A stretch of 64,000 bases of DNA from Methylobacterium sp. PvR107. GTDB lineage: Bacteria > Pseudomonadota > Alphaproteobacteria > Rhizobiales > Beijerinckiaceae. The first letter of the stretch is position 1, and each line of letters opens with the position of its first letter. A program made the position numbers and the translations under genes. Shown piece after piece: positions 1 to 64,000 of the stretch. Under the pieces are notes generated by a model, which saw nothing but the letters and a program-made list of their open reading frames with translations, was not told the DNA's origin and ran no database searches. The stretch spans positions 1,426,001 to 1,490,000 of the forward strand of contig NZ_JAFIBW010000001.1 of assembly GCF_017833295.1 (NCBI RefSeq), read 5' to 3'.

Positions 1-581
1 CCGGACTGGACCAGCTGGATCGTGCGGCTGTGGTCCCCGGAGAAGCCGACCCGGGCGAACACCTCGTCGGGCGTCTTGCCCGGGAACGCCTCGCGGATGA
101 AGTATTCCGGCATCAGGCGGCCCGAGGTTGAGGCGCGCGAGCCGAACGTGAATGTCTTGCCGGCGATCGCCTTAGGGAAGTTGGCCGATTTCGTCAGGCC
201 GGTCTTCGTGTTGGCGATGAGGTAGGTCTTGAAGGCGGCGTCCTCCGCGCCTTGCGCGATCGCTTGCGCGCCGGGGGCGGCCTTGCGCGCCTGCACTCCG
301 GTGAAGCCGCCGAACCAGGCGAGCTGGACCTGGCCGTTGGTGAAGGCCGTCACCGCCGCCGGGTAGTTTTTCACCGGGATGTATTTGACGGGCACGCCCA
401 GCTTGCCTTCGAGATAGGTCGCCACCTTGCCGAAGCGCTCCACGAGGCGACTCTCGTCCTGGTCGGGAATGCCGGTGAAGACGAAGGTCGGCTTGGCGCT
501 CTCCTGCGCGCCCGCAGGTCCGGACGCGACAAGGCATCCCAGTCCCATCAGCAGCGCCCCGCTCAAAGTCCGTCTCAGCAT
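1..581 (-). CDS. PhnD-like periplasmic binding protein of an ABC transporter, probably selenium or phosphorus oxyanion (partial)
   Basis: Substrate-binding protein of the phosphate/phosphite/phosphonate (PhnD-like) family. The 3' end lies beyond the left edge, so only the first 193 residues are seen. Residues 1-25 form a signal peptide (MLRRTLSGALL, then a hydrophobic run ending near GPAGAQ). The mature part has the family hallmarks FTGIPDQDE, ATYLEGKLGVPVKY and the ligand-loop stretch QLAWFGGFTG, followed by FGSRASTSGRLMPEYF. Relatives beside selenium genes are often annotated as putative selenate-binding proteins. It is divergent from a selenium operon, so uptake of a selenium oxyanion is a reasonable guess, but phosphonate or phosphite binding cannot be excluded. 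The permease and ATPase genes should lie outside the window. The start is the ATG before MLRRT. Confidence 0.8.
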   Translation of the reverse strand, partial: MLRRTLSGALLMGLGCLVASGPAGAQESAKPTFVFTGIPDQDESRLVERFGKVATYLEGKLGVPVKYIPVKNYPAAVTAFTNGQVQLAWFGGFTGVQARKAAPGAQAIAQGAEDAAFKTYLIANTKTGLTKSANFPKAIAGKTFTFGSRASTSGRLMPEYFIREAFPGKTPDEVFARVGFSGDHSRTIQLVQS

Positions 582-921
582 CGTCGCCCCCAGCACCCTG
601 TCCAGATGCTCTAACACCCCCAAGCGGAGGCGGATGTCCAATCAATTGACGACTGTCGCCGCCGCGGGGTCACTGCGCCGGGCGAACCCCTGTTGACGAC
701 GGGAGTTCGCGGGCCGGTGCCGGGCGGTTACGAGCCGCGCCGCTCGCGCCGGGCTGCCGAGGCGCCAGAAGGTCCCAGTATTGGATCGCGCCGGAGACGC
801 GAGGGGCCGCCGAAGATGTGATGTTACCGCGACGCGTCTCCGTGCGAAGGAGGAGAAAACGCCGCGCGCCACGATGCCGATTATCGTGAGACGTCACGCC
901 GGATCGCGTCAGAGGATTTCC
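582..921. other. Divergent intergenic region of the selenium locus
   Basis: A 340-base gap between the binding-protein gene (leftward) and the radical SAM gene (rightward). It must hold the promoters of both units. I see no convincing -35/-10 pair, no known riboswitch fold and no gene. An AGAGGA ribosome binding site lies at its right end, five bases before the radical SAM ATG. Two in-frame upstream start codons for the radical SAM gene (781 and 871) lack such a site. Confidence 0.4.
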
Positions 922-1998
922 ATGGCTTCGACGTCGCAGACGTCCGCGCTTCCGATGCCGGCCCCCGCCGACCCGGCCCGGTCCTTCTCGCTCGGGATTG
1001 GGCTGACCAACGAGTGCAACCTCGCCTGCAGCTTCTGCTACCGCGATCCGGACCGGCTGGACCGGCTCGGGCCCGATCAGGTTCGGGCCGTCCTCGACAG
1101 CCTGCCGGTGCGCTCGGTCAATCTGGGCACCGGCGAAAACGGGATGCATCCGCAATTCCCGCGGCTCCTCGACATGCTGCGGGCCGAGCCGATCAAGCTC
1201 ACGATCACGTCGAACGGGCATTCGATTGCGGTGATCGACGATGTGGCGGTGCAGGCCTTCGCCGACGTGGAATTCTCCATCGACTATCCGACCCGGGACG
1301 AGCAGGACGCGCAGCGCGGCGCCGGCAATTGGGACTTGGTGATGGCGCAGGCCGCCCGCTGCAAGGCCCTCGGCGTCGGCGTCACCTTCATCGCGGTGAT
1401 GATGCGGACCAACTTCGACCGGCTGCACGAGATCGCTGCCATCGCCCAAAGCTTTGAGGCGCCCCTGCGCATCAACGTCTACCAAGCGGTGCGCACCGAC
1501 GCCTTCGCGCTCACCTACGATGAGTACTGGGGCGGGTTCGCGCGGCTCTTCGCTGAGACCGACGTGATCGCCATCGGCGAGCCCCTGGTCCGGGCCATGG
1601 CCGGCCTGCCGGCGCGCAAGGGCGGCTGCGGGGTCGGCACGGTGCGGGTGACACCCCGGGCCACGGTGCAACCCTGTGTCTACTGGAGCGGCACCGGGCA
1701 GAGCCTCGACACCCTGCGCGAAGCCGGCAGCGGGATCGTCGAGACCGCCCCCTTCGCGGCGGTCCGCGCCTTGCCGGAGCCCTGCCGGGGATGCGCGCAC
1801 GAGGCGTCCTGCCATGGCGGCTGCGCCGGGCGTCGGCGGCTGATGGATCGGCTCGATCAGGTGGATCCGTACTGTCCGATCGTGCGCGGCGAGTCCCGCC
1901 CCCTGGCGATCACCATGGCGCCGGCCCGCGACCTGCCGAAGCTCGAGAGCGCGTGCACGACCATCGTCCAGGCGCGCGTCCGGGACGTCCGTGGCTGA
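922..1998 (+). CDS. Radical SAM protein with Cys-rich (SPASM-like) C-terminus, in selenium operon
   Basis: A 358-residue radical SAM enzyme. The [4Fe-4S]-SAM motif is CNLACSFC with Cys at about 32, 36 and 39, followed by a TIM-barrel-like body (VNLGTGENGMHP, LTITSNGHS). The C-terminal third has many cysteines: GGCGVG, QPCVYW, PCRGCAHEASCHGGCAG and DPYCP. This looks like a SPASM or twitch domain holding extra Fe-S clusters. It is the first gene of a tight run; its stop overlaps the next start by 8 bases. The ATG at 922 was chosen for the AGAGGA site just upstream. SPASM proteins usually modify peptides or small enzymes, and some act on small molecules. No precursor peptide was found nearby, so a small-molecule role in the selenium pathway is an inference. 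The true substrate is unknown. Confidence 0.85.
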   Translation: MASTSQTSALPMPAPADPARSFSLGIGLTNECNLACSFCYRDPDRLDRLGPDQVRAVLDSLPVRSVNLGTGENGMHPQFPRLLDMLRAEPIKLTITSNGHSIAVIDDVAVQAFADVEFSIDYPTRDEQDAQRGAGNWDLVMAQAARCKALGVGVTFIAVMMRTNFDRLHEIAAIAQSFEAPLRINVYQAVRTDAFALTYDEYWGGFARLFAETDVIAIGEPLVRAMAGLPARKGGCGVGTVRVTPRATVQPCVYWSGTGQSLDTLREAGSGIVETAPFAAVRALPEPCRGCAHEASCHGGCAGRRRLMDRLDQVDPYCPIVRGESRPLAITMAPARDLPKLESACTTIVQARVRDVRG

Positions 1999-2794
1999 CG
2001 AACCCGAGGCCATCGCCGGGCTGGGCCAAGTCGCGGACGCCTTCGCGGTGGTCCTGTGCGACGTGTTCGGCGTCCTCCACGACGCGACGCGTGTGCTTCC
2101 AGCCGCTACCGGCGCGCTGGGCGCCTTCCGGGCGGCCGGCGGCACGGTGGTACTCGTCTCCAACACCGCCGAACCTGGACGCCGCCTCGCGGACGCGCTC
2201 CGGGACCGCGGCATCCCTGCCGCATGGGACGACCTCGTCACCGCGGCCGACGTCGCCCGCCTCCTCTTGCGTGATGGGGCGTCGGCGCGAGCGCATCATA
2301 TCGGGCCGGCGCGCGACCGCGTCCTGTTCGCGGGCCTGCCGATCGCGCTGACCGGTGTCGAGGACGCCAATCTGACCGTTTGCACGGGTTATCCGGACGG
2401 CGATGACGACCTCGATGCGATCCTGGCCACCGCGCACCGGCGCGGCCACCGCCTGCTCTGCACCAATCCGGACACGTGCCTGACGGTGGGCACGACGCGC
2501 CTGCGCTTCGCCGGCCTCGTGGCTGAGCGCTACCGGACGCTCGGCGGCCGCGTGGTCGAGACCGGGAAGCCCGGTGCGCTGATCTATCGCCACGCCCTGA
2601 AGCGCGCCGGTCGGGCACGCGGCCGGCCGGTCGCCCCCGAGCGGGTCCTCGGGATTGGCGACACCGCGGCGCTCGACGTTCTGGGGGCGCTCAGGGCCGG
2701 CTTCAGCGCCCTTCAGGTCGGCGGCGCGCCACCGCTCCCGCTTCCGGCATTCTCCCCTGGCCGCCTGTACCGGATGCCCGCCCTTGTCTGGTAG
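1991..2794 (+). CDS. HAD superfamily hydrolase (class IIA, TIGR01459/NagD-like)
   Basis: A 267-residue HAD-type phosphatase-like protein. Motif I is CDVFGVLHD near residues 23-31: the first Asp is present but the usual second Asp of DxD is replaced by Phe, as in the TIGR01459 branch, with Asp31 further on. Motif II is [11 protein letters not shown], the motif III lysine is in [10 protein letters not shown], and motif IV is [13 protein letters not shown]. The cap lies between motifs II and III, as in the NagD type. The GTG start overlaps the radical SAM stop by 8 bases, implying translational coupling. The context suggests it dephosphorylates an intermediate or clears a damaged phosphoester in selenium metabolism; the substrate is not known. 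Confidence 0.8.
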
Positions 2795-2843
2795 GACCGG
2801 GCCGAGACCTCTTTCGTTGCCCTCGATGCCCCAGGATTCGGCC

Positions 2844-3893
2844 ATGGATACCCCCCCGGTTCGCCTCACCAGCCTCGCCCATGGCGGAGGCTGCGGCTGC
2901 AAGCTCGACCCCGAGGTGCTGCGCACGCTGCTGGCCGACCAACCGGTGGCCGGCCCGTTCGAGCGCCTGCTCGTGGGCAACGAGACCGCCGACGACGCCG
3001 CGGTCTGGGCGCTGGATGACGGGACCTGCCTCATCGCCACCACGGACTTCTTCACGCCGATGGTGGACGACCCCCACGATTTCGGCCGGATCGCCGCGAC
3101 CAACGCGATCTCCGACGTCTACGCCATGGGCGGCAAGCCGATCCTAGCGCTCGCCATCCTGGGCATGCCGGTGGGCAAGATCGCGCCCGAGATCGTCGCC
3201 CGGATCCTGAAGGGCGGGGCCGCCACCTGCGCCGAGGCGGGCATCCCCATCGCGGGCGGCCACTCGATCGACACGCCGGAGCCGATCTACGGCCTCGCCG
3301 TGATCGGCCTGTGCGACCGTGCCCGCATCCGGCGCAACGCCGACGCGCGGGCCGGCGACGTCGCCATCCTGACAAAGCCCCTCGGCGTCGGCATCTACTC
3401 CGCCGCGATCAAGCGCGAGGCCCTCGACGCCGCGGGCTATGCCGATTTCGTCGCCACCACGACGCGCCTCAACAGGGTCGGGGCGGATCTAGCGGGCGAT
3501 GCGGAGGTCCATGCCATCACCGACATCACCGGCTTCGGCCTCCTCGGGCACGGCCTGGAACTTGCTCGCGGCGCCGGCTTGACCTTCGTCATCGCGGGCG
3601 GCGCGATCCCGCTCCTGCCCCGGGCCGAGGCGCTCGCGCGGGAGGGCTTCGTGACCGGAGCCTCGCACCGCAACTGGGCCAGCTTCGGCAGCCAGGTGAC
3701 CCTGCCCGAGGGCCTGCCCGACTGGCGGCGCCACCTCCTCACCGATCCCCAGACCTCCGGCGGCTTGCTCGTGACCTGCACGCCGGCGCGGGCCGAGGCG
3801 ATCCTGACCCAGGTCCGGGCCGCGGGCTTCGCGGAGGCTGCCGTCGTCGGGCGGTTCGAGGCCGGCGATCCCGGCATCCGGGTCGAGGCCTGA
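2844..3893 (+). CDS. senC: Selenide, water dikinase (selenophosphate synthetase; SenC/SelD)
   Basis: Makes selenophosphate from selenide and ATP; 349 residues, the normal SelD length. The N-terminal glycine-rich catalytic loop HGGGCGCK places Cys17 and Lys20 exactly as in E. coli SelD. Further family blocks are [57 protein letters not shown] and [10 protein letters not shown]. Cysteine rather than selenocysteine is used. The ATG at 2844 is preceded by AGGA at a good distance; an in-frame ATG at 2826 has no such site. With EgtB-like and GT-B genes beside it and no selA, selB or selU, it probably feeds small-molecule selenium synthesis (the senC role in selenoneine clusters). It could also serve selenoprotein or tRNA selenation pathways encoded elsewhere. 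Confidence 0.93.
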
Positions 3894-3904
3894 CGGGCGG
3901 CCCC

Positions 3905-4708
3905 GTGCCGCCGCGCGACCCGCCGGTCGCCCCGATCCTGCGCGGCAAGGCGTACGGGGCGGCTTCCGAATTCACACCCGATAGCCTGCTTCGCGAGGCG
4001 CGCCGGCAGCGCGGCCTCGGCGCCGGCCGGGTGCCCGCGCTGTGCGTGCTGGACCCCGACGGCGACATCGTCCGCCACCTGCGCGCGACCGGCGTGGCGC
4101 GGCGCGATCCGGACTGGGCGTGCTATCACACCGACCTCTTCCGCTTCGAACGCGACGGGCGGGAGTTCGGGATCGTCGGCTGCGCGGTCGGCGCCCCCTT
4201 CGCTGTGCTGGTAGCCGAGCAGATGTTCGCCTCGGGCTGCGAACTGCTGATCAGCATCACCTCCTCGGGCCAGATCACGCCCTCGCGAGCGCCGCCCTAC
4301 TTCATCCTGATCGAGGCGGCGCTCCGCGACGAGGGCACGAGCTACCATTACCTGGCGCCGGCCGACTTCGCACAGGCTCCGGCCGACCTCGTCGCGGCCA
4401 TCGCCCCCGCCCTGTCGGGGATCGGGGAACCGGTGGAGCGAGGCATGACGTGGACGACCGATGCGCCTTACCGCGAGACCCGACAGGCCATCGAGGCGGC
4501 GTCCGCGCGGGGCATCCTTGCGGTCGAGATGGAGGCGGCGGCGCTCTACGCCTTCGCGCAGGCTCGCGGCAAGGCGGTGCTGTGTTTCGCCCACGTCACC
4601 AACCAGATGGGCCAGGCCGGCGATTTCGAGAAGGGCGAAGCCGACGGCGCGACGGCGGCGCTCCGCCTCGTCGCGGCCGCCGCGGCGGCCCAATTCGCGC
4701 GGCGCTAA
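3905..4708 (+). CDS. Nucleoside phosphorylase-like protein (PNP/UDP family)
   Basis: A 267-residue protein of the purine/uridine phosphorylase superfamily. Seen are the phosphate-loop region FGIVGCAVGAPFAVL, the ribose/base region ISITSSGQI, a TTDAPYRET block and the hallmark GILAVEMEAAALYAFA. The MEAA Glu contacts the ribose hydroxyl in the family. The GTG start is 11 bases after the senC stop; the ribosome site is weak (GGGCGG), fitting coupled translation. It ends tail to tail with senA, overlapping it by 4 bases. A nucleoside phosphorylase is not part of the three-enzyme selenoneine pathway. It may process a nucleoside by-product such as 5'-deoxyadenosine from the radical SAM enzyme, or uridine derived from the sugar nucleotide. 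Both are guesses. Confidence 0.8.
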   Translation: MPPRDPPVAPILRGKAYGAASEFTPDSLLREARRQRGLGAGRVPALCVLDPDGDIVRHLRATGVARRDPDWACYHTDLFRFERDGREFGIVGCAVGAPFAVLVAEQMFASGCELLISITSSGQITPSRAPPYFILIEAALRDEGTSYHYLAPADFAQAPADLVAAIAPALSGIGEPVERGMTWTTDAPYRETRQAIEAASARGILAVEMEAAALYAFAQARGKAVLCFAHVTNQMGQAGDFEKGEADGATAALRLVAAAAAAQFARR

Positions 4709-6009
4709 AGAGCCGCCGTGCGGAACCCGGCGAACACGTCGCGGCGATCCGGGCCGAAGAAGTTGCGATAAGCGGCGTCGACCATGCGCGAGCGGGTCGC
4801 CCAGGCGCCGCCGCGCAGGACCTTGCGGGTCCCGAAGGCGGGCTCCGAATACTCCTTGTAGGCGTCGGGCGCGAAGCCGGGGAAGGGCAGGAACGGACTC
4901 GCCGTCCATTCCCAGACATTGCCGAGCATCTGCCGGCAGCCCCAGGCGCTGTCGCCCTCGGGGTAGGCGGCGACGTCGACGCAGCCGACATGTCCGCCAT
5001 CGAGGTTGGCGAGGGCGGGCGTGGGTGCCGCAGCCCCCCAGGGATAGGCGCGCTTGGTTTCGCCGAGCGTGCCGTCCGGCGCCGGCCCGCCGGCGGCGGC
5101 GGCTTCCCACTCCGCCTCCGTGGGCAGACGGCGGCCCGCCCAGCGGCAATAGGCGTTCGCCTCGTGCCAGTTGACGTGGACGACCGGCTGATCGGGCGCC
5201 AGCGGCTCGTCCCGGTCGAACCTCCGGACGGTCCAGTCGCCCCGCCCGTGCCGTGTCCAGTAGACCGGATGATCGGCACCTGCACCGTCGCGCCACCGCA
5301 CGCCGTCGGCGTCCCAGTAGGCGCCCTCCCGGTAGCCGCCATCCGCCACGAAGGCGGCGAACTCCGCGTTCGTCACCGCCGCGCGGGCGATGCGGAACGG
5401 CGCGACGGGCACGGGATGCGCCCATTTCTCGTTGTCGAAGACGAATCCGCCGCCGGGCTCGGATCCGAGCCGCCACGTTCCGCCGCCGACGGCGACGTCG
5501 CCCGGCCAGGGGCCGGTCCCCGTCTCCCGCGCGCAGGCCGACGCGGCGAAGGCCGGCACCGGGTAACCGAGGGTCTGGCGGGTATAGGTGAAGGCCTCGT
5601 CGTGCATGTCCTCGTGGAAGGTGACGAGCTGATAGAGTTCGGCCTCGCGCGGCGTGGGCTCGCGACCGGCGAGGCGCCCGACCAGCGCCTCGTGGACGCG
5701 AGCCATGTAGCCGAGCGTTTCGGGCAGCGGCGGCAGCGGGATCGACCAGCGCGTCGCGTGGGGCACCCGCGCGGAATCGTAGAGCGCGTCGGCTCGGTCG
5801 ATCAGGGGCCGATGACCGTCGAGTCCGCGCAGGATGAAATGTTCGTGGAACCAGGCGAGATGCCCGATTTCCCACAGGAGGGGGTTCACGATATCGCTCT
5901 GTGGCCCCATGAGGCGGTCGCGATCGAGGCCTGCCACCAGTTCGAGCGTGCGCGCCCGGGCATCCTGCAGCATCGCCACGAGATCGGCAGTCGAGACCTG
6001 TGCGCTCAT
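4705..6009 (-). CDS. senA: EgtB-like nonheme iron enzyme, selenoneine synthase (SenA)
   Basis: A 434-residue protein with an N-terminal DinB-like domain and a C-terminal formylglycine-generating (sulfatase-modifying) domain, the EgtB/SenA architecture. Iron ligands are visible as His50 in the GHLAWFHEH block and His132 and His136 in HEDMHDEAF (HxxxHxE). The FGE-like domain shows RLPTEAEWE, GNVWEWTAS and LRGGAWATR. In selenoneine synthesis SenA joins hercynine to a selenosugar with O2. Plain EgtB uses gamma-glutamylcysteine or cysteine instead. The adjacent senB and senC genes favour the selenium assignment. Hercynine would need an EgtD methyltransferase, which is not in this window. The start has AGGA at a good distance. 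Confidence 0.88.
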   Translation of the reverse strand: MSAQVSTADLVAMLQDARARTLELVAGLDRDRLMGPQSDIVNPLLWEIGHLAWFHEHFILRGLDGHRPLIDRADALYDSARVPHATRWSIPLPPLPETLGYMARVHEALVGRLAGREPTPREAELYQLVTFHEDMHDEAFTYTRQTLGYPVPAFAASACARETGTGPWPGDVAVGGGTWRLGSEPGGGFVFDNEKWAHPVPVAPFRIARAAVTNAEFAAFVADGGYREGAYWDADGVRWRDGAGADHPVYWTRHGRGDWTVRRFDRDEPLAPDQPVVHVNWHEANAYCRWAGRRLPTEAEWEAAAAGGPAPDGTLGETKRAYPWGAAAPTPALANLDGGHVGCVDVAAYPEGDSAWGCRQMLGNVWEWTASPFLPFPGFAPDAYKEYSEPAFGTRKVLRGGAWATRSRMVDAAYRNFFGPDRRDVFAGFRTAAL

Positions 6010-6036
6010 CGGACGTCCTGGAAGCCTGTCGAGACC
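6010..6036. promoter_or_regulatory. 27-base divergent gap between senA and senB
   Basis: Only 27 bases separate the two start codons of divergent genes. On the senA side AGGA sits 7 bases from the ATG. On the senB side the only candidate is a distant GGAAG. Two full promoters cannot fit here, so their -35/-10 elements must lie inside the opposing coding regions, or one gene is read from a more distant start. Confidence 0.5.
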
Positions 6037-7083
6037 ATGAAGATCAGCCTCATCACGCCGGCTGCGCGGACGTCCCGCGCCGGCAACCGGACGACGGCGA
6101 TCCGTTGGGCGCGCATTCTCGGCGATCTCGGACACCAAGTCGACGTGGCGACGGACTACGCCGAGGACGCCGACGCGGATCTGATGCTGGCCCTGCACGC
6201 TTGGCGCAGCGCCGCCGCCATCGCGCGCTTCAAGGCACTTCATCCGGACCGGCCGTTGGTGGTCGCCCTGGCGGGCACGGACATCTACCATTTTCTCTCC
6301 GCGGACCCCGAGCCGATGCTGCGCTCGCTCGACTTGGCGGACCGCCTGATCGGCCTCCACGACCTGGTCGCCGCGGCCCTTCCGCAACGCCATCGCGCCA
6401 AGGTCGACGTCGTGTTCCAGTCCGCCCTCCCGCGCCGACTGCGCTGGCCGGTCTCGGAGGAGGCTTTCGAAATCCTCGTCGTCGGGCACCTGCGCGCCGA
6501 GAAGGACCCGTTCCGCGCCGCCCGCGCCGCACGGCGGCTTCCGGCCCGGTCCCGCATCCGCATCGTCCATCTCGGGGGCGCGCACGAGGCGGTCTGGGCG
6601 GCGCGAGCCCGCGCCGAGATGGCCGACAACCCGCGCTACCTGTGGCTCGGAGACCGGCCCGGATCCCTGGTGCGGCGCTGGCTGACCCGTGGGCGCGTCA
6701 TGGTCCTCAGTTCGCACCAGGAGGGTGGCGCCAACGTGGTGTCCGAGGCCATCGTGTCCGGCCTGCCGGTGATCGCCTCCGACATTCCCGGCACCCGCGG
6801 ACTGCTGGGATCAAGCTATCCGGGCTACTTCCCGGTCGGCGACGATGCGGCGCTGGCCGCCTTGCTCCTCCGCGCCGAGGAGGAGCCGGCGTTTCTGAGC
6901 ACCTTGGCTGCGTATGGCGCGGCGCGCGCCGAACTCTTCGCACCGGCACAGGAGTGCGAATCCCTCCGGCGTGTCGTCGCGCGTTGTACTGAGGATCGCT
7001 CCGATCCAACAGCTCCGCCATCCGCGGCGAGGCTCACGAAAAATCCAGACAGACGCCGAAGCGGGGAAGGCGACGCGTCATGA
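6037..7083 (+). CDS. senB: GT-B glycosyltransferase-like selenosugar synthase (SenB)
   Basis: A 348-residue GT-B fold protein. The N-terminus MKISLITPAARTSRAGNRTT with the following RWARIL helix is typical of the SenB branch, as is the short first Rossmann half (LMLALHAWRSA, VVALAGTDIYHF). The donor half contains VVGHLRAEKDPFRAARAARR and SSHQEGGANVVSEAI followed by GLPVIASDIPGTRGLLG, the nucleotide-sugar binding block. In the selenoneine pathway SenB joins selenophosphate to a UDP-sugar to make a selenosugar for SenA. The head-to-head senA and nearby senC support this. The last 30 residues are basic and low in complexity. Without the context it would be called a family 4-like glycosyltransferase. 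Confidence 0.86.
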   Translation: MKISLITPAARTSRAGNRTTAIRWARILGDLGHQVDVATDYAEDADADLMLALHAWRSAAAIARFKALHPDRPLVVALAGTDIYHFLSADPEPMLRSLDLADRLIGLHDLVAAALPQRHRAKVDVVFQSALPRRLRWPVSEEAFEILVVGHLRAEKDPFRAARAARRLPARSRIRIVHLGGAHEAVWAARARAEMADNPRYLWLGDRPGSLVRRWLTRGRVMVLSSHQEGGANVVSEAIVSGLPVIASDIPGTRGLLGSSYPGYFPVGDDAALAALLLRAEEEPAFLSTLAAYGAARAELFAPAQECESLRRVVARCTEDRSDPTAPPSAARLTKNPDRRRSGEGDAS

Positions 7084-7589
7084 CCGACGCACTGGATCGA
7101 CGCCGCATGCAGCCTGAGCCTGACACTTTTTGATGGCCTTGCGGCCGGCGGTGGCAATCGCCCAAAGCTGTCTCAACCCGCTCAAGATGACCTGCAAATC
7201 GGCGCGCGCAGTCGGCTGGATCCGAAAAACGATGATGATCCTCACTCGACGTCGGGTTCCAAAATCTGGTGTCGATCTCTGATGTCCGCCGCGCCGAAAA
7301 GAGCTTGTTCAACCAGCGGCTGGGCAATGATCGGACGTGAAGTTTGGTCTGCTTCTGGAACGGCGCCGCATTGGGCTCCATGACCGGAATGCGCGCACAG
7401 CCGAACGCCCGGTTTTGGGCGCTCAGGCGATCTGGCGCGACGAAGTCTGGCCGAAAGCGGCTGGTCCGCTTCGCGGAGGGCTCGTTGGAAAAGCGGACGA
7501 GCTCCTATCGACCCCAAACGGTTACCAGCGGACGGGGCTTGCTTCTCCCAAAGCAGACATCCGCCCCGCCGCCGATGATGGTGGGCATT
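7084..7589. other. Gene-poor stretch downstream of senB
   Basis: About 500 bases of visibly lower G+C with short frames on both strands and none with convincing domains or ribosome sites. A minus-strand frame continues from the SDR debris on the right and degrades. No terminator with a T-run was seen after senB. I call no gene here. Confidence 0.4.
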
Positions 7590-8040
7590 CGCCGACGCAG
7601 ATACCGGCCAGCTCTCGAAGCTGGTCGAGCGTGAGAGTGTATCCCAAGCGCCGCGTTCGGTCTTCATCCCGTGCCGCTTTTGCGCGACCCATTTCAGGGC
7701 ATCGGCTCCCAGCTACAGTCGCACGGGCGGATCGTCAGCGACGATCAGCACCGGCTTCTCCTGAGCAACCTTCGCCGGATCACCGGGATGGTTAAGGCTC
7801 TTGGCCCGCCGCGCGGTGTGAATAGGGTCTGTGATTGCGGCGTCGTCGGCGCTGGTGTGGGATCTACGGTCATTAGAGCGACCGGCCCAATCCGTGCGAA
7901 CTGCTCCGACGCGAGGGCTGTCACCCTGATGCCGAAGCGTGGCACCGCTTCGCGCAAGTCTTCCGTGATGCCCTCCAGGGCAAACCTTCTGCCGCACTCA
8001 AGCGCGGCGATGCTGGCGCTGAGGTGGGGACGGGACATCG
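7590..8040 (-). pseudogene. Short-chain dehydrogenase fragment (decayed)
   Basis: Debris of an SDR C-terminal half on the minus strand. The region after the catalytic Tyr/Lys is recognisable as RFALEGITEDLREAVPRFGI, then in another frame DPAKVAQEKPVLIVADDPPV. An in-frame TAG near 7714 interrupts the next block LGADALKWVAQKRHG, which matches the usual SDR C-terminal sequence before the last helix. The first half (glycine motif, NNAG) is missing. Frame changes plus the stop make this a pseudogene. Confidence 0.6.
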
Positions 8041-8279
8041 AATTTGACCAGGAACCCGAAGGCCCAGTTTCCTGCCGCGGCGGTCCCCGGTCCAGGCATA
8101 CCGTCTAGCTATGCAGCTACAAGGCGACAACGCGGGAAGGCAGGAAGCTTCTCATTTCCGGCACAACCCGGCGGTGAGCAGTCCATCGCATGGTCCCGGG
8201 ATCCGAAGATCGAGAGCGGCGCCTGCCGTTCGAGGAGATCGTGCGCCTCGTCCACCGCACCGCCTTATAGAAGCAAGGC

Positions 8280-8402
8280 CTAATCGAGGTCGATGATGAG
8301 TGCTGAAGCCTCCAAGGCGGATTGGGCCGCCTCGAAAGGCTTGGTCGCGGAGAGGGTTACGTGCTCGACCATGATCCTGGTCGAAGTGAGCGGGCCGGTC
8401 AT
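8280..8402 (-). pseudogene. DUF302 protein N-terminal fragment
   Basis: Codes for only 40 residues. The block VEHVTLSATKPFEAAQSALE resembles the DUF302 start TEHVTIRSAKPFEAVRAALE found in the copy at 26,623. The frame then ends after a few residues, so nearly all of the domain is missing. From 8,041 to 8,279 I see no gene. Confidence 0.5.
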
Positions 8403-8484
8403 GATTTCAACCTCGAATTCCAACGGCTGAACGCCCTGCAGCGCAAGCCGCGACTGCTCGTCCCTGGGCTGTCCGGACGCTCGC

Positions 8485-8925
8485 TCAATTCTTGGCTTCA
8501 AGCGACCCGAGCTTGACCGTGCCCGTATTGGCCTCGACCATGTTCGGCGCGTCGGGCAGCCACCGGACGGCACCCACGGTCGCGAAGCCCCCCTGCTTGA
8601 GGACCTGCGCGGCATCTGTCGCAACGTTCCGGTTGCGATAGGCGACGGTGATGGTGGCGGGCACCTTGAAAGGCTCGACGGAGGCGGTGGCCGGCCGAGC
8701 ATCCTGCCAGCGCGTTAGGGCTGGCACGAGGAGACCGCCCTGCGCACGCACGTCGGCGGCGCTCAGCGCGAGACCAGGCGTATGGTAGGCCGCGCCGATG
8801 ACAGCAGGAACGGAGAAGGCACCATGCGCGGCGATGCCGAGGGTCGCCTCCGACGCGGCGGCCGGCAGGAGGGCCGCCACCGCCATCGTCAGGGCGGCAG
8901 TGAGGGTGACGGTACGGTGGGACAT
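8485..8925 (-). CDS. Secreted hypothetical protein, about 146 residues
   Basis: Starts MSHRTVTLTAALTMAVAALL with a clear signal peptide cleaved near AAASEA, so the product is exported. The mature part has two similar segments: AFSVPAVIGAAYHTPG with LSAADVRAQGGLLVPALTRW, and FKVPATITVAYRNRN with ATDAAQVLKQGGFATVGAVRW. It may be a duplicated small domain. No family was recognised. A GAGAGGA site precedes the ATG. It is divergent from the LysR gene on its right, which is therefore the likely regulator. Confidence 0.7.
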   Translation of the reverse strand: MSHRTVTLTAALTMAVAALLPAAASEATLGIAAHGAFSVPAVIGAAYHTPGLALSAADVRAQGGLLVPALTRWQDARPATASVEPFKVPATITVAYRNRNVATDAAQVLKQGGFATVGAVRWLPDAPNMVEANTGTVKLGSLEAKN

Positions 8926-9163
8926 CTTTCGATCCTCTCGGTGTGACGGGGACCCGTCGTTCGATCAGGAGAAGATGCGGCCGAGAGCCGTATCCATCAA
9001 ACAGATGCAATCGATAGCCAACATCCACGCCGTGAATGATGGTACGTTCACGCCATCCTCGTCGCCGGCCAATTTCGTCAGGGACGCTGCACGGTCCCGC
9101 TTGCCGGATCCTGCATCGTCCGGTCGCCGGGGATGTGGTCGAGAACCACGAGCGAGCCCAGCC

Positions 9164-10111
9164 ATGACGATCAAGCACCGTGACCTCGCCGGCATCGACC
9201 TGAACCTGATCGTGGCACTGGATGCGCTCCTGACCGAAAGCAGCGTCACGCGGGCCGCTGCGAAGGTCGGCATCACGCAATCGGCCATGAGCAGCAGCTT
9301 GGCTCGCCTGCGCAAGCTCCTCGGCGACGAGCTCCTGACGCGCACGCCGGACGGCATGCGCCCGACGCCGCGCTCGCTCGCCCTCATCGAGCCGCTCCGA
9401 GCCGCCCTTCGCCAGTTCCAGGGCATCGTCCTCCGAGAGGACGACTTCACCCCCGCGACCGTCGAACAGTCCTTCACGCTTGCCATCCCCGGCAGCGTCG
9501 AGGTGCGTCTCATCCCGCGCCTGCTCGCGTTCCTTGCACGCGAGGCGCCTGGCATCCGCCTGCACCTGGTCAGCCTCGATTACGGCAGCGTGCTGGGCGA
9601 CCTCGACGCCGACAGGATCGACATGGCCGTCGGTATGATCACCGAAGGCCAGGTCCACCATAAGGTCCGGCCGCTCTATCGCTTCGGCTTCCTGAGTCTA
9701 TTCAATCCCCGGCTGCTCGGCATCAGTGGTCCGCTCTCGCTCGACGACTTCGTTCGCTTCCCGCACATCCTGACATACCTGACTGGCGTCGGCCCGGGGG
9801 TGGTGGATACGGCGCTCGCGAAGGTGGGCCGGACGCGGAGGCTGGCGGCGACGACGCCGCGCTTCGCCACCGTGCCGTTTCACGTGCAGGCCGCGCCCTT
9901 GATCGCCACGATGGCCGACGAGCTGGCCACGACCTTCGCGGCCCAGCTCGGCTTGGCGACGAGCCCCGTGCCGGTGCCAACTGACGAGATCGTCATCTCG
10001 ATGCTGTGGCACGCTTCCTATGACCGTGATCCCGCCCATCGTTGGCTGCGGGAGGTCATGGTTCGCATGGGGCGGGCGGCGGGGAGCGCACACGGGGAAG
10101 AAGCGGTCTAA
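9164..10111 (+). CDS. LysR-family transcriptional regulator
   Basis: A 315-residue regulator. The N-terminal winged helix includes SVTRAAAKVGITQSAMSSSL and ARLRKLLGDELLTRTPDGM, the standard LysR recognition region (NodD/LeuO-like branch). The C-terminal ligand-binding half follows, with FTLAIPGSVEVRLIPRLLAF and DIAVGM-like DMAVGMITEG. The ATG at 9164 gives the normal N-terminus; upstream in-frame codons lack the domain. The 238-base gap to the divergent secreted-protein gene is the expected operator region. Confidence 0.88.
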   Translation: MTIKHRDLAGIDLNLIVALDALLTESSVTRAAAKVGITQSAMSSSLARLRKLLGDELLTRTPDGMRPTPRSLALIEPLRAALRQFQGIVLREDDFTPATVEQSFTLAIPGSVEVRLIPRLLAFLAREAPGIRLHLVSLDYGSVLGDLDADRIDMAVGMITEGQVHHKVRPLYRFGFLSLFNPRLLGISGPLSLDDFVRFPHILTYLTGVGPGVVDTALAKVGRTRRLAATTPRFATVPFHVQAAPLIATMADELATTFAAQLGLATSPVPVPTDEIVISMLWHASYDRDPAHRWLREVMVRMGRAAGSAHGEEAV

Positions 10112-10354
10112 TCCGTTCCCTCATGCTGACTGCACCTGTGGGCCTGCGCGAACGCGTCGGCAGGTCCGACGATGTCCAGCGCCCGGGATTCCGGGGGGGC
10201 GACGAGACCGACTGCGACGGTCCTTGCGTCCATCGTCATCCCTTCCCGACAGGCCACCCACGCAGTCGATCAGTTGAGCGGTCCGGGGGCTTCGCCCCGG
10301 GCAGGCGGCGTGCTGTGTGCGCTGGCCATCATTCCGGTGGCCAGCGAGCGACGC
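10112..10354. other. Gap after the LysR gene with a GC-rich hairpin
   Basis: No gene seen. A short hairpin around 10283-10300 (CCGGGGGCTTCGCCCCGG) lies about 170 bases after the LysR stop and has no T-run, so it is only a weak terminator candidate. Confidence 0.3.
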
Positions 10355-10639
10355 TCAGTCATGCTGGCCGCAGCCGCACCCCGGTGCATGGGTCCCACCG
10401 GGCCAGCAAGAGGCGCGAATGACGCCGCAGAAGTTGCCCCTGCGGAAGTCCGGCTCCTTGTCGGCGATCACGTCGGCCTTGACGTTGCCGAAGGTGGTGT
10501 CCGGCTTGTGCTTGATGCCGTCGTAGAAGGCCTGGCCAATGTCCAGTGCGACCGACAGGTCTACGCCCTCGCGGTGATCGGGACGGCGCTTGCTGCCGGA
10601 CCTCGTCTCCCCAACCGATGCGAGCCCGCCTTTCGACAC
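10355..10639 (-). pseudogene. HD-domain hydrolase C-terminal fragment
   Basis: The minus strand contains HREGVDLSVALDIGQAFYDG followed by KHKPDTTFGNVKADVIADKE and NFCGVIRASCW, which resemble the C-terminus of HD-domain hydrolases of the cyanamide hydratase-like group. The HD metal-binding part is absent and the upstream frame is unrelated, so this is a remnant. It overlaps regulator debris on the other strand. Confidence 0.4.
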
Positions 10640-11152
10640 GCTCCTCGTGGCCGGCGCACCCCGGATGCATGGGGCTGCGGTCGCCCCCGAGCTGCTCGTG
10701 TGGCTCCACTGCGCCGCCGAGCACTGCCGGCGCTATGGCGCGGTCTGCAGTCGAGCGTTCCTGCTTGGGCAAGCGCGGCGGCGGCCAGATGCAGTTCAGC
10801 CGTCGCGGCGTAAGCGCGCCATTCGGCCGCTCGGCGCTGCTGGACGCCCAACGCTGGGCGGCCGCGCATCCCGCCGAGGACCTTCGGGTCGAGCGGCTCG
10901 CCAGCCGGACCGGCATGAGCCCTGCCATTTCGCGCGAGTGTTCCGCGCCGAGACCGGTATGACTCCGGCAGCTTACGACGAGACGGTGCGGATCGAGGCG
11001 CTGCGCCGCGTCTCCTGGAAACGGGTGACCTTGCCTTGAAGCAGGTCGGGGGCGCCTGCGGCTTCCGGGATGCCGACACGCTTCGACGCGCCTTCCTCCG
11101 GCGTGTGGGCACCACGCCTGCCGAGTACAAACGCTTGCACGCCCCCGGCTGA
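10546..11152 (+). pseudogene. GlxA-type AraC-family regulator, frameshifted remnant
   Basis: The pieces read in successive frames as a GlxA-like protein: FDTLLVAGAPRMHGAAVAPE from the DJ-1/PfpI-like half, then WAAAHPAEDLRVERLASRTG, then HFARVFRAETGMTPAAYDET and VRIEALRR, then KQVGGACGFRDADTLRRAFL, GTTPAEYK and a stop. These are the two HTH motifs of an AraC domain. Frame changes occur near 10,930 and 11,035, and the middle of the N-terminal domain is shortened. No single frame gives a working protein. Confidence 0.7.
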
Positions 11153-11388
11153 CGCGCGACCGTCATGCCGGAGACGCGGGCCCGGCGAGGCTCAGGCGTC
11201 TTTGGGACACGCCCGCATTCGGATATTCAAAGTGCCTCTCAAAGTCGTGCGCGAGCCAGCGATGTTCGCTTGGATGCCTTCCGCTCGAACGCAAACTGTC
11301 TGAAATTTACCACAAGCGCACCTTCTGCTTCCGATCACTGCCAGCCGTAGCAGATGCTGAGCGTAAATCCCGAAAGCCGCCATTCCCT

Positions 11389-12903
11389 ATGCCCGCTTCC
11401 AAGATGAACACTATCGCGCGCCTTGTGTCCGGAACCCCCGTGCCTTTCGGCGGTGACCGCGTGACTGTGATCACGCCGGAAATCGCGGAAGCCTTCCAAC
11501 CTGGTGATCATCTGCTGGTCCTGCAGGAGACCGGAGACCTGCTCCACATCCCCGCGGCTCAGATCGCCTTGGCCGCGGCGGCGGTGGACCGGGCGCATGC
11601 AGCCTTCATCAAGATGTCGGCGGTACCGGATCAAGGCATCGAGCAGTTTTTCGACCGTTTCGCTGCGCTCCTCGAAGACCCGTCGGCTTGGCATGCCATC
11701 GCTGAGGCGAACCGGCAGGATGTCGAGCGCGCCCAGAGCAGTGGCCGTTCGACAACCCGCCTCCTCGCCACCGACCGGATGCGGCAGGACATGATCGCGG
11801 GCCTGCGGGCGTGGCGTGACAGCGAGACGCCGCGCGGTCGGGTCGTTGAACGCATCGTCCACGCCGGCTGGACGGTCGAGCAGGTGGCGGCACCACTCGG
11901 TGTGGTCGGCTTCGTTTTCGAGGGTCGCCCGAACGTGCTCGCCGATGCCGCAGGTGTCCTGCGCAGCGGCAACACGGCCGTCTTCCGCATCGGCAGCGAC
12001 GCACTCGGCACTGCACAGGCTATCATGCAGCACGCGCTCATGCCCGCGCTGAGCGAGGCCGGCCTCCCGCCTGGAGCCATCTCGCTCGTCGAGAGCCCGG
12101 AACGGTCGACGGGCTGGGCGCTCTTCGCGGACCGTCGGCTCTCGCTGGCGGTAGCACGTGGGTCGGGTCGGGCGGTGGCTCAGCTCGGGAGCGTCGCCCG
12201 ACAAGCCGGCACGGCGGTCAGCCTGCATGGAACCGGCGGTGCGTGGATGGTTGCCGACCGCGACGCAGATGCGGAGCGCTTCGCCGCAGCTGTCGAAGCC
12301 TCGCTGGACCGGAAGGTCTGCAATACGCTGAACGTGTGCTGCATCCATCGCGCCCGGGTGACGGATCTGGTGCCGATTTTCCTGGCGGCCCTCGAGTCCG
12401 CCGGCCGCGCGCGCGGCTTCGGATGCAAGCTTCATATGGTCGTAGGCGACGAGACCGTTCTGCCGAAGGCTTGGCGCACCGCCACCGTCCGGGTCCGGCG
12501 CGCTGACGGTGAGCGCGTCGAGTCGCTGACGGAGATCCAATCGGAGGATGATCTCGGCCACGAATGGGAATGGGAGGACACGCCCGAGGTCAGCCTGAAG
12601 ATCGTGGATGATCTCGATCACGCGGTGACGCTGTTCAATCGCCACAGCCCGCGATTCGCCGCCTCGTTGATCAGCCGGGACCGGGAGGCGCATCGCCGCT
12701 TCTACGACACGGTGAACGCGCCGTTCGTGGGTGACGGGTTCACCCGGTGGGTCGACGGGCAATACGCTTTGAACCAGCCCGAACTCGGGCTGTCCAACTG
12801 GCAGAGCGGCCGTCTCCTCGCCCGGAGCGCAATCCTATCCGGGGGCGGTGTCTTCACGCTGCGCAGCCGCGTCACGCAGGACGACCCAAAGTTGCGGCGA
12901 TGA
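11389..12903 (+). CDS. ProA-like aldehyde dehydrogenase (gamma-glutamyl phosphate reductase family)
   Basis: A 504-residue member of the ALDH superfamily closest to gamma-glutamyl phosphate reductase. Seen are APLGVVGFVFEGRPNVLADA (ProA has a similar GVIGMIYEARPNV block), GNTAVFRIGSDA, the catalytic cysteine motif DRKVCNTLNVCC (Cys near 311) and FVGDGFTRWVDGQYALNQPE close to the C-terminus. It is longer than standard ProA (about 420); the first 90 residues form an extra segment. ProA normally sits with proB, which is absent here. It may be a divergent paralogue acting on another acyl phosphate or CoA ester. An in-frame ATG at 11404 is an alternative start, and neither has a strong ribosome site. 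Confidence 0.75.
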   Translation: MPASKMNTIARLVSGTPVPFGGDRVTVITPEIAEAFQPGDHLLVLQETGDLLHIPAAQIALAAAAVDRAHAAFIKMSAVPDQGIEQFFDRFAALLEDPSAWHAIAEANRQDVERAQSSGRSTTRLLATDRMRQDMIAGLRAWRDSETPRGRVVERIVHAGWTVEQVAAPLGVVGFVFEGRPNVLADAAGVLRSGNTAVFRIGSDALGTAQAIMQHALMPALSEAGLPPGAISLVESPERSTGWALFADRRLSLAVARGSGRAVAQLGSVARQAGTAVSLHGTGGAWMVADRDADAERFAAAVEASLDRKVCNTLNVCCIHRARVTDLVPIFLAALESAGRARGFGCKLHMVVGDETVLPKAWRTATVRVRRADGERVESLTEIQSEDDLGHEWEWEDTPEVSLKIVDDLDHAVTLFNRHSPRFAASLISRDREAHRRFYDTVNAPFVGDGFTRWVDGQYALNQPELGLSNWQSGRLLARSAILSGGGVFTLRSRVTQDDPKLRR

Positions 12904-13201
12904 AGGATTGGAATGCCGCGAGATGAATTGGCGACCCGTCATGGAGATCTCGACGGCTGGCCGGCGGCATCCTGTTTGAGCGTCAATTTCCGGCGCAAGA
13001 TCTTGGCGCCCAGCCATTCATCCGAGGCACGTCAGCCGGGGTACGGCGGAGGACATTGAAGCCAGCATGGTGTCTCCAGCTCGGTCCACGCGCGGTATGG
13101 GCGACGCTGTGGCTGGCTGAGGGAGGGCGGCGACCGTCGCCACCCCCGCCTCGACACGTCGGGTCTGAAGGACCTCAGAAAGCCAAATCGACAGAGGTCC
13201 G

Positions 13202-13921
13202 TCAGCCTCCGGCCTGCAGCGCGGCTTCGAGCTGCGGCCCGGTCTGGGACCATAGCTGGCCGATCTGCTGCGCCGTGGGATCCGGGAAGATCGAGGTCTG
13301 ACCTTCGGCGAGGCCCCGGACGATGTTGGCGGCCGCATGTTCGGGCGACGCCTTCTCCATCGGCATGTCCCTGGCTAAGTCCGTGTCGATCGGGCCGGGA
13401 TAGATCCCGACGACGGTGACCCCGGATTTCGCCAGGGAGCCGCGCAGCCCCTGGGTCAACGACTGCAGGGCGGCCTTGGAGGCCGAGTAGCCGGCCAGGA
13501 GCGGTACGGGCGCAAGGCCGACGACGCTGACGACGTTCGCAATCGTCCCCGATCCACGGCCGGTGAGATGCGGCAGGAAGGCCCGGACGACCCGCAACGT
13601 CCCGTAGTAGTTGACGTTCATATCCGCCTCGACCGCGTCCTGGTTCGTAGCGATCCAGTCGCCGAACGCCATCGTGCCGGCGTTGTTGACGAGGATGTCG
13701 AGGTCCCTGGCGATCCCGGCGGCCGCTGCGACGGATGCGTCGCTCGTCACGTCGAGCTGCAACGGGACGACCCGGCGGTCGCCGAAGTCGGGCAGAGAAG
13801 CCACGCTGCGCGCGGCGGCGTAGACCTTCGCCACATCCGCCTTGAGGAACTCGCGAACGACGGCCGCACCGATGCCGCGGTTGGCGCCTGTGACCAGGAC
13901 CACCTTGTTCTGCAGGGACAT
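13202..13921 (-). CDS. SDR-family oxidoreductase
   Basis: A 239-residue classical short-chain dehydrogenase. The NAD(P) motif is TGANRGIGAAVV at the N-terminus, followed by NNAGTM, the catalytic Ser region ANVVSVVG, and Tyr/Lys in YSASKAAL. PGPIDTD follows as usual. It is divergent from a TetR gene with a double palindromic operator between them, so TetR repression is likely. The substrate is unknown. A GGAGGAGA-type ribosome site precedes the ATG. Confidence 0.9.
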   Translation of the reverse strand: MSLQNKVVLVTGANRGIGAAVVREFLKADVAKVYAAARSVASLPDFGDRRVVPLQLDVTSDASVAAAAGIARDLDILVNNAGTMAFGDWIATNQDAVEADMNVNYYGTLRVVRAFLPHLTGRGSGTIANVVSVVGLAPVPLLAGYSASKAALQSLTQGLRGSLAKSGVTVVGIYPGPIDTDLARDMPMEKASPEHAAANIVRGLAEGQTSIFPDPTAQQIGQLWSQTGPQLEAALQAGG

Positions 13922-13969
13922 GATCTCTCCTCCGGTAGGCGTCGCACGCCAGACACGTTTCGCCGCGAT

Positions 13970-14016
13970 GTAAACCGATCTGTTTACATTGGCCTCACGT
14001 AAACAGATCGGTTTAC
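13970..14016. promoter_or_regulatory. Double operator between SDR and TetR genes
   Basis: Two 18-base sites, GTAAACCGATCTGTTTAC at 13970-13987 and GTAAACAGATCGGTTTAC at 13999-14016, are exact reverse complements, separated by 11 bases. Each is itself a GTAAAC-N6-GTTTAC inverted repeat. This is the expected form of a TetR operator bound by two dimers controlling both divergent genes. Confidence 0.85.
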
Positions 14017-14064
14017 CCGGTCAAGGCCGTTCGGTATGGTGCCGAAGGATGGAAGGGGGGGCCG

Positions 14065-14664
14065 ATGGCCGGCGACGTGCGGGGCGAGGAAAAGAAGCGG
14101 GAAATCGTGCGTCAGGCTTTCGACCGCTTCTACGACGGCGGTTTCCACGCGACCGGCGTCGATGCCGTCCTCTCGGAAAGCGGCATCTCGAAGCGTACGC
14201 TATACAAGTATTTCCCGACCAAGGACGCCCTGATCGAGGCGGTCCTGGAACTCTACGGACAGGTCATCGTCGGGAGGCTCTTCGATCCGGTGGCGGCTTC
14301 GAGCGAGGAACCGCACCAGCAGATCATGGCCTTCTTTGATGCCCGCAAGGCGATGATCGACGAGAACCCGACGCGAGGCTGCCTGGGCATCAAGGCAGCC
14401 CAGGAGTTCGTCGGCAAGCACGCCGGCTTGGCCGCGCACGGGAAGCGTGCGGCGCTTTACGTCGAGCGACGCTTCATCGACCTCTGCGAGCGGGCCAGGC
14501 TCGCGAGGCCGGCCGAGGTGGGCAAGCAAATCCACGTGCTGTTCCAGGGCGCCCTGCTGCTCTCGCAGGTCTACGGCGACGGTTCACCCTTCGTGTCCGC
14601 CAAGCATGCGGTCGCGGCGCTGCTTGAGGCAGCCGACGGGCCTACTTCCTCGGGTCGTCCATGA
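14065..14664 (+). CDS. TetR-family transcriptional regulator
   Basis: A 199-residue repressor. The N-terminal HTH is typical: REIVRQAFDRFYDGGFHATG, VDAVLSESGISKRTLYKYFP, TKDALIEAVL. The C-terminal half (TRGCLGIKAAQEF) matches the TetR_C group near YcdC/AcrR types. A strong GGAAGGGGGG site lies just before the ATG. It probably represses itself and the divergent SDR through the GTAAAC operators. Confidence 0.92.
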   Translation: MAGDVRGEEKKREIVRQAFDRFYDGGFHATGVDAVLSESGISKRTLYKYFPTKDALIEAVLELYGQVIVGRLFDPVAASSEEPHQQIMAFFDARKAMIDENPTRGCLGIKAAQEFVGKHAGLAAHGKRAALYVERRFIDLCERARLARPAEVGKQIHVLFQGALLLSQVYGDGSPFVSAKHAVAALLEAADGPTSSGRP

Positions 14665-15065
14665 TGCCGCGTTGGTATCGTCAGGCGACCGGTTCCGCGA
14701 GCGCGGAGGGCCCGTCGGTGTCGAGCGACACGGGACGCGCTAGGGCGGTTGCCTGAGGGGTTGGCTTGTGGCGTAGAGCCCGGCCAAGCGTCCTGCGGAG
14801 GGCGAGACGTCGGCGCCCGCGAGGTTGTTGGTTTCCTGCGAGAGGGTCCGCGAACCGAACAGGCTGGCCGTCTCCGGGCGGGGCTCGGGCGACCGGCACA
14901 ATCGATACGCCCACCGCGCCCTGGCGAGGAAGGTCGCACTGGCATCGACCGCGTCTCCTCGCCCGGATGTCAGTCGACCTTGATTCCCGCGTTGCGAATA
15001 GGGGCAATTGCCGCCATCTCGATGCGGGCAAGAGGCCGTCGACGTCATCGGAGCGAGAGGCACAT
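14665..15065. other. Gap between the TetR and MarR genes
   Basis: About 400 bases with overlapping frames on both strands but no domain, ribosome site or clear promoter that I can support. It may hold worn coding sequence, as in other parts of this region. Confidence 0.35.
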
Positions 15066-15509
15066 ATGGGCGACCTGCCACCGGAGCCCTGCAGTTGCTC
15101 CGCCGTGAGGCAGGCGGCCAGGCACCTGACGCGTCTCTACGACGGCGTGATGGCTCCCACGGGCCGCGGCCTCGACCAATATTCCATCCTGGCCAAGGTC
15201 GAACGCCACGGCGAACCGTCAGTCCAGCAGCTCGCCGCGCTTCTGGTCATGGATCGCTCGACCCTGGGCCATCTTCTGCGACCGCTGGAAAGGCGCGGAC
15301 TCCTGACTGTCCGGCCATCGACGAGCGACGGCCGGAAGCGGGTCTTGGCGCTCACTTCGGAGGGGAGCGCGCTTCTCGGGTCGGCCAGGCCGCTCTGGAG
15401 GTCCGCTGAGGAAGGCTTCGAGGCCAGCTCCGGGCAGGATGAGGCGGCCGGTCTCAAGAACCTGATGCGCCAGGTGACCACGACCGATCTCCCGGGTACG
15501 GCGCGCTAG
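15066..15509 (+). CDS. MarR-family transcriptional regulator
   Basis: A 147-residue regulator. The winged helix reads LDQYSILAKVERHGEPSVQQ, LAALLVMDRSTLGHLLRPLE, RRGLLTVRPSTSDGRKRVLA, which is the MarR DNA-binding domain with the DxR wing. Cys residues in the N-terminal EPCSCSAVRQAARHL segment could be redox sensors, as in some MarR proteins, but this is a guess. A GAGAGG site precedes the ATG. A short hairpin (CCGTTG, 5-base loop, CAACGG) at 15515-15531 follows the stop. Confidence 0.88.
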   Translation: MGDLPPEPCSCSAVRQAARHLTRLYDGVMAPTGRGLDQYSILAKVERHGEPSVQQLAALLVMDRSTLGHLLRPLERRGLLTVRPSTSDGRKRVLALTSEGSALLGSARPLWRSAEEGFEASSGQDEAAGLKNLMRQVTTTDLPGTAR

Positions 15510-15547
15510 GGATGCCGTTGCCGGACAACGGGTGGAGTCGGTTCGTT

Positions 15548-15700
15548 TCAGGCGTTTCCGAGCCTGTTCTTGTAGACTGAGAGATGCGTGTAGGCGGCGG
15601 CGAGCAGCGGCGCGGACGAGGTCGCCGATGATGTTCTCAACCTCGACCGGCCGTGCCTTCAGGAGGTCTCGGTACATCGAGGACGTCAGAGGTGAACCCT
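15548..15700 (-). pseudogene. Ketopantoate reductase-like C-terminal fragment
   Basis: Minus strand: PLTSSMYRDLLKARPVEVEN and IIGDLVRAA match the substrate-binding C-terminal domain of ketopantoate reductase-type proteins (SSMxxDxxxGRxxEvd). After a frame change near 15,620 the end APLLAAAYTHLSVYKNRLGN continues to a stop at 15548. The NADPH domain is missing; its place is taken by a DUF302 piece read in the same frame. Confidence 0.6.
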
Positions 15701-15958
15701 TGGCGTCTTGCCCGTCGCGCTTGAGCCAGTCGCCGTGGTCCAGCATCAGGAATCGGGTGAAGGCGCTCGGTCCAAGATGCTCCTCGACCCGGCTCCGGAA
15801 CGCCGCCTCGTCTCGCGCACCAGCTGGGAGGGCCGGCCAGCCGACCTCCTCGATTGACCCCACCGCGTGTTCGAAGGCGGCGACGACCGTCTCGAACGAA
15901 CGCGTGGTGACGTGCTCGACGTGTTGGACCCGCAGTTCCTGGATTCTCTTCGTTCGTC
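15701..15958 (-). pseudogene. DUF302 fragment joined to ketopantoate reductase debris
   Basis: Minus strand: RVQHVEHVTTRSFETVVAAF, then EHAVGSIEEVGWPALPAGAR and LGPSAFTRFLMLDHGDWLKR. This resembles a DUF302-type domain without a proper start. It runs straight in frame into the ketopantoate reductase fragment at about 15,700, so the two pieces were joined by a deletion or recombination. Confidence 0.5.
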
Positions 15959-16145
15959 CGTGATCACGGGTCCGGGCAGGACACCCGTCGCGTCAGATAT
16001 GTGCATTGGCCCTTATTAGGAAGCCGATGTCGAGCGGCGCGTATCGATCAGGCCACTCACGTCGTCCAGGAGGTCTGTCCGACCGGCCGACCTGCCGACA
16101 TCGTGCGTTCCGACACGCCCGTCAGGAAGACGAACAGCGGCGGCA

Positions 16146-16185
16146 TTGACGTCCGTCTCGCTTCCAAATAAATGTTGATCATAAT
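16146..16185 (+). promoter_or_regulatory. Promoter and candidate operator of the RND pump operon
   Basis: TTGACG at 16146-16151, a 17-base spacer, then TAAATG at 16169-16174 form a plausible sigma-70 promoter. The -10 runs into ATGTTGATCATAAT (16172-16185), centred on TGATCA. The same TTGACG-N17-TARATGTTGATCATAAT layout occurs before the thioesterase gene at 22686. A regulator bound here would block transcription start. Confidence 0.65.
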
Positions 16186-16224
16186 GATTGGAGCGGTCGG
16201 AAACGGCCGCAGAGGAGCGGTGCG

Positions 16225-17310
16225 ATGGACCCCAGGGCTTTCCTTGTGCTGACCCCGCTAGCTCTGGCAGCATGCTCGCCGGCCGAGACCGCAGTGCCCC
16301 CGGAGCCGCCGCTGGTCCAGACCGTCGCGGTCGCTCCGGCGAAGCTTGGCATCGCGCGCTACACCGGTGTCATCCGCGCCCGTACCGAAAGCAATCTCGG
16401 CTTCCGCGTCGGCGGCAAGATCTACGAGCGCCTTGTCGATCCGGGGGACCACGTCCGGCTCGGTCAGCCCCTGATGCGCCTCGACCGGACGGACTTCACT
16501 CTCGCCCTCAACGCGGCGCGGGCCTCCGTCGAGGCGGCCCGGGCGCAGATGATCAAGGCCAAGGCTGACGATGAGCGCAGCCGCAAGCTCGTCGGGGACG
16601 GCTGGACCTCGAAGCAGACCTACGACCAGAACAAGGCCGCGGCGGATGCGGCCATCGCCCAGTTCGCCAACGCGGAGGCGCAGGCGAGCCAGGTCGCCAA
16701 CCAAGCCGGGTATTCCGAGCTCCAGGCCGATGCCGACGGCGTCGTGATGGAGGTTCCGACCGAGCCGGGCCAGGTCGTCGCCGCCGGCCAGACCGTCGTC
16801 AAGCTCGCCCGTGACGGCGCCCGCGAGGCCGAGGTGTTCCTGCCGGAGGGGAGCCGGCAACTCGCGAAGGGGGCAGCGTCGGCAACCCTTTACGCCGAGG
16901 GCGAGACGACCTACCCGGCCAAGCTCAGGGAGCTGTCCGCCACCGCCGACCCGGCCACACGGACCTACCGGGCGCGTTACATCCTGTCGGGCGGCGGCGA
17001 GACTGCGCCGCTCGGCGCCACGGTGACGCTCCGGCTCGCGCCGGCGGATGCCGGGCATGCGGCGTCGGTCGACGTGCCGCTCGGGGCCCTGTTCGACATC
17101 GGGCAGGGTTCGGCGGTCTGGAAGTTCGACGCCGACACCAAGACCGTCACCGCCCAGCCTGTCTCCGTCGCCCGCATGTCGGAGGAAGGCGCTCAGGTCG
17201 TGTCCGGCCTCAGCCCGGGCGACCGAATCGTGTCGCTCGGCGCCCACCTCCTGAAGGCCGGCCAGACAGTGCGGCAGGCTCCCTCAAGCCTGACGGGAGT
17301 CACGCGATGA
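16225..17310 (+). CDS. RND efflux pump periplasmic adaptor (membrane fusion lipoprotein)
   Basis: A 361-residue HlyD/AcrA-type adaptor. The N-terminus MDPRAFLVLTPLALAAC ends in a lipobox (LALAAC), so the protein is probably anchored to the inner membrane and periplasmic. The lipoyl/barrel halves are GFRVGGKIYERLVDPGDHVR and GVVMEVPTEPGQVVAAGQTV with an alpha-helical hairpin between them (LNAARASVEAARAQMIKAKA). AGAGGAG precedes the ATG. The stop overlaps the permease start (ATGA), so the two are coupled. No outer-membrane channel gene is present nearby; a TolC-like protein elsewhere must serve. Confidence 0.92.
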   Translation: MDPRAFLVLTPLALAACSPAETAVPPEPPLVQTVAVAPAKLGIARYTGVIRARTESNLGFRVGGKIYERLVDPGDHVRLGQPLMRLDRTDFTLALNAARASVEAARAQMIKAKADDERSRKLVGDGWTSKQTYDQNKAAADAAIAQFANAEAQASQVANQAGYSELQADADGVVMEVPTEPGQVVAAGQTVVKLARDGAREAEVFLPEGSRQLAKGAASATLYAEGETTYPAKLRELSATADPATRTYRARYILSGGGETAPLGATVTLRLAPADAGHAASVDVPLGALFDIGQGSAVWKFDADTKTVTAQPVSVARMSEEGAQVVSGLSPGDRIVSLGAHLLKAGQTVRQAPSSLTGVTR

Positions 17311-20300
17311 CCGGCTTCAACCTCTCCGCCCTGGCGGTCCGGGAGCGGGCCGTCACGCTGTTCCTCATCATCGCGGTGACCGCCGCGGGCTTCTTCGCCT
17401 TCCAGAAGCTCGGCCGCGCGGAGGACCCGGCCTTCACCGTGAAGACGATGTCGGTCTCGGCAGCGTGGCCCGGCGCGACCACCTCGGAGATCCAGCGGCA
17501 GGTCGCCGACCCGTTGGAGAAGCGGCTGCAGGAACTCGTCTACTACGACCGCGTCGAGACCACGGTCCGTCCCGGCCTCATGCTGATGAAGGTCTACTTC
17601 AAGGACAGCATGCCGCCGGCAAGGCTGCAGGAAGAGTTCTACCAGGCCCGCAAGAAGCTCTCTGACCAGGCCTCCACGCTGCCGCGCGGCGTGCTCGGGC
17701 CCTTGTTCAACGACGAGTTCTCCGACGTCTACTTCGCACTCTACGCGCTCCAGGCCCAAGGTCAGCCGCACCGGCATCTCGTGCTGCGCGCCGAAGATCT
17801 GCGCCAGCGGCTCCTGCGCGTGCCCGGCGTCGAGAAGATCAACATCCTCGGCGAGCAGGCGCAGAAGATCTTTGTCGAGATTTCTTATCAGCGCCTCGCC
17901 ACGCTCGGCATTACCGGGCAGCAGTTGCTCGCGGCGTTGGCGAACCAGAACGACGTGACGCCGGCCGGCTTCGTCGAGGCCGACGGCCCGCGCGTGTACC
18001 TCCGGCTCGACGGCGCCATCGACGGCCTCGACACGATCAGAAACCTGCCGGTGGCGGTCGGGGACCGCAGCATCAAGCTCGGCGACATCGCCGAGGTGAG
18101 GCGCGGCTACGAGGACCCGAAGGTCTTCGAGATACGCAACGACGGCGAGCCGGCCCTCATGCTCGGCCTCGTCATGAAGCCGGGCTTCAACGGCTTGGCG
18201 CTCGGCGAAGCGCTCAACGCCGAGGAGGTGGCGATCCACCACGAACTCCCCATCGGCATCACCTTCAAAAAAATTACAGACCAGGCGAAGGTCATCGACG
18301 ACGCCATCCATGAGTTCATGGTGAAGTTCTTCACCGCGCTCTCGGTGGTCATCGTGGTCAGTCTGGTCGCGCTGGGCTTCCGGGTCGGCATCGTCGTGGC
18401 GCTCGCGGTCCCGATCACGCTCGCGGCCGTGTTCGTGGTCATGATGGTCACCGGGCGCGACTTCGACCGCATCACGCTCGGTGCGCTGATCATCTCGCTC
18501 GGCCTGCTCGTAGACGACGCCATCATCGCCATCGAGATGATGGTCGTGCGCATGGAGGAGGGCTACGACCGCGTCGAGGCGGCGACCCATGCCTGGAGCG
18601 CCACCGCCGCGCCAATGCTGACCGGAACGCTCGTCACCATCGCGGGCTTCCTGCCGGTCGGCTTCGCCGCCTCCACGGCGGGCGAGTACGCCGGCAACAT
18701 CTTCTGGGTGGTCGGCTTCTCGCTGATCATCTCCTGGATCGTGGCGGTGACCTTCACGCCCTACCTGGGCGTCAAGCTCCTGCCCAACATCCAGAAGGTG
18801 GAAGGCGGCCACGAGGCGATCTACGCCACGAGGAACTACGAGCGCCTGCGCCGCGTGGTGCGAGCCTCCGTCGACCACAAGTGGCTGGCGGCCGGGATCA
18901 CGGTCGGACTGTTCGCCCTCGCCGTCGTCGGAATGGGCCAGGTCGAGAAGCAGTTCTTCCCGAACTCGGAACGCCCCGAACTGATCGTCGAGGTGACGCT
19001 GCCCACCGGCTCCGCATTCGCGACGACCGAGGCGAGCGTGAAGAAGGTCGAGGCGGCCGTCCGCGGGCTCCCCGAGGCGCGCGAGATCACGAGCTACATC
19101 GGTCAAGGCATGCCGCGCTTCGTGCTCTCGTTCGACCCCGAACTGCCTGACCCCGCCTTCGCGCAGATCGTCGTTCAGACCTCCGACGCTGCGTCCCGCG
19201 ACGCGCTCCGCATCAAGCTTCGCAAGCTCGTGAGCGACGGGTTGTTCCCCGAGGCACGGGTGCGCGTCCTGCAGATCGTGTTCGGCCCGCCGATCCGCTT
19301 CCCCGTCGCCTTCCGGGTGGTCGGACCGGACCCCGACGTCATCCGCGGCATCGCCGCGGAGGTCCGGGATGTCATGATGGCCAACCCCAACATGCGTCTC
19401 GTCCATCTCGACTGGGGCGACAAAACCCCGAGCCTGCACCTCGCCCTCGACCAGGAGCGCCTGCGCCTGATCGGCCTGACGCCGAAGGAGGCCGGCCAGC
19501 AGCTGCAGAGCTACCTCAATGGGACGCCGGCGACCCAGGTCCGCGAGAACCTGCGCTCGGTGGACGTGCTCCTGCGCAGTCCCGGCCCGGAGCGGCGCTC
19601 ACTCGGCGACATCGGCGACCTGACCCTGACCACCCATGACGGGCGCCAAGTCCCGGTCTCGCAAGTCGCGCACCTGGAGAGCCGCTACGAGGACGCGGTG
19701 CTCAAGCGCTACAACCGCGACACCTACATCCGGGTGCAGGGCGACGTGCTCGACGGGAAGCAGCCGCCGGACATCCACGCGCAAATCTTTCCCACGCTCG
19801 ACGCGATCAAGGCGAAACTGCCGACCGGCTACCGCATCGACACGGCCGGCGCGGTGGAGGAGAGCGTGAAGGCGATGAACGCTCTGGTCGGGGTCTTCCC
19901 TCTGATGCTGATCGTGACCCTGACGGTCATCATGCTGCAGGTCCGCTCGTTCACCACCATGTTCATGGTGTTCGCCACTGCGCCGCTCGGGCTCGTGGGC
20001 GCCGTCCCGACGCTGCTGATCTTCCACCAGCCCTTCGGTTTCAACGCGATCCTCGGGTTGATCGCGCTATCGGGCATCCTGATGCGCAACACCTTGATCC
20101 TGGTGGACCAGATCCACCACGACCGGGCCGCGGGCCTGTCGGACTACGAGGCTATCGTCGAGTCCACGGTGCGGCGGGCGCGTCCTGTGATCCTGACGGC
20201 TGCGGCCGCGATGCTGGCCTTCATCCCGCTGACGCATTCGGTGTTCTGGGGCGCGCTGGCCTACGTGCTGATCGGCGGCGTCGGCGTCGGGACCCTGCTG

Positions 20301-20414
20301 ACGCTGCTGTTCCTGCCAGCCCTCTACGCCCTCTGGTTCCGGGTCAGACGGGCGCCCGTCGCAACTGGCGTCGCATCCGGATCCGACACGATGCCGGTTC
20401 AGGCGGAGCGTTGA
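17307..20414 (+). CDS. RND efflux pump inner-membrane permease
   Basis: A 1035-residue AcrB/MdtC-type transporter with two repeats of six membrane segments and large periplasmic loops. The start RERAVTLFLIIAVTAAGFFA is TM1. The proton-relay pair is in LGLLVDDAIIAIEMMVVRME (two Asp in TM4), and GRDFDRITLGALIISLG precedes it. The second half has FNAILGLIALSGILMRNTLI. Full length and no breaks. It works with the adaptor to extrude substrates in a proton-driven way. Substrates are unknown; a TetR gene downstream is the likely regulator. Confidence 0.93.
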   Translation: MTGFNLSALAVRERAVTLFLIIAVTAAGFFAFQKLGRAEDPAFTVKTMSVSAAWPGATTSEIQRQVADPLEKRLQELVYYDRVETTVRPGLMLMKVYFKDSMPPARLQEEFYQARKKLSDQASTLPRGVLGPLFNDEFSDVYFALYALQAQGQPHRHLVLRAEDLRQRLLRVPGVEKINILGEQAQKIFVEISYQRLATLGITGQQLLAALANQNDVTPAGFVEADGPRVYLRLDGAIDGLDTIRNLPVAVGDRSIKLGDIAEVRRGYEDPKVFEIRNDGEPALMLGLVMKPGFNGLALGEALNAEEVAIHHELPIGITFKKITDQAKVIDDAIHEFMVKFFTALSVVIVVSLVALGFRVGIVVALAVPITLAAVFVVMMVTGRDFDRITLGALIISLGLLVDDAIIAIEMMVVRMEEGYDRVEAATHAWSATAAPMLTGTLVTIAGFLPVGFAASTAGEYAGNIFWVVGFSLIISWIVAVTFTPYLGVKLLPNIQKVEGGHEAIYATRNYERLRRVVRASVDHKWLAAGITVGLFALAVVGMGQVEKQFFPNSERPELIVEVTLPTGSAFATTEASVKKVEAAVRGLPEAREITSYIGQGMPRFVLSFDPELPDPAFAQIVVQTSDAASRDALRIKLRKLVSDGLFPEARVRVLQIVFGPPIRFPVAFRVVGPDPDVIRGIAAEVRDVMMANPNMRLVHLDWGDKTPSLHLALDQERLRLIGLTPKEAGQQLQSYLNGTPATQVRENLRSVDVLLRSPGPERRSLGDIGDLTLTTHDGRQVPVSQVAHLESRYEDAVLKRYNRDTYIRVQGDVLDGKQPPDIHAQIFPTLDAIKAKLPTGYRIDTAGAVEESVKAMNALVGVFPLMLIVTLTVIMLQVRSFTTMFMVFATAPLGLVGAVPTLLIFHQPFGFNAILGLIALSGILMRNTLILVDQIHHDRAAGLSDYEAIVESTVRRARPVILTAAAAMLAFIPLTHSVFWGALAYVLIGGVGVGTLLTLLFLPALYALWFRVRRAPVATGVASGSDTMPVQAER

Positions 20415-20430
20415 TCCAAGACACGGATCG

Positions 20431-20530
20431 ATGTCCCGTTGACGGGACATTCCGGGATCGCGCGTTCAAGCACCGAACGCGCGATGCACCGGCCGGCCTG
20501 CGACCAAGCCCCCCTACGCAGGCCGGCCGG
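20431..20530. terminator. Three consecutive hairpins after the RND operon
   Basis: Within 100 bases there are three separate perfect stems: ATGTCCCGT/ACGGGACAT (20431-20450, 9 bp, 2-base centre), TCGCGCGTTC/GAACGCGCGA (20458-20467 with 20475-20484, 10 bp, 7-base loop) and CCGGCCGGCCTGCG/CGCAGGCCGGCCGG (20489-20502 with 20517-20530, 14 bp, 14-base loop) followed by TTGTT. Most simply a terminator for the pump operon. The first, almost loop-free palindrome could instead be a protein site. Confidence 0.65.
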
Positions 20531-20608
20531 TTGTTGCGCCGAAATCGCTTCGTCTCGCTCGGCAACATCCAGCTGCCCCGCAACGGTCGCACGAGGGACG
20601 ACTCTTCT

Positions 20609-20628
20609 TAGATGACGATTGGCATCTA
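20609..20628. promoter_or_regulatory. Candidate TetR autoregulatory operator
   Basis: The inverted repeat TAGATG-N8-CATCTA lies 32 bases before the TetR ATG. Its left arm equals the TAGATG/TAAATG found at the two TTGACG-N17 promoters in this region, with the same distance to a partly similar right arm. This suggests one regulator binds all three. Confidence 0.45.
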
Positions 20629-20660
20629 TATTTGACACGGTAACGCCGGAGGATCAGGCA

Positions 20661-21203
20661 ATGCCCAGGGTTTCGCAGGAACAGGCCAGGACCAACCGGC
20701 GACGGGTCGTGGAGGTCGCCGCGTCGCTGTTCCGGGAGCGTGGCATCAATGGCGTCGGCGTGGCCGACATCATGGCGTCTGCCGGCCTCACTCATGGTGG
20801 GTTCTACGGTCAGTTCGCCAACAAGGAAGCGCTCGCGGCCGAGGCGTTCGATACCGCGTTGGACGAGGAATACCGCGGGACCGTCGACTCCAACATCGCC
20901 AACTATCTCTCCCTCGCGCACGTCCGGTCACCCGGGATGGGATGTCCACTCGCCGCACTGGCGAATGACGTCGCGCGGGAGCCGCGGGGCGGCCCCGTCC
21001 GCGCGCGCTTCACCCAAGGCGTCGAGCGCATGGCCTCCATCCTCGCCGCCCTGACGCCCTGGGCAGCCAAGGAGCGCCGCAGGCAACGGTCCCTGGCGAC
21101 GCTTTCGACGATCGTCGGTGCCGTCGTCCTGGCACGAGCTGTCGACGACGAAGCGTTGGCGACCGAGCTGATCGAAGCGGCGCAGACTTCCGTCTCGGCA
21201 TGA
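20661..21203 (+). CDS. TetR-family transcriptional regulator of the RND locus
   Basis: A 180-residue repressor. The HTH reads TNRRRVVEVAASLFRERGIN, GVGVADIMASAGLTHGGFYG, QFANKEALAAEAF; the THGGFY motif is common in the AcrR/NemR-like branch. A strong GGAGGA site lies 6 bases before the ATG. A conserved Cys sits in GMGCPLAALANDVAR, as in this branch. Lying between the pump and the fatty-acid-like genes, it probably controls both sides. Confidence 0.9.
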   Translation: MPRVSQEQARTNRRRVVEVAASLFRERGINGVGVADIMASAGLTHGGFYGQFANKEALAAEAFDTALDEEYRGTVDSNIANYLSLAHVRSPGMGCPLAALANDVAREPRGGPVRARFTQGVERMASILAALTPWAAKERRRQRSLATLSTIVGAVVLARAVDDEALATELIEAAQTSVSA

Positions 21204-21366
21204 CAACCTCGGGACCGGGCTGGCCGTGACGGCTCGCGCCTCAAGGCGACGCGGTCCCTGACGACCTGAAGGAATGCCCGAACCTAGCCTGTCGGGACCG
21301 AGCGTGTCGGGACCTGCCTGTGCGCCGCGCCGCCGCCGCGCGCACGATCTAGACGAGAGGAACTCC

Positions 21367-22635
21367 ATGCGCGAACGGATCGTGGTCACGGGTATGGGCG
21401 TCGTGTCCCCCCTGGGCTGCAGCGTCGAGGGCATGTGGCGCAGGCTTGTCGCATCCGGGTCCGGGCTGCGGCGCCTCCCAGACGACCTTGTCCCCGACAT
21501 CGACGCCAAGGTCGCCGGGCTCGTGCCGTCCCGGGACGAGGACCCGGACGGGTTCAATCCGGACGCCCTCATCCCGGTGAAGGACCGCCGCAAGATGGAC
21601 CGTTTCATCCAGTTCACGCTGGCGGCCGCGGACCAGGCGCTTCGACAGTCAGGCTGGACGCCGTCCAGCGAGGCGGAACGCGTCCGCACCGCGACAATCG
21701 TGGCGTCCGGCATCGGTGGCTTCCAGAGCATCACCGACGCGGTGGAGACCGTACGCACCCGCGGTGCGCAGCGCCTGTCGCCCTTCACGGTACCGTCTTT
21801 CCTGGTCAACCTAGCCGCCGGCCACGTATCCATCCGGTACGGCTTCAAGGGACCGCTCGGCGCGCCCGTCACCGCCTGCGCGGCGAGCGTCCAGGCCATC
21901 GGGGACGGCATGCGCCTCATCCGCGGCGGCGAGGCGGACGTCGTCGTATGCGGTGGCGCGGAGGCCTGCGTCACCCGGGTCGCGCTTGGCGGCTTCGCTG
22001 CAGCCCGCAGCCTCTCGACGGCCTACAATGACACGCCCGAGGCGGCCTCCCGTCCGTTCGACCGAAGCCGCGACGGCTTCGTCATGGGAGAGGGCGCCGG
22101 CATCCTCGTGCTGGAGACCTTGGACCATGCACAAGCGCGCGGTGCCGTCCCGCTGGCCGAACTGGTCGGGTACGGCACCAGCGCCGACGCCTACCACCTC
22201 ACCGCCGGCCCGGCTGACGGCAGCGGCGCCCGACAGGCGATCACCACGGCCCTGGCTATGGCGGGGCTCGAACCCGTCGCCATCGGCTACGTGAACGCGC
22301 ACGCGACCGCGACCTCGGTCGGTGATGCGGGCGAACTGGCGGCGCTCAGGTCCGTCTTCGGCGAAGGCGGCCCGGCAATTTCCTCGACAAAGTCCGCGAC
22401 CGGGCACCTTCTCGGAGCGGCGGGCGGCCTGGAGGCGATCATTACGATCCAGGCGCTGCGTGAGGGCATCCTCCCGCCCACGCTCAATCTTACAGACCCC
22501 GATGAGGCCGCTGACGGCCTGGACCTGATCGGTCCGTCGGCGCGGCCGGCAACCGTGGACTACGCTCTCTCGAACGGCTTCGGCTTCGGGGGTGTGAACG
22601 CGAGCATCGTCCTGAGACGGATGCCCACCCGGTGA
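21367..22635 (+). CDS. Beta-ketoacyl-ACP synthase II (FabF-like)
   Basis: A 422-residue condensing enzyme with the thiolase-fold Cys-His-His triad: Cys near 170 in TACAASVQAIGDG, His in NAHATATSVGD and His in KSATGHLLGAAGG. Other FabF blocks are VVTGMGVVSPLGCSVEGMW and GFVMGEGAGILVLE, plus GFGFGGVNASIVL near the end. GAGAGGAA precedes the ATG. It is not beside acpP or fabG and is probably a second copy serving a special fatty acyl or polyketide-like product with the downstream thioesterase and thiolase. Confidence 0.9.
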   Translation: MRERIVVTGMGVVSPLGCSVEGMWRRLVASGSGLRRLPDDLVPDIDAKVAGLVPSRDEDPDGFNPDALIPVKDRRKMDRFIQFTLAAADQALRQSGWTPSSEAERVRTATIVASGIGGFQSITDAVETVRTRGAQRLSPFTVPSFLVNLAAGHVSIRYGFKGPLGAPVTACAASVQAIGDGMRLIRGGEADVVVCGGAEACVTRVALGGFAAARSLSTAYNDTPEAASRPFDRSRDGFVMGEGAGILVLETLDHAQARGAVPLAELVGYGTSADAYHLTAGPADGSGARQAITTALAMAGLEPVAIGYVNAHATATSVGDAGELAALRSVFGEGGPAISSTKSATGHLLGAAGGLEAIITIQALREGILPPTLNLTDPDEAADGLDLIGPSARPATVDYALSNGFGFGGVNASIVLRRMPTR

Positions 22636-22685
22636 GGGACCGCGCTCCCGGAAGCTAGACACTCGCGAATGAGCCTGCGCGGCTA

Positions 22686-22725
22686 TTGACGCATCGCCGT
22701 TACCATAATAGATGTTGATCATAAT
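22686..22725 (+). promoter_or_regulatory. Promoter and operator of the thioesterase-thiolase unit
   Basis: TTGACG (22686-22691), 17-base spacer, TAGATG (22709-22714) merging into ATGTTGATCATAAT (22712-22725). The final 14 bases are identical to those upstream of the RND adaptor and the -35 and spacing are the same, so the two units are probably co-regulated. Confidence 0.65.
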
Positions 22726-22798
22726 CTTTATTCCGCCATGAGTGCCCCGGAGGGGGCCGATCACGCCATCTCAGGCACGGCACTGGAGTTCGCACCCG

Positions 22799-23389
22799 AT
22801 GGACGAGCTCAAGCCAATCGCTGATCCGAAATCGCTCAAAGCCGACTTGTCCTCGGACGCGCCCGAAACCCGCACCGGCACGGGCCGCTTCGGAGGTGGA
22901 AGGCCCGGACTGAACCGACTCCGCGCCATGGCCGCGGGGGAAATCCTGCCTCCGTCCTCAATGAGCCTGCTCGGCATCGAGTTCGTTTCGGTTGCCGAGG
23001 GCAACATCGCGCTGCGCCGAAGGCCCGACGAATATCTCTACGATCCCTTCGGCCCGGCCCATGCCGCTACCGTTGCCGCCCTGTTCGACGTGGCGCTCGG
23101 CTCCACGTTCGAGTCCGTCCTGCCGCACCGTCGGACCTACACGACGCCGGACACCCGGATCAGCTTTCGGCGTCCCGCGACGGCCACGTCGGAAACTCTG
23201 ACAGTAAAATCCAATATGATCGACGTGGAAGAGGAGCGTTTGGCCGCTGAGGCGCAGCTCACCGATGCCAACGGGCAGACCTGCACCACGGAGACGATGA
23301 CCTGCCTGATCGTCGATACCACCGAAGATAGTGTTCCAGCTGAGCCAAACCGAACGTGGGATGTGCAAGACTGGTACAAAGTCTGTTGA
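22799..23389 (+). CDS. PaaI-type hotdog-fold thioesterase
   Basis: A 196-residue protein. The N-terminal 55 residues are polar and variable. The hotdog domain follows: MSLLGIEFVSVAEGNIALRR, FGPAHAATVAALFDVALGST (the helix with the usual HGG replaced by HAA), TTPDTRISFRRPATA and a strand ending TMTCLIV. Family members hydrolyse acyl-CoA thioesters. The ATG at 22799 was preferred because GGAG lies upstream, though an in-frame GTG at 22742 would add 19 residues. It sits between a ketosynthase and a thiolase, fitting acyl-CoA turnover. Confidence 0.7.
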   Translation: MDELKPIADPKSLKADLSSDAPETRTGTGRFGGGRPGLNRLRAMAAGEILPPSSMSLLGIEFVSVAEGNIALRRRPDEYLYDPFGPAHAATVAALFDVALGSTFESVLPHRRTYTTPDTRISFRRPATATSETLTVKSNMIDVEEERLAAEAQLTDANGQTCTTETMTCLIVDTTEDSVPAEPNRTWDVQDWYKVC

Positions 23390-23422
23390 CGCCACGTTTT
23401 CGATCAACATGGAGGCCTGACC

Positions 23423-24601
23423 ATGCGTGACATCGTCCTCTGCAATCCCGTGCGGACCGCCATCGGCGCCTATGGCGGCAGCCTGAAAGGTGTCGCCGCG
23501 ACCGAGCTCGGCGCGACCGTCATCCGCGAGTCCCTTCGCCGTTCGGGGCTGGACGGCGGCAGGCTCGGAAGCGTGACGATGGGCAATGTCGTCCAGGCCG
23601 GGAACCGCATGAACCCGGCCCGCCAGGCCGCGGTGAACGGGGGCGTCCCGGTCTCGGTGCCGGCCCTGACGGTGAACCGGGTCTGCGGCTCCGGCGCCCA
23701 GGCCATCGCGACGGCCGCCGACGAGATCCGGCTCGGCCACCACGATGTCGCGCTGGCGGGCGGCATGGAGAACATGGACCGGGCGCCGTACCTGATGGAG
23801 GGCGGTCGCTGGGGCCATCGCATGGGTCATGCCCAGATCCTCGACAGCATGCTGAGCGACGGGCTCAACGACGCCTTCTCGGGCGAGCATTCCGGGTGGC
23901 ACACCGAGGACTTGACGACGCGTGCCCAGATCGGTCGCGATGCTCAGGATGCCTGGGCGGCCCGTTCTCAGGCGCGGTTCGAGAAAGCTCGGTCCACCGG
24001 CGCGTTCGATGCCGAGATCGTCGCCGTCGAGGTCACGGGCCGCAAGGGGGTGGAGACCTTCGCTCTCGACGAGGCGCCGCGGCCGGAGACCACCGTCGAC
24101 ACGTTATCGAAGCTCAAGCCCGCCTTCCGCAAGGACGGGACGATCACTGCGGGCAACGCGCCCGGCCTGAATTCCGGTGCGGCGGCGATGCTGGTGGCCG
24201 AGCGGAGTTTCGCCGACGCCAACGGTCTGGAGGCGTTCGGACGGCTCGTCGCCTACGGCATCGGGGCCTGCGAGCCAGGCCTGTTCGGCCTGGGGCCGGT
24301 GCCAGCCGTCCGCCAGGCGCTGGAGCGTGCCGGGTGGTCGCTCGGAGACGTGGAGCGCGTCGAGATCAACGAGGCCTTCGCGGTCGTGCCCCTGGCCGTC
24401 GCCAAGGAGCTTGGCCTGCCCGAGGACATCGTCAACGTCGAAGGTGGCGCCATCGCACACGGCCATCCCATCGGCGCGACCGGCGCGGTCCTGACGACCC
24501 GCCTGCTCCATTCCATGCGTCGCGACGGCATCCGTCGCGGTCTGGTCACCCTCTGCATCGGCGGGGGACAGGGCATCGCGCTCGCGGTCGAGGCCGCCTG
24601 A
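23423..24601 (+). CDS. Acetyl-CoA acetyltransferase (thiolase)
   Basis: A 392-residue thiolase, the standard length. Catalytic Cys88 region: VNRVCGSGAQAIATAADEIR; second-site motifs NEAFAVVPLAVAKEL, GGAIAHGHPIGATGAV and CIGGGQGIAL supply the His and the second Cys. GGAGG lies 8 bases before the ATG. It catalyses reversible condensation or cleavage of acetyl-CoA and acetoacetyl-CoA or a longer 3-ketoacyl-CoA. Just before it GATCAACAT (23402-23410) is the reverse complement of part of the operator upstream of the thioesterase. Confidence 0.93.
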   Translation: MRDIVLCNPVRTAIGAYGGSLKGVAATELGATVIRESLRRSGLDGGRLGSVTMGNVVQAGNRMNPARQAAVNGGVPVSVPALTVNRVCGSGAQAIATAADEIRLGHHDVALAGGMENMDRAPYLMEGGRWGHRMGHAQILDSMLSDGLNDAFSGEHSGWHTEDLTTRAQIGRDAQDAWAARSQARFEKARSTGAFDAEIVAVEVTGRKGVETFALDEAPRPETTVDTLSKLKPAFRKDGTITAGNAPGLNSGAAAMLVAERSFADANGLEAFGRLVAYGIGACEPGLFGLGPVPAVRQALERAGWSLGDVERVEINEAFAVVPLAVAKELGLPEDIVNVEGGAIAHGHPIGATGAVLTTRLLHSMRRDGIRRGLVTLCIGGGQGIALAVEAA

Positions 24602-24697
24602 CGGTCCGACTCCAGACTGCGCTTGGCCTCAGCGGCTTCTGCGAGGCGCTCCGGACCCGAACCGCCCCCCCCTCCCGGCGAACGAAGTGGTCGTGCC

Positions 24698-25300
24698 ATG
24701 TTACGCATCAAGACGGCCCAGCACGCGGTGGGGATCCCGGCGCTGTCGCTGGCGATTGCCTGGGCGGCCTTGCCAGCGTCCGCCGCGGATGGGCCGACTG
24801 CGATACGGCTGCCGGACACCGGCCGTTTCCCGGAGAGCGTGACGTCCCTCGCCGACGGCACGCTGTTCGTCAGCAGCATCGCCGACGGGGGCGTCCTTAG
24901 GATCGCGGGCGGCGTGGCGGTGGCGACGCCCTTGGTGAAACCCGGCGAACACGGCAAACGGTCGACCTTCGGGCTACTGGCCGACGAACGGCGGGGCACC
25001 CTGTGGGTCGCGTCGCATGACGCCACAGCCATTGTTGCGCCTGGGCCAACCGCCACCGAGGGCGGGTGGTCCAAGGCGTTCGACCTCGCGTCTGGGACCC
25101 TCAAGCTTCGCCTCCGGCTGCCGGGCGGAAAGGCCCTGTCGAACGACTTCGCCCTGGACGGGGACGGCGCGCTCTACGTCACCGACACGCTGGCGCCGCG
25201 GATCCTGAGGCTCGAGCCGGGCGCCACGCTGCTCTCCGCGTCATCCAGGGACGGCCGGGAGGCGCCGAGCTTCCACCTGCGCTCCGCCGACGTCGAGTAG
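24698..25300 (+). CDS. SMP-30/NHL-like beta-propeller protein, exported, probably truncated
   Basis: A 200-residue protein with a signal peptide (IPALSLAIAWAALPASA, cleaved near ASAADG). The mature part has propeller-blade repeats: FPESVTSLADGTLFVSSIAD, STFGLLADERRGTLWVASHD, LSNDFALDGDGALYVTDTLA. Whole SMP-30/gluconolaconase-like proteins are about 290-320 residues, so about one third is missing at the C-terminus. The last 20 residues look unrelated, suggesting truncation by deletion. Confidence 0.55.
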   Translation: MLRIKTAQHAVGIPALSLAIAWAALPASAADGPTAIRLPDTGRFPESVTSLADGTLFVSSIADGGVLRIAGGVAVATPLVKPGEHGKRSTFGLLADERRGTLWVASHDATAIVAPGPTATEGGWSKAFDLASGTLKLRLRLPGGKALSNDFALDGDGALYVTDTLAPRILRLEPGATLLSASSRDGREAPSFHLRSADVE

Positions 25301-25369
25301 GCGACGCCCGGCAATCGGAGGCGTCGCGTGTTCCGGCCGCCCCGGAGCGCACTGTCGACAAGCGAGGAC

Positions 25370-25597
25370 ATGCCCATGATCGGGTCAACGGTCCGGAAAC
25401 TGCGCTCGCCGGCGACGTGGCGAAGACTTTGGGCGAGGCTCGTGGCGATGGAGGCTGCCCTGGCCACGACCGAGGCGGAGATCCACGACCGGCGCATCTC
25501 ACGGCTCGAAGCGGAGATGGTCGAGGCGCGCGCTCGGATCGGCCTCCCGACGCTCGCCGCCCCGTCGAGATCGGTGGCGTCGTCAGGCCCACCGTGA
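25370..25597 (+). CDS. Small hypothetical protein with a coiled-coil segment
   Basis: A 75-residue frame, basic at the N-terminus (VRKLRSPATWRRLWARLVAM) followed by a charged helix (AALATTEAEIHDRRISRLEA, EMVEARARIG) that could form a coiled coil. GAGGAC precedes the ATG. No family recognised. It may be a chance frame, but the heptad-like pattern favours a real small gene. Confidence 0.35.
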   Translation: MPMIGSTVRKLRSPATWRRLWARLVAMEAALATTEAEIHDRRISRLEAEMVEARARIGLPTLAAPSRSVASSGPP

Positions 25598-25709
25598 ATG
25601 GTTCGCCCATCATCGATGTGGGAGCCCCGACAAGGGCGACATCGGAGGCCGGGCTCTCAACGAGCGCGAGCTGGTCGCGAAGGTCTGTTTGCCGAAGGGA
25701 GCCGTTGTG

Positions 25710-26606
25710 ATGTCGCAGGTAACGATCGACACCGTAGAGGATGACGCTCGGACGTACACGCGCCGCTGGCTCCAAGCGGGTGACATAGCCTACGCCACGC
25801 TTAAAGACGGGACGCGGGTGCGCTACGTCAGGTCCGGCGAAGGGCCAGATCTCGTCCTGACGCACACCGTGCGCACGCAGCTCGACATCTTCCAATTCGT
25901 GATCCCCCTGCTGTCGCGGCACTTCACCGTCTACGCCCTCGACCTCCCGGGTTTCGGATGGTCGGACCTGCTGCTGGAGCGCTCGAAGGACGAGCCGACG
26001 CTTCGCGCGCAGCTCAAGGAATTCCTGCAGGTGCTCGGCCTCCGCCGTCCGATCCTTGCCGGCGAATCGATTGGCGCCACGCTCTCGCTTTCTCTGGCGG
26101 CAGAACTCGGCGACGGGGTGGACCGCGTCGTGGCCTTCAACACCTACGACTACCTGCCCGGTCTGGAGCGGGCCAACCTGCTCGCATCGGTGATCATCAA
26201 GAGCGTGCGTGCACCCCTGATAGGCCCGGTCTTCGCGGCGACTGAGAACCGTTCGATCACCGGGGGCATCCTCAAGGGCGGCTTCGCCGACCCGCGGAAG
26301 CTGCCCGACGACCTGCTCGACGAGATCTCGCGTGTGGGCATGCGTCGCGATTACGGGAAAGGCATGCGGCGGCTCCTCAAGGCGCTTCCGAGCTTCGTCG
26401 CGGCCCGTTCGCGATACGGCGCCATCAAGGCACCCGTCACGCTCGTGTGGGGTGAGCGCGACTGGTCTTCCTACGAGGATCGCGCCGGCGTCGGACGGAG
26501 CGTGCCTGCGCCGGAGGTCATAACCCTCGCAGACACGGGCCACTTCAGCGCGCTCGAGCGTCCTCAGGACTGGGCGAGCATCATCATTTCGGCCGCGAAG
26601 AATTGA
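25710..26606 (+). CDS. Alpha/beta-fold hydrolase
   Basis: A 298-residue alpha/beta hydrolase. The nucleophile elbow is ILAGESIGATLSL (Ser in GESIG), the acid is in LVWGERDWSSYED and the His in LADTGHFSALERP. The oxyanion region is DLVLTHTVRTQL. The start AAGGGAG-N8-ATG is good. No secretion signal. The substrate is unknown; relatives include C-C hydrolases, esterases and haloperoxidase-like enzymes. Confidence 0.85.
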   Translation: MSQVTIDTVEDDARTYTRRWLQAGDIAYATLKDGTRVRYVRSGEGPDLVLTHTVRTQLDIFQFVIPLLSRHFTVYALDLPGFGWSDLLLERSKDEPTLRAQLKEFLQVLGLRRPILAGESIGATLSLSLAAELGDGVDRVVAFNTYDYLPGLERANLLASVIIKSVRAPLIGPVFAATENRSITGGILKGGFADPRKLPDDLLDEISRVGMRRDYGKGMRRLLKALPSFVAARSRYGAIKAPVTLVWGERDWSSYEDRAGVGRSVPAPEVITLADTGHFSALERPQDWASIIISAAKN

Positions 26607-26622
26607 GCGTGGAAAGCACGAT

Positions 26623-27190
26623 ATGTCCGATGCGACCTTGGTCTCGCCGGCTTCCCGGCACCTGCGATCTTCGAACGCCGCGAGGCGGAGGGGAGGCCCC
26701 GTCGACATCGGTGAATGGATGGTGCGACCTGAGGCGTCGAGCGCATGGCCGTGTTCCGCACCGCTCACGGGAGGTTCGCGGATCCGTCGCGTGGCCACGG
26801 GCCCGTCGCGCCGAACCGTGTTGTTCGGTAGCGGAGCCTTCGTGCTAGCTGGCAATGCCGCCCACGGGGCCGGGCATTCTTCAGGAGTAGCGAGTTTCCC
26901 GATGAAGAACCCCGAGATCTCGTCCGTTCCCATCACGACCGAGCACGTCACGATCCGGTCAGCGAAGCCGTTCGAGGCGGTGCGGGCGGCCTTGGAGGCC
27001 GCGTTGCCATCGATCGACAATGCCTACGTTCAGCTTCTGGCTGCAGGAAAGGTTGATGCGGCCCGCGATCTTCTGGGGAAACAGGCACCCCTCTCGATCT
27101 TCGGCACGCGGAATCATGGCCGGTTGCTGCAGGTCGCCGGACTGCAACGCCGGGCGATCCAGTACGACATCGGCAACCCGCTCACGGCCT
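26623..27190 (+). pseudogene. DUF302 protein with twin-arginine-like leader, 3' truncated
   Basis: The leader GPSRRTVLFGSGAFVLAGNA resembles a Tat or Sec signal. The DUF302 body follows: TEHVTIRSAKPFEAVRAALE, SIFGTRNHGRLLQVAGLQRR, AIQYDIGNPLTAS. It then breaks off: intact family members continue for some 50 residues (RMTRH..AAxYAPLRV). From about 27,188 the sequence becomes the 3' end of a convergent DUF2254 gene. The frame runs into antisense sequence until 27,291. Confidence 0.65.
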
Positions 27191-28204
27191 CACCGGGCGG
27201 CCCTCGCGCAGCACCACCCCGGTCGGCAGGTTCCGGGGCGCGATCCGGCACAGGGCGTCGCCGAGGTGGTCGACCACGCTGCCGGCGGTGAACGGGTCGT
27301 TGATGCCGGGCGAGAGCGCCCGCGCCGCGATCTCCACCAACTGCCGCACTGAGTATTCCAGGTCCTGCAGCGCGGCTGGACGGCGACCGAGCGTTACCGC
27401 GTTCAGAATCGCGGCCTCGGCCTCCTCGACCGGTGCGGACAGGAACGCGACGGGGAAGCCGCTCGGCACGTAATCGCCCGGCCGCACACGCAGGGTGACC
27501 GTGATGCCGCGCTCGTGGGCCCAGTCCGCCAAGGCGGCCTCGTCGAGGGCCTGCACGTAGCCCCCAACGGTCGCCGCCACGGCCCTTTCTGTCGGCGCGT
27601 CGTCGGGACGGGCGGCCCCCGCCTCGTCCCGGGTGTGCGCCGCGATGGACCGACAAAGGTCTTGCTGAACGGCGTCGACCACGGTCTCGATGTTGATGCT
27701 CGTGGCGATGTGGTGGACGAACCAGACCAACGTGCCGACCGCGACCAGCGCCATGACGAGGGCGCCGGTGATGGCGAGGTGCGGGACGAACGGCTCCTCC
27801 TCCACGGTGCGCACGGTTCGTAGGACCATCAACGAATAGGCGAAGGTCCCGAGGAAGATGCCGAGCCCGGTCTGGTTGCGGGCATCTCGAATGAAGTTGC
27901 GCAGGAGTCGGGGCCCCATCTGGCCGGAGGCCAGGGTCAGGGCGGCGATGGTGATGGAGAAGGTCGTGCCGGCGACCCCTCTGTTCGAGGAGGCGATGGC
28001 GCTGAGCAGCGCCCGCGTGCCCTCTGCCCCGCCGGAATAGCCTTAGTTGGCGTCCGGCGGGGAGGCGGCGTAGCCGGCGACGTGGGTCGTCTCCAGCCAG
28101 ACACCGAACTGGGCCAGCAGGACGCAGCCGAGGACGACGAAGGCCGGGCGCAGCCAGAACAGGTCGCCGAGGATTTCCAGCCAGGCTTTGACGCGCGCGT
28201 TCAT
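27182..28204 (-). pseudogene. DUF2254 membrane protein with in-frame stop and lost 3' end
   Basis: Reads MNARVKAWLEILGDLFWLRP with membrane segment VVLGCVLLAQFGVWLETTHV, then PPDAN, then a TAA at 28043-28045, then in the same frame GYSGGAEGTRALLSAIASSN, TTFSITIAALTLASGQMGPR and further membrane segments. A Tyr codon is expected at the stop, so one base change would do it. The C-terminus ends at LREGRPVRP, about 80-90 residues short of family members, exactly where the convergent DUF302 gene is also cut. The second half could restart at an internal ATG (27919), but function is doubtful. Confidence 0.75.
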
Positions 28205-28287
28205 CGTTGCGGACCGACACCGTTCGAGCCCGGCAACGACCGGCACGATGGGGCGTTCCGGATGATCGCTGGCGGGAAGGACTCCCC

Positions 28288-29541
28288 TTGATCTCGATCT
28301 TCGACCTCGCCGCGATGTTGCTGACGCTGTCGGCTCTGTTCGGCTGGCTGAACCGCCGCTTCTTGCGTATGCCGCACAGCATCGGCCTACTCGTGATGGG
28401 GCTTCTCGCGTCGCTCGCGCTGGTCCTGGTCGACGTCGCCTTCCCGGCGCAGCACCTCTACCAGGACCTGACGAGCGTCCTCGACCAGGTCGACTTCACC
28501 GGCGTGGTCATGAACGGCATGTTGGCCTTCCTGCTGTTTGCCGGCGCGATGAACCTCGACCTCCGGGCGCTGAGGGAACGGGCCCTGGCGGTGGCAACCC
28601 TCGCGCTGCTCGGGACCGTCATCTCCACGGCCTTGGTCGGTGGGGCGTTCTGGGCGGCGGGACAGGGGCTCGGCAGCCCGGTGCCGCTGGCCTGGGCCCT
28701 GGTGTTCGGCGCCCTCATCAGCCCGACCGACCCCGTCGCGGTGCTGGCCACGCTGAAGAACGTAGAGGTTCCGGAAGCCCTCGAAGTCGAGATGCAGGGC
28801 GAGGCGCTGTTTAACGACGGCATCGGCATCGTGCTGTTCACGGTGCTCGTCGCCTTCGCGTCTGGCAGGGGCGGCGACGCAACGAGCGCGGGCGGAGTGG
28901 TGAGGCTCCTCCTCCACGAGGCCGGGGGCGGCATTCTGCTCGGCGTCGTCACCGGCTACGTCGCCTACCGCGCGATGAAGGCCATCGACGATTTCCCCGT
29001 GGAGGTGCTGATCACGCTTGCCCTCGTTACTGGGACCTACGCCATCGCGCAGAAGCTCGGGGCGAGCGGCCCGCTCGCGGTTGTGGCCGCCGGGCTGCTG
29101 ATCGGCGAGCGCGCGCCGCGCTACGCGATGAGCGACACCACCCGGAAGTACGTCTCGGCCCTGTGGACGCTCGTCGACGAGGTGCTCAACTCCGTCTTGT
29201 TCCTTCTGATCGGCCTGGAGGTGCTCGTCCTGCGCTTCCAGGTCTCCGGCCTGGCGCTGGCCGCCTGCGCCGTCCCCGTCGTGCTGGTCGCCCGCCTCGT
29301 CGCGGTCACGACGCCCGTCCTGATGTTTCGCTGGGGCGGCAACCTCTCGCTCGGCAACGTGCCGTTCCTGACCTGGGCCGGCGTGCGCGGCGGCATCTCG
29401 GTGGCGCTGGCCCTCTCGATCCCGGAGAGCGAGGCCAAGCCGGCCATCCTGGCGTCGACCTACGCGGTGGTGCTGTTCACCATCGTCGTGCAGGGGTCGA
29501 CCCTCGGTTTCGTCGCAAGGAGGACCCTACGTTCAACTTAG
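28288..29541 (+). CDS. Na+/H+ antiporter of the CPA1 (NhaP/NHE) family
   Basis: A 417-residue membrane protein with about 12 hydrophobic segments. The ion-site motif is LFNDGIGIVLFTVLV (the Asn-Asp pair of electroneutral CPA1 antiporters) and the family block ALISPTDPVAVLATLKNVEV comes earlier. WAGVRGGISVALALSIP near the end is also typical. The TTG start follows GGAAGGA by 7 bases; an upstream in-frame TTG at 28207 has no site. It is divergent from the broken DUF2254 gene. It exchanges Na+ or K+ for protons to control pH or salt. Confidence 0.9.
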   Translation: MISIFDLAAMLLTLSALFGWLNRRFLRMPHSIGLLVMGLLASLALVLVDVAFPAQHLYQDLTSVLDQVDFTGVVMNGMLAFLLFAGAMNLDLRALRERALAVATLALLGTVISTALVGGAFWAAGQGLGSPVPLAWALVFGALISPTDPVAVLATLKNVEVPEALEVEMQGEALFNDGIGIVLFTVLVAFASGRGGDATSAGGVVRLLLHEAGGGILLGVVTGYVAYRAMKAIDDFPVEVLITLALVTGTYAIAQKLGASGPLAVVAAGLLIGERAPRYAMSDTTRKYVSALWTLVDEVLNSVLFLLIGLEVLVLRFQVSGLALAACAVPVVLVARLVAVTTPVLMFRWGGNLSLGNVPFLTWAGVRGGISVALALSIPESEAKPAILASTYAVVLFTIVVQGSTLGFVARRTLRST

Positions 29542-29996
29542 GGCGTCCGGACCGTCCTCTTCGAGACCCATCGGCCTCCGTCGTGTCAAATGTAGTGAGC
29601 CTGGGCGGGCGCGCGGCTATTCCGTGGCCTCTGCGGAGACTCGGCGGCGTTTAGGGGAACAACTCCAAGAGGAGCGGTCACGTGGAGGCGGTGTCTGCTT
29701 CTGCGAGGTTGCTCGCGACCTTTGAATGACCGGGATGGGCGCTGAGTTGAAGGTCTGCTTTTAGGCTCGGATCCAAACCCCGCATCCCACCCAATACAGA
29801 CCGTCTGCCTAATTTCTAAACTGAGACGCTCTCCAAACGGTCGATCTCGCCTCGGCCAAACGTATTGGCAGCGGGCGGCGCACGGCTCGAAAGCAATGCC
29901 GCCCCGGCGTCTTTTGCGCGAAAACCCGTTCCCATGGAGGCGGAGAGGCCGTCCTTATCCCGCGGGCGCAACAGGTCGAGCTGCGCAGAGCCGCCT
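29542..29996. other. Gap between antiporter and histidine-kinase-like gene
   Basis: 455 bases with no gene, repeat or strong hairpin that I can support. The right part reads through as antisense of worn sequence. Confidence 0.3.
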
Positions 29997-30659
29997 TCAC
30001 GAGCCGAAAAACTCCACGCACACGACCGTTCCGACCGTACCCCCGCAGGCCAGGGAGCCCCCGAGCTGGCCTGCGAGCCCCTGCGAGATCCGGTAGCCCA
30101 GGCTCTTGTTCCTGCCAGGGTCGAACCCCGACGACATGCCCCGGCCGTCGTCCGCGACCGGGAGCGCCAGGCGCCCGAGGTCCAGCCGTTCGAGCCGGAT
30201 CGTGATGGTGCCGCCCCCGCCCGGGACGAAGGCATGCTTCAGCGCGTTCGTGACGACCTCGACGACGGGCAGCGACAGCGTGGTGAGCCGTGTGAGATCG
30301 AGGGCCAGCGGCGGCACGTCGACGCGGCAGACGCCGTTTTGCGCACCGGTGGCGTCGAGGAGGTCCGTGCCCGGCTCCTGGAGGTACTGCCCGACCGGGC
30401 GGCTGATCCGCTCGGGATCGTACAGGCGCCAGTGGATGCGCGAGAGGGTCTCCAGCCGCACCCGGGCCTCGTCCAGCGCGCCCTCCGCGGCGGCCGGGCG
30501 GCACAGGGGACCGGGATCGAACGGCGTCTCCGGACCCGGCGCCCAGGCGTGGCCGCTGCTCGCGGCGAAGCCGAACGGCAGGGCCGCCGCGGCGGCACCC
30601 GCGCGCAGCAGGAACCGTCGCGACGGGTGCGAGCCGGACCGCGGGGCCATTTCACGCAT
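29997..30659 (-). CDS. Histidine-kinase ATPase domain (HWE/HisKA_2-like) with a signal-peptide-like leader
   Basis: A 220-residue protein. The N-terminus SHPSRRFLLRAGAAAAALPF is a twin-arginine-like leader. A partial dimerisation helix follows (LDEARVRLETLSRIHWRLYD), then the ATP-binding fold: VVEVVTNALKHAFVPGGGG (N box), ADDGRGM (G1 box), GYRISQGLAGQLGGSL. The phospho-acceptor His of the dimerisation helix and all sensor domains are missing. Exporting an ATP-dependent kinase domain makes no sense, so it is probably a truncated kinase fused to a foreign leader, or the leader is not used. GGAGAG precedes the ATG. Confidence 0.6.
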   Translation of the reverse strand: MREMAPRSGSHPSRRFLLRAGAAAAALPFGFAASSGHAWAPGPETPFDPGPLCRPAAAEGALDEARVRLETLSRIHWRLYDPERISRPVGQYLQEPGTDLLDATGAQNGVCRVDVPPLALDLTRLTTLSLPVVEVVTNALKHAFVPGGGGTITIRLERLDLGRLALPVADDGRGMSSGFDPGRNKSLGYRISQGLAGQLGGSLACGGTVGTVVCVEFFGS

Positions 30660-31296
30660 GACGCTCTCCGAGGCGCCGCGGCGCGCGCGGCTTTGGGTTG
30701 TGACGGCGCGCATCTGCGCCCGACCTCACGGCCGGGACGTCAGCGTGCAGCGATCCTTCGGGGACGGTCGTTAAGCTCAGCCTATGTATCCAATTTTCAA
30801 TCCCGCCGGCGGGAAGTCAATAAAACGCTGTTTTAAAACAACGCTCTTGTTCGCGACGAATCGAGCGCCGACGACCGTTCCGAAAGAACGATCGGTTCGC
30901 GTCCGCTCATGCTTGCCAAGGCGACCGCAATTCACGCGGTGCGTGTGTGAGCGCGTGCATCAGCGCCGAATGTCCGCCCGGAACGGACCTGCGAAACTGC
31001 CTCCCGGCGAAAATCTATGTATCGACCGACACGGCGAGTTTAGCATTGCTGGATTTATCTAATTATATAGAATGATCTTCTTTCCAGGCGCCATTATTTA
31101 GGGCTGCGCTTCATTGACGATCGCCCGGACTCGGCGGAATCTCAGCCGGCCTGTCGCGGCGCAACCCGTTGGAGCGACATCTGCGCGACGCGCTCTGCGC
31201 CCGGATCCACTGGCCCCAGGCCGATGCGGTGCGTGCCGCGGCCGGCCGTGCCGCGCTGGGCGCCTGATTCGAACCATCCTCGTCCCGGAGTCCGTC
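30660..31296. other. Regulatory gap before the sulfonate-type operon
   Basis: 637 bases, more AT-rich than its surroundings and without a gene. It holds perfect palindromes CCCGCCGGCGGG (30802-30813) and TGTTTTAAAACA (30829-30840), and a possible promoter TTGCTG-N16-TAGAAT (31046-31073). The last lies 220 bases before the flavin monooxygenase ATG, giving a long leader if real. Confidence 0.4.
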
Positions 31297-32400
31297 ATGA
31301 GCCCGCTGCCTCCCGACGCGATCGAGTTCATCGGCTACGTCGCCCCACGCCACGTCTCGGAGATCCACCTGGCCTCCGGTCCGGTGATCGACCGGGATTA
31401 CCTGCGCCTGCTCGCCCAGGCCCACGAATGGGGCGGCTTCGATCGGGTGCTGGTGGCGTTCCACTCGACCGCGCCCGATTCGATCTTGCTGGCGGCGCAG
31501 ATTGCCGCGGTGACGGAACGGCTCGGTCTGATGATCGCCCACCGCCCCGGCTTCACGGCGCCCATCGTCGCGGCGCGCCAATTCGCGACCCTCGACCATC
31601 TCACCGGCGGCCGCGTCGCGATCCACGTGATCACCGGCGGCGACGACCGCGAACTCGCGCAGGACGGCGACCATCTCACCAAGGACGAGCGCTACGCCCG
31701 GACGCGCGAATTCCTCGACATCGCCCGGCTGAGCTGGGAGGCCGCCGCGCCGTTCGACTACGCGGGCACCTATTACCGGATCGCCGATGGCTTCTCCGAG
31801 GTGAAGCCGGTGCATCCGGCGGGCATCCCGGTCTATTTCGGCGGCGCCTCGCCGGCGGCGCTCGCGGTTGCGGGCCGGCACGCCGACACCTACGCGCTGT
31901 GGGGCGAGACCCAGGAGCAGGTGCGCGACCTCATCGCCCGGGTCCGGGCGGCTGCCGCGCCGCATGACCGCTCGCCCCGCTTCAGCCTGTCCTTTCGGCC
32001 GATCCTCGCTGCCACGGAGGAGCAGGCCTGGGCGCGGGCCGAGTCGATCCTCGCCCGGACCCGGGCGATCCGGGCGGCGCGGGGTCTCGGCCCGGCCGCC
32101 ACGCCGCAGAACGAGGGATCGCGGCGCCTGCTCGCGGCGGCGGCGCAGGGGTCGCGCCTCGACCGGCGCCTCTACACGGCCATCGCCATGGAGACCGGTG
32201 CGGCGGGCAATTCCACGGCCCTGGTCGGTACCCCCGAGCAGGTGGCCGAAGCGCTGCTCGGTTATTACGACCACGGTATCCGCACGTTCCTGATCCGCGG
32301 CTTCGATCCACTCGAAGATGCGATCCAGTACGGCCGTGAGCTGCTGCCGGCCTTCCGGGACCTGATCGCCCGGCGCGGCCGCGCCGCGGAGGCCGCATGA
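31297..32400 (+). CDS. SsuD-like FMNH2-dependent sulfonate monooxygenase (LLM family)
   Basis: A 367-residue luciferase-like monooxygenase of the SsuD type. Seen are RPGFTAPIVAARQFATLDHL, TGGRVAIHVITGGDDRELAQ, DHLTKDERYARTREFLDI and VKPVHPAGIPVYFGGASPAA, typical of alkanesulfonate monooxygenases that release sulfite. GGAG precedes the ATG. Its stop overlaps the next gene's ATG. It needs a flavin reductase (SsuE-like), not seen here. Confidence 0.9.
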   Translation: MSPLPPDAIEFIGYVAPRHVSEIHLASGPVIDRDYLRLLAQAHEWGGFDRVLVAFHSTAPDSILLAAQIAAVTERLGLMIAHRPGFTAPIVAARQFATLDHLTGGRVAIHVITGGDDRELAQDGDHLTKDERYARTREFLDIARLSWEAAAPFDYAGTYYRIADGFSEVKPVHPAGIPVYFGGASPAALAVAGRHADTYALWGETQEQVRDLIARVRAAAAPHDRSPRFSLSFRPILAATEEQAWARAESILARTRAIRAARGLGPAATPQNEGSRRLLAAAAQGSRLDRRLYTAIAMETGAAGNSTALVGTPEQVAEALLGYYDHGIRTFLIRGFDPLEDAIQYGRELLPAFRDLIARRGRAAEAA

Positions 32401-33341
32401 TGCGCCGACTGCTCGCCCTCGCGCTCCTGGCGCTCCTCGCCGCCCTCCCCGCCCGGGCCGAGGACCTGCTGCGGGTCGGTGACCAGCGCGGCAATGCCCG
32501 CGCTCTGATGGAGGCAGCCGGTGTCCTCGAGGGCCTGCCCTACCGGCTCGAATGGAGCGAGTTTCCGGCCGCCGCGCCGCTTCTGGAGGCGCTGAACGCC
32601 GGTGCCATCGACGCGGGCGGTGTCGGCGACGCGCCCTTCACCTTCGCGGCCGCCGCGGGCGCGCCGGTCAAGGCGTTCCTGGCCTTCCGCAACCGGCAGG
32701 ACGGGCTCGCGATTCTGGTGCGGCCGGATTCGCCGATCCGGGCCGTGGCGGATCTGAGGGGCCGGCGCATCGCCACCAACCGGGGTTCCATCGGCCATCA
32801 GGTCGTGCTGGCCGCCCTGGAGGAAGCCGGGCTGCCTGCCGACAGCGTCACCTTCAGCTTCCTGCCGCCGGCGGACGCGAAGCTCGCCCTGGCTTCCGGC
32901 GCCGTCGATGCGTGGTCGACCTGGGAGCCCTACACCTCGGCGGCCGAGCTCGCCGGGCTGGTGCGCGTCGTGCGCGACGGCAACGGCATCACCCCCGGCC
33001 TCAGCTACGCCGTGGCCAGCGAGACCGCGCTGAAGGCCAAGCGCGCGCTGCTGGCCGATTACGCGGCCCGCCTCGCCCGGGCCCGCGCCTGGGCGCTGCG
33101 CGATCCCGCCCCGTATGCCGCGGTCTGGTCGAAGCTCATCGGCCTGCCCGAGGCGGTTCCGTTGCGCTGGTTCGGCCGGGCGCAATACCGCACCGTGCCC
33201 ATCGACGCGGACGTGGTCGCGGGCGAGCAGCGGATCATCGACCTCTATGTCCGCGCCGGCCTGATCCCGCAGGTGCGGGCGCCGCGGGCCGAGGCCATCC
33301 TCGATCCCGGATTTTCCGAAGCCCCGCTCGCCGTGCGATGA
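32397..33341 (+). CDS. SsuA-like periplasmic sulfonate-binding protein
   Basis: A 314-residue ABC binding protein. Signal peptide MMRRLLALALLALLAALPAR cleaved after ARA. Mature blocks: LRVGDQRGNARALMEAAGVL, EFPAAAPLLEALNAGAIDAG, VGDAPFTFAAAAGAPVKAFL, VADLRGRRIATNRGSIGHQV, typical of the aliphatic sulfonate/nitrate/taurine (SsuA) family. Coupled to the monooxygenase gene by ATGA. The matching SsuB and SsuC genes are not in the operon, so transport components must be elsewhere. Confidence 0.88.
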   Translation: MMRRLLALALLALLAALPARAEDLLRVGDQRGNARALMEAAGVLEGLPYRLEWSEFPAAAPLLEALNAGAIDAGGVGDAPFTFAAAAGAPVKAFLAFRNRQDGLAILVRPDSPIRAVADLRGRRIATNRGSIGHQVVLAALEEAGLPADSVTFSFLPPADAKLALASGAVDAWSTWEPYTSAAELAGLVRVVRDGNGITPGLSYAVASETALKAKRALLADYAARLARARAWALRDPAPYAAVWSKLIGLPEAVPLRWFGRAQYRTVPIDADVVAGEQRIIDLYVRAGLIPQVRAPRAEAILDPGFSEAPLAVR

Positions 33342-33360
33342 TTGTGGCGGAGGACCCGAC

Positions 33361-33888
33361 ATGCACGACAGCGGCGACGAGCATAGCCACGCCCAGGACC
33401 CGGCGACGGCGGAGCACCAGCACGGCAGCGCCGAGCGGTGGAAGCACGACGGCGTCCGGGTAATCCCCGGCGACCGGCTGGATGCCAACACGGCACAGAC
33501 GCCCGGCATGTTCCGGCAGGCGGCGATCAACGCCGCCCGGGTCGGCGCGCAGAAGATCTGGGCCGGCACGGTGGCGATCCAGCCCGACGCCAAGACCGGC
33601 GTCCACCATCACGGCGCACTGGAGAGCGTGATCTACGTGGTGTCGGGCCGGGCCCGCATGCGCTGGGGCGACAGCCTCGAATACGTCGCCGAGGCCGGCC
33701 CTGGCGACTTCATCTTCGTGCCCCCCTTCGTGCCGCACCAGGAGATCAACGCCTCGACCGACGAGCCCCTGCACTGCGTGCTGGTGCGCTCCGACAACGA
33801 GGCGGTGGTGGTCAACCTGCCCGATGTCCAGGCGGCCGAGCGGCCCGAGACAGTGTACTGGGTCGACCCCATCCACAAGCACCCGTGA
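33361..33888 (+). CDS. Cupin-domain protein
   Basis: A 175-residue single-cupin protein with a His-rich start (MHDSGDEHSHAQDPATAEHQ). Cupin motif 1 is TGVHHHGALESVIYVVSGRA with metal ligands His-His and Glu; motif 2 is PGDFIFVPPFVPHQEINAST with the last His. It lies 19 bases after the binding-protein gene in the sulfonate-type operon. It could be a dioxygenase, isomerase or sensor; the reaction is unknown. Confidence 0.82.
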   Translation: MHDSGDEHSHAQDPATAEHQHGSAERWKHDGVRVIPGDRLDANTAQTPGMFRQAAINAARVGAQKIWAGTVAIQPDAKTGVHHHGALESVIYVVSGRARMRWGDSLEYVAEAGPGDFIFVPPFVPHQEINASTDEPLHCVLVRSDNEAVVVNLPDVQAAERPETVYWVDPIHKHP

Positions 33889-33907
33889 GACGACGGAGGC
33901 CACCCCG

Positions 33908-35236
33908 ATGAGCCGGGACCGTCAGCTGCATCTCGGCGCGTTCATGCGCCCGGTCGGAATCCACACGGCGTGGTGGCGCTATCCCGGCGGCTATCCGGAT
34001 GCGAACTTCAATTTCGCGCATCTGGCCCAATTCGCCCGGCGCCTTGAGGCCGCGAAATTCGACGCGTTCTTCATGGCCGACCATCTGGCGGTGATGAACA
34101 TGCCGATGGCGGCGCTGCGCCGTTCGGCCACCGTGACGTCGTTCGATCCCCTGACCCTGCTGCCGGCGCTCGCCGTGCTGACCGAGCGGATCGGGCTGAT
34201 CGCGACAGCCTCGACCACCTACAACGAGCCCTACCACGTCGCCCGCAAGTTCGCGTCCCTCGACCACATCTCGAACGGGCGGGCCGGCTGGAATCTCGTC
34301 ACCTCGGGCAACCCGGACGAGGCCCTGAATTTCGGACGCGACGCGCATGTCGATCACGCCACGCGCTACGCCCGGGCCCGCGAGTTCTTCGACGTGGTCA
34401 CCGGGCTGTGGGATTCCTTCGCCGACGACGCCTTCCCGATGGACCCGGAGAGCAACCTGTTCGTCGATCCGGCGAAGATCCACGTCCTCGACCATCGGGG
34501 CGAATTCCTCAAGGTGAAGGGCCCGCTCAACATCGCCCGCCCGGTCCAGGGCTGGCCGGTGATCGTGCAGGCCGGCGCCTCGGAGGCGGGCAAGCAGATC
34601 GCGGCCGAGACCGCCGAGATGGTGTTCGGCTCCGGCTCGACCCTGGAGGCGGCCCAGGCCTTCTACGCAGACGTGAAGGGCCGGATGCCGGCGGCCGGAC
34701 GCGATCCGGACAGTCTGAAGATCCTGCCCGGCTGCTTCGTGGTGCTGGGCGAGACCGAGGCGGAGGCGCAGGCCAAGAAGGCGCGCCTCGACGATCTCGT
34801 CCATCCCGATAGCGGGCTCGCCAACCTGTCGGTGCGCCTCGGCGTCGATGCCACGGGCTTCGACCTCGACGCGCCGCTGCCCGACCTGCCCGAGACCAAC
34901 GCCAGCAAGAGCGGACAGGCGCAGATCGTCGATTACGCTCGCCGCACGGGTGCGACCGTGCGGGAGCTCGCCCGCAAGGTCGGCGGCTATGGCGGGCTGC
35001 AGATGGTCGGGACCCCGGCCCAGGTCGCCGACCGCATGGAGGAATGGCTGGAGACCCGGGCCTGCGACGGCTTCAACGTTATGTTTCCCTTCGTGCCGGA
35101 GGGACTCGACGACGTGGTCGACCGCCTGGTGCCCGAGCTGCAGCGCCGGGGCCTGTTCCGCATCGACTATTCGGGCACCACCCTGCGCGATCACCTCGGC
35201 CTCAAGCGGCCCGCGAATCGCCACTTCACCGACTGA
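33908..35236 (+). CDS. NtaA/SnaA/DszA-type flavin-dependent monooxygenase
   Basis: A 442-residue luciferase-like enzyme of the NtaA/DszA branch. Hallmarks are MRPVGIHTAWWRYPGGYPDA, EAAKFDAFFMADHLAVMNMP, YHVARKFASLDHISNGRAGW, VTSGNPDEALNFG and HRGEFLKVKGPLNIARPVQG. Members oxidise nitrilotriacetate, dibenzothiophene sulfone, dimethyl sulfide and similar compounds with FMNH2. It follows the cupin gene, so organosulfur oxidation is likely. It needs a reductase from elsewhere. Confidence 0.9.
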   Translation: MSRDRQLHLGAFMRPVGIHTAWWRYPGGYPDANFNFAHLAQFARRLEAAKFDAFFMADHLAVMNMPMAALRRSATVTSFDPLTLLPALAVLTERIGLIATASTTYNEPYHVARKFASLDHISNGRAGWNLVTSGNPDEALNFGRDAHVDHATRYARAREFFDVVTGLWDSFADDAFPMDPESNLFVDPAKIHVLDHRGEFLKVKGPLNIARPVQGWPVIVQAGASEAGKQIAAETAEMVFGSGSTLEAAQAFYADVKGRMPAAGRDPDSLKILPGCFVVLGETEAEAQAKKARLDDLVHPDSGLANLSVRLGVDATGFDLDAPLPDLPETNASKSGQAQIVDYARRTGATVRELARKVGGYGGLQMVGTPAQVADRMEEWLETRACDGFNVMFPFVPEGLDDVVDRLVPELQRRGLFRIDYSGTTLRDHLGLKRPANRHFTD

Positions 35237-35281
35237 AGCCCGTTCTGTCGGCTGGCGGGGCAGAAGCCGGCCGCGCCGGTC

Positions 35282-35548
35282 TCAGCGCCCCTGCGCGTCG
35301 CGCAGGACCGCCCGAACCTGACCGGCGGCGACGGCGAGCGCAGTCTCCTGCGGGGCGCCATCAGCCTCGTCCTGCGCCAGTGAACCGAGCCTGTAGGCGA
35401 TTCGGTGCTCGACGGCCTGCAGCAACTCGCGCGCCGGTTCCGCCTCGATGCGAAGCAGCGTCTGCGCGAGATCAAGATAGGCGCTCCGAAGGAGGCTGAA
35501 GGCGAAGCGTGTCGCGGCTTCATCCGCGATCGGTGTCATATCGGTCAT
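35282..35548 (-). CDS. Small hypothetical helical protein
   Basis: An 88-residue protein, MTDMTPIADEAATRFAFSLL followed by amphipathic helices (RSAYLDLAQTLLRIEAEPAR, ELLQAVEHRIAYRLGSLAQD). No signal or membrane segment. AGGAAC lies at a suitable distance before the ATG. It converges with the monooxygenase gene. Function unknown. Confidence 0.6.
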   Translation of the reverse strand: MTDMTPIADEAATRFAFSLLRSAYLDLAQTLLRIEAEPARELLQAVEHRIAYRLGSLAQDEADGAPQETALAVAAGQVRAVLRDAQGR

Positions 35549-36150
35549 GGCGTGTTCCTGACTAAAAACACGCTCCCCAGAACGCCGGTTCTATATATCG
35601 CGATTCTATGATTGTAAATCTGTCTGATGTGAAGTGTTCGAGCCTCGGCGATCGCTTCCGAAAATTATAACCTATGATGGCACTGCTGTGCTTCCGGGAT
35701 CGGCCGGTTCAGGCTGCGTCCAGCCGGCACCGGCACTGCGTCAGAGACGCGCTTTCTCCGCTTCCGGGGCTACTGACTTCGTCACGCTTTCGGGGCGGTA
35801 GGAGCATCGAAGTCGATCTCGACCCAGTCGGAGCAGGACCGTTGCGCGCGAGGCAGAGGGCGCGCGGAGATGAGCGTGCCGGAGAGCGGCCGCCGCAGAG
35901 CAGGAAGAGGCTCGAGGCGGCGCAATTTTTCTGACCGTCCAGCGAAGAGTTTTTCAGCAGCACACCCGTCCACTTTTGCGATACTGTCCCCGGAGCGGCA
36001 CGGCCTGCGTGCAATGCCGTAAATATTGATGCGCTGCAATAATACGACCAGACGAAAACGAACCGGGCGCACTCGGCCGGTGACAGTCTCGGAGGCGGCC
36101 GGCTTCGCGCCTGGTCGCCGATCCGGACCCCAGGGAGGATCACGGGCTTC
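35549..36150. other. Gap before the CoA-transferase gene
   Basis: About 600 bases with several AT-rich patches (for example around 35,585-35,670 and 36,020-36,050) but no convincing gene. The right end carries a GGGAGGA ribosome site 11 bases before the CoA-transferase ATG. Confidence 0.35.
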
Positions 36151-38133
36151 ATGAGGAAGAACAAGGTCATCTCGGCGGACGAGGCCATCGCGCTGATCCG
36201 CGAGAACGACGTCGTCACCACCACGGGGTTCGTCCAGAGCTGCATCCCGGAGGCGCTGCACGCGGCTCTGGAGAAGCGCTATGTCGAGACCGGCTCGCCG
36301 CGCGGGCTGACACTGATCATGACGGCGGGCGCCGGCGACAGCAAAGGCCTCGGCACCGGACGGTTGCATCATGACGGCCTGCTCGCGCGGGTGATCGCGG
36401 CCAATTTCGGTCGCATGCCCAAAGTCGCCAAGGCCGCCCAGGACAACCTGATCCGCGGCTACAACCTACCGCAAGGTGTGATCTCGCAGCTCTACCGGGC
36501 CTGCGCGGCGGGCCAGCCGGGCCTGTTCTCGAAAGTCGGCCTGAAGACCTATGTTGATCCGCGCCACGGCGGTGCCAAGGTCAATGAACTGACCACCGAG
36601 GACATCGTCAAGCTCGTGGAGGTCGATGGCGAGGAATGGCTGTTCTACACGGCCACCAAGATCGACGTGGCCTTCATCCGCGCCACCTCGGCCGACCCGT
36701 CGGGCAACCTGTCCTACGAGAAGGAGGCGCTCACGCTGGACTGCCTCGCCCAGGCCATGGCGGCCCGCAACAACGGCGGCATCGTCATCGCGCAGGTCGA
36801 GCGTATCGTCGATGACGGCTATCTGCTGCCCAAGGACGTCCGCGTGCCCGGCATCCTGGTCGACTGCGTCGTGCTGGCCGAGCCGGAGATGCACCGGATG
36901 AATTACGGCGTGGTCTACGACGCCGCGCTCGCCGGAGAGATCCGCGTGCCGGTCACCGGGATCAAGCGCATGGCGCTCAACGAGCGCAAGATCATCGCCC
37001 GGCGGGCCGCCTTCGAGCTGCCGCCGAACGGCGTGGTCAATCTCGGCGTCGGGGCCCCGGAGGGCATCTCGTCGGTGGCCAACGAGGAGAAGATCACCCC
37101 ATACATCACGCTCACCACCGAGGCCGGCGCGGTCGGCGGCGTGCTGGCCTCCGGCTCGAGCTTCGGCGCGGCCACGAATGCTGACTGCATCATCGACCAG
37201 AACCAGATGTTCGATTTCTACGACGGCGGTGGCCTCGACATGACCTGCCTCGGCATGGCCGAGTGCGACGAGGCCGGCAACGTCAACACCTCGAAGTTCG
37301 GCGGCAAGCTGAACGGCTGCGGCGGCTTCATCAACATCTCGCAGAATGCCCGCACCGTGGTGTTCGCCGGAACCTTCACGGCGGGCGGGCTGGAGATCGC
37401 CGTCAACGATGGTCAGGTCCGGATCCTGACCGAGGGCAAGGCCCGCAAGTTCGTCGGCAAGGTCCAGCAGAACACCTTCTCGGGGCCCTACGCGGTCGAG
37501 CGCTCACAGCCGGTGCTCTACGTGACCGAGCGCTGCGTCTTCCAGCTCACTCCGGAGGGGCTCGAGCTGATCGAGGTCGCGCCCGGAATCGACATCGAGC
37601 GCGACATCCTCGCCCACATGGACTTCAAGCCGGTGGTGCGGAACCCGATGCCGATGGATCCGCGGATTTTCCGCGAGGATCCGATGGAGCTGATCTCGGA
37701 CCTGCTCAACCTCGATCTCAAGTCGCGCGTCAGCTACGACGGCGAGCGCAACATCCTTTTCGTCAACCTCGAAGGCTGGTACTGCCGGGTGAAGGGCGAC
37801 ATGGACGAGCTGCGCCTGACCATCGTCGAGGCCTGCCGGAAGGCCGGCCAACGGGTCAACGCCGTGATCAACCACGACGGCTTCCGGCTCAACGAGAACC
37901 TGGTCGACGACTACGCCGGGATGGTCCAGTACCTGCAGGCGAACTACTATGCGACTACGACCCGCTACGCGACGAGCGCCTTCCTGCGCCTGAAGATGGA
38001 AGAGGCTCTGAATAGACGCGGCGTCGCCCCGCATGTCTTCGAGCGCAGGGAAGAGGCGCAGGCCTTCGTCAGCAGCACCGAGGACAAGAAGGCGCGCAAA
38101 CGGATCTCGCCGGCCGTGGCTTCGGCGGCCTGA
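36151..38133 (+). CDS. Acyl-CoA:acetate/3-ketoacid CoA-transferase with long C-terminal extension
   Basis: A 660-residue single-chain family I CoA-transferase with alpha-like and beta-like halves fused. The catalytic Glu is in YITLTTEAGAVGGVLASGSS (near residue 323); LGVGAPEGISSVANEE and CGGFINISQNARTVVFAGTF are further family blocks. After the usual end (near residue 515, SRPMDPRIF-like NPMPMDPRIF) there is an extra domain of about 140 residues: LFVNLEGWYCRVKGDMDELR, RVNAVINHDGFRLNENLVDD. It moves CoA between acyl groups such as acetate and acetoacetate. The extra domain is unexplained. A terminator-like hairpin follows. Confidence 0.87.
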   Translation: MRKNKVISADEAIALIRENDVVTTTGFVQSCIPEALHAALEKRYVETGSPRGLTLIMTAGAGDSKGLGTGRLHHDGLLARVIAANFGRMPKVAKAAQDNLIRGYNLPQGVISQLYRACAAGQPGLFSKVGLKTYVDPRHGGAKVNELTTEDIVKLVEVDGEEWLFYTATKIDVAFIRATSADPSGNLSYEKEALTLDCLAQAMAARNNGGIVIAQVERIVDDGYLLPKDVRVPGILVDCVVLAEPEMHRMNYGVVYDAALAGEIRVPVTGIKRMALNERKIIARRAAFELPPNGVVNLGVGAPEGISSVANEEKITPYITLTTEAGAVGGVLASGSSFGAATNADCIIDQNQMFDFYDGGGLDMTCLGMAECDEAGNVNTSKFGGKLNGCGGFINISQNARTVVFAGTFTAGGLEIAVNDGQVRILTEGKARKFVGKVQQNTFSGPYAVERSQPVLYVTERCVFQLTPEGLELIEVAPGIDIERDILAHMDFKPVVRNPMPMDPRIFREDPMELISDLLNLDLKSRVSYDGERNILFVNLEGWYCRVKGDMDELRLTIVEACRKAGQRVNAVINHDGFRLNENLVDDYAGMVQYLQANYYATTTRYATSAFLRLKMEEALNRRGVAPHVFERREEAQAFVSSTEDKKARKRISPAVASAA

Positions 38134-38145
38134 GATCGCGCAAGG

Positions 38146-38166
38146 CGCCCGGAGGCGTTCCGGGCG
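38146..38166. terminator. Hairpin after the CoA-transferase gene
   Basis: CGCCCGGA, 5-base loop GGCGT, TCCGGGCG gives a perfect 8-bp stem 12 bases after the stop. There is no T-run on the plus strand, so termination efficiency is uncertain. Confidence 0.45.
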
Positions 38167-38201
38167 GATGCGGGACCGCTCCGTTCTGGTATACGGGCCG
38201 A

Positions 38202-39140
38202 ATGCCGTTCTCGTCCCGGATCCTGCGGGTGAGCGTCGCGAGGAGCTCTGCCCTGCACCCGCATCTGCGCGATCTCGTGGCACCGGTCGAGCGAGACGCG
38301 GTCTCCGGTGCGGATTGGGCCGCGCAGGTCGCGGCGCTGGCCCACGAGGCCCTCATCGGCGAATTGGAGACGTGGCCGAAGCCGGGCCTCGTCAGCCCAG
38401 TGGATTCCGGCAGCCATGACGACATGGATGCCGACACCCTGCGCCGGAGTGCGGCAGCGATCCGGCCGTATTTCGCCGAGCTTGTCGAAGCCGGTGCGGC
38501 GGCGGCTGCCATGAGACAGCTCCGGGCGATCGGGATGCGAGCCGAAGCCGCGATGATGCGTGCCACCTTCGGCATCAACGCGCACCGCGGCGCGATCTTC
38601 TCGCTGGGCCTGATCTGCGCGGCGGCCGGTGCGATCGGCGGCCCCCCGGAATCGGCAGAGGCCTGCGCCGATACCGTGCGCCATCTCTGGGGCCTTGCGA
38701 TCGCCGATTCGCCGCCATCGCCGGTCAGCCACGGCGGCCGGGCGGCGCGCCGCTACGGCGTCGGCGGGGCGGGTGCCGAGGCGGCGGCCGGCTTCCCGAC
38801 CATCCGCAGCGTCGGCCTGCCGGCCCTGCGTCATGGCCGCCTCTGCGCGCCCGGGGATGCCGAGGCGGCCCGAGTCCAGTGCTTCTTCGCGCTCCTGGCG
38901 GTTGTCGACGACACGAATCTGCTGCACCGCGGCGGAGCGGACGGGCTGGCCGGCGCCCGGTCGGCGGCCGCGGATTTCGTGGCCGCTGGCGGGATCGCGG
39001 CGCCCGGCTGGCGCGATCGGGCCGTTGCGATCCACCGCGCCTTCGTTGCGGCGCGACTCAGCCCGGGCGGTTGCGCGGACCTGCTTGCGGCGACGCTGCT
39101 ACTGGACGCGCTCGCGCGACCTCCTGGGCGCGGCGCATAG
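38202..39140 (+). CDS. Triphosphoribosyl-dephospho-CoA synthase-like protein (MdcB/CitG family)
   Basis: A 312-residue protein of the CitG/MdcB family, which makes the prosthetic-group precursor of malonate or citrate decarboxylase/lyase acyl carrier proteins. Family blocks are ALIGELETWPKPGLVSPVDS, GSHDDMDADTLRRSAAAIRP, FGINAHRGAIFSLGLICAAA and VVDDTNLLHRGGADGL. The KPGLV block with GSHxDMD is MdcB-like. No malonate decarboxylase (mdcA, mdcC-H) is nearby, so its carrier partner is unknown. The start is uncertain; GTG at 38229 is an alternative. Confidence 0.8.
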   Translation: MPFSSRILRVSVARSSALHPHLRDLVAPVERDAVSGADWAAQVAALAHEALIGELETWPKPGLVSPVDSGSHDDMDADTLRRSAAAIRPYFAELVEAGAAAAAMRQLRAIGMRAEAAMMRATFGINAHRGAIFSLGLICAAAGAIGGPPESAEACADTVRHLWGLAIADSPPSPVSHGGRAARRYGVGGAGAEAAAGFPTIRSVGLPALRHGRLCAPGDAEAARVQCFFALLAVVDDTNLLHRGGADGLAGARSAAADFVAAGGIAAPGWRDRAVAIHRAFVAARLSPGGCADLLAATLLLDALARPPGRGA

Positions 39141-39150
39141 CTGACCGCGC

Positions 39151-39969
39151 GTGAATGGACCGTCCGGTCGCATTCAAGCGCGGCCGATCGATCCCCACAT
39201 CGGATCCGTCTCCCGCCCCTCACCCGGTCCGCCCTTGACCTTCTTCCGGATCGCGCTTCTCGCGCTGGTTGCCCTCTTCCTCGTGCCGGTCGCGATTTCG
39301 GCCACGCTATACTGGTTGCGCGCAAGCGGCGACTGGCGGCTCGCCGACCGGTCGAGCAGCGGATTGCTGCCGCCTGCGGATCTGCATCCGGGTGCCGTGG
39401 TACGCATCTTCTCCGCCCGGACCGTCAGCTGGCGCGGCATCGTCGCGACGCACAGCTGGATCGTCATCAAGAGCCGCGACGAGCGCCGCTACCGTCGGTT
39501 CGACTACACCGCCTGGGGCCAACCGATCTGGATCGATCGGTTCGTGCCCGATGGCCGCTGGTTCGGGAACGCACCCGACGTCGTGTTCGCGGCGGACGGC
39601 CAGGAAGCCGAGGCCATGCTGCCGCGGATCCGCAGGGCCGTGGCCGAGTACCGCTTCGCCCGCCCCGGGGACTATGTCGTCTGGCCGGGTCCGAACTCGA
39701 ACACCTTCGTCGCCGCGATCATGGCGGCGGTTCCGGAAATGCGCGCCACGCTCCCGACTACGGCGATCGGCAAAGACTTCCCCTACGACGGCCGCTGGAT
39801 CGGGCGGACACCGTCGGGTACCGGCATCCGGATCAATCTCGGCGGCTATGCCGGCCTGACGCTCGGCTGGGTCGAGGGGCTCGAAGTGAACCTGCTCGGG
39901 GGCGTAGCCGGGATCGACCTGCGCCGGCCGGGGATCAAATTGCCGGCTCTCGGTCGGCTCGGCATCTGA
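39151..39969 (+). CDS. DUF3750 membrane-anchored protein
   Basis: A 272-residue protein with one N-terminal membrane segment (FFRIALLALVALFLVPVAIS) and a DUF3750 domain: TVSWRGIVATHSWIVIKSRD, FRFDY-like RRFDYTAWGQPIW, GDYVVWPGPNSNTFVAAIMA. Function unknown; the conserved His-Ser and Asn residues suggest a hydrolase-like fold. The GTG start at 39151 adds about 30 residues before the hydrophobic segment; TTG 39235 is another option. Confidence 0.75.
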   Translation: MNGPSGRIQARPIDPHIGSVSRPSPGPPLTFFRIALLALVALFLVPVAISATLYWLRASGDWRLADRSSSGLLPPADLHPGAVVRIFSARTVSWRGIVATHSWIVIKSRDERRYRRFDYTAWGQPIWIDRFVPDGRWFGNAPDVVFAADGQEAEAMLPRIRRAVAEYRFARPGDYVVWPGPNSNTFVAAIMAAVPEMRATLPTTAIGKDFPYDGRWIGRTPSGTGIRINLGGYAGLTLGWVEGLEVNLLGGVAGIDLRRPGIKLPALGRLGI

Positions 39970-40205
39970 GGGTCCGGGGCACGCCGCCAAGCGTCGCCTG
40001 TGGCCTCGAGGCCGGACGCGGCCCTGCTCAGGCCGCGCCCGTTCGCTCACGGTGCGGGTCGAGGGTCGGCACCGACTCCAAGCCCCTGCGAGCCATGCGT
40101 GTTTGTGGGTAGCCCGCTTCGCCGACGTCGACCCACGCGTTGGTCCAGCGCGGCCCTGAAGGATCCGACCCGGTAGTCCCGGCTCATGACGGAGAGCGCC
40201 TTTCG

Positions 40206-41096
40206 TCAGTCGCCCCGCGCACCCTTGATGACGACCCGCTTGCCCGTCATCACGACCGACTTCGTAACCGACTGACTGAGGACCGATCGCCAGTAGTCCG
40301 GGAAGGCGAGGCCGCGACCCTCATGCTCGAACGTGGCACTCGCCAGACCGCTCTCACTGACGAACAGCGTGTCCTCCACATTATAGTGCCGAGTCGAGAC
40401 GGCTGCGAAGAAGCCGTTGTCGATCAGGCTGGCGATGTGGCGGGCCAGCCGGATCCTCGGGCGCCAATGATACTCGGCGACCGAGACGGGCTGGTTCATC
40501 ACGTCCTCGACCGAGGCGGCATGACCCGTTCGCGTCTTGAGAAAGAACCCGTAATCGGGATCGTGCATCTCCCAGCCACGAGGACCCTTCAGTTCCAAGA
40601 CGTGGTGGCTCCAAACCGTGGTCACCGGGCCGCCGGAGTACAGGGTCACGTACCGAACCGGCATGCCGACGCTCTCGGCGATGGCGGCCGCAGCAAGTGC
40701 CCTGTGGCCACATTCCAGGAACGGCGGACGTGCGCCGGCGGCTGCGTCTACAATCCGAAGCAAATTCTCATCGACGTTCTGAGACGGAAATGCCTTGCCC
40801 GCTTCCGAGAGCATGAGCCTGTATTCGGCGGGCGCCTTCCACATCGCTCTGGACAGAGCCCACCGCTTCAAGGTCGTTCGCGTCCGCGCTTCCCAGGGGT
40901 AATGCCAGCTGTTCGCGTAGACGAACCGGGCTACCGCCGTGGGGGTCGGTGGGGCGCCGTCGCCGGGCGAAAGTGTCTCGGCGATGCCGCGTGCCACGCC
41001 GCCGTCAACGGGGCGAAAATCCTTCCAACGCTGCGGCGAGGTCGCGCGCCGAGCGGAAGTGAACGTCAATGCCGGTAATCTCGGCGCCAAGAGCAT
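40206..41096 (-). CDS. Transglutaminase-like cysteine protease-fold protein
   Basis: Up to 296 residues. A Cys-His-Asp triad is visible: Cys in PPFLECGHRALAAAAIAESV, His in VWSHHVLELKGPRGWEMHDP and Asp in the same stretch, as in transglutaminase-like proteins. Other features: FVYANSWHYPWEARTRTTLK and IDNGFFAAVSTRHYNVEDTL. The N-terminus overlaps the methyltransferase end by up to 92 bases; a GTG at 40997 would start it just after that gene's stop and is perhaps more likely. The tight order with the methyltransferase suggests a joint function, which is unknown. Confidence 0.6.
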   Translation of the reverse strand: MLLAPRLPALTFTSARRATSPQRWKDFRPVDGGVARGIAETLSPGDGAPPTPTAVARFVYANSWHYPWEARTRTTLKRWALSRAMWKAPAEYRLMLSEAGKAFPSQNVDENLLRIVDAAAGARPPFLECGHRALAAAAIAESVGMPVRYVTLYSGGPVTTVWSHHVLELKGPRGWEMHDPDYGFFLKTRTGHAASVEDVMNQPVSVAEYHWRPRIRLARHIASLIDNGFFAAVSTRHYNVEDTLFVSESGLASATFEHEGRGLAFPDYWRSVLSQSVTKSVVMTGKRVVIKGARGD

Positions 41097-41700
41097 TCAT
41101 CATCTCCTCGACGCCAGTCGATCCCATCCGCCCGTCGCTTTCGGGGTTGCTGCGGAAGTACAGGCGTCCATCCTCTGTGAGGTGTTTTGTCACCAAATCC
41201 TTGAGGAAGAAGGCCCACTCCTTCTGCCCCCAAAGGTCCGGGCTGGAGTTGTTGTTGAAGCAAGTGGCGAAAGCTATGACAAGGTCGAACCGGCCACGAT
41301 TAAGCGGCATCGGCGTGAAGGCGGTGATCCGGCAGACCGTGCGCTTAACGCCGAGTGCGGACGTGACCTCGTTGTAGAGCGGCAGCGTGTCGATATCGAC
41401 CGCCTCGACCTCGTGGCCGAAGCATGAGCAGATGAACGGATAGTATCCGAAGCCTGTGCCGAGGTCCAAGATCCTCAACCGTGATCCCGAGTTCAAGTCG
41501 AGTGCCACCATATCCTTGTAATAGGCTGGGATATAGGCTTGATAGTTCAGGTATTTTTCGGCGGCCAGTCCGGGTGCATCGACGGCATAGCGGCTCTTGA
41601 TGCGCTGAAATCGGGCGTTGCCGTCGATCAGCGATACGATCTGGTCGGCGGTCATCCCGGACGCGGGTTTGCTGCGCGCACGCCTGAAGAGATCGAACAT
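41005..41700 (-). CDS. Class I SAM-dependent methyltransferase
   Basis: A 231-residue methyltransferase. Motif I is RILDLGTGFGYYPFICSCFG, followed by EVEAVDIDTLPLYNEVTSAL (motif II acidic residue) and FDLVIAFATCFNNNSSPDLW. Target unknown. It precedes and overlaps the transglutaminase-like gene on the same strand, forming a two-gene unit. Slightly lower G+C than its neighbours and flanked by a gene-free stretch, which may indicate transfer. Confidence 0.78.
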   Translation of the reverse strand: MFDLFRRARSKPASGMTADQIVSLIDGNARFQRIKSRYAVDAPGLAAEKYLNYQAYIPAYYKDMVALDLNSGSRLRILDLGTGFGYYPFICSCFGHEVEAVDIDTLPLYNEVTSALGVKRTVCRITAFTPMPLNRGRFDLVIAFATCFNNNSSPDLWGQKEWAFFLKDLVTKHLTEDGRLYFRSNPESDGRMGSTGVEEMMNALGAEITGIDVHFRSARDLAAALEGFSPR

Positions 41701-42386
41701 CCGAACCTACCAGTTTTGGAGCGGCTGCATATTCACATATAGCAGGGCTGCGCAATACTAGTCGGTCTGATACTCATTCACATCTTCTTATCGGTCGTCT
41801 AATGTTCGGCAATCATCGCTAGCGGCCTAGAGACGTCGCGCGGCGAAGCTTCGCGTAGAAGCGGACGACGCATTCAGAGGATCTCCGCGGTTCGCGACCC
41901 CCCCTGAGATTCGGGGGCCGCCGCAGCCGAGCCCCCGAATCCAGAGCCGCAAAGCGTGCCTGCGGGGCACCGACGGCGGATCTGAATTCCTGGCCCTGCT
42001 TCGCAGTCCTGGAACGACGGGGTTTTCGGACGTGGGCGGAGAGCTGTTCTCTCGACACTCTTGCACGTCTCCTCGTCTTCGACCCGGTCGGCGACGAGTT
42101 CTCACGTCCCAACGATCGGCTCGGCGAGGGATGCGCCGCCGGCCTGCAGCGAGGCGCGATCGGTGTTGTCGGGGCGCCTAGCGCCGCGGGACCGCCGAGC
42201 GCGCGGGTCTGAAGGAAAGAGGCTCCGGAGGCCCGGGACGGATCTTCAGATGCGGTGGTCTTCGACTACGACGCTGCGGAGGGGGCGCGGGATCGCGCCG
42301 CGCCGCTATGCGGGCCCGCAGCCGGGCCTCCAACCGACGCATGCGTTTGGCAGCCGGACCGGATCTGCACCCGTGCCGGCGCGATC
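41701..42386. other. Gap with an 11-bp perfect hairpin
   Basis: 686 bases with no gene I can support. GATTCGGGGGC at 41908-41918 and GCCCCCGAATC at 41931-41941 form a perfect 11-bp stem with a 12-base loop and no T-run. It lies at a point where two units may end or begin; a terminator or an RNA fold are both possible. Confidence 0.4.
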
Positions 42387-43493
42387 TCAGTTGCCGTTGC
42401 GGGCCATTCGGGTGCGTCCGCCGCCATCCGCGACCGTCGGCAGCGGATCCTGCGTGCCGGACACGACCACGAGGCGCTGGACTTCGCCCCGCAGGAAGGC
42501 CTGGAGGAAGCGGTCGTAATCGCGGAACGACACGCAGCCGTTCGAATCGCCGCGCGGTCCCAGCATGAAGGTATGGGCCAGCAGGCCGACACGGCCATAC
42601 ACGGCCTCGCTGCCGCCGACCGGCGAGAGCCGGATGGCCCGCACGCCGTGGAACAGTTGCTCGCGCTCGGTCAGATCGTAGGTGCCCGGCGGGGTCGGTC
42701 CGCGCATCCGCACATTGACGAGACGGGGCTCGTCCAGACCCTCGCCGAGGCCGGAATGCGCCTCCAGGCGCTCGCCGTTCGGCAGCGTCACCGTCCGCGT
42801 GGCGATGTTGTAGACCGCGACACCGGCCGAGGCACTCGGCTCCCGGGAGAAAGGCAGCGGCGGCGAGATACGCCGCTGCGGCACGAGATCCGCCGGTTTG
42901 CTCTCCAGCGCCGTGTAGGCCAGAGCCGGGCCGTGCTCGATGCCGAACAGCTTCTCGAGGAACGAGCGCTCGTCGCTCGGCGGCGCGACCGGCTGGGCAG
43001 CCGGCTGCTCCCGGCGCGCCATCCGCCGGTCCGACCGGCGGACGAGGCCGGCACCGCCAGGGGACCGGAATTCCGGCGGACGCGGGACCGGCAGGGGAAT
43101 GATCACCGCCTCGCGCGGGGGCGCCGCGCTCTGGGTTTCCGCCTCGACATTGCCCTCGGGAGACGACGGAATTGCGGGCAGCGCGATCTGCGCCCAGGCC
43201 CAGCGCGACAGGGAGCCACCGGTCGCGTCGCGCCAAGTCTCGACGGCGGGTGCCTCGAAGGGCGGCGCGTCGGCTCTCGCCTCTGCGGGCGGCGACCTGT
43301 CGCGATTATCGGCGGGCGTGAAGGTTGCGGCCGTCCGGTTCGGCGATTCGTCGGGCTGCCTCCCGTGACGGAGGTGGCCACTCCCGACAGCGGCCATCAC
43401 CAGCGCCCCGGTCAGCACCGCGAGGGGTGCCGCGCAGGAGCGGCGCGCGCTCCGGGCTTCAGAACCGTCCAGCGGCACGGAATCGGTGGCCAT
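42387..43493 (-). CDS. DUF2778 (L,D-carboxypeptidase/transpeptidase-like) protein
   Basis: A 368-residue protein with one N-terminal membrane segment (SCAAPLAVLTGALVMAAVGS), a Pro-rich periplasmic linker and a C-terminal DUF2778 domain. The domain shows LPNGERLEAHSGLGEGLDEP, RMRGPTPPGTYDLTER and HTFMLGPRGDSNGCVSFRDY with the Cys of the catalytic SNGCVSF block. The related Tlde1 toxins act on peptidoglycan peptides, so a cell-wall role is likely. Located next to a lytic transglycosylase on the same strand. Confidence 0.78.
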   Translation of the reverse strand: MATDSVPLDGSEARSARRSCAAPLAVLTGALVMAAVGSGHLRHGRQPDESPNRTAATFTPADNRDRSPPAEARADAPPFEAPAVETWRDATGGSLSRWAWAQIALPAIPSSPEGNVEAETQSAAPPREAVIIPLPVPRPPEFRSPGGAGLVRRSDRRMARREQPAAQPVAPPSDERSFLEKLFGIEHGPALAYTALESKPADLVPQRRISPPLPFSREPSASAGVAVYNIATRTVTLPNGERLEAHSGLGEGLDEPRLVNVRMRGPTPPGTYDLTEREQLFHGVRAIRLSPVGGSEAVYGRVGLLAHTFMLGPRGDSNGCVSFRDYDRFLQAFLRGEVQRLVVVSGTQDPLPTVADGGGRTRMARNGN

Positions 43494-43729
43494 GTGATGC
43501 CCAGGCTCCTCGTCGCGAAGCGGGCGCTCGACCGACCATCGCAATGTCGACGGGCAAATCCCGAGGAATCACGACGGACCGACCGGCCCCGTCCACAGCG
43601 AAACAGCGGGGCCGGGCCGGCTTTTCTGGGGCGGCTCCATGGTCGATCTTGGATCGAGTGGGACCATTTTCGGGCGGGATGGAATCCGTTTCCGAAGGTT
43701 TCGGCCGCCGAAAAGGCGGCCGGAGACCA

Positions 43730-44524
43730 CTAGTCGTTGTCGATCTGGCGCCCGAGCAGCGCGATCGCCCGCTCGTAGACCGGGGCGGCGTTCCAGCCCT
43801 GGATCGCCGCGAAGTTCGGCTCACCCGGCTGGTAGCCAGCGCCCGCGCGCCATCCATGCGCCTTCAGGAAGTTGGCGGTGGACGACAGGGCGGCGCCGAC
43901 ATTGTTCAGATCGCCGGTGCCGTAGGTCAGCACGTTCTTGGGCAGGAACTGCGTGTGGCCGACCTCGCCGTGGGCCGCGCCGCGGGTGCTCGGCGACAGC
44001 AGACCCCGGTCGATCAGGGTCAGGGCCGCGTAGAGCTGGTCGGTGAAGTACTCCGACCGGCGGCAATCGTAGGCGAGCGTCGCCACGGCCGAGAGCGTGT
44101 TGACGTTGCCCCGCACCGCGCCGAAGCCCGTCTCCATGCCCCAGATCGCCAGGAGCGGGCCCGGCGGCACGCCGTAGCGCTGCTCAATCGAGTCGAACAG
44201 GGCCGCGTTCTGCCGCTTCAGTGCCCGGCCGCGCGAGACGATCGCCGGGCCGCCGCGCTTGGCGAGAAACTGCTCCAGCGACAGCTTGAAGCTGTGCTGC
44301 CCGCGATCGGCCGAGATGGTGGCCGTGGAGTAGGTGGTATTCTGGAGCGCCGCGAGGCTTGTCGCGCTGGCGCGGCCGCGCGCCTCCTCGGCGAATTGCC
44401 GCTTCCAGGTCTCGAAGCCGGCCGCATTGCTGCCGCACTGCGCCGCCCGGACCTGCCCGGCGCTGAAGGCGAGCCCGGCGATTGCTGCCACCGCCAGGAT
44501 CTGACGCCGCATCTTGTCTGTCAC
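43730..44524 (-). CDS. MltB-type lytic murein transglycosylase
   Basis: A 264-residue enzyme of the SLT_2/MltB type. Signal peptide ILAVAAIAGLAFSAGQVRAA. Catalytic Glu in LAIWGMETGFGAVRGNVNTL (near residue 129), followed by TLAYDCRRSEYFTDQLYAAL, GEVGHTQFLPKNVLTYGTGD and WNAAPVYERAIALLG. It cleaves peptidoglycan glycan chains to 1,6-anhydro ends. The GTG at 44524 was chosen because AAGGAG is 8 bases upstream; the GTG at 44533 overlaps that site. Confidence 0.88.
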   Translation of the reverse strand: MTDKMRRQILAVAAIAGLAFSAGQVRAAQCGSNAAGFETWKRQFAEEARGRASATSLAALQNTTYSTATISADRGQHSFKLSLEQFLAKRGGPAIVSRGRALKRQNAALFDSIEQRYGVPPGPLLAIWGMETGFGAVRGNVNTLSAVATLAYDCRRSEYFTDQLYAALTLIDRGLLSPSTRGAAHGEVGHTQFLPKNVLTYGTGDLNNVGAALSSTANFLKAHGWRAGAGYQPGEPNFAAIQGWNAAPVYERAIALLGRQIDND

Positions 44525-45134
44525 GCGAAACACTCCTTGGCGCGCAACCGCGCCCCGTCCTTATGGCGATACCGGGTCACATCTCGTCGATATCAGGGCG
44601 AGAAGATGTCGAAGGCGGGACCTCCGGCCGTCAGGTCTTCAAATCATCGCGCATTCGCGGCTTTACGGCGAGATGGCAGCCGCCAAGCCCTGTCCGCATC
44701 ATGAACAAGGCGTGTCGCGCTTCGGTTCACGCCGTGCGAAAGCCCGCGAAACAAGTTCGACGATCGACAGTGTTGCGCCGCTTCCATCCCAGGCGAACGC
44801 GCCGCCGGACGCTTTGCCAACGAAGTTAATCGGACAAAAAGCCCCCTACTTACTGTCACAACGCTGTCAAACGACAGTCATAGCTTTGCCGGCGGAAAGA
44901 TTTTGCTGGAGCTACGGTGTGGGCCTCACGACCTGCAGAGCAACGCGGCGCCCGCCGTTGCTTTGCCTCTCCTGACCGGCCCTCCGGTTCATCGCGAGAG
45001 CCTCCACGTTTCCGACGCCCGGTCGGCCTTCGGCAAGATCATCTTCCCCAGGACGGTGCTGATGCGCGCCGCAAGACCGCGGACGCGGAGCGGCGCGGCC
45101 ACTCTGACCTGACGGACAGCAAGACAGGACACCC
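44525..45134. other. Gap before the methyltransferase gene
   Basis: 610 bases without a clear gene. A short hairpin CTGTC-AAAC-GACAG lies at 44864-44877 and an ACTGTC/GACAGT pair spans 44852-44878. No strong promoter seen. Confidence 0.3.
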
Positions 45135-45821
45135 ATGGCCCTCGGAATGCACGGCACCGGCTCTTCGCGCGCGGGCACGCTCGGCCCCGACCTCGACCGC
45201 GACGGCGTCGCCAGGGCCTACGGCCGCTGGGCGCCGGTCTACGATCTGGTCTTCGGACCGGTCTTCGCCCAGGGACGTACCCTGGCGGCGGCCGCCGCCG
45301 AGCGGGTCGGCGGCCGAATCCTGGAGGTCGGCGTCGGGACGGGCCTCTCCCTGCCGGCCTATCGCCGGGCGCGCAGCATCGTCGGCATCGATATCTCGGC
45401 GCCCATGCTGGAAAAGGCGCGCCGGCGGGTCGCGCGGCTGGGTCTGCGGAATGTCGAGCGCCTTGCCGTCATGGACGCGGAACACCTCGATTTCGAGGAT
45501 GCGTCCTTCGACGTCGTGGTGGCGCAATACGTGGTCACGGCGGTGCCGAACCCGGAGGCGGCCCTCGAAGAGTTCGCCCGGGTGCTCCGCCCCGGCGGCG
45601 AAATCGTCATCACCACCCGGATCGGTGCCGAGGCCGGCCTGCGCCGCGCCGTCGAGCACGCCCTGGCCCCGGTGACGAGCCGACTCGGCTGGCGGACCGA
45701 GTTCGCCTGGAACCGCTACGCCGCCTGGGCCGCCAAGGCGCCGGTCGCGATCGTCGAGCGCCGGGCGCTCCCGCCGCTCGGCCACTTCTCACTGGTCCGC
45801 CTGCGCAAGCGCGACGCCTGA
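45135..45821 (+). CDS. PmtA-like phospholipid N-methyltransferase (Rhodobacter type)
   Basis: A 228-residue class I methyltransferase. The N-terminal AYGRWAPVYDLVFGPVFAQG and motif I GGRILEVGVGTGLSLPAYRR match the Rhodobacter-type phosphatidylethanolamine N-methyltransferase; VVGIDIS-like IVGIDISAPMLEKARRRVAR and LRPGGEIVITTRIG follow. It would methylate phosphatidylethanolamine stepwise to phosphatidylcholine. Closely similar UbiE-like enzymes with other substrates exist, so the lipid role is likely but not proven. Confidence 0.78.
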   Translation: MALGMHGTGSSRAGTLGPDLDRDGVARAYGRWAPVYDLVFGPVFAQGRTLAAAAAERVGGRILEVGVGTGLSLPAYRRARSIVGIDISAPMLEKARRRVARLGLRNVERLAVMDAEHLDFEDASFDVVVAQYVVTAVPNPEAALEEFARVLRPGGEIVITTRIGAEAGLRRAVEHALAPVTSRLGWRTEFAWNRYAAWAAKAPVAIVERRALPPLGHFSLVRLRKRDA

Positions 45822-45874
45822 GGCCGGGCAAAATCTCTCATCAGCCCACAACCATCCGATCGGGGAAGCACATC

Positions 45875-46486
45875 ATGGCGAGCTTCATGGAAGCGCTGCG
45901 CGTCCAGCGCTGGGACGATCACCGCTACTATCACCACAACCGCGTCAACCAGACCTTGCACGTGGTCAGCGCTGTCAGCTTCCTGGTGGCCTACGCGCTG
46001 GCATTCAAGGATCCGGCGACGGCTGCGTTGATCGGCTGGCTCGTGGCCATGACCTCACGGCAGGCCGGCCACCTGTTCTTCGAGCCGAAAGGCTACGATC
46101 ACGTCAACGAGGCCACGCACGAGCACAAGGAGGAGATCAAGGTCGGCTACAACCTTCAGCGCAAGATCGTGCTGCTGGCGATCTGGGCGCTCTCGCCGCT
46201 GCCGCTCTACGTCGATCCGAGCCTGTTCGGGCTGATCGCCCCGCACCAGACGACGACCGACCTGATCCGCAATGTCGGCTGGATCTGGCTGTGGCTCGCC
46301 TTGGCGGGCCTGCTGTTCCGCATGATGCAGCTGTTCATCCAGCGCGACCTGCAGACCGGCCTTGTCTGGGTGACGAAGATCCTCACCGACCCGTTCCACG
46401 ATATCAAGCTCTACCACAGGGCGCCCCTGGCGCTGCTGCATGGCGAGTTGATCGAGGAGCACGAGCCGCACGAGCGCGGCGCCTGA
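45875..46486 (+). CDS. Mpo1-like (DUF962) membrane protein
   Basis: A 203-residue protein with about four hydrophobic segments (TLHVVSAVSFLVAYALAFKD, ATAALIGWLVAMTSRQAGHL, IVLLAIWALSPLPLY, LALAGLLFRMMQLF). WDDHRYYHHNRVNQTLH and RQAGHLFFEPKGYDH recall the conserved His residues of Mpo1-like proteins, which include an iron-dependent dioxygenase in fatty-acid alpha-oxidation. The resemblance is partial. It follows the PmtA-like gene by 53 bases and is probably co-transcribed. Confidence 0.55.
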   Translation: MASFMEALRVQRWDDHRYYHHNRVNQTLHVVSAVSFLVAYALAFKDPATAALIGWLVAMTSRQAGHLFFEPKGYDHVNEATHEHKEEIKVGYNLQRKIVLLAIWALSPLPLYVDPSLFGLIAPHQTTTDLIRNVGWIWLWLALAGLLFRMMQLFIQRDLQTGLVWVTKILTDPFHDIKLYHRAPLALLHGELIEEHEPHERGA

Positions 46487-46532
46487 GCGCGGATCGATGC
46501 GCCGGGCCACGTATCGGCCCGGCGCGCCTGGA

Positions 46533-48224
46533 TCAGGCTTGGTCCGGCGCGCGCAGCCCCAGCCAGCCGCCGAGCCTGCCCAGCTTGACCGCCGCGACCT
46601 CGCGCAGGATCGACCGACGGATCGCCGTGTCGCTGGGCGCCGTCCCGTCCCACCAGCCATCCGCCCGCATGGCGCGCGCCGCCGCCACGAACCGGCGCGC
46701 GACGGCCTCGAAGGCGGGATCGTCATAGGCGAGGCTGAAGATCATCCGGCCGGTCCCGACCCACGACAGGGCCAGCCCCTCGGCGCGCAGGTAGAATTGC
46801 AGCATCCAATTGTAACGGGACGGCTTGGTGTACAGGACCGTCCAGACCGTGGACATGTGGGCCACGCGCACCGGCAACTCAGCCTCCGCCAGCATCTCGT
46901 TGAGGCGCGTCGCCCGCGCATCCCATGTCGCGTCGAGATCGCGGTAGAGCGCGGCGACCTCCTGGGTCTCGAGGCGGTCGAGGAACGCGCTCATGGCGCC
47001 CATCACGTAGGGGTGGGCGTTGAAGGTGCCTCGGGCGAAGCAGATGTCGACCGGCCGGTCGTCCCGGTAGCGCTGCATCAGATCGGCACGGCCGCACAGC
47101 ACCCCGACCGGCAGGCCGCCGCCCAGCGTCTTGCCGTAGGTGACCATGTCGGCACGCAGGCCGAAATATGCCTGCGCCCCGCCGCGGGCGAGGCGGAATC
47201 CCAAAAAGACCTCGTCGAGGATCAGCACGATGCCCCGGGCCGTGCACACCGCTCGCAAATCGCGCAGCCATCGTGTGTAGGCAGCCCGGTCGAACGCGGC
47301 CCGGCGGGCGCTGTCGACCAGTGCGGAATCGGCGGGCGCCGCGGCATTGGGGTGCATGGCCTGAAGCGGGTTGACCAGCACGCAGGCCACGTCCCGGCGC
47401 GTCGACAGCACCCGCAGGGTCCGCTCGGACATGTCGGCCAGGGTCAGCGTGTCGCGCGTGGGGACCGGGTTGCCGATGCCCGGCTGCACCTCGCCCCACC
47501 AGCCGTGATAGGCGCCGCACAGGCGCACGATGCGTCGCCGTCCGGTGTGATAGCGGGCGAGTCGCACCGCCTGCATCACCGCCTCGGTGCCGGACATGTG
47601 GAACGAGACCTCGTCGAGGCCCGAAAGCGCCCTCAGTCGCGCCACGTTGCCGGTGACGACCGGATGGAGCGGGCCCAGCACAGGGCCGAGGGCCGAGACC
47701 CGCGCGGCCCCCTCCTCCAGGCAGGCCCGGTAGACATCGACTCCGAACAGGTTAACGCCGTAGGAGCCGGCAAGGTCGTAGAACACGTTCCCGTCGAGAT
47801 CCGTGACGGTCACGCCTTCGGCGGCGGCCGCGAAGGCGCCGCTGCCCAGGTGATCGCGGACGTGCCGCGCATACTGGAACGGGACCCGGTAGAGCCCGGT
47901 GAACTGGAGGTCCGACAGGCCGTCGCGCAAAGCTGCGGTCTCGGCCCGGGTTCGGGGGAAGCGCGTGCGGAACACATCGGCGAGCCGCGCGAAGCCCGCC
48001 TCGCGGCGCCGGGCCACGGCCTCGTCCGGATCATCGGAGCGGAAGAAGCCGCGCTCGGAATAGGCGTAGTGCGGGATCAGTCCAGCGACGCGCCGGGCCA
48101 TCCGCGCATGGCCCGTGAGCGAGGGGTGCTTCGCCCGGGACAAGTGCAGGCGCTGCACCGCCCGCGGCAAAGCGAGGAGCGCGACGGCTGTGGTGGCGGA
48201 CAGGGCGGTGAGGAGCGCAGACAT
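46533..48224 (-). CDS. Class-III aminotransferase (glutamate-1-semialdehyde aminomutase-like) with N-terminal membrane helix
   Basis: A 563-residue PLP enzyme. The PLP Lys is in DMVTYGKTLGGGLPVGVLCG (near residue 365), with ILDEVFLGFRLARGGAQAYF before it and FHMSGTEAVMQAVRLARYHT earlier. It is about 130 residues longer than HemL: the N-terminus starts MSALLTALSATTAVALLALP, a membrane helix, followed by a domain with PHYAYSERGFFRSDDPDE. Thus it is likely bound to the inner membrane. It is divergent from a phosphatidylserine decarboxylase-like gene by 32 bases. Substrate unknown; an amino-lipid or phosphorylated amine are options. Confidence 0.8.
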   Translation of the reverse strand: MSALLTALSATTAVALLALPRAVQRLHLSRAKHPSLTGHARMARRVAGLIPHYAYSERGFFRSDDPDEAVARRREAGFARLADVFRTRFPRTRAETAALRDGLSDLQFTGLYRVPFQYARHVRDHLGSGAFAAAAEGVTVTDLDGNVFYDLAGSYGVNLFGVDVYRACLEEGAARVSALGPVLGPLHPVVTGNVARLRALSGLDEVSFHMSGTEAVMQAVRLARYHTGRRRIVRLCGAYHGWWGEVQPGIGNPVPTRDTLTLADMSERTLRVLSTRRDVACVLVNPLQAMHPNAAAPADSALVDSARRAAFDRAAYTRWLRDLRAVCTARGIVLILDEVFLGFRLARGGAQAYFGLRADMVTYGKTLGGGLPVGVLCGRADLMQRYRDDRPVDICFARGTFNAHPYVMGAMSAFLDRLETQEVAALYRDLDATWDARATRLNEMLAEAELPVRVAHMSTVWTVLYTKPSRYNWMLQFYLRAEGLALSWVGTGRMIFSLAYDDPAFEAVARRFVAAARAMRADGWWDGTAPSDTAIRRSILREVAAVKLGRLGGWLGLRAPDQA

Positions 48225-48256
48225 TGCCCCGCGCCCTATCGGAGGCGGTTCACGGC

Positions 48257-49156
48257 ATGATGACGGTTCCCGGATCGCGGCTGCGCAGGGCTCTGGCACG
48301 CGTGGGCGCGCAGGAGGATCTGAACTTCCTGCTGACCAATCGACTTCCACGCCGCCTCGCCACCCGCTTCATGGGCTGGTTCAGCCGCATCGAGCAGCCC
48401 TGGGTGCGCGACCTCTCGATCGCGACGTGGCGCCTGTTCTGCGACGTGGATCTCAGCGACGCGCGTGACACGCGGTTCCCGAGTCTCCACGCCGCCTTCG
48501 TGCGCGCCCTCCAGCCCGAAGCCCGGCCGATCGCGGCCGATCCCGCGATCCTCACGAGCCCGAGCGACGCGATCCTGGGTGCGCACGGACGGATCGAGGC
48601 AGGACGGCTGTACCAGATCAAGGGCCTGTCTTACCGGCTCGCGGATCTGCTCGGCGGCGATGAGGCGCTGGCGCGCGTCCACGAGGGCGGCACCTACGCG
48701 ACCCTGCGCCTGACCGCCGGGATGTACCATCGCTTCCACGCGCCGCATGACCTGCGCGTCGAGTCGGTCCGGCACATCTGGGGTGACACCTGGAATGTGA
48801 ACCCGATCGCGCTGAAGCGCGTCGAGGCGCTGTTCTGCCGCAACGAGCGGGCGGTCCTGCATCTGCGCGTGGGAGAGCGCAGCCATCCCGTTACGCTGGT
48901 GCCGGTGGCCGCGATCCTCGTCGCAGGCCTGCGACTTGGCTTCCTCCCGGAGGCGGTCGATCTGCGCGCCACGGGAGGCCGGACACTGTCCTGCACGACC
49001 CAACTCCGCAAGGGCGCGGAAATGGGCTGGTTCGAGCACGGCTCGACCATCGTGGTGCTGGCACCTCCGGGTTTCACGCTCTGGCCGGCCCTGCGCGAGG
49101 GTGTGCCGCTGCGCATGGGCGAGCCGTTGATGCGCATCTCAGACGGGCCGGCCTGA
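48257..49156 (+). CDS. Phosphatidylserine decarboxylase-like enzyme
   Basis: A 299-residue protein of the PSD family. The self-cleavage motif is GWFEHGSTIVVLAP (Gly-Ser-Thr; Ser near residue 262), close to the LGST of E. coli Psd, where cleavage makes the pyruvoyl group. YLRLTAGMYHRFHAP-like ATLRLTAGMYHRFHAPHDLR and DTWNVNPIALKRVEALFCRN, NERAVL are further family blocks. It removes CO2 from phosphatidylserine or a related head group. The ATG at 48257 follows a GGAGG site; a TTG 33 bases upstream is the alternative. Confidence 0.85.
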   Translation: MMTVPGSRLRRALARVGAQEDLNFLLTNRLPRRLATRFMGWFSRIEQPWVRDLSIATWRLFCDVDLSDARDTRFPSLHAAFVRALQPEARPIAADPAILTSPSDAILGAHGRIEAGRLYQIKGLSYRLADLLGGDEALARVHEGGTYATLRLTAGMYHRFHAPHDLRVESVRHIWGDTWNVNPIALKRVEALFCRNERAVLHLRVGERSHPVTLVPVAAILVAGLRLGFLPEAVDLRATGGRTLSCTTQLRKGAEMGWFEHGSTIVVLAPPGFTLWPALREGVPLRMGEPLMRISDGPA

Positions 49157-49163
49157 GCTGCCG

Positions 49164-50822
49164 TCACGCTGCGTGAACGGCCGCCAGAAACTCGGTGACC
49201 GCGGTGCTGAGTTCGCCCGACTGACGAGACAGGTCCGAGGCGGCCTCCAGCACTTGGGCTGCGGCGGTGCCAGTCTCCGCGGCGGCCTGCGACACCGACC
49301 CGATGTTGAGCGTGACCGCCTGAGTTCCGTCCGCCGCCTGGTTGACGTTGCGCACGATCTCCTGCGTGACCGCTCCCTGCTCTTCCATCGAGGCCGCTAC
49401 GGCGACGGCGATCGTCCTAAGATCCAGGACGGTGGTCGTGATGGCCTGGATGGCATCGACCGCGCGATGCGTTTCGCCCTGGATGGCCGCGACCTGAGCG
49501 GCGATCGTCTCCGTGGCCTTGGCGGTCTGGGTCGCCAGTTGCTTGACTTCGCCCGCCACCACCGCGAAGCCCTGCCCCGCCTCACCGGCCTCGATGGTCG
49601 CGTTGAGGGCGAGAAGGCTGGTCTGCGCGGCGATGCCGGCGATCAGGCTGATCACGGTTCCGATCCGTTCGGCGCCGTCAGCCAGTCCCATCACCAGCGC
49701 GTTCGTCTCGGCGGCATCGGCGGCCGCTCGCTCCGCCATGTCGCTGGACCGGGCGATCTGGCCATTGATCGCGCCGATCGAGACCGCCAGCTCTTCGCTG
49801 GCTGCCGCCACGGTCTGTACATTCGCTGAGGTCTGCTCGGCGGCCGACGAGACGTTGACCGACTTGGCGGCGGTCTGATCGGCATTGCGGCTCATGACCC
49901 GAGCCGCAGCTTCCATCTCGCTGGCGGCATGCGCGAGCGTGTGCGTCATGCGTTCGACCTGGATGCGGAACGCCCGTGTGGCGTGATCGAGCCTCTCCGC
50001 GCGAAGGGTCTTGACCGCCTGCTCGGTCGCCGCCGCCTCGTCCGCCTCGCGCTTCGCGACGAGCGCGTCCTTGAAGATCTGGACGGCCCTGACCATGGCG
50101 CCGATCTCGTCGCGGCGCTCCGCCCCGCCGAGCCGGACGGCGAGATCCCCCGAGGCGAGGCGGTTCATCGTCGCTGTCGTCTCGCCGATGGGCCGCGTCA
50201 CTTGGACGAGGATCACGACGACGCCGTACGCGACCGCGATCGCGGCGGCGGCAAGCATGATGAGGAGCAGGATCCTCAGGCGCCGCGCCATCGCGTCCGC
50301 ACGATCGAACTGGGCGCGGGCCTCGCGGACTTGCAGGTCGGTCAGCCTGCTGATGCCGATCGACGTCGGCGCCATGGCGTGGAGCAGCTCGACTTTCGCG
50401 GCCGCGATGGCATCCGGCTCCTGCGCTTTGAGCGCTCGGCTGAGACCGGTGAGGATGGCCGCGTTGCGTCCGAGCTGGGGCTCGAGATCCGCGATCAGCT
50501 GTTTCTCTTCCGGTGTCAGGTAGGTGGCCAGGTATTCGGTCCAGACCCGTTGCGCGCGCGCGAGCTCACGATCCACGGTTGTGGCAGCCTCGACTCGATC
50601 GGCAGCGGGCGTATCGACCGTGCGCACCACGACGAGGATGGCGTCGTACGCGTCCCGCAAGGTGCTGAACTGGCTGAGCGGCACAATCCGGTCTCTGAAG
50701 ATGGTCTCCAGGCTTTCGGAGTTGCTGCGCAACGCATAGGTCCCGAGCGCGACCGACGTGAAAAGGAGAGCGCCCAGCATCGCGAGAAGCGCAATGAGCC
50801 GCGCCTTGATCGAGATCTTCAT
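49164..50822 (-). CDS. Methyl-accepting chemotaxis protein with shortened signalling tip
   Basis: A 552-residue chemoreceptor. One membrane segment near residue 14 ([20 protein letters not shown]), a periplasmic helical ligand domain ([17 protein letters not shown]), a second segment ([20 protein letters not shown]), HAMP ([20 protein letters not shown]) and a coiled-coil cytoplasmic domain. The hairpin tip reads [20 protein letters not shown]. Usual receptors have TIEAARAGEAG, so three residues including the conserved Arg are missing in an otherwise intact domain. No pentapeptide CheR tether is present at the end. It converges with the decarboxylase gene with 7 bases between. Confidence 0.9.
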
Positions 50823-51256
50823 CGAGGGTGATCGCGTCGTCGAACCGAAGCTGAAATGCTCTGTCGGTCTAGCATCGTGCTGGCGCGGTTCAAGTGTAGG
50901 ACGCGACAAGTCTCAATGCATTGGCAATAAAGACAGATCTTCCCTTCGATGGCTGCGAAGATGGGTCTAGATCGCCGGAAGGTCCCAGTGATCGCTCCCG
51001 TCCCGAGTTCGCAATGGCCCAAGATCGTTTGCCGCGACGGCATCGACGTCGGAAACCGGGCGTCAAATGTGCGCGACTGTCACCGTTGGACGCGCTCCGA
51101 CCGTCTGCGTCTGGTCCCGATCGGCCGCCCAGTCCGAACTGCCTGACGCGGAGGCTGGTGCCTATAGCCGACTCGCGCGCCACCACAGGATGAGGTGGAC
51201 GGTAGGGTACCCGTCGGAAACGCAGTCCGGCGGGCAAGGGCCGGCTGGAAACGGGA
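50823..51256. other. Gap between the chemoreceptor and gyrB
   Basis: About 430 bases without a gene. The chemoreceptor promoter should lie at the left end and the gyrB terminator hairpin at the right end. Nothing else supported. Confidence 0.35.
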
Positions 51257-51291
51257 CGCGCCGTCCGCTTCGTTGCGAAGCGGACGGCGCG
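51257..51291 (-). terminator. Terminator hairpin of gyrB
   Basis: CGCGCCGTCCGCTTCG, 3-base loop TTG, CGAAGCGGACGGCGCG: a perfect 16-bp stem ending 27 bases beyond the gyrB stop. On the minus strand it is followed by a weak T stretch (CGTTT). It is the strongest intrinsic terminator seen in the window. Confidence 0.8.
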
Positions 51292-51317
51292 GTTCGTCGG
51301 GGTGGTCCGGTCCTGAC

Positions 51318-53831
<2,514 letters not shown>

Positions 53832-53940
53832 TCACTTTGATCCGCCTGATATAGGGGTTCCGCGTTGAGATTGCACGATTTTACCGGCTCGAGGCGGGAC
53901 CGGATCCTCGCTTTTCTGACGCTCCCGGCTTAACGCCGCG

Positions 53941-54903
53941 TTAGCCCTGGATACCGCCTGCGCTGGCGTCATCCAAGCGGGTGACCGCGTCCGCCGTCAG
54001 GGCCAGGCTCGCGGCCCCCAGTAGCTCGTCGAGCTGCGCGACCGTGGTGGCGCTCGCGATCGGAGCGGTGATGCCCGGCCGGGCGATAACCCAGGCCAAT
54101 GCGACCTGGGCCGGGCTCGCGCCCTGTGCTGCCGCCACAGAATCGAGCACGTCGAGCAGCGCCAGGCCGCGGGGATTGAGGTACTTGGCGACGCGATTTT
54201 CGCGGGCACGGCCTGTGGCGTCCTGCGCGGAGCGGTATTTGCCCGTGAGGAAGCCCGCCGCCAGCGAGAAATAGCCGATCACGCCGATCTGCTCCGCGCG
54301 GCAGAGCGGCTCCAGCTCGGCCTCGTAGCCGCGCTCGGCGAGGCTGTAATCGGGCTGGAGGCACTCGTAGCGATGCAGGCCGGACGATTCCGACACGCGA
54401 AGCGCCTCGGTGAGCCGCGCCGCGCTGTAGTTCGAGGCGCCGATGACCCGGACCTTCCCGGCGGCGATCAGGCGCTCGTGGGCCCGCAGGGTCTCCTCCA
54501 GCGGGACCTCGGCATCGTCGACATGGGACTGGTAAAGGTCGATCCTGTCGGTCTGCAGGCGCCGCAGGGAGGCTTCGCAGGCCCGCTCGATGTGCCGGCC
54601 GGACAGGCCCTTGCCGGCCTCGCCCAGATCCATGCCGACCTTGGTGGCGAGCACGATCCGGTCCCGTGCGCCCGGCCGCGCCGAGAGCCAGCGGCCGATC
54701 ACCGTCTCGGATTCGCCGCCGACATGGCCGGGCACCCAGCGCGAATAGACGTCGGCGGTGTCGATGAAGTCGAAGCCACGCTCCACGAACCGGTCGAGGA
54801 TCGCGAACGAGGTCGTCTCGTCGGCGGTCCAGCCGAACACATTGCCGCCGAGGCAGAAGGGCGCGACCGTCAGGTCGGAGCGGCCGATGCGGCGCTTGTC
54901 CAT
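53941..54903 (-). CDS. Aldo/keto reductase
   Basis: A 320-residue NADPH-dependent reductase with a TIM barrel. The catalytic tetrad is in GFDFIDTADVYSRWV (Asp, Tyr), IVLATKVG (Lys) and IDLYQSHVDD (His). The NADPH segment VIARPGITAPIASATTVAQL lies near the end. It lies 5 bases downstream of the MBL-fold gene in the same operon. Aldehyde detoxification is plausible; the substrate is unknown. Confidence 0.9.
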   Translation of the reverse strand: MDKRRIGRSDLTVAPFCLGGNVFGWTADETTSFAILDRFVERGFDFIDTADVYSRWVPGHVGGESETVIGRWLSARPGARDRIVLATKVGMDLGEAGKGLSGRHIERACEASLRRLQTDRIDLYQSHVDDAEVPLEETLRAHERLIAAGKVRVIGASNYSAARLTEALRVSESSGLHRYECLQPDYSLAERGYEAELEPLCRAEQIGVIGYFSLAAGFLTGKYRSAQDATGRARENRVAKYLNPRGLALLDVLDSVAAAQGASPAQVALAWVIARPGITAPIASATTVAQLDELLGAASLALTADAVTRLDDASAGGIQG

Positions 54904-54908
54904 GGTCC

Positions 54909-55553
54909 TCAATCCTGCAGGAACGGGTTCGTGGCGCGCTCCTCGCCGAGCGTGCTGGTCGGGCCGTGGCCCGGGATGAAGGCGATGTCGTCGCCGAGCG
55001 GCAGGACCTTCTCCTTGATCGCCCGGATCAGCTGCTCGTGATTGCCGCCGGGCAGGTCCGTACGGCCGACCGAGCCCTTGAACACCACGTCGCCGACCAG
55101 GGCGAAGCGCGCGTCCCGGCTCACGAACACGACGCTTCCGGGCGAGTGGCCCGGGCAATGAAGGATGTCGAAACCGAGACCGCCCACGGTAACCGCATCG
55201 CCCTCGTCGAGCCAGCGGTCCGGCGTCACCGCCCGGGCTTCGCCCAGGCCGTAATTCGCCGCCGTCTCGGGCAGCGAATCGAGCAGGAACTTGTCGGCTT
55301 GATGCGGACCTTCGATCGGCACGCCGAGGCGCTCGCGCAGCTCGTCAGCCCCGGCCGCGTGATCCACATGGCCGTGGGTCAGCAGTATCTTCTCGACCTG
55401 CACGCCCTGCTCGCGGATCGCCGCCTCGATCCGGTTCAGATCGCCACCGGGATCGACCACGGCGCCGACCTTGGTGGCGTCGTCCCAGATCAGGGTGCAG
55501 TTCTGCTGGAAGGGTGTGACCGGGATGATCCCGGCGCGGGGCGTACCTGGCAT
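54909..55553 (-). CDS. MBL-fold metallo-hydrolase (glyoxalase II-like)
   Basis: A 214-residue metallo-beta-lactamase fold protein. Metal site KILLTHGHVDHAAGADELRE (HxHxDH), a second His in LHCPGHSPGSVVFVSRDARF, an Asp in LVGDVVFKGSVGRTDLPGGN and a final His in DDIAFIPGHGPTSTLGEERA. The order is that of the YcbL/GloB-like group, acting on thioesters such as glutathione conjugates. Operon with aldo/keto reductase supports aldehyde handling. Confidence 0.88.
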   Translation of the reverse strand: MPGTPRAGIIPVTPFQQNCTLIWDDATKVGAVVDPGGDLNRIEAAIREQGVQVEKILLTHGHVDHAAGADELRERLGVPIEGPHQADKFLLDSLPETAANYGLGEARAVTPDRWLDEGDAVTVGGLGFDILHCPGHSPGSVVFVSRDARFALVGDVVFKGSVGRTDLPGGNHEQLIRAIKEKVLPLGDDIAFIPGHGPTSTLGEERATNPFLQD

Positions 55554-55642
55554 GTCGTTCCGCGGGTTGGCGGCGCCGCTCGGGACGCCTTCAGGCGGAT
55601 TCTAGCGCAGAACGCGGGCGGGCGGCACCCTGTGCGGCCCGC

Positions 55643-56026
55643 TCAGGCCGCATCGCCCCTGGGGCGGCGCAGGCCATCGTGAAGCGCCAGCATCTCGGCC
55701 ATGCCGAGCGCCCGCCTGCTCCACCGGGTCTCCGCGGTGTTGACCTGCGTGAACCGGTCGTGGGACCGTCCGCCATAGGCGCCGAACAGGGCCCTGCCGG
55801 CCTCGAATGCATCGTCACCCGGGGCCGTCTCGTCCGGCCGTTCGATCCGGTAGGACGGCCGCGGCGATCGACCGGTCACGCCGATCCGCACCCAGGCGTC
55901 TCCGTAATGCTTCTGGCACATCCGCATCGTGATCAGAACCTGGCGCAGATAGGCTTCGCTGTCGGCGAGATCCGGCAGGATATCGGCGATCGTGGCGTCC
56001 GCGGGATAATGCTTCGTCCGGGCCAT
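55643..56026 (-). CDS. Hypothetical cytoplasmic protein
   Basis: A 127-residue protein: MARTKHYPADATIADILPDL, then helical ADSEAYLRQVLITMRMCQKH and a C-terminal part HDRFTQVNTAETRWSRRALG. No family recognised. It lies 67 bases after the GH13 gene and 89 before the MBL gene on the same strand, so it probably belongs to that operon. Confidence 0.55.
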   Translation of the reverse strand: MARTKHYPADATIADILPDLADSEAYLRQVLITMRMCQKHYGDAWVRIGVTGRSPRPSYRIERPDETAPGDDAFEAGRALFGAYGGRSHDRFTQVNTAETRWSRRALGMAEMLALHDGLRRPRGDAA

Positions 56027-56093
56027 GTCCTACCTCGCTCCGGCATGTCCTACCGGCTCGGGCGGCCGGGCGCGAGGCGAAAACCGGCATCAC

Positions 56094-57761
56094 TCACGCC
56101 GGTCGCCGCTTCAGCAGCGCGTCGAGCCCGCCGATGCGGAACCAATGGTAGCCGTAGCCCTCCAGGAACAGGCAATGCGTGCCGTCGTCTCCCACCTCGC
56201 TGCGTGATCCGGTGAGGACATCGACCAGTACGTCGTGCTTCGGATCGTCGCTGCCGGATGCCAGGGCAATCTCCAGAGGCTCCGCCGCAAGATTGTGCAC
56301 GCAAAGCACGGCGTTGCCGCGCCATTCGTAGCGCAATGCCAGCACCGAATTCTTGCCCGTCGGGATGGCGACGACGTCGCCCCAGCCGATCTCCGGGGTC
56401 TCCTTGCGTTGCCGGATGATGCTCTGCATCCAGTTGAGCAGCGAGTCCCGCTCGTGACGCTGGTCGGCGACGTTGACATGGGCATGACCGTAGGGGCCAT
56501 GGTCGATCACCGGGAGCACGGTTGTGTCGGCCTGCGAGAAGCCGCCCTGGCGCTCGCCGGTCCACTGCATCGGCGTGCGGGCGCAGTCACGCTCCTTCAG
56601 CGCGAGATCGTCGCCCATGCCGATCTCGTCGCCGTAGCGCAGCACCGGCGTCCCCGGCAGGGTGAACATCAGCGAGTAGGCCATCCGGATGCGGCGCGGG
56701 TCGCCCGCCAGCATCGGGGCGAAGCGGCGGCGGATACCCCGGTCGTAGAGCTGCATGTGCTTTTCCGGTCCGAACTCTGCGAACACGGCCCGCTGCTGCG
56801 CCTCGGTGAGCCGCCCCAGATCGAGCTCGTCGTGATTGCGCAGGAAGATGCCCCACTGGCACGAGAGCGGGCGCGGCTTCGTCTTCTCGATCGCCTTGAC
56901 GAGCGGCCGGGCATCATGCGCCGCCAGGGCGTAGAACGTCCCTTGGTTCACTTGGAAGTTGAACATCATGTGCATGCGGTCGGCGTCGTCGCCGAAATAG
57001 TCGAGATCCTGCTTCGGCAGGATGTTGGCCTCGGCCAGGATGATGGCGTCGCCCTGGCGCCATTGGAGGAACTCGCGCAGGTCGCGCAGCATCTCGAACT
57101 GCTCGCGCGGCTTGCCTCCGACATCGGCGCCCTTCTCGGCGATCACGAACGGAACCGCATCCATGCGGAAGCCGGAGACGCCGAGCTGGATCCAGAAGCC
57201 CATGATCTTCAGAATCTCGGCCATCACCTCGGGATTGGCGGTGTTCAGATCCGGCTGGAAGTTGAAGAAGCGGTGGAAGTACCAAGCCTTGGCCTTCGCG
57301 TCGTAGGTCCAGGTCGATTTCTGAACGCCGGGGAAGACCATACCCTCGTCGGCGCTGGCGGGACGCTCCGTCGACCAGACGTACCAATCGCGGAACGGCG
57401 AATCCGGGTCGGACCGGGCCGACTGGAACCAGGGGTGCTGGTCTGAGGTGTGGTTGACCACGAGGTCGATGAGGACGCGCAGCCCCCGCTGCTTGGCCGC
57501 ATGGGTGAAGGCGACGAAATCGCCGAGCGAGCCGTAATCCGGATCGACGCCGTAATAATCCGCGATGTCGTAGCCGCCGTCCTTCTTGGGCGAAGGCTGG
57601 AACGGCATAAGCCACACCGCGGTGGCGCCCAGGCCCTGGATGTAGTCGAGGCGGCGCTCGAGCCCGGCGAAGTCGCCGATCCCGTCACCGTTGGCGTCCA
57701 TGAAGGTGCCGACGGACAGGCAGTAGATGACGGCGTTCTTGTACCACAGGTCGGTGATCAT
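56094..57761 (-). CDS. GH13 alpha-glucosidase/trehalose synthase-like enzyme
   Basis: A 555-residue GH13 enzyme. The nucleophile Asp is in LGVSGFRMDAVPFVI (near 200), the acid/base Glu in AIILAEANILPKQDLDYFGD (near 242) and the third Asp in GIFLRNHDELDLGRLTEAQQ. The block VIYCLSVGTFMDANGDGIGD and the calcium-like loop at the N-terminus resemble trehalose synthase (maltose to trehalose) and amylomaltase-like enzymes. The C-terminal beta domain is complete. Trehalose synthases usually have maltokinase fusions or neighbours; none here, so exact activity is open. Confidence 0.82.
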   Translation of the reverse strand: MITDLWYKNAVIYCLSVGTFMDANGDGIGDFAGLERRLDYIQGLGATAVWLMPFQPSPKKDGGYDIADYYGVDPDYGSLGDFVAFTHAAKQRGLRVLIDLVVNHTSDQHPWFQSARSDPDSPFRDWYVWSTERPASADEGMVFPGVQKSTWTYDAKAKAWYFHRFFNFQPDLNTANPEVMAEILKIMGFWIQLGVSGFRMDAVPFVIAEKGADVGGKPREQFEMLRDLREFLQWRQGDAIILAEANILPKQDLDYFGDDADRMHMMFNFQVNQGTFYALAAHDARPLVKAIEKTKPRPLSCQWGIFLRNHDELDLGRLTEAQQRAVFAEFGPEKHMQLYDRGIRRRFAPMLAGDPRRIRMAYSLMFTLPGTPVLRYGDEIGMGDDLALKERDCARTPMQWTGERQGGFSQADTTVLPVIDHGPYGHAHVNVADQRHERDSLLNWMQSIIRQRKETPEIGWGDVVAIPTGKNSVLALRYEWRGNAVLCVHNLAAEPLEIALASGSDDPKHDVLVDVLTGSRSEVGDDGTHCLFLEGYGYHWFRIGGLDALLKRRPA

Positions 57762-57918
57762 GCGGGCCCCCCGGCGATTGCGCGCATGACGAACGTAGGA
57801 CCCCGCGAAAGCGTTGCCGTTCGCCGCGTCCTTAAAACAGCCGCGTTGTGCACGCCCTGTTCAGGCGCGCGACCGGAAGGTCCGCGCCCGCCCCGTTGCG
57901 CCCCCGAATCCGGCCTGC

Positions 57919-60900
57919 ATGAACGCCATCCTGATCAAGCTGTTCGCGACCGCCCTCACGCTGAGCCAGGTCACGACCCGGCCGGACGCGGTCCGGACGC
58001 AGTTCGATCCCGCCACCGACGGGCCCGAGGTTGTGCGCCTGCTGCGCGACGGCTGCGCCCACATGCGCAAGGCCTTCGACATCGAGGATATCAACCTCGA
58101 CGAGCTGATCACCACCGCGATGGAGGATCCGACCAGCGTCGCCGGGCCGTCGGCGCCCAAGATCCTGCACGGGCTGGATCTGAATGAGCTCAACACGAGC
58201 TACAAGCAGTTCTGCAAGGGTGAGAACCCGCCCAACTCGCCCTTCGACGCGAAAGCGGTCATCGCGTTCTACGACAACGCCACCAAGGATTTGCCGAGCG
58301 CAGAGGCCCTCCGCGACAAGGCGCTGCCGGGCATGACCCGGATCCTCGACGGGGCCGGCAAGCCCTTCGCCGAGGCCTCGGAGCCGAACGGCCGGCGGAT
58401 CGTCGTGCCGATCACCGCAGTGCCGACGCTGGTGCAGAAGGCCTTCATCGCCGCCGAGGACAAGCGGTTCGAGAGCCATCACGGCATCGACGAGCGCGGC
58501 GTGATCCGCGCCTTCATCGGCAATCTCGCCTCGCCGGGCCGGCCTGCGGGCGGCTCGACCATCACCCAGCAGGTGGTGAAGAACCTCTCGGTGGGCGACG
58601 ACGTCACCTACGAGCGCAAGATCCGCGAGATGATCGTCGCGTCGCGGCTGGAGCGCATCCTCACCAAGCCGCAGATCCTCGGGCTTTACCTCAACGGCAT
58701 CTATCTCGGGCGCGGAGCCTACGGCATCGAGATGGCGGCGGAGAGCTATTTCGGGAAGCCGGTCGGACAATTGACTCTGCCGGAAGCCGCGCTGCTCGCC
58801 GGCATGCCCAAGGGGCCGAACTTCTACAGCCCCGACAAGTACCCTGAACGGGCGCGGGAGCGGCGCGCCTACGTGCTGGCCAGGCTCAAGGAGGACGGCA
58901 CGATCACGGATGCCGAGATGAGCGCCGCCATCAAGGCCGATCTCGGCCTGAAGCCGATCGAGACGGCGCGGCGCGATTCCGGCTTCTACCTCGTCGACTT
59001 CCTCAACCGGGAGGCCCGGACGTTCGCGGGGGTGGATTCCCTCACCTCCGGCTCGATGACGGTCCGCTCGACGATCAATGCCGGGTTGCAGCGGGCCGTC
59101 GAGGAGGCGCTGCAGGACGGACTGGCGAATTACGAGCGCGCCACGGGGCGGCAGAGCTATACGGGGCCAGAGCTCAACCTCGCCGACAGCGTCCGGCGCA
59201 TCCAGGCGGCGACGCCCGCGCCGGAGGGATCGCCGCAGGCCGCGCCGAGCGTCACTGGTGCGCGGTCGGACGCGATCAAGCCCGACACCAAGACCCTGAG
59301 GGCCGAGAAGGCTGCGGTCGCCGCGACGTCGGCGCCGAAGCCGGCATGGCTGCGCGCGCTCGAGAGTGCGCGCCCGGTGCTCTACGACGTCCGCTGGCCG
59401 ATGGCGGTGGTGCTGGACGCGGGACGCGGCGCGGTCCGGGTCGGGCTGGCCGACGGCCGCATCGCCAGCCTCGATCCGGGCGTCGCCCGCGGACGGCTGC
59501 AGCAATACGACGTCGTGCGGGTGAAGCTGACCGGTGCCAAGGGCGGTGTGCGGGCCCAGATCCGCGTACGGCCCACCGTCCAGGGCGCCGCGCTGGTGCT
59601 GGAGAACCAGACAGGCCGGATCCTCGCGATGGCCGGCGGATTCTCCTACCCGCTGAGCCAGCTCAACCGCGTCACCCAGACCGTGCGCCAGCCCGGCTCG
59701 ACGCTGAAGCCGCTCACCTATCTGGCCGCCCTCAACGCTGGACTTCAGCCCAACACCCTGGTGATGGACTCGCCCGTCACCCTGCCGCCAATCGGCGGGG
59801 CCGGCGATTCGTGGTCGCCGAAGAACTACGAGGGCGGCGGATCCGGGCCGACGACCCTGCGGCGGGGCCTCGAATTCTCGAAGAACCTCGTCACCGCCCG
59901 CCTGCTTCAGGGCGGCATCGCTCCGAAGGCTCCGGCGAGCCTGAAGCGGGTCTGCGATATCGCCCTGGAGGCGCAGATCTACGCCGAGTGCGAGCCCTAC
60001 TACCCCTTCGTTCTCGGGGCCCAGCCGGTGCGGATGCTCGACCTCGCGGGCTTCTACGCGGCCGTCGCCAACGAGGGCGCGCGGCCGGCGCCTTACGCCC
60101 TCGAATCCGTCGAGCGGGACGGGAAGGCGCTCTACACACACGCGGCCCGCGAGCCCGTCCGCATCGGCTCGGCCGATCGCGTGGCCTTCTACCAGCTCAA
60201 GACCATGCTTCAGGGCGTGACCCAGCACGGCACCGCGGCGGCGCTGGCAAAGTTCTCGCCCTACGTGGCCGGCAAGACCGGCACTTCGGAGAACGAGAAC
60301 GACGCGTGGTTCGCGGGCCTGACCAACGAGATCACCGTCGTGGTCTGGGTCGGCTACGACAATGCCGACGGCAGCCGCAAGACGCTCGGCCGCGGCCAGA
60401 CCGGTGGACACGTCTCTGTCCCGATCGCCTCGACGATTCTCCAGGCGGCCTGGGCCAACGGCATCGCGAAGACGCCGTTGCGAGGCCCCTCCCCGGAGGC
60501 CCGGCCGTTCATCGCCGACATGGCCGTCGATCCGCGCAGCGGCGTCCGGGTCGCGGGCGGCGGCTTCCTCGAGCATTTCCGCACCAGCGGCGATGGCAAG
60601 ATGGCCGACACGCAGTACCGCCTCGTGCCGCGCGAGACGCTCTACGCCATGCGCCCCGATGCCGAGGATGGCGACCTCACCGGTGCCGAGGACGGGGCCA
60701 GCGTCGCGGGCGACGCGTATGGCAACATGACCGGTGAGCGGTCGCGCCCCGATCTGCTCGACCCGTTCGGCGAGCGTCCCGCGGCGCCGCGCAGCCGCCG
60801 CGCGCAGGGTGATCTGGACCCCTATGGCCAGGATCCCTACAGGGAGAGCTACAAGCCCTGGCCGGGCCAGACCACGCGCACGCCCTTCGGGGACGACGAG

Positions 60901-60960
60901 GCGCGTCGGCCGCGGCGGCGCGATCCGGACTACCTGTTCGGCGAAGACCCCGGCTACTGA
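57919..60960 (+). CDS. Class A penicillin-binding protein (PBP1a-like)
   Basis: A 1013-residue bifunctional peptidoglycan synthase. Glycosyltransferase: Glu near 180 in AFIAAEDKRFESHHGIDERG, then GGSTITQQVVKNLSVG and YLNGIYLGRGAYGIEMAAES. Transpeptidase: Ser near 592 in RQPGSTLKPLTYLAALNAGL (SxxK), SKN in LEFSKNLVTARLL and KTGT near 788 in VAGKTGTSENENDAWFAGLT. A long disordered C-terminus (about 120 residues, rich in Arg, Asp, Pro, Gly) follows. The N-terminal hydrophobic stretch NAILIKLFATALTLSQV is weak for a membrane anchor, so the true start or a longer N-terminus may be missed. Confidence 0.92.
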   Translation: MNAILIKLFATALTLSQVTTRPDAVRTQFDPATDGPEVVRLLRDGCAHMRKAFDIEDINLDELITTAMEDPTSVAGPSAPKILHGLDLNELNTSYKQFCKGENPPNSPFDAKAVIAFYDNATKDLPSAEALRDKALPGMTRILDGAGKPFAEASEPNGRRIVVPITAVPTLVQKAFIAAEDKRFESHHGIDERGVIRAFIGNLASPGRPAGGSTITQQVVKNLSVGDDVTYERKIREMIVASRLERILTKPQILGLYLNGIYLGRGAYGIEMAAESYFGKPVGQLTLPEAALLAGMPKGPNFYSPDKYPERARERRAYVLARLKEDGTITDAEMSAAIKADLGLKPIETARRDSGFYLVDFLNREARTFAGVDSLTSGSMTVRSTINAGLQRAVEEALQDGLANYERATGRQSYTGPELNLADSVRRIQAATPAPEGSPQAAPSVTGARSDAIKPDTKTLRAEKAAVAATSAPKPAWLRALESARPVLYDVRWPMAVVLDAGRGAVRVGLADGRIASLDPGVARGRLQQYDVVRVKLTGAKGGVRAQIRVRPTVQGAALVLENQTGRILAMAGGFSYPLSQLNRVTQTVRQPGSTLKPLTYLAALNAGLQPNTLVMDSPVTLPPIGGAGDSWSPKNYEGGGSGPTTLRRGLEFSKNLVTARLLQGGIAPKAPASLKRVCDIALEAQIYAECEPYYPFVLGAQPVRMLDLAGFYAAVANEGARPAPYALESVERDGKALYTHAAREPVRIGSADRVAFYQLKTMLQGVTQHGTAAALAKFSPYVAGKTGTSENENDAWFAGLTNEITVVVWVGYDNADGSRKTLGRGQTGGHVSVPIASTILQAAWANGIAKTPLRGPSPEARPFIADMAVDPRSGVRVAGGGFLEHFRTSGDGKMADTQYRLVPRETLYAMRPDAEDGDLTGAEDGASVAGDAYGNMTGERSRPDLLDPFGERPAAPRSRRAQGDLDPYGQDPYRESYKPWPGQTTRTPFGDDEARRPRRRDPDYLFGEDPGY

Positions 60961-60976
60961 CCGCCCTCTCCGAGAG

Positions 60977-62041
60977 ATGAGATCCCCGTTGCGAACGCAG
61001 TTTCCTGCCGCCCTTGCCCTCGCCCTCGTGGCCGCCACTCCGGTCTGCGCCCAGACGCCGGCCGCCAGCACGGCGGGGGTACCGGGATCCGAGCGGATCA
61101 AGGAGGTGCCCTCGGTCTCCGCGATTGATCCGGCGGCGATCAAGCCGGGCCAGATCCTGTTCACGGATCATCGCGACAACCCGACCGCGCCGGAGAACGG
61201 CCTGATTCCGTATCTCGACTGGCAGAAGGCCCGCCCGGCCGAAGCCGCCGCGCTCGCGCCCTACCCCGGCTACAAGGAACCCGACTATACCGTCACGGTG
61301 AACGGCGTGACCAAGCCGCGGCACGAGACCCTCAAGATCTACGTGGCGGAGGGGCGCTTCATCGTTCCGCGCCCGCCGGAGGCGATCGACGTCGCGTCCT
61401 TCGCCAACCTCGCCTTCGTCCAGAAGATGGATCCGGCGATCAAGCACCGCGCGGTGTCGGAAAATGACGTGACGCCGAACAAGGACCCGGCCGCTTCCTT
61501 CGCCAAGCGCCCCGACCGCCCGTGGTGCGAGGGCGCGGGCGCCTGCATCGAATCCCGCTACGATCTCGAAGGCAAGCTGCCGCTCGGCGTGAAGCTCGCC
61601 AACAAGCTCGAGGAAGGCTCGGCCAAGAAGATCGCCGAGTACGTCTCGTTTCAGAGCGAGCTCAGGGTGCTCGGGCCCGATCAGGCTGCGCCGCTGAAGG
61701 CGCTTACCAAAGTGGACACCTCGGTGACCGGCGGGCTGGAGCAGACGATCTTCTGGGTCAACCAGATCCTGCGCTTCGGCAAGTTCCTGGCCGTGTTCCA
61801 GCCGATGCCGAACGATCCGACCAAGACGGTGGTCACCACATACATGGCCCTGGCGATCAAGGGCGACGTCCTCGACCGCAAGGCCGAGTACGCACGCGTG
61901 CCCGTGTTCAAGAACCTGCTCCCCGCGCAGGTGCTGATGGGCAATTCGAGCTTCAACACCGGAAACTCGATCAGCGCCGGCCTGCCGGTCTACGCCCGGA
62001 ACCGCATCACGACCTTCGCGGACGCCCTCGCCAAGCGGTGA
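60977..62041 (+). CDS. Secreted hypothetical protein
   Basis: A 354-residue protein with a signal peptide (FPAALALALVAATPVCA, cleaved after AQT). The mature part has AAIKPGQILFTDHRDNPTAP, PGYKEPDYTVTVNGVTKPRH and a C-terminal part with QTIFWVNQILRFGKFLAVFQ. A Cys pair in RPWCEGAGACIESRYD may form a disulfide. No family recognised. GAGAG precedes the ATG; it follows the PBP gene by 16 bases, so it may be part of the envelope unit. Confidence 0.65.
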   Translation: MRSPLRTQFPAALALALVAATPVCAQTPAASTAGVPGSERIKEVPSVSAIDPAAIKPGQILFTDHRDNPTAPENGLIPYLDWQKARPAEAAALAPYPGYKEPDYTVTVNGVTKPRHETLKIYVAEGRFIVPRPPEAIDVASFANLAFVQKMDPAIKHRAVSENDVTPNKDPAASFAKRPDRPWCEGAGACIESRYDLEGKLPLGVKLANKLEEGSAKKIAEYVSFQSELRVLGPDQAAPLKALTKVDTSVTGGLEQTIFWVNQILRFGKFLAVFQPMPNDPTKTVVTTYMALAIKGDVLDRKAEYARVPVFKNLLPAQVLMGNSSFNTGNSISAGLPVYARNRITTFADALAKR

Positions 62042-62060
62042 GGCGCCCGCCGGTCCTCGC

Positions 62061-62276
62061 TCACATGCCGCGGTTGCCGATCGTCGGCAGGCTCGGCTGC
62101 GTGTAGGCGCGGTTCACGTCGCGGCGGGTCTGAGTGCCGTTGGTGTTGCTGGAGGCCCGGTAGTTGTCGAAGTTGAAGCTCTCGGCAAGCCCGCTGCGGG
62201 AATCCGGGCCATCGGTCGCGCAGGCGCCGAGGCCGCCGATCGTCAGCACGGTAAGGGCGAGAAGGGTGAAGCGCAT
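62061..62276 (-). CDS. Small lipoprotein
   Basis: A 71-residue protein with a lipoprotein signal (MRFTLLALTVLTIGGLGAC, lipobox LGAC). The mature part is short and Asn/Thr-rich (FNFDNYRASSNTNGTQTRRD). No family recognised. It converges with the upstream secreted-protein gene. Confidence 0.6.
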   Translation of the reverse strand: MRFTLLALTVLTIGGLGACATDGPDSRSGLAESFNFDNYRASSNTNGTQTRRDVNRAYTQPSLPTIGNRGM

Positions 62277-62544
62277 TCTGGATCCTGACAGGTGCCGGGT
62301 CCGACGATGGACTGATATCGCCCGGCCGGTGCCAAAGTTGGGGACGTCGCCGCATGGTCAGGGCTCGGGAGGATCCGTCAAGGGCGGCCGCCAACCGTAA
62401 ATTCGTTCTGCCGCCTCCGATGCGCAGCGGCCACGGAAAATCCACCTTGCCTGCGCTTAACCGCGGATAGAGGCCGGCAATCGTGTTGAGCAGCGCTCTC
62501 CCCCTCTGGCGAATCCGGGCCTTTTCGGGCGACAACCCTCGGCA

Positions 62545-62793
62545 ATGAGCAACGTCTTGCCCTTCCGACCGCGCCCGCCCGTCACCCGGCTCGCCCGCTG
62601 CGAAGTCGTGACCGTAGCCGGTGATATGCTGAATCTTCTCGAGCAGCTCGAGGACGTCAGCGCCCGCGCCGCCGCGATGGGCCGTCCCGCGCTCGAGGTG
62701 GAGCGCACGGTCCAGCATCTCCTCGACGCCGTCAGCGCCGTCGAGCGTGCCCTCGACTGCATCGGCGAAGGCGAGCAATCAGCTCCAGCCTAA
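62545..62793 (+). CDS. Small hypothetical protein
   Basis: An 82-residue protein, MSNVLPFRPRPPVTRLARCE, then helical VAGDMLNLLEQLEDVSARAA and VERTVQHLLDAVSAVERALD. The strongly helical, even spacing of charged residues fits a real cytoplasmic protein, though no family is recognised. No signal. Confidence 0.5.
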   Translation: MSNVLPFRPRPPVTRLARCEVVTVAGDMLNLLEQLEDVSARAAAMGRPALEVERTVQHLLDAVSAVERALDCIGEGEQSAPA

Positions 62794-62977
62794 GGCGGAT
62801 CGATCGCGCAACGCTGCCGATCTAGCACAATCGATCGACGATCCGAGCTGTCGAATACCCGACTGTCGGCGCAACATCTCTTCGGCCCCAGCAGAGCGCC
62901 AATATTCCGGAACCCGATCGCGCAGCTTGCGGTTGAAGGTCGGATGCTCGCGTCGGGCGTCGTATCCGGAGGACGCT

Positions 62978-63622
62978 ATGAGGCTACGCACGGGCAGCAT
63001 GCTGGCTGTCATCGCCGCTGCCGGGCTTCTGGCCGGGTCCGCGATCCGCGCCGAGGCGGCCGAGCTTGGCTTTCTTGAAATGCTGTTCGGCGCACGACCG
63101 GCTCCGCAGCAGGCGCAGGAGGCGCAGCCGGTGCCGTCGCACGCCCCGGCCTATGCCCCCGCCTACGGACGTCGTTACACGCCGCGGCTCGGCGCAGCCC
63201 GGCGGCGCTTCCAGACCCGTTACGCGGCATTGCCGGTTCGCATCCATGTCAAGGAGGCCGACACCAGCCCGCGGCAGGTGTCGATCGACATGAAGGGGGG
63301 CGCCACGGCAGCTTTGCTGAAGGACGAGACGCTGCGGCCCGGCGATATCGTGGTGCTGAATTCCGGCGCCCGGGTGTTCACCGGCGATCCCGACAGGCGT
63401 CACGCGATCCGGGATTTCGAGCCGGTCCAGACCTCGCGCTACGTCAGCAAGGGAACCCGGAAGGTCCTGGCCGGTCTGTTCACGCCGATCGGCGCGACGC
63501 CGTCTCAGGTGGCCCGCCGCATGGTGGCACAGGCGAGCAAGGTCGCGGCACCGGTCGCGACGCCGATCCCCACCGAGAAGACGGCGATGCGGGTGATCAA
63601 CCCGTGGCAGAGCGCGCAGTGA
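62978..63622 (+). CDS. Exported hypothetical protein
   Basis: A 214-residue protein with a signal peptide (MLAVIAAAGLLAGSAIRAEA, cut near AEAAEL). A Pro/Ala/Tyr-rich linker (PSHAPAYAPAYGRRYTPRLG) leads to a compact domain: PVRIHVKEADTSPRQVSIDM, LRPGDIVVLNSGARVFTGDP and FEPVQTSRYVSKGTRKVLAG. The domain resembles small extracellular beta-fold proteins of cell-wall or capsule loci. GGAGGA precedes the ATG. It converges with the Wza-like gene. Confidence 0.6.
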   Translation: MRLRTGSMLAVIAAAGLLAGSAIRAEAAELGFLEMLFGARPAPQQAQEAQPVPSHAPAYAPAYGRRYTPRLGAARRRFQTRYAALPVRIHVKEADTSPRQVSIDMKGGATAALLKDETLRPGDIVVLNSGARVFTGDPDRRHAIRDFEPVQTSRYVSKGTRKVLAGLFTPIGATPSQVARRMVAQASKVAAPVATPIPTEKTAMRVINPWQSAQ

Positions 63623-63638
63623 TCCGACCGGGCGTCGC

Positions 63639-64000
63639 TCAGAAGAACCGCTCCTTGATGACGATCGTGTCGCCCGGGCGGACCGGGTAGGTCATCGGCA
63701 CGATGCCGGAGGCGAGGTTTCCGCTCGTATCGCGGGTCAGGACGGCGTAGTCCCTGGCCGCCCGCGGCCCGAAACCCGCTGCGATCGCGACCGCGGTCTC
63801 CACGGTCATGCCGTTCACGAACGGGTATTGGCCGGAGGTGGTCACCTCCCCGAGGATGTAGAACGGCCGGTAGCCGTCGACCTCCACGGTCACGTGCGGC
63901 TCCCTGACGAAGCCGGAGGCCAGCTTGGCCTCGATCGCCTTCGCGGCCTGACCGGTTGTCTGTCCGCCGACCTGAACGGTGCCGATCAGCGGCATCGCGA
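63639..64000 (-). CDS. Wza-type polysaccharide export protein (partial)
   Basis: Only the last 120 residues are seen; the 5' part lies beyond the right edge. PLIGTVQVGGQTTGQAAKAI, EAKLASGFVREPHVTVEVDG, FYILGEVTTSGQYPFVNGMT and the SLBB-like YPVRPGDTIVIKERFF end match the outer-membrane polysaccharide export (Wza/GumB) family. A capsule or exopolysaccharide locus probably continues to the right. Confidence 0.85.
   Translation of the reverse strand, partial: AMPLIGTVQVGGQTTGQAAKAIEAKLASGFVREPHVTVEVDGYRPFYILGEVTTSGQYPFVNGMTVETAVAIAAGFGPRAARDYAVLTRDTSGNLASGIVPMTYPVRPGDTIVIKERFF

Follow-up and report, generated by a model that had tools for sequence, protein, structure and literature searches.

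The first 7 kb of the analysed stretch of Methylobacterium sp. PvR107 DNA (64,000 nucleotides, hereafter the window) appear to belong to a locus of two selenium modules that have one SelD in common. The first is a sen module, which looks ordinary. The second would be a separate and wider-spread cassette with a core radical SAM/SPASM enzyme (rSAM), an ABC importer of the selenium-oxyanion type and SelD, to which a methyltransferase and/or a nucleoside-phosphorylase-like (PNP-like) protein is often added. It also includes an operon for a TIGR04282 nucleotide-sugar-type enzyme, a GT-C of the class that uses polyprenyl-phosphate sugars, a further radical SAM protein (the second of the locus) and a GT2 of the polyprenyl-phosphate-sugar-synthase class, together with a DoxX-like membrane protein. 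The cassette would represent a trait that depends on SelD and has not been described before, probably the placing of a seleno-sugar on an envelope glycan. This explanation, taken as a whole, is given an even chance of being correct.

Organization of the locus

In the host genome, the locus covers about 14 kb, from 7.1 kb ahead of the window (position -7115) to position 7083. The genes ahead of the window encode, in this order, the TIGR04282, GT-C, second radical SAM, GT2 and DoxX-like proteins and a TIGR04553 'selenate' ABC transporter, after which come rSAM, HAD, SelD and PNP-like genes and then senA/senB. The first gene in the window (3..581, minus strand) encodes a PhnD-type ABC transporter substrate-binding protein that matches the "putative selenate ABC transporter" profile TIGR04553. 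The window cuts off the 3' end of the gene. The fragment inside it scores 221.8 bits; the complete protein (L096:14694-15581) reaches 346.6 bits against a cut-off of 250; the ATPase, permease and DoxX-like genes lie upstream. A gap of 340 bases (582..921) separates the divergent transporter and rSAM operons and is presumed to be their common promoter region.

The rSAM gene (922..1998, plus strand; PF04055 55.1 bits, gathering score 29.5) is followed by genes for a HAD-IIA hydrolase (1991..2794, plus; TIGR01459 109.9 bits, cut-off 103.75), a SelD/SenC selenophosphate synthetase (2844..3893, plus; TIGR00476 412.3 bits, cut-off 125), the PNP-like protein of nucleoside-phosphorylase fold (3905..4708, plus; PF01048 99.9 bits, gathering score 25.1), a SenA-type EgtB-like selenoxide synthase (4705..6009, minus; NF041186 513 bits, cut-off 420) and a SenB selenosugar synthase (6037..7083, plus; TIGR04348 428.8 bits, cut-off 300). 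From rSAM to SenB, the successive gaps are -8, 49, 11, -4 and 27 bases, of which -4 is the convergent overlap of the PNP-like gene and senA. All the genes named in the original prediction are present, and each matches its stated family above the profile cut-off. The predicted extent stood for the genes from 922 to 7083, but not for a start at 922, as the gene set runs on to -7115 with the TIGR04553 transporter. Similarly, the prediction saw no selA, which holds for the window but not for the genome, where one is found at G000:C1:4363579-4364922.

The SelD translation, for which an alternative start at 2826 is possible, carries a GGGCGCK motif and is the only SelD match of the host genome (E <= 1e-40). 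The NCBIfam model for SelD-like fusions, TIGR04369, is named "fusion_not_SelD", and this naming counts against our preferred explanation; the one such fusion protein that was scanned fell below the TIGR04369 cut-off (445.7 versus 700) and above that of SelD (289.7 versus 125).

The selenoneine genes

From hercynine, senA-senB together with SelD would make selenoneine. EgtD is encoded elsewhere in the genome (G000:C1:882520-883413; TIGR03438 403.9 bits, cut-off 290.9). SenB matched the PDB SenB 8jjq (E 3.1e-57), and a pattern search, in which residue numbering was not aligned, found the motifs GHLRAEKDP and EGGANV. The latter replaces the published EGGAHV, as it does in the remaining SenB loci that matched the pattern. 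In the available text of PMC10891094, the selenoneine cluster of Variovorax paradoxus consists of three genes, SenA/SenB/SenC. The present locus is alike in its SenA, SenB and SelD homologues, all above curated cut-offs, in its SenB motifs and in the EgtD of its genome, but differs in that SelD shares its operon with the rSAM, HAD and PNP-like genes and adjoins a second module.

The product would be ovoselenol or a relative, and not selenoneine, if the EgtB-like protein were OvsA-like. OvsA 8ux5 is indeed its top PDB match (309 bits), followed by EgtB 4x8b (273.6) and SenA 8ryz (243.4). Model NF041186 is unable to separate SenA from OvsA, because OvsA itself passes (435.1 versus 420), and a tree that included 18 of the 31 SenA-matching loci had long branches and gave no resolution. 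Identity over aligned columns, however, is 45% to SenA, 43% to EgtB and 41% to OvsA, and a segment that the Variovorax-type SenA chain does not have breaks its alignment in two. The presence of EgtD in the host genome also counts against ovoselenol, which we consider quite improbable.

The core radical SAM enzyme

The rSAM protein has an N-terminal CxxxCxxC motif (C32, C36, C39) and matches the SPASM model TIGR04085 (27.8 bits, cut-off 27). Seven C-terminal cysteines (C236-x15-C252, C288-x2-C291-x5-C297-x3-C301 and C318) have a spacing that we take to be like that of a full SPASM domain. Searching PDB sequences with the rSAM profile gave generic radical SAM matches only. ArsS (TIGR04167 28.9 bits, cut-off 300) and MftC (78.1 bits, cut-off 265) were rejected as identities, both scores being far below the cut-offs. 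No plasmid-borne relative was matched in the plasmid collection (E limit 1e-40).

A radical SAM/SPASM enzyme might be the maturase of a ribosomal peptide or protein, possibly a seleno-peptide. When 3200 ORFs with lengths of 25-110 residues around rSAM (-6 to +7 kb) were compared all against all, no conserved small ORF emerged in the loci examined. No family occurred in more than 5 loci, and the top families resembled antisense or low-complexity matches. This bore out the predicted lack of a precursor peptide. The predicted structure has no additional N-terminal domain; its first strand begins at residue 22, and residues 1-16 are of low confidence, so that it carries little weight for or against an RRE domain, which enzymes of the anSME type lack as well. 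A maturase function appears very unlikely.

Distribution of the cassette and its separability from sen

Loci of the rSAM family number 77, and most of them lie in Alphaproteobacteria and Acidobacteriota. Scanning with the peptide patterns KLESACTT and [IVL]KLT[IV]TSNG picked out 83 relatives, of which the best 80 were used; diverged relatives are missed in this way. Neighbour genes were counted by tblastn with queries that did not include the GT2 of the window strain, and in the class-sample searches no more than 7 first-look candidates were scored in any one genome.

Of the 12 Methylobacteriaceae loci, 9 have the HAD gene, which none of the 65 others has. It was therefore rejected as a core part of the cassette and is taken as accessory. 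The PNP-like gene recurs in 20 of the 77 loci, both with and without sen genes, and is a recurrent but optional member. The rSAM, HAD and PNP genes, which the original prediction grouped as three extra genes, are not one unit: rSAM is the core, and HAD accompanies it in only 9 of 77 loci. The PNP-like proteins form a conserved subfamily in which Ser, Asn or Gly replaces the Arg of the Thermus thermophilus phosphorylase, and Asn stands at the position where adenosine-type enzymes have Asp. Although the PDB matches include 5'-methylthioadenosine phosphorylase (1jds, E 2.5e-9), these replacements would argue against plain phosphorolysis of a substrate that resembles methylthioadenosine.

The extra enzymes had been suggested to act in the selenoneine pathway, either modifying selenoneine or recycling its selenosugar. 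In favour of this are the tight operon with SelD, the convergent overlap with senA, and the enrichment of SenB in rSAM genomes (5/22 versus 9/288, p 0.0015). In addition, the rSAM tree, computed without L082, L092 and L094, has three distinct branches in which sen genes adjoin rSAM (Methylobacterium, L032/L081 and L054/L065; 4 label changes). However, SenB had no match in 28 of 44 rSAM genomes, and rSAM none in 9 of the 10 class-sample genomes that have SenB. Nine short sen stretches from rSAM-free SenB genomes contained SenB (9), SenA (7) and SelD (6) and no other tested gene, and Methylobacterium sp. J-030 keeps rSAM-HAD-SelD-PNP with no SenB match in its genome. The rSAM module is thus separable from sen, and a role of the extra enzymes in the selenoneine pathway is improbable. 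The prediction was right that the three-step pathway does not account for the rSAM neighbourhood and, given the three juxtapositions with sen, that rSAM belongs with selenium genes. The tie of the extra genes to senAB, which was to be checked, largely fails and is replaced by a tie to SelD.

Association with SelD

SelD was found in 20 of the 22 other proteobacterial rSAM genomes, against 56 of 288; two rSAM genomes (G295 and G297) gave no SelD match. Matches to SelA, MnmH, YqeB and SenB were lacking in 14 of these 22 genomes, making their SelD an orphan as far as searched, and in 12 of the 14 the genome's one SelD match lies inside the cassette. EgtD had no match in 8 of the 14, which should therefore be without hercynine, a further point against the selenoneine pathway. 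Such absences may be gaps, because most of these genomes are bins from metagenomes for which no completeness is stated. For Alphaproteobacteria, the evidence for a selenium link of the cassette is good.

In Acidobacteriota, with the exception of two loci tied to sen, this link is weak. SelD or the transporter stands at the locus in 0 of 43 cases. SelD was present in 115 of 151 sampled genomes, including 5/5 rSAM-positive ones, and in 28/28 rSAM genomes versus 110/146 (p 0.0015, relatedness not controlled); little weight is given to this p value because SelD is widespread there and the genomes are related. The acidobacterial loci would fit an ordinary selenium-free envelope-glycan pathway, with SelD and the transporter lying nearby in Alphaproteobacteria for some other, unseen reason. 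GT2 and GT-C are, moreover, general enzyme classes that are common in selenium-free glycan loci. The proteobacterial SelD counts, the position of the single SelD within the cassette in orphan genomes and the three sen juxtapositions are contrary to such a pathway, which we hold to be rather unlikely.

Surveys of 2015 and 2016 noted bacteria with SelD and no known use for it, and raised the possibility of an unknown selenium trait (PMC5322559, PMC5029168). According to the available portions of these papers, orphan-SelD genomes had no Sec, SeU or Se-cofactor genes, included Alphaproteobacteria and among them Methylobacterium nodulans, and in 2016 yielded an ABC transporter ATPase among the named candidates; the available main text of both papers never mentions 'radical SAM'. 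The 14 genomes above resemble these cases. Unlike them, the genome of the window has SelA and SenB and, because SelA is present, is not itself an orphan case.

Glycosyl genes and proposed function

The GT-C class was settled by a fold search, which matched ALG3, GPI mannosyltransferase I, ArnT and PimE; with the GT-C profile, only GPI mannosyltransferase 1 came under E 0.01 in the PDB (0.0042 and 0.0059). Arsenosugar biosynthesis (ArsM/ArsS) uses a radical SAM enzyme, a methyltransferase and a TIGR04282-type protein (the name is that given by NCBIfam). The cassette has these three types of gene as well, but its rSAM is not ArsS and the element would be another one. In mycobacteria, methylthioxylose capping of lipoarabinomannan has 5'-methylthioadenosine as initial donor, a decaprenyl-phosphate-linked donor and an extracytoplasmic GT-C (PMC11127046, available text). 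By this description, the GT2, GT-C and nucleoside-phosphorylase-fold proteins of the cassette may be comparable, whereas radical SAM and SelD are not mentioned in that text and the PNP-like protein here lacks the phosphorylase Arg. The GT2 polyprenyl-phosphate-sugar-synthase and GT-C classes also recall the three-component extracytoplasmic glycosylation described there, from which the cassette differs by its tie to SelD and radical SAM genes.

From these features we infer a pathway with selenium in its product and the envelope as its destination. The importer would bring in selenium, which SelD would convert to selenophosphate. The core radical SAM enzyme would then insert selenium into a sugar or nucleoside, or rearrange that sugar or nucleoside, and the PNP-like and HAD enzymes, where present, may trim it. 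The TIGR04282 enzyme would activate the sugar, GT2 would load it on polyprenyl phosphate, and GT-C would pass it to an extracytoplasmic glycan. More specifically, and only tentatively, SelD could here serve one more use of selenium, distinct from Sec, SeU, Se-cofactor, selenoneine and ovoselenol. The radical SAM enzyme would make a selenium-bearing sugar, perhaps through a 5'-seleno-nucleoside that then loses its base, and polyprenyl-phosphate enzymes would use this sugar to cap an envelope glycan.

Such an rSAM-selenium cluster is seemingly undescribed in the open-licence PMC literature, in the text available from it, which is weak evidence of absence. The cassette supplies candidate genes for the orphan-SelD trait supposed by the 2015 and 2016 surveys, and testing is feasible, as plant- and soil-associated species are available as isolates. 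Selenium in an envelope sugar would, if true, give the element a biological location that is, to our knowledge, new. A selenium-sugar cap would then be the selenium counterpart of the mycobacterial methylthioxylose caps, and would account for many orphan SelD genes.

Genes of the locus

An extended selenoneine cluster had originally been predicted at 922-7083 of the window, and the genes named there were all present, each scoring against its named family. They encode a radical SAM/SPASM enzyme (rSAM, 922-1998, plus strand), a HAD-IIA protein (1991-2794, plus), SelD (2844-3893, plus), a PNP-like protein (3905-4708, plus), SenA (4705-6009, minus) and SenB (6037-7083, plus), with intergenic spacings of -8, 49, 11, -4 and 27 bases from rSAM through SenB. 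In rSAM, three cluster cysteines near the N terminus and seven cysteines towards the C terminus are all invariant in a 37-sequence alignment, throughout which identity to the window protein is at least 58%; the latter seven have the spacing of a full SPASM domain. Ten further window ORFs that were sampled appear to be ordinary chromosomal genes (Pfam match for nine), and positions 16225-20414 carry an ordinary RND-type efflux pair, an HlyD-type protein and an AcrB-type transporter.

The first minus-strand gene is a fragment cut by the window edge. In the host genome (L096, one contig of 6.36 Mb) its full-length product scores 346.6 bits against TIGR04553 (cut-off 250), the model for the binding protein of a 'putative selenate ABC transporter'. 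Upstream lie genes for the ATPase and permease of this transporter, then a DoxX-like gene and a further operon with 4-base overlaps, which encodes a TIGR04282 protein, a membrane protein of GT-C type, a second radical SAM/SPASM protein and a GT2. In window coordinates the entire locus extends from -7115 to 7083. The NCBIfam name of the TIGR04282 protein (L096:7885-8637), 'arsenosugar biosynthesis glycosyltransferase', may mislead in this setting.

Conservation of the rSAM cassette

rSAM marks a conserved cassette. A one-genome-per-species collection was scanned, and the best 80 of 83 rSAM relatives gave 77 distinct loci: 12 from Methylobacteriaceae, 22 from other Proteobacteria (one labelled just Proteobacteria, the remainder Alphaproteobacteria or its subgroups) and 43 from a third group, labelled Acidobacteriota save two bins labelled Bacillota. 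Neighbours were counted by tblastn at each locus and, because many contigs stop early, the counts are lower bounds; in the above order of groups they were at least 10/12, 14/22 and 33/43 for GT2, 9/12, 13/22 and 35/43 for GT-C, 9/12, 6/22 and 32/43 for TIGR04282, 12/12, 16/22 and 31/43 for DoxX-like, 10/12, 14/22 and 0/43 for the second rSAM, 10/12, 18/22 and 0/43 for SelD, 11/12, 18/22 and 0/43 for the transporter binding protein, 8/12, 9/22 and 3/43 for PNP-like, 9/12, 0/22 and 0/43 for HAD, 7/12, 2/22 and 2/43 for SenA, 6/12, 2/22 and 2/43 for SenB, and 5/12 and 16/22 for one methyltransferase family, with 33/43 for another. A diverged PNP-like relative (~40% identity) ends three Acidobacteriota cassettes (L042:8144, L043:5992 and L051:15329), which ties the PNP-like protein to the cassette across phyla. 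Acidobacteriota cassettes also hold, near rSAM, a conserved protein of ~240 residues (L077:4702-5436, matches in 33/43 loci) that is without a Pfam match; its start resembles a signal peptide by eye, and it is a candidate extracytoplasmic partner.

Association with SelD

In Alphaproteobacteria the cassette is tied to SelD. SelD was found in 48 of the 50 rSAM genomes examined (20/22 other Proteobacteria, 28/28 third group). Its background in the class is 57/289 genomes, and 20/22 against 56/288 gives a Fisher p of 1e-11, with relatedness and differing sampling uncontrolled. The background in Acidobacteriota is 115/151, and the association there (28/28 against 110/146, p 0.0015) carries little weight.

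Among the 22 other-proteobacterial rSAM genomes searched, SelA was found in 3, SenB in 5, and MnmH and YqeB in none. Fourteen have a single SelD match without any of these four, an orphan SelD. It lies inside the rSAM locus in 12 of them, the contigs of the other two being 8.5 and 3.0 kb, and a search of the fourteen for EgtD found none in eight. The majority are bins from metagenomes, a label that Bosea vaviloviae SD260 and Roseomonas sp. CECT 9278 do not carry. SelD also adjoins rSAM in Methylobacterium sp. WSM2598, where searches gave no SelA, MnmH or SenB match and a YqeB match below cut-off only (153.4 against 220). Methylobacterium nodulans, whose name one rSAM family member (P0032) carries, is given as an orphan-SelD organism in two surveys (PMC5322559, PMC5029168). 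One in-frame TGA occurs in SelD of many non-proteobacterial rSAM genomes (L097-L101, L104-L109, L111-L117 and L119), which would fit a selenocysteine-containing SelD.

Cassette and selenoneine genes

The cassette is separable from the selenoneine genes. SenB was present in 16 of 44 rSAM genomes examined (the host's own, 9/12 Methylobacteriaceae, 22/22 other Proteobacteria and 12/43 third group). Within the class, SenB occurred in 10/289 genomes, among which rSAM (E <= 1e-50) was found only in the window's own. Of the genes tested for, short SenB stretches from the other nine (2.4-3.9 kb) had SenA in 7/9 and SelD in 6/9, and in none was rSAM, HAD or PNP-like found. The recurrence of these three with senAB that the original prediction looked for was largely not borne out. 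One genome (L018) keeps rSAM-HAD-SelD-PNP, yet has no SenB match anywhere. The sen genes adjoin rSAM in three separate branches of the rSAM tree (Methylobacterium, L032/L081 and L054/L065), and four changes of sen label are read as three gains and one loss. For a gene in 10/289 genomes, three such juxtapositions would, in our judgement, be odd by chance.

The identity of SenB is secure. OvsA itself, in its PDB sequence, exceeds the curated cut-off of the SenA model NF041186 (435.1, cut-off 420), so that enzymes of ovoselenol synthesis may receive a SenA annotation, and neither this model nor the tree tells the two apart. Since the host genome encodes EgtD (0.88 Mb), selenoneine is the likelier product. 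A distant SenA/EgtB-like match adjoins SelD in two Acidobacteriota genomes, L115 and L112 (33% and 26% identity to the window SenA, respectively), and may represent a further EgtB-like enzyme with a link to selenium.

Proposed role of the cassette

The host has SelA (4.36 Mb) and only one SelD match, that of the window locus, which may therefore also serve selenocysteine. Because the cassette tracks with SelD, has a transporter and is repeatedly juxtaposed to sen genes, the simplest account is that it uses selenophosphate; by our judgement a selenium link is probable. The pairing of GT2 with GT-C suggests a sugar that would be carried out of the cytoplasm. Among published pathways, the closest chemical parallel that we found is the methylthioxylose cap, whose source is 5'-methylthioadenosine and whose assembly uses a decaprenyl-phosphate donor and a GT-C enzyme; the authors of that work call its existence outside lipoarabinomannan assembly unclear (PMC11127046). 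A specific nucleoside-derived envelope cap is rather unlikely here. There is an even chance that the locus combines two modules, the sen genes and the rSAM cassette, with one SelD common to both and a seleno-sugar as the end product.
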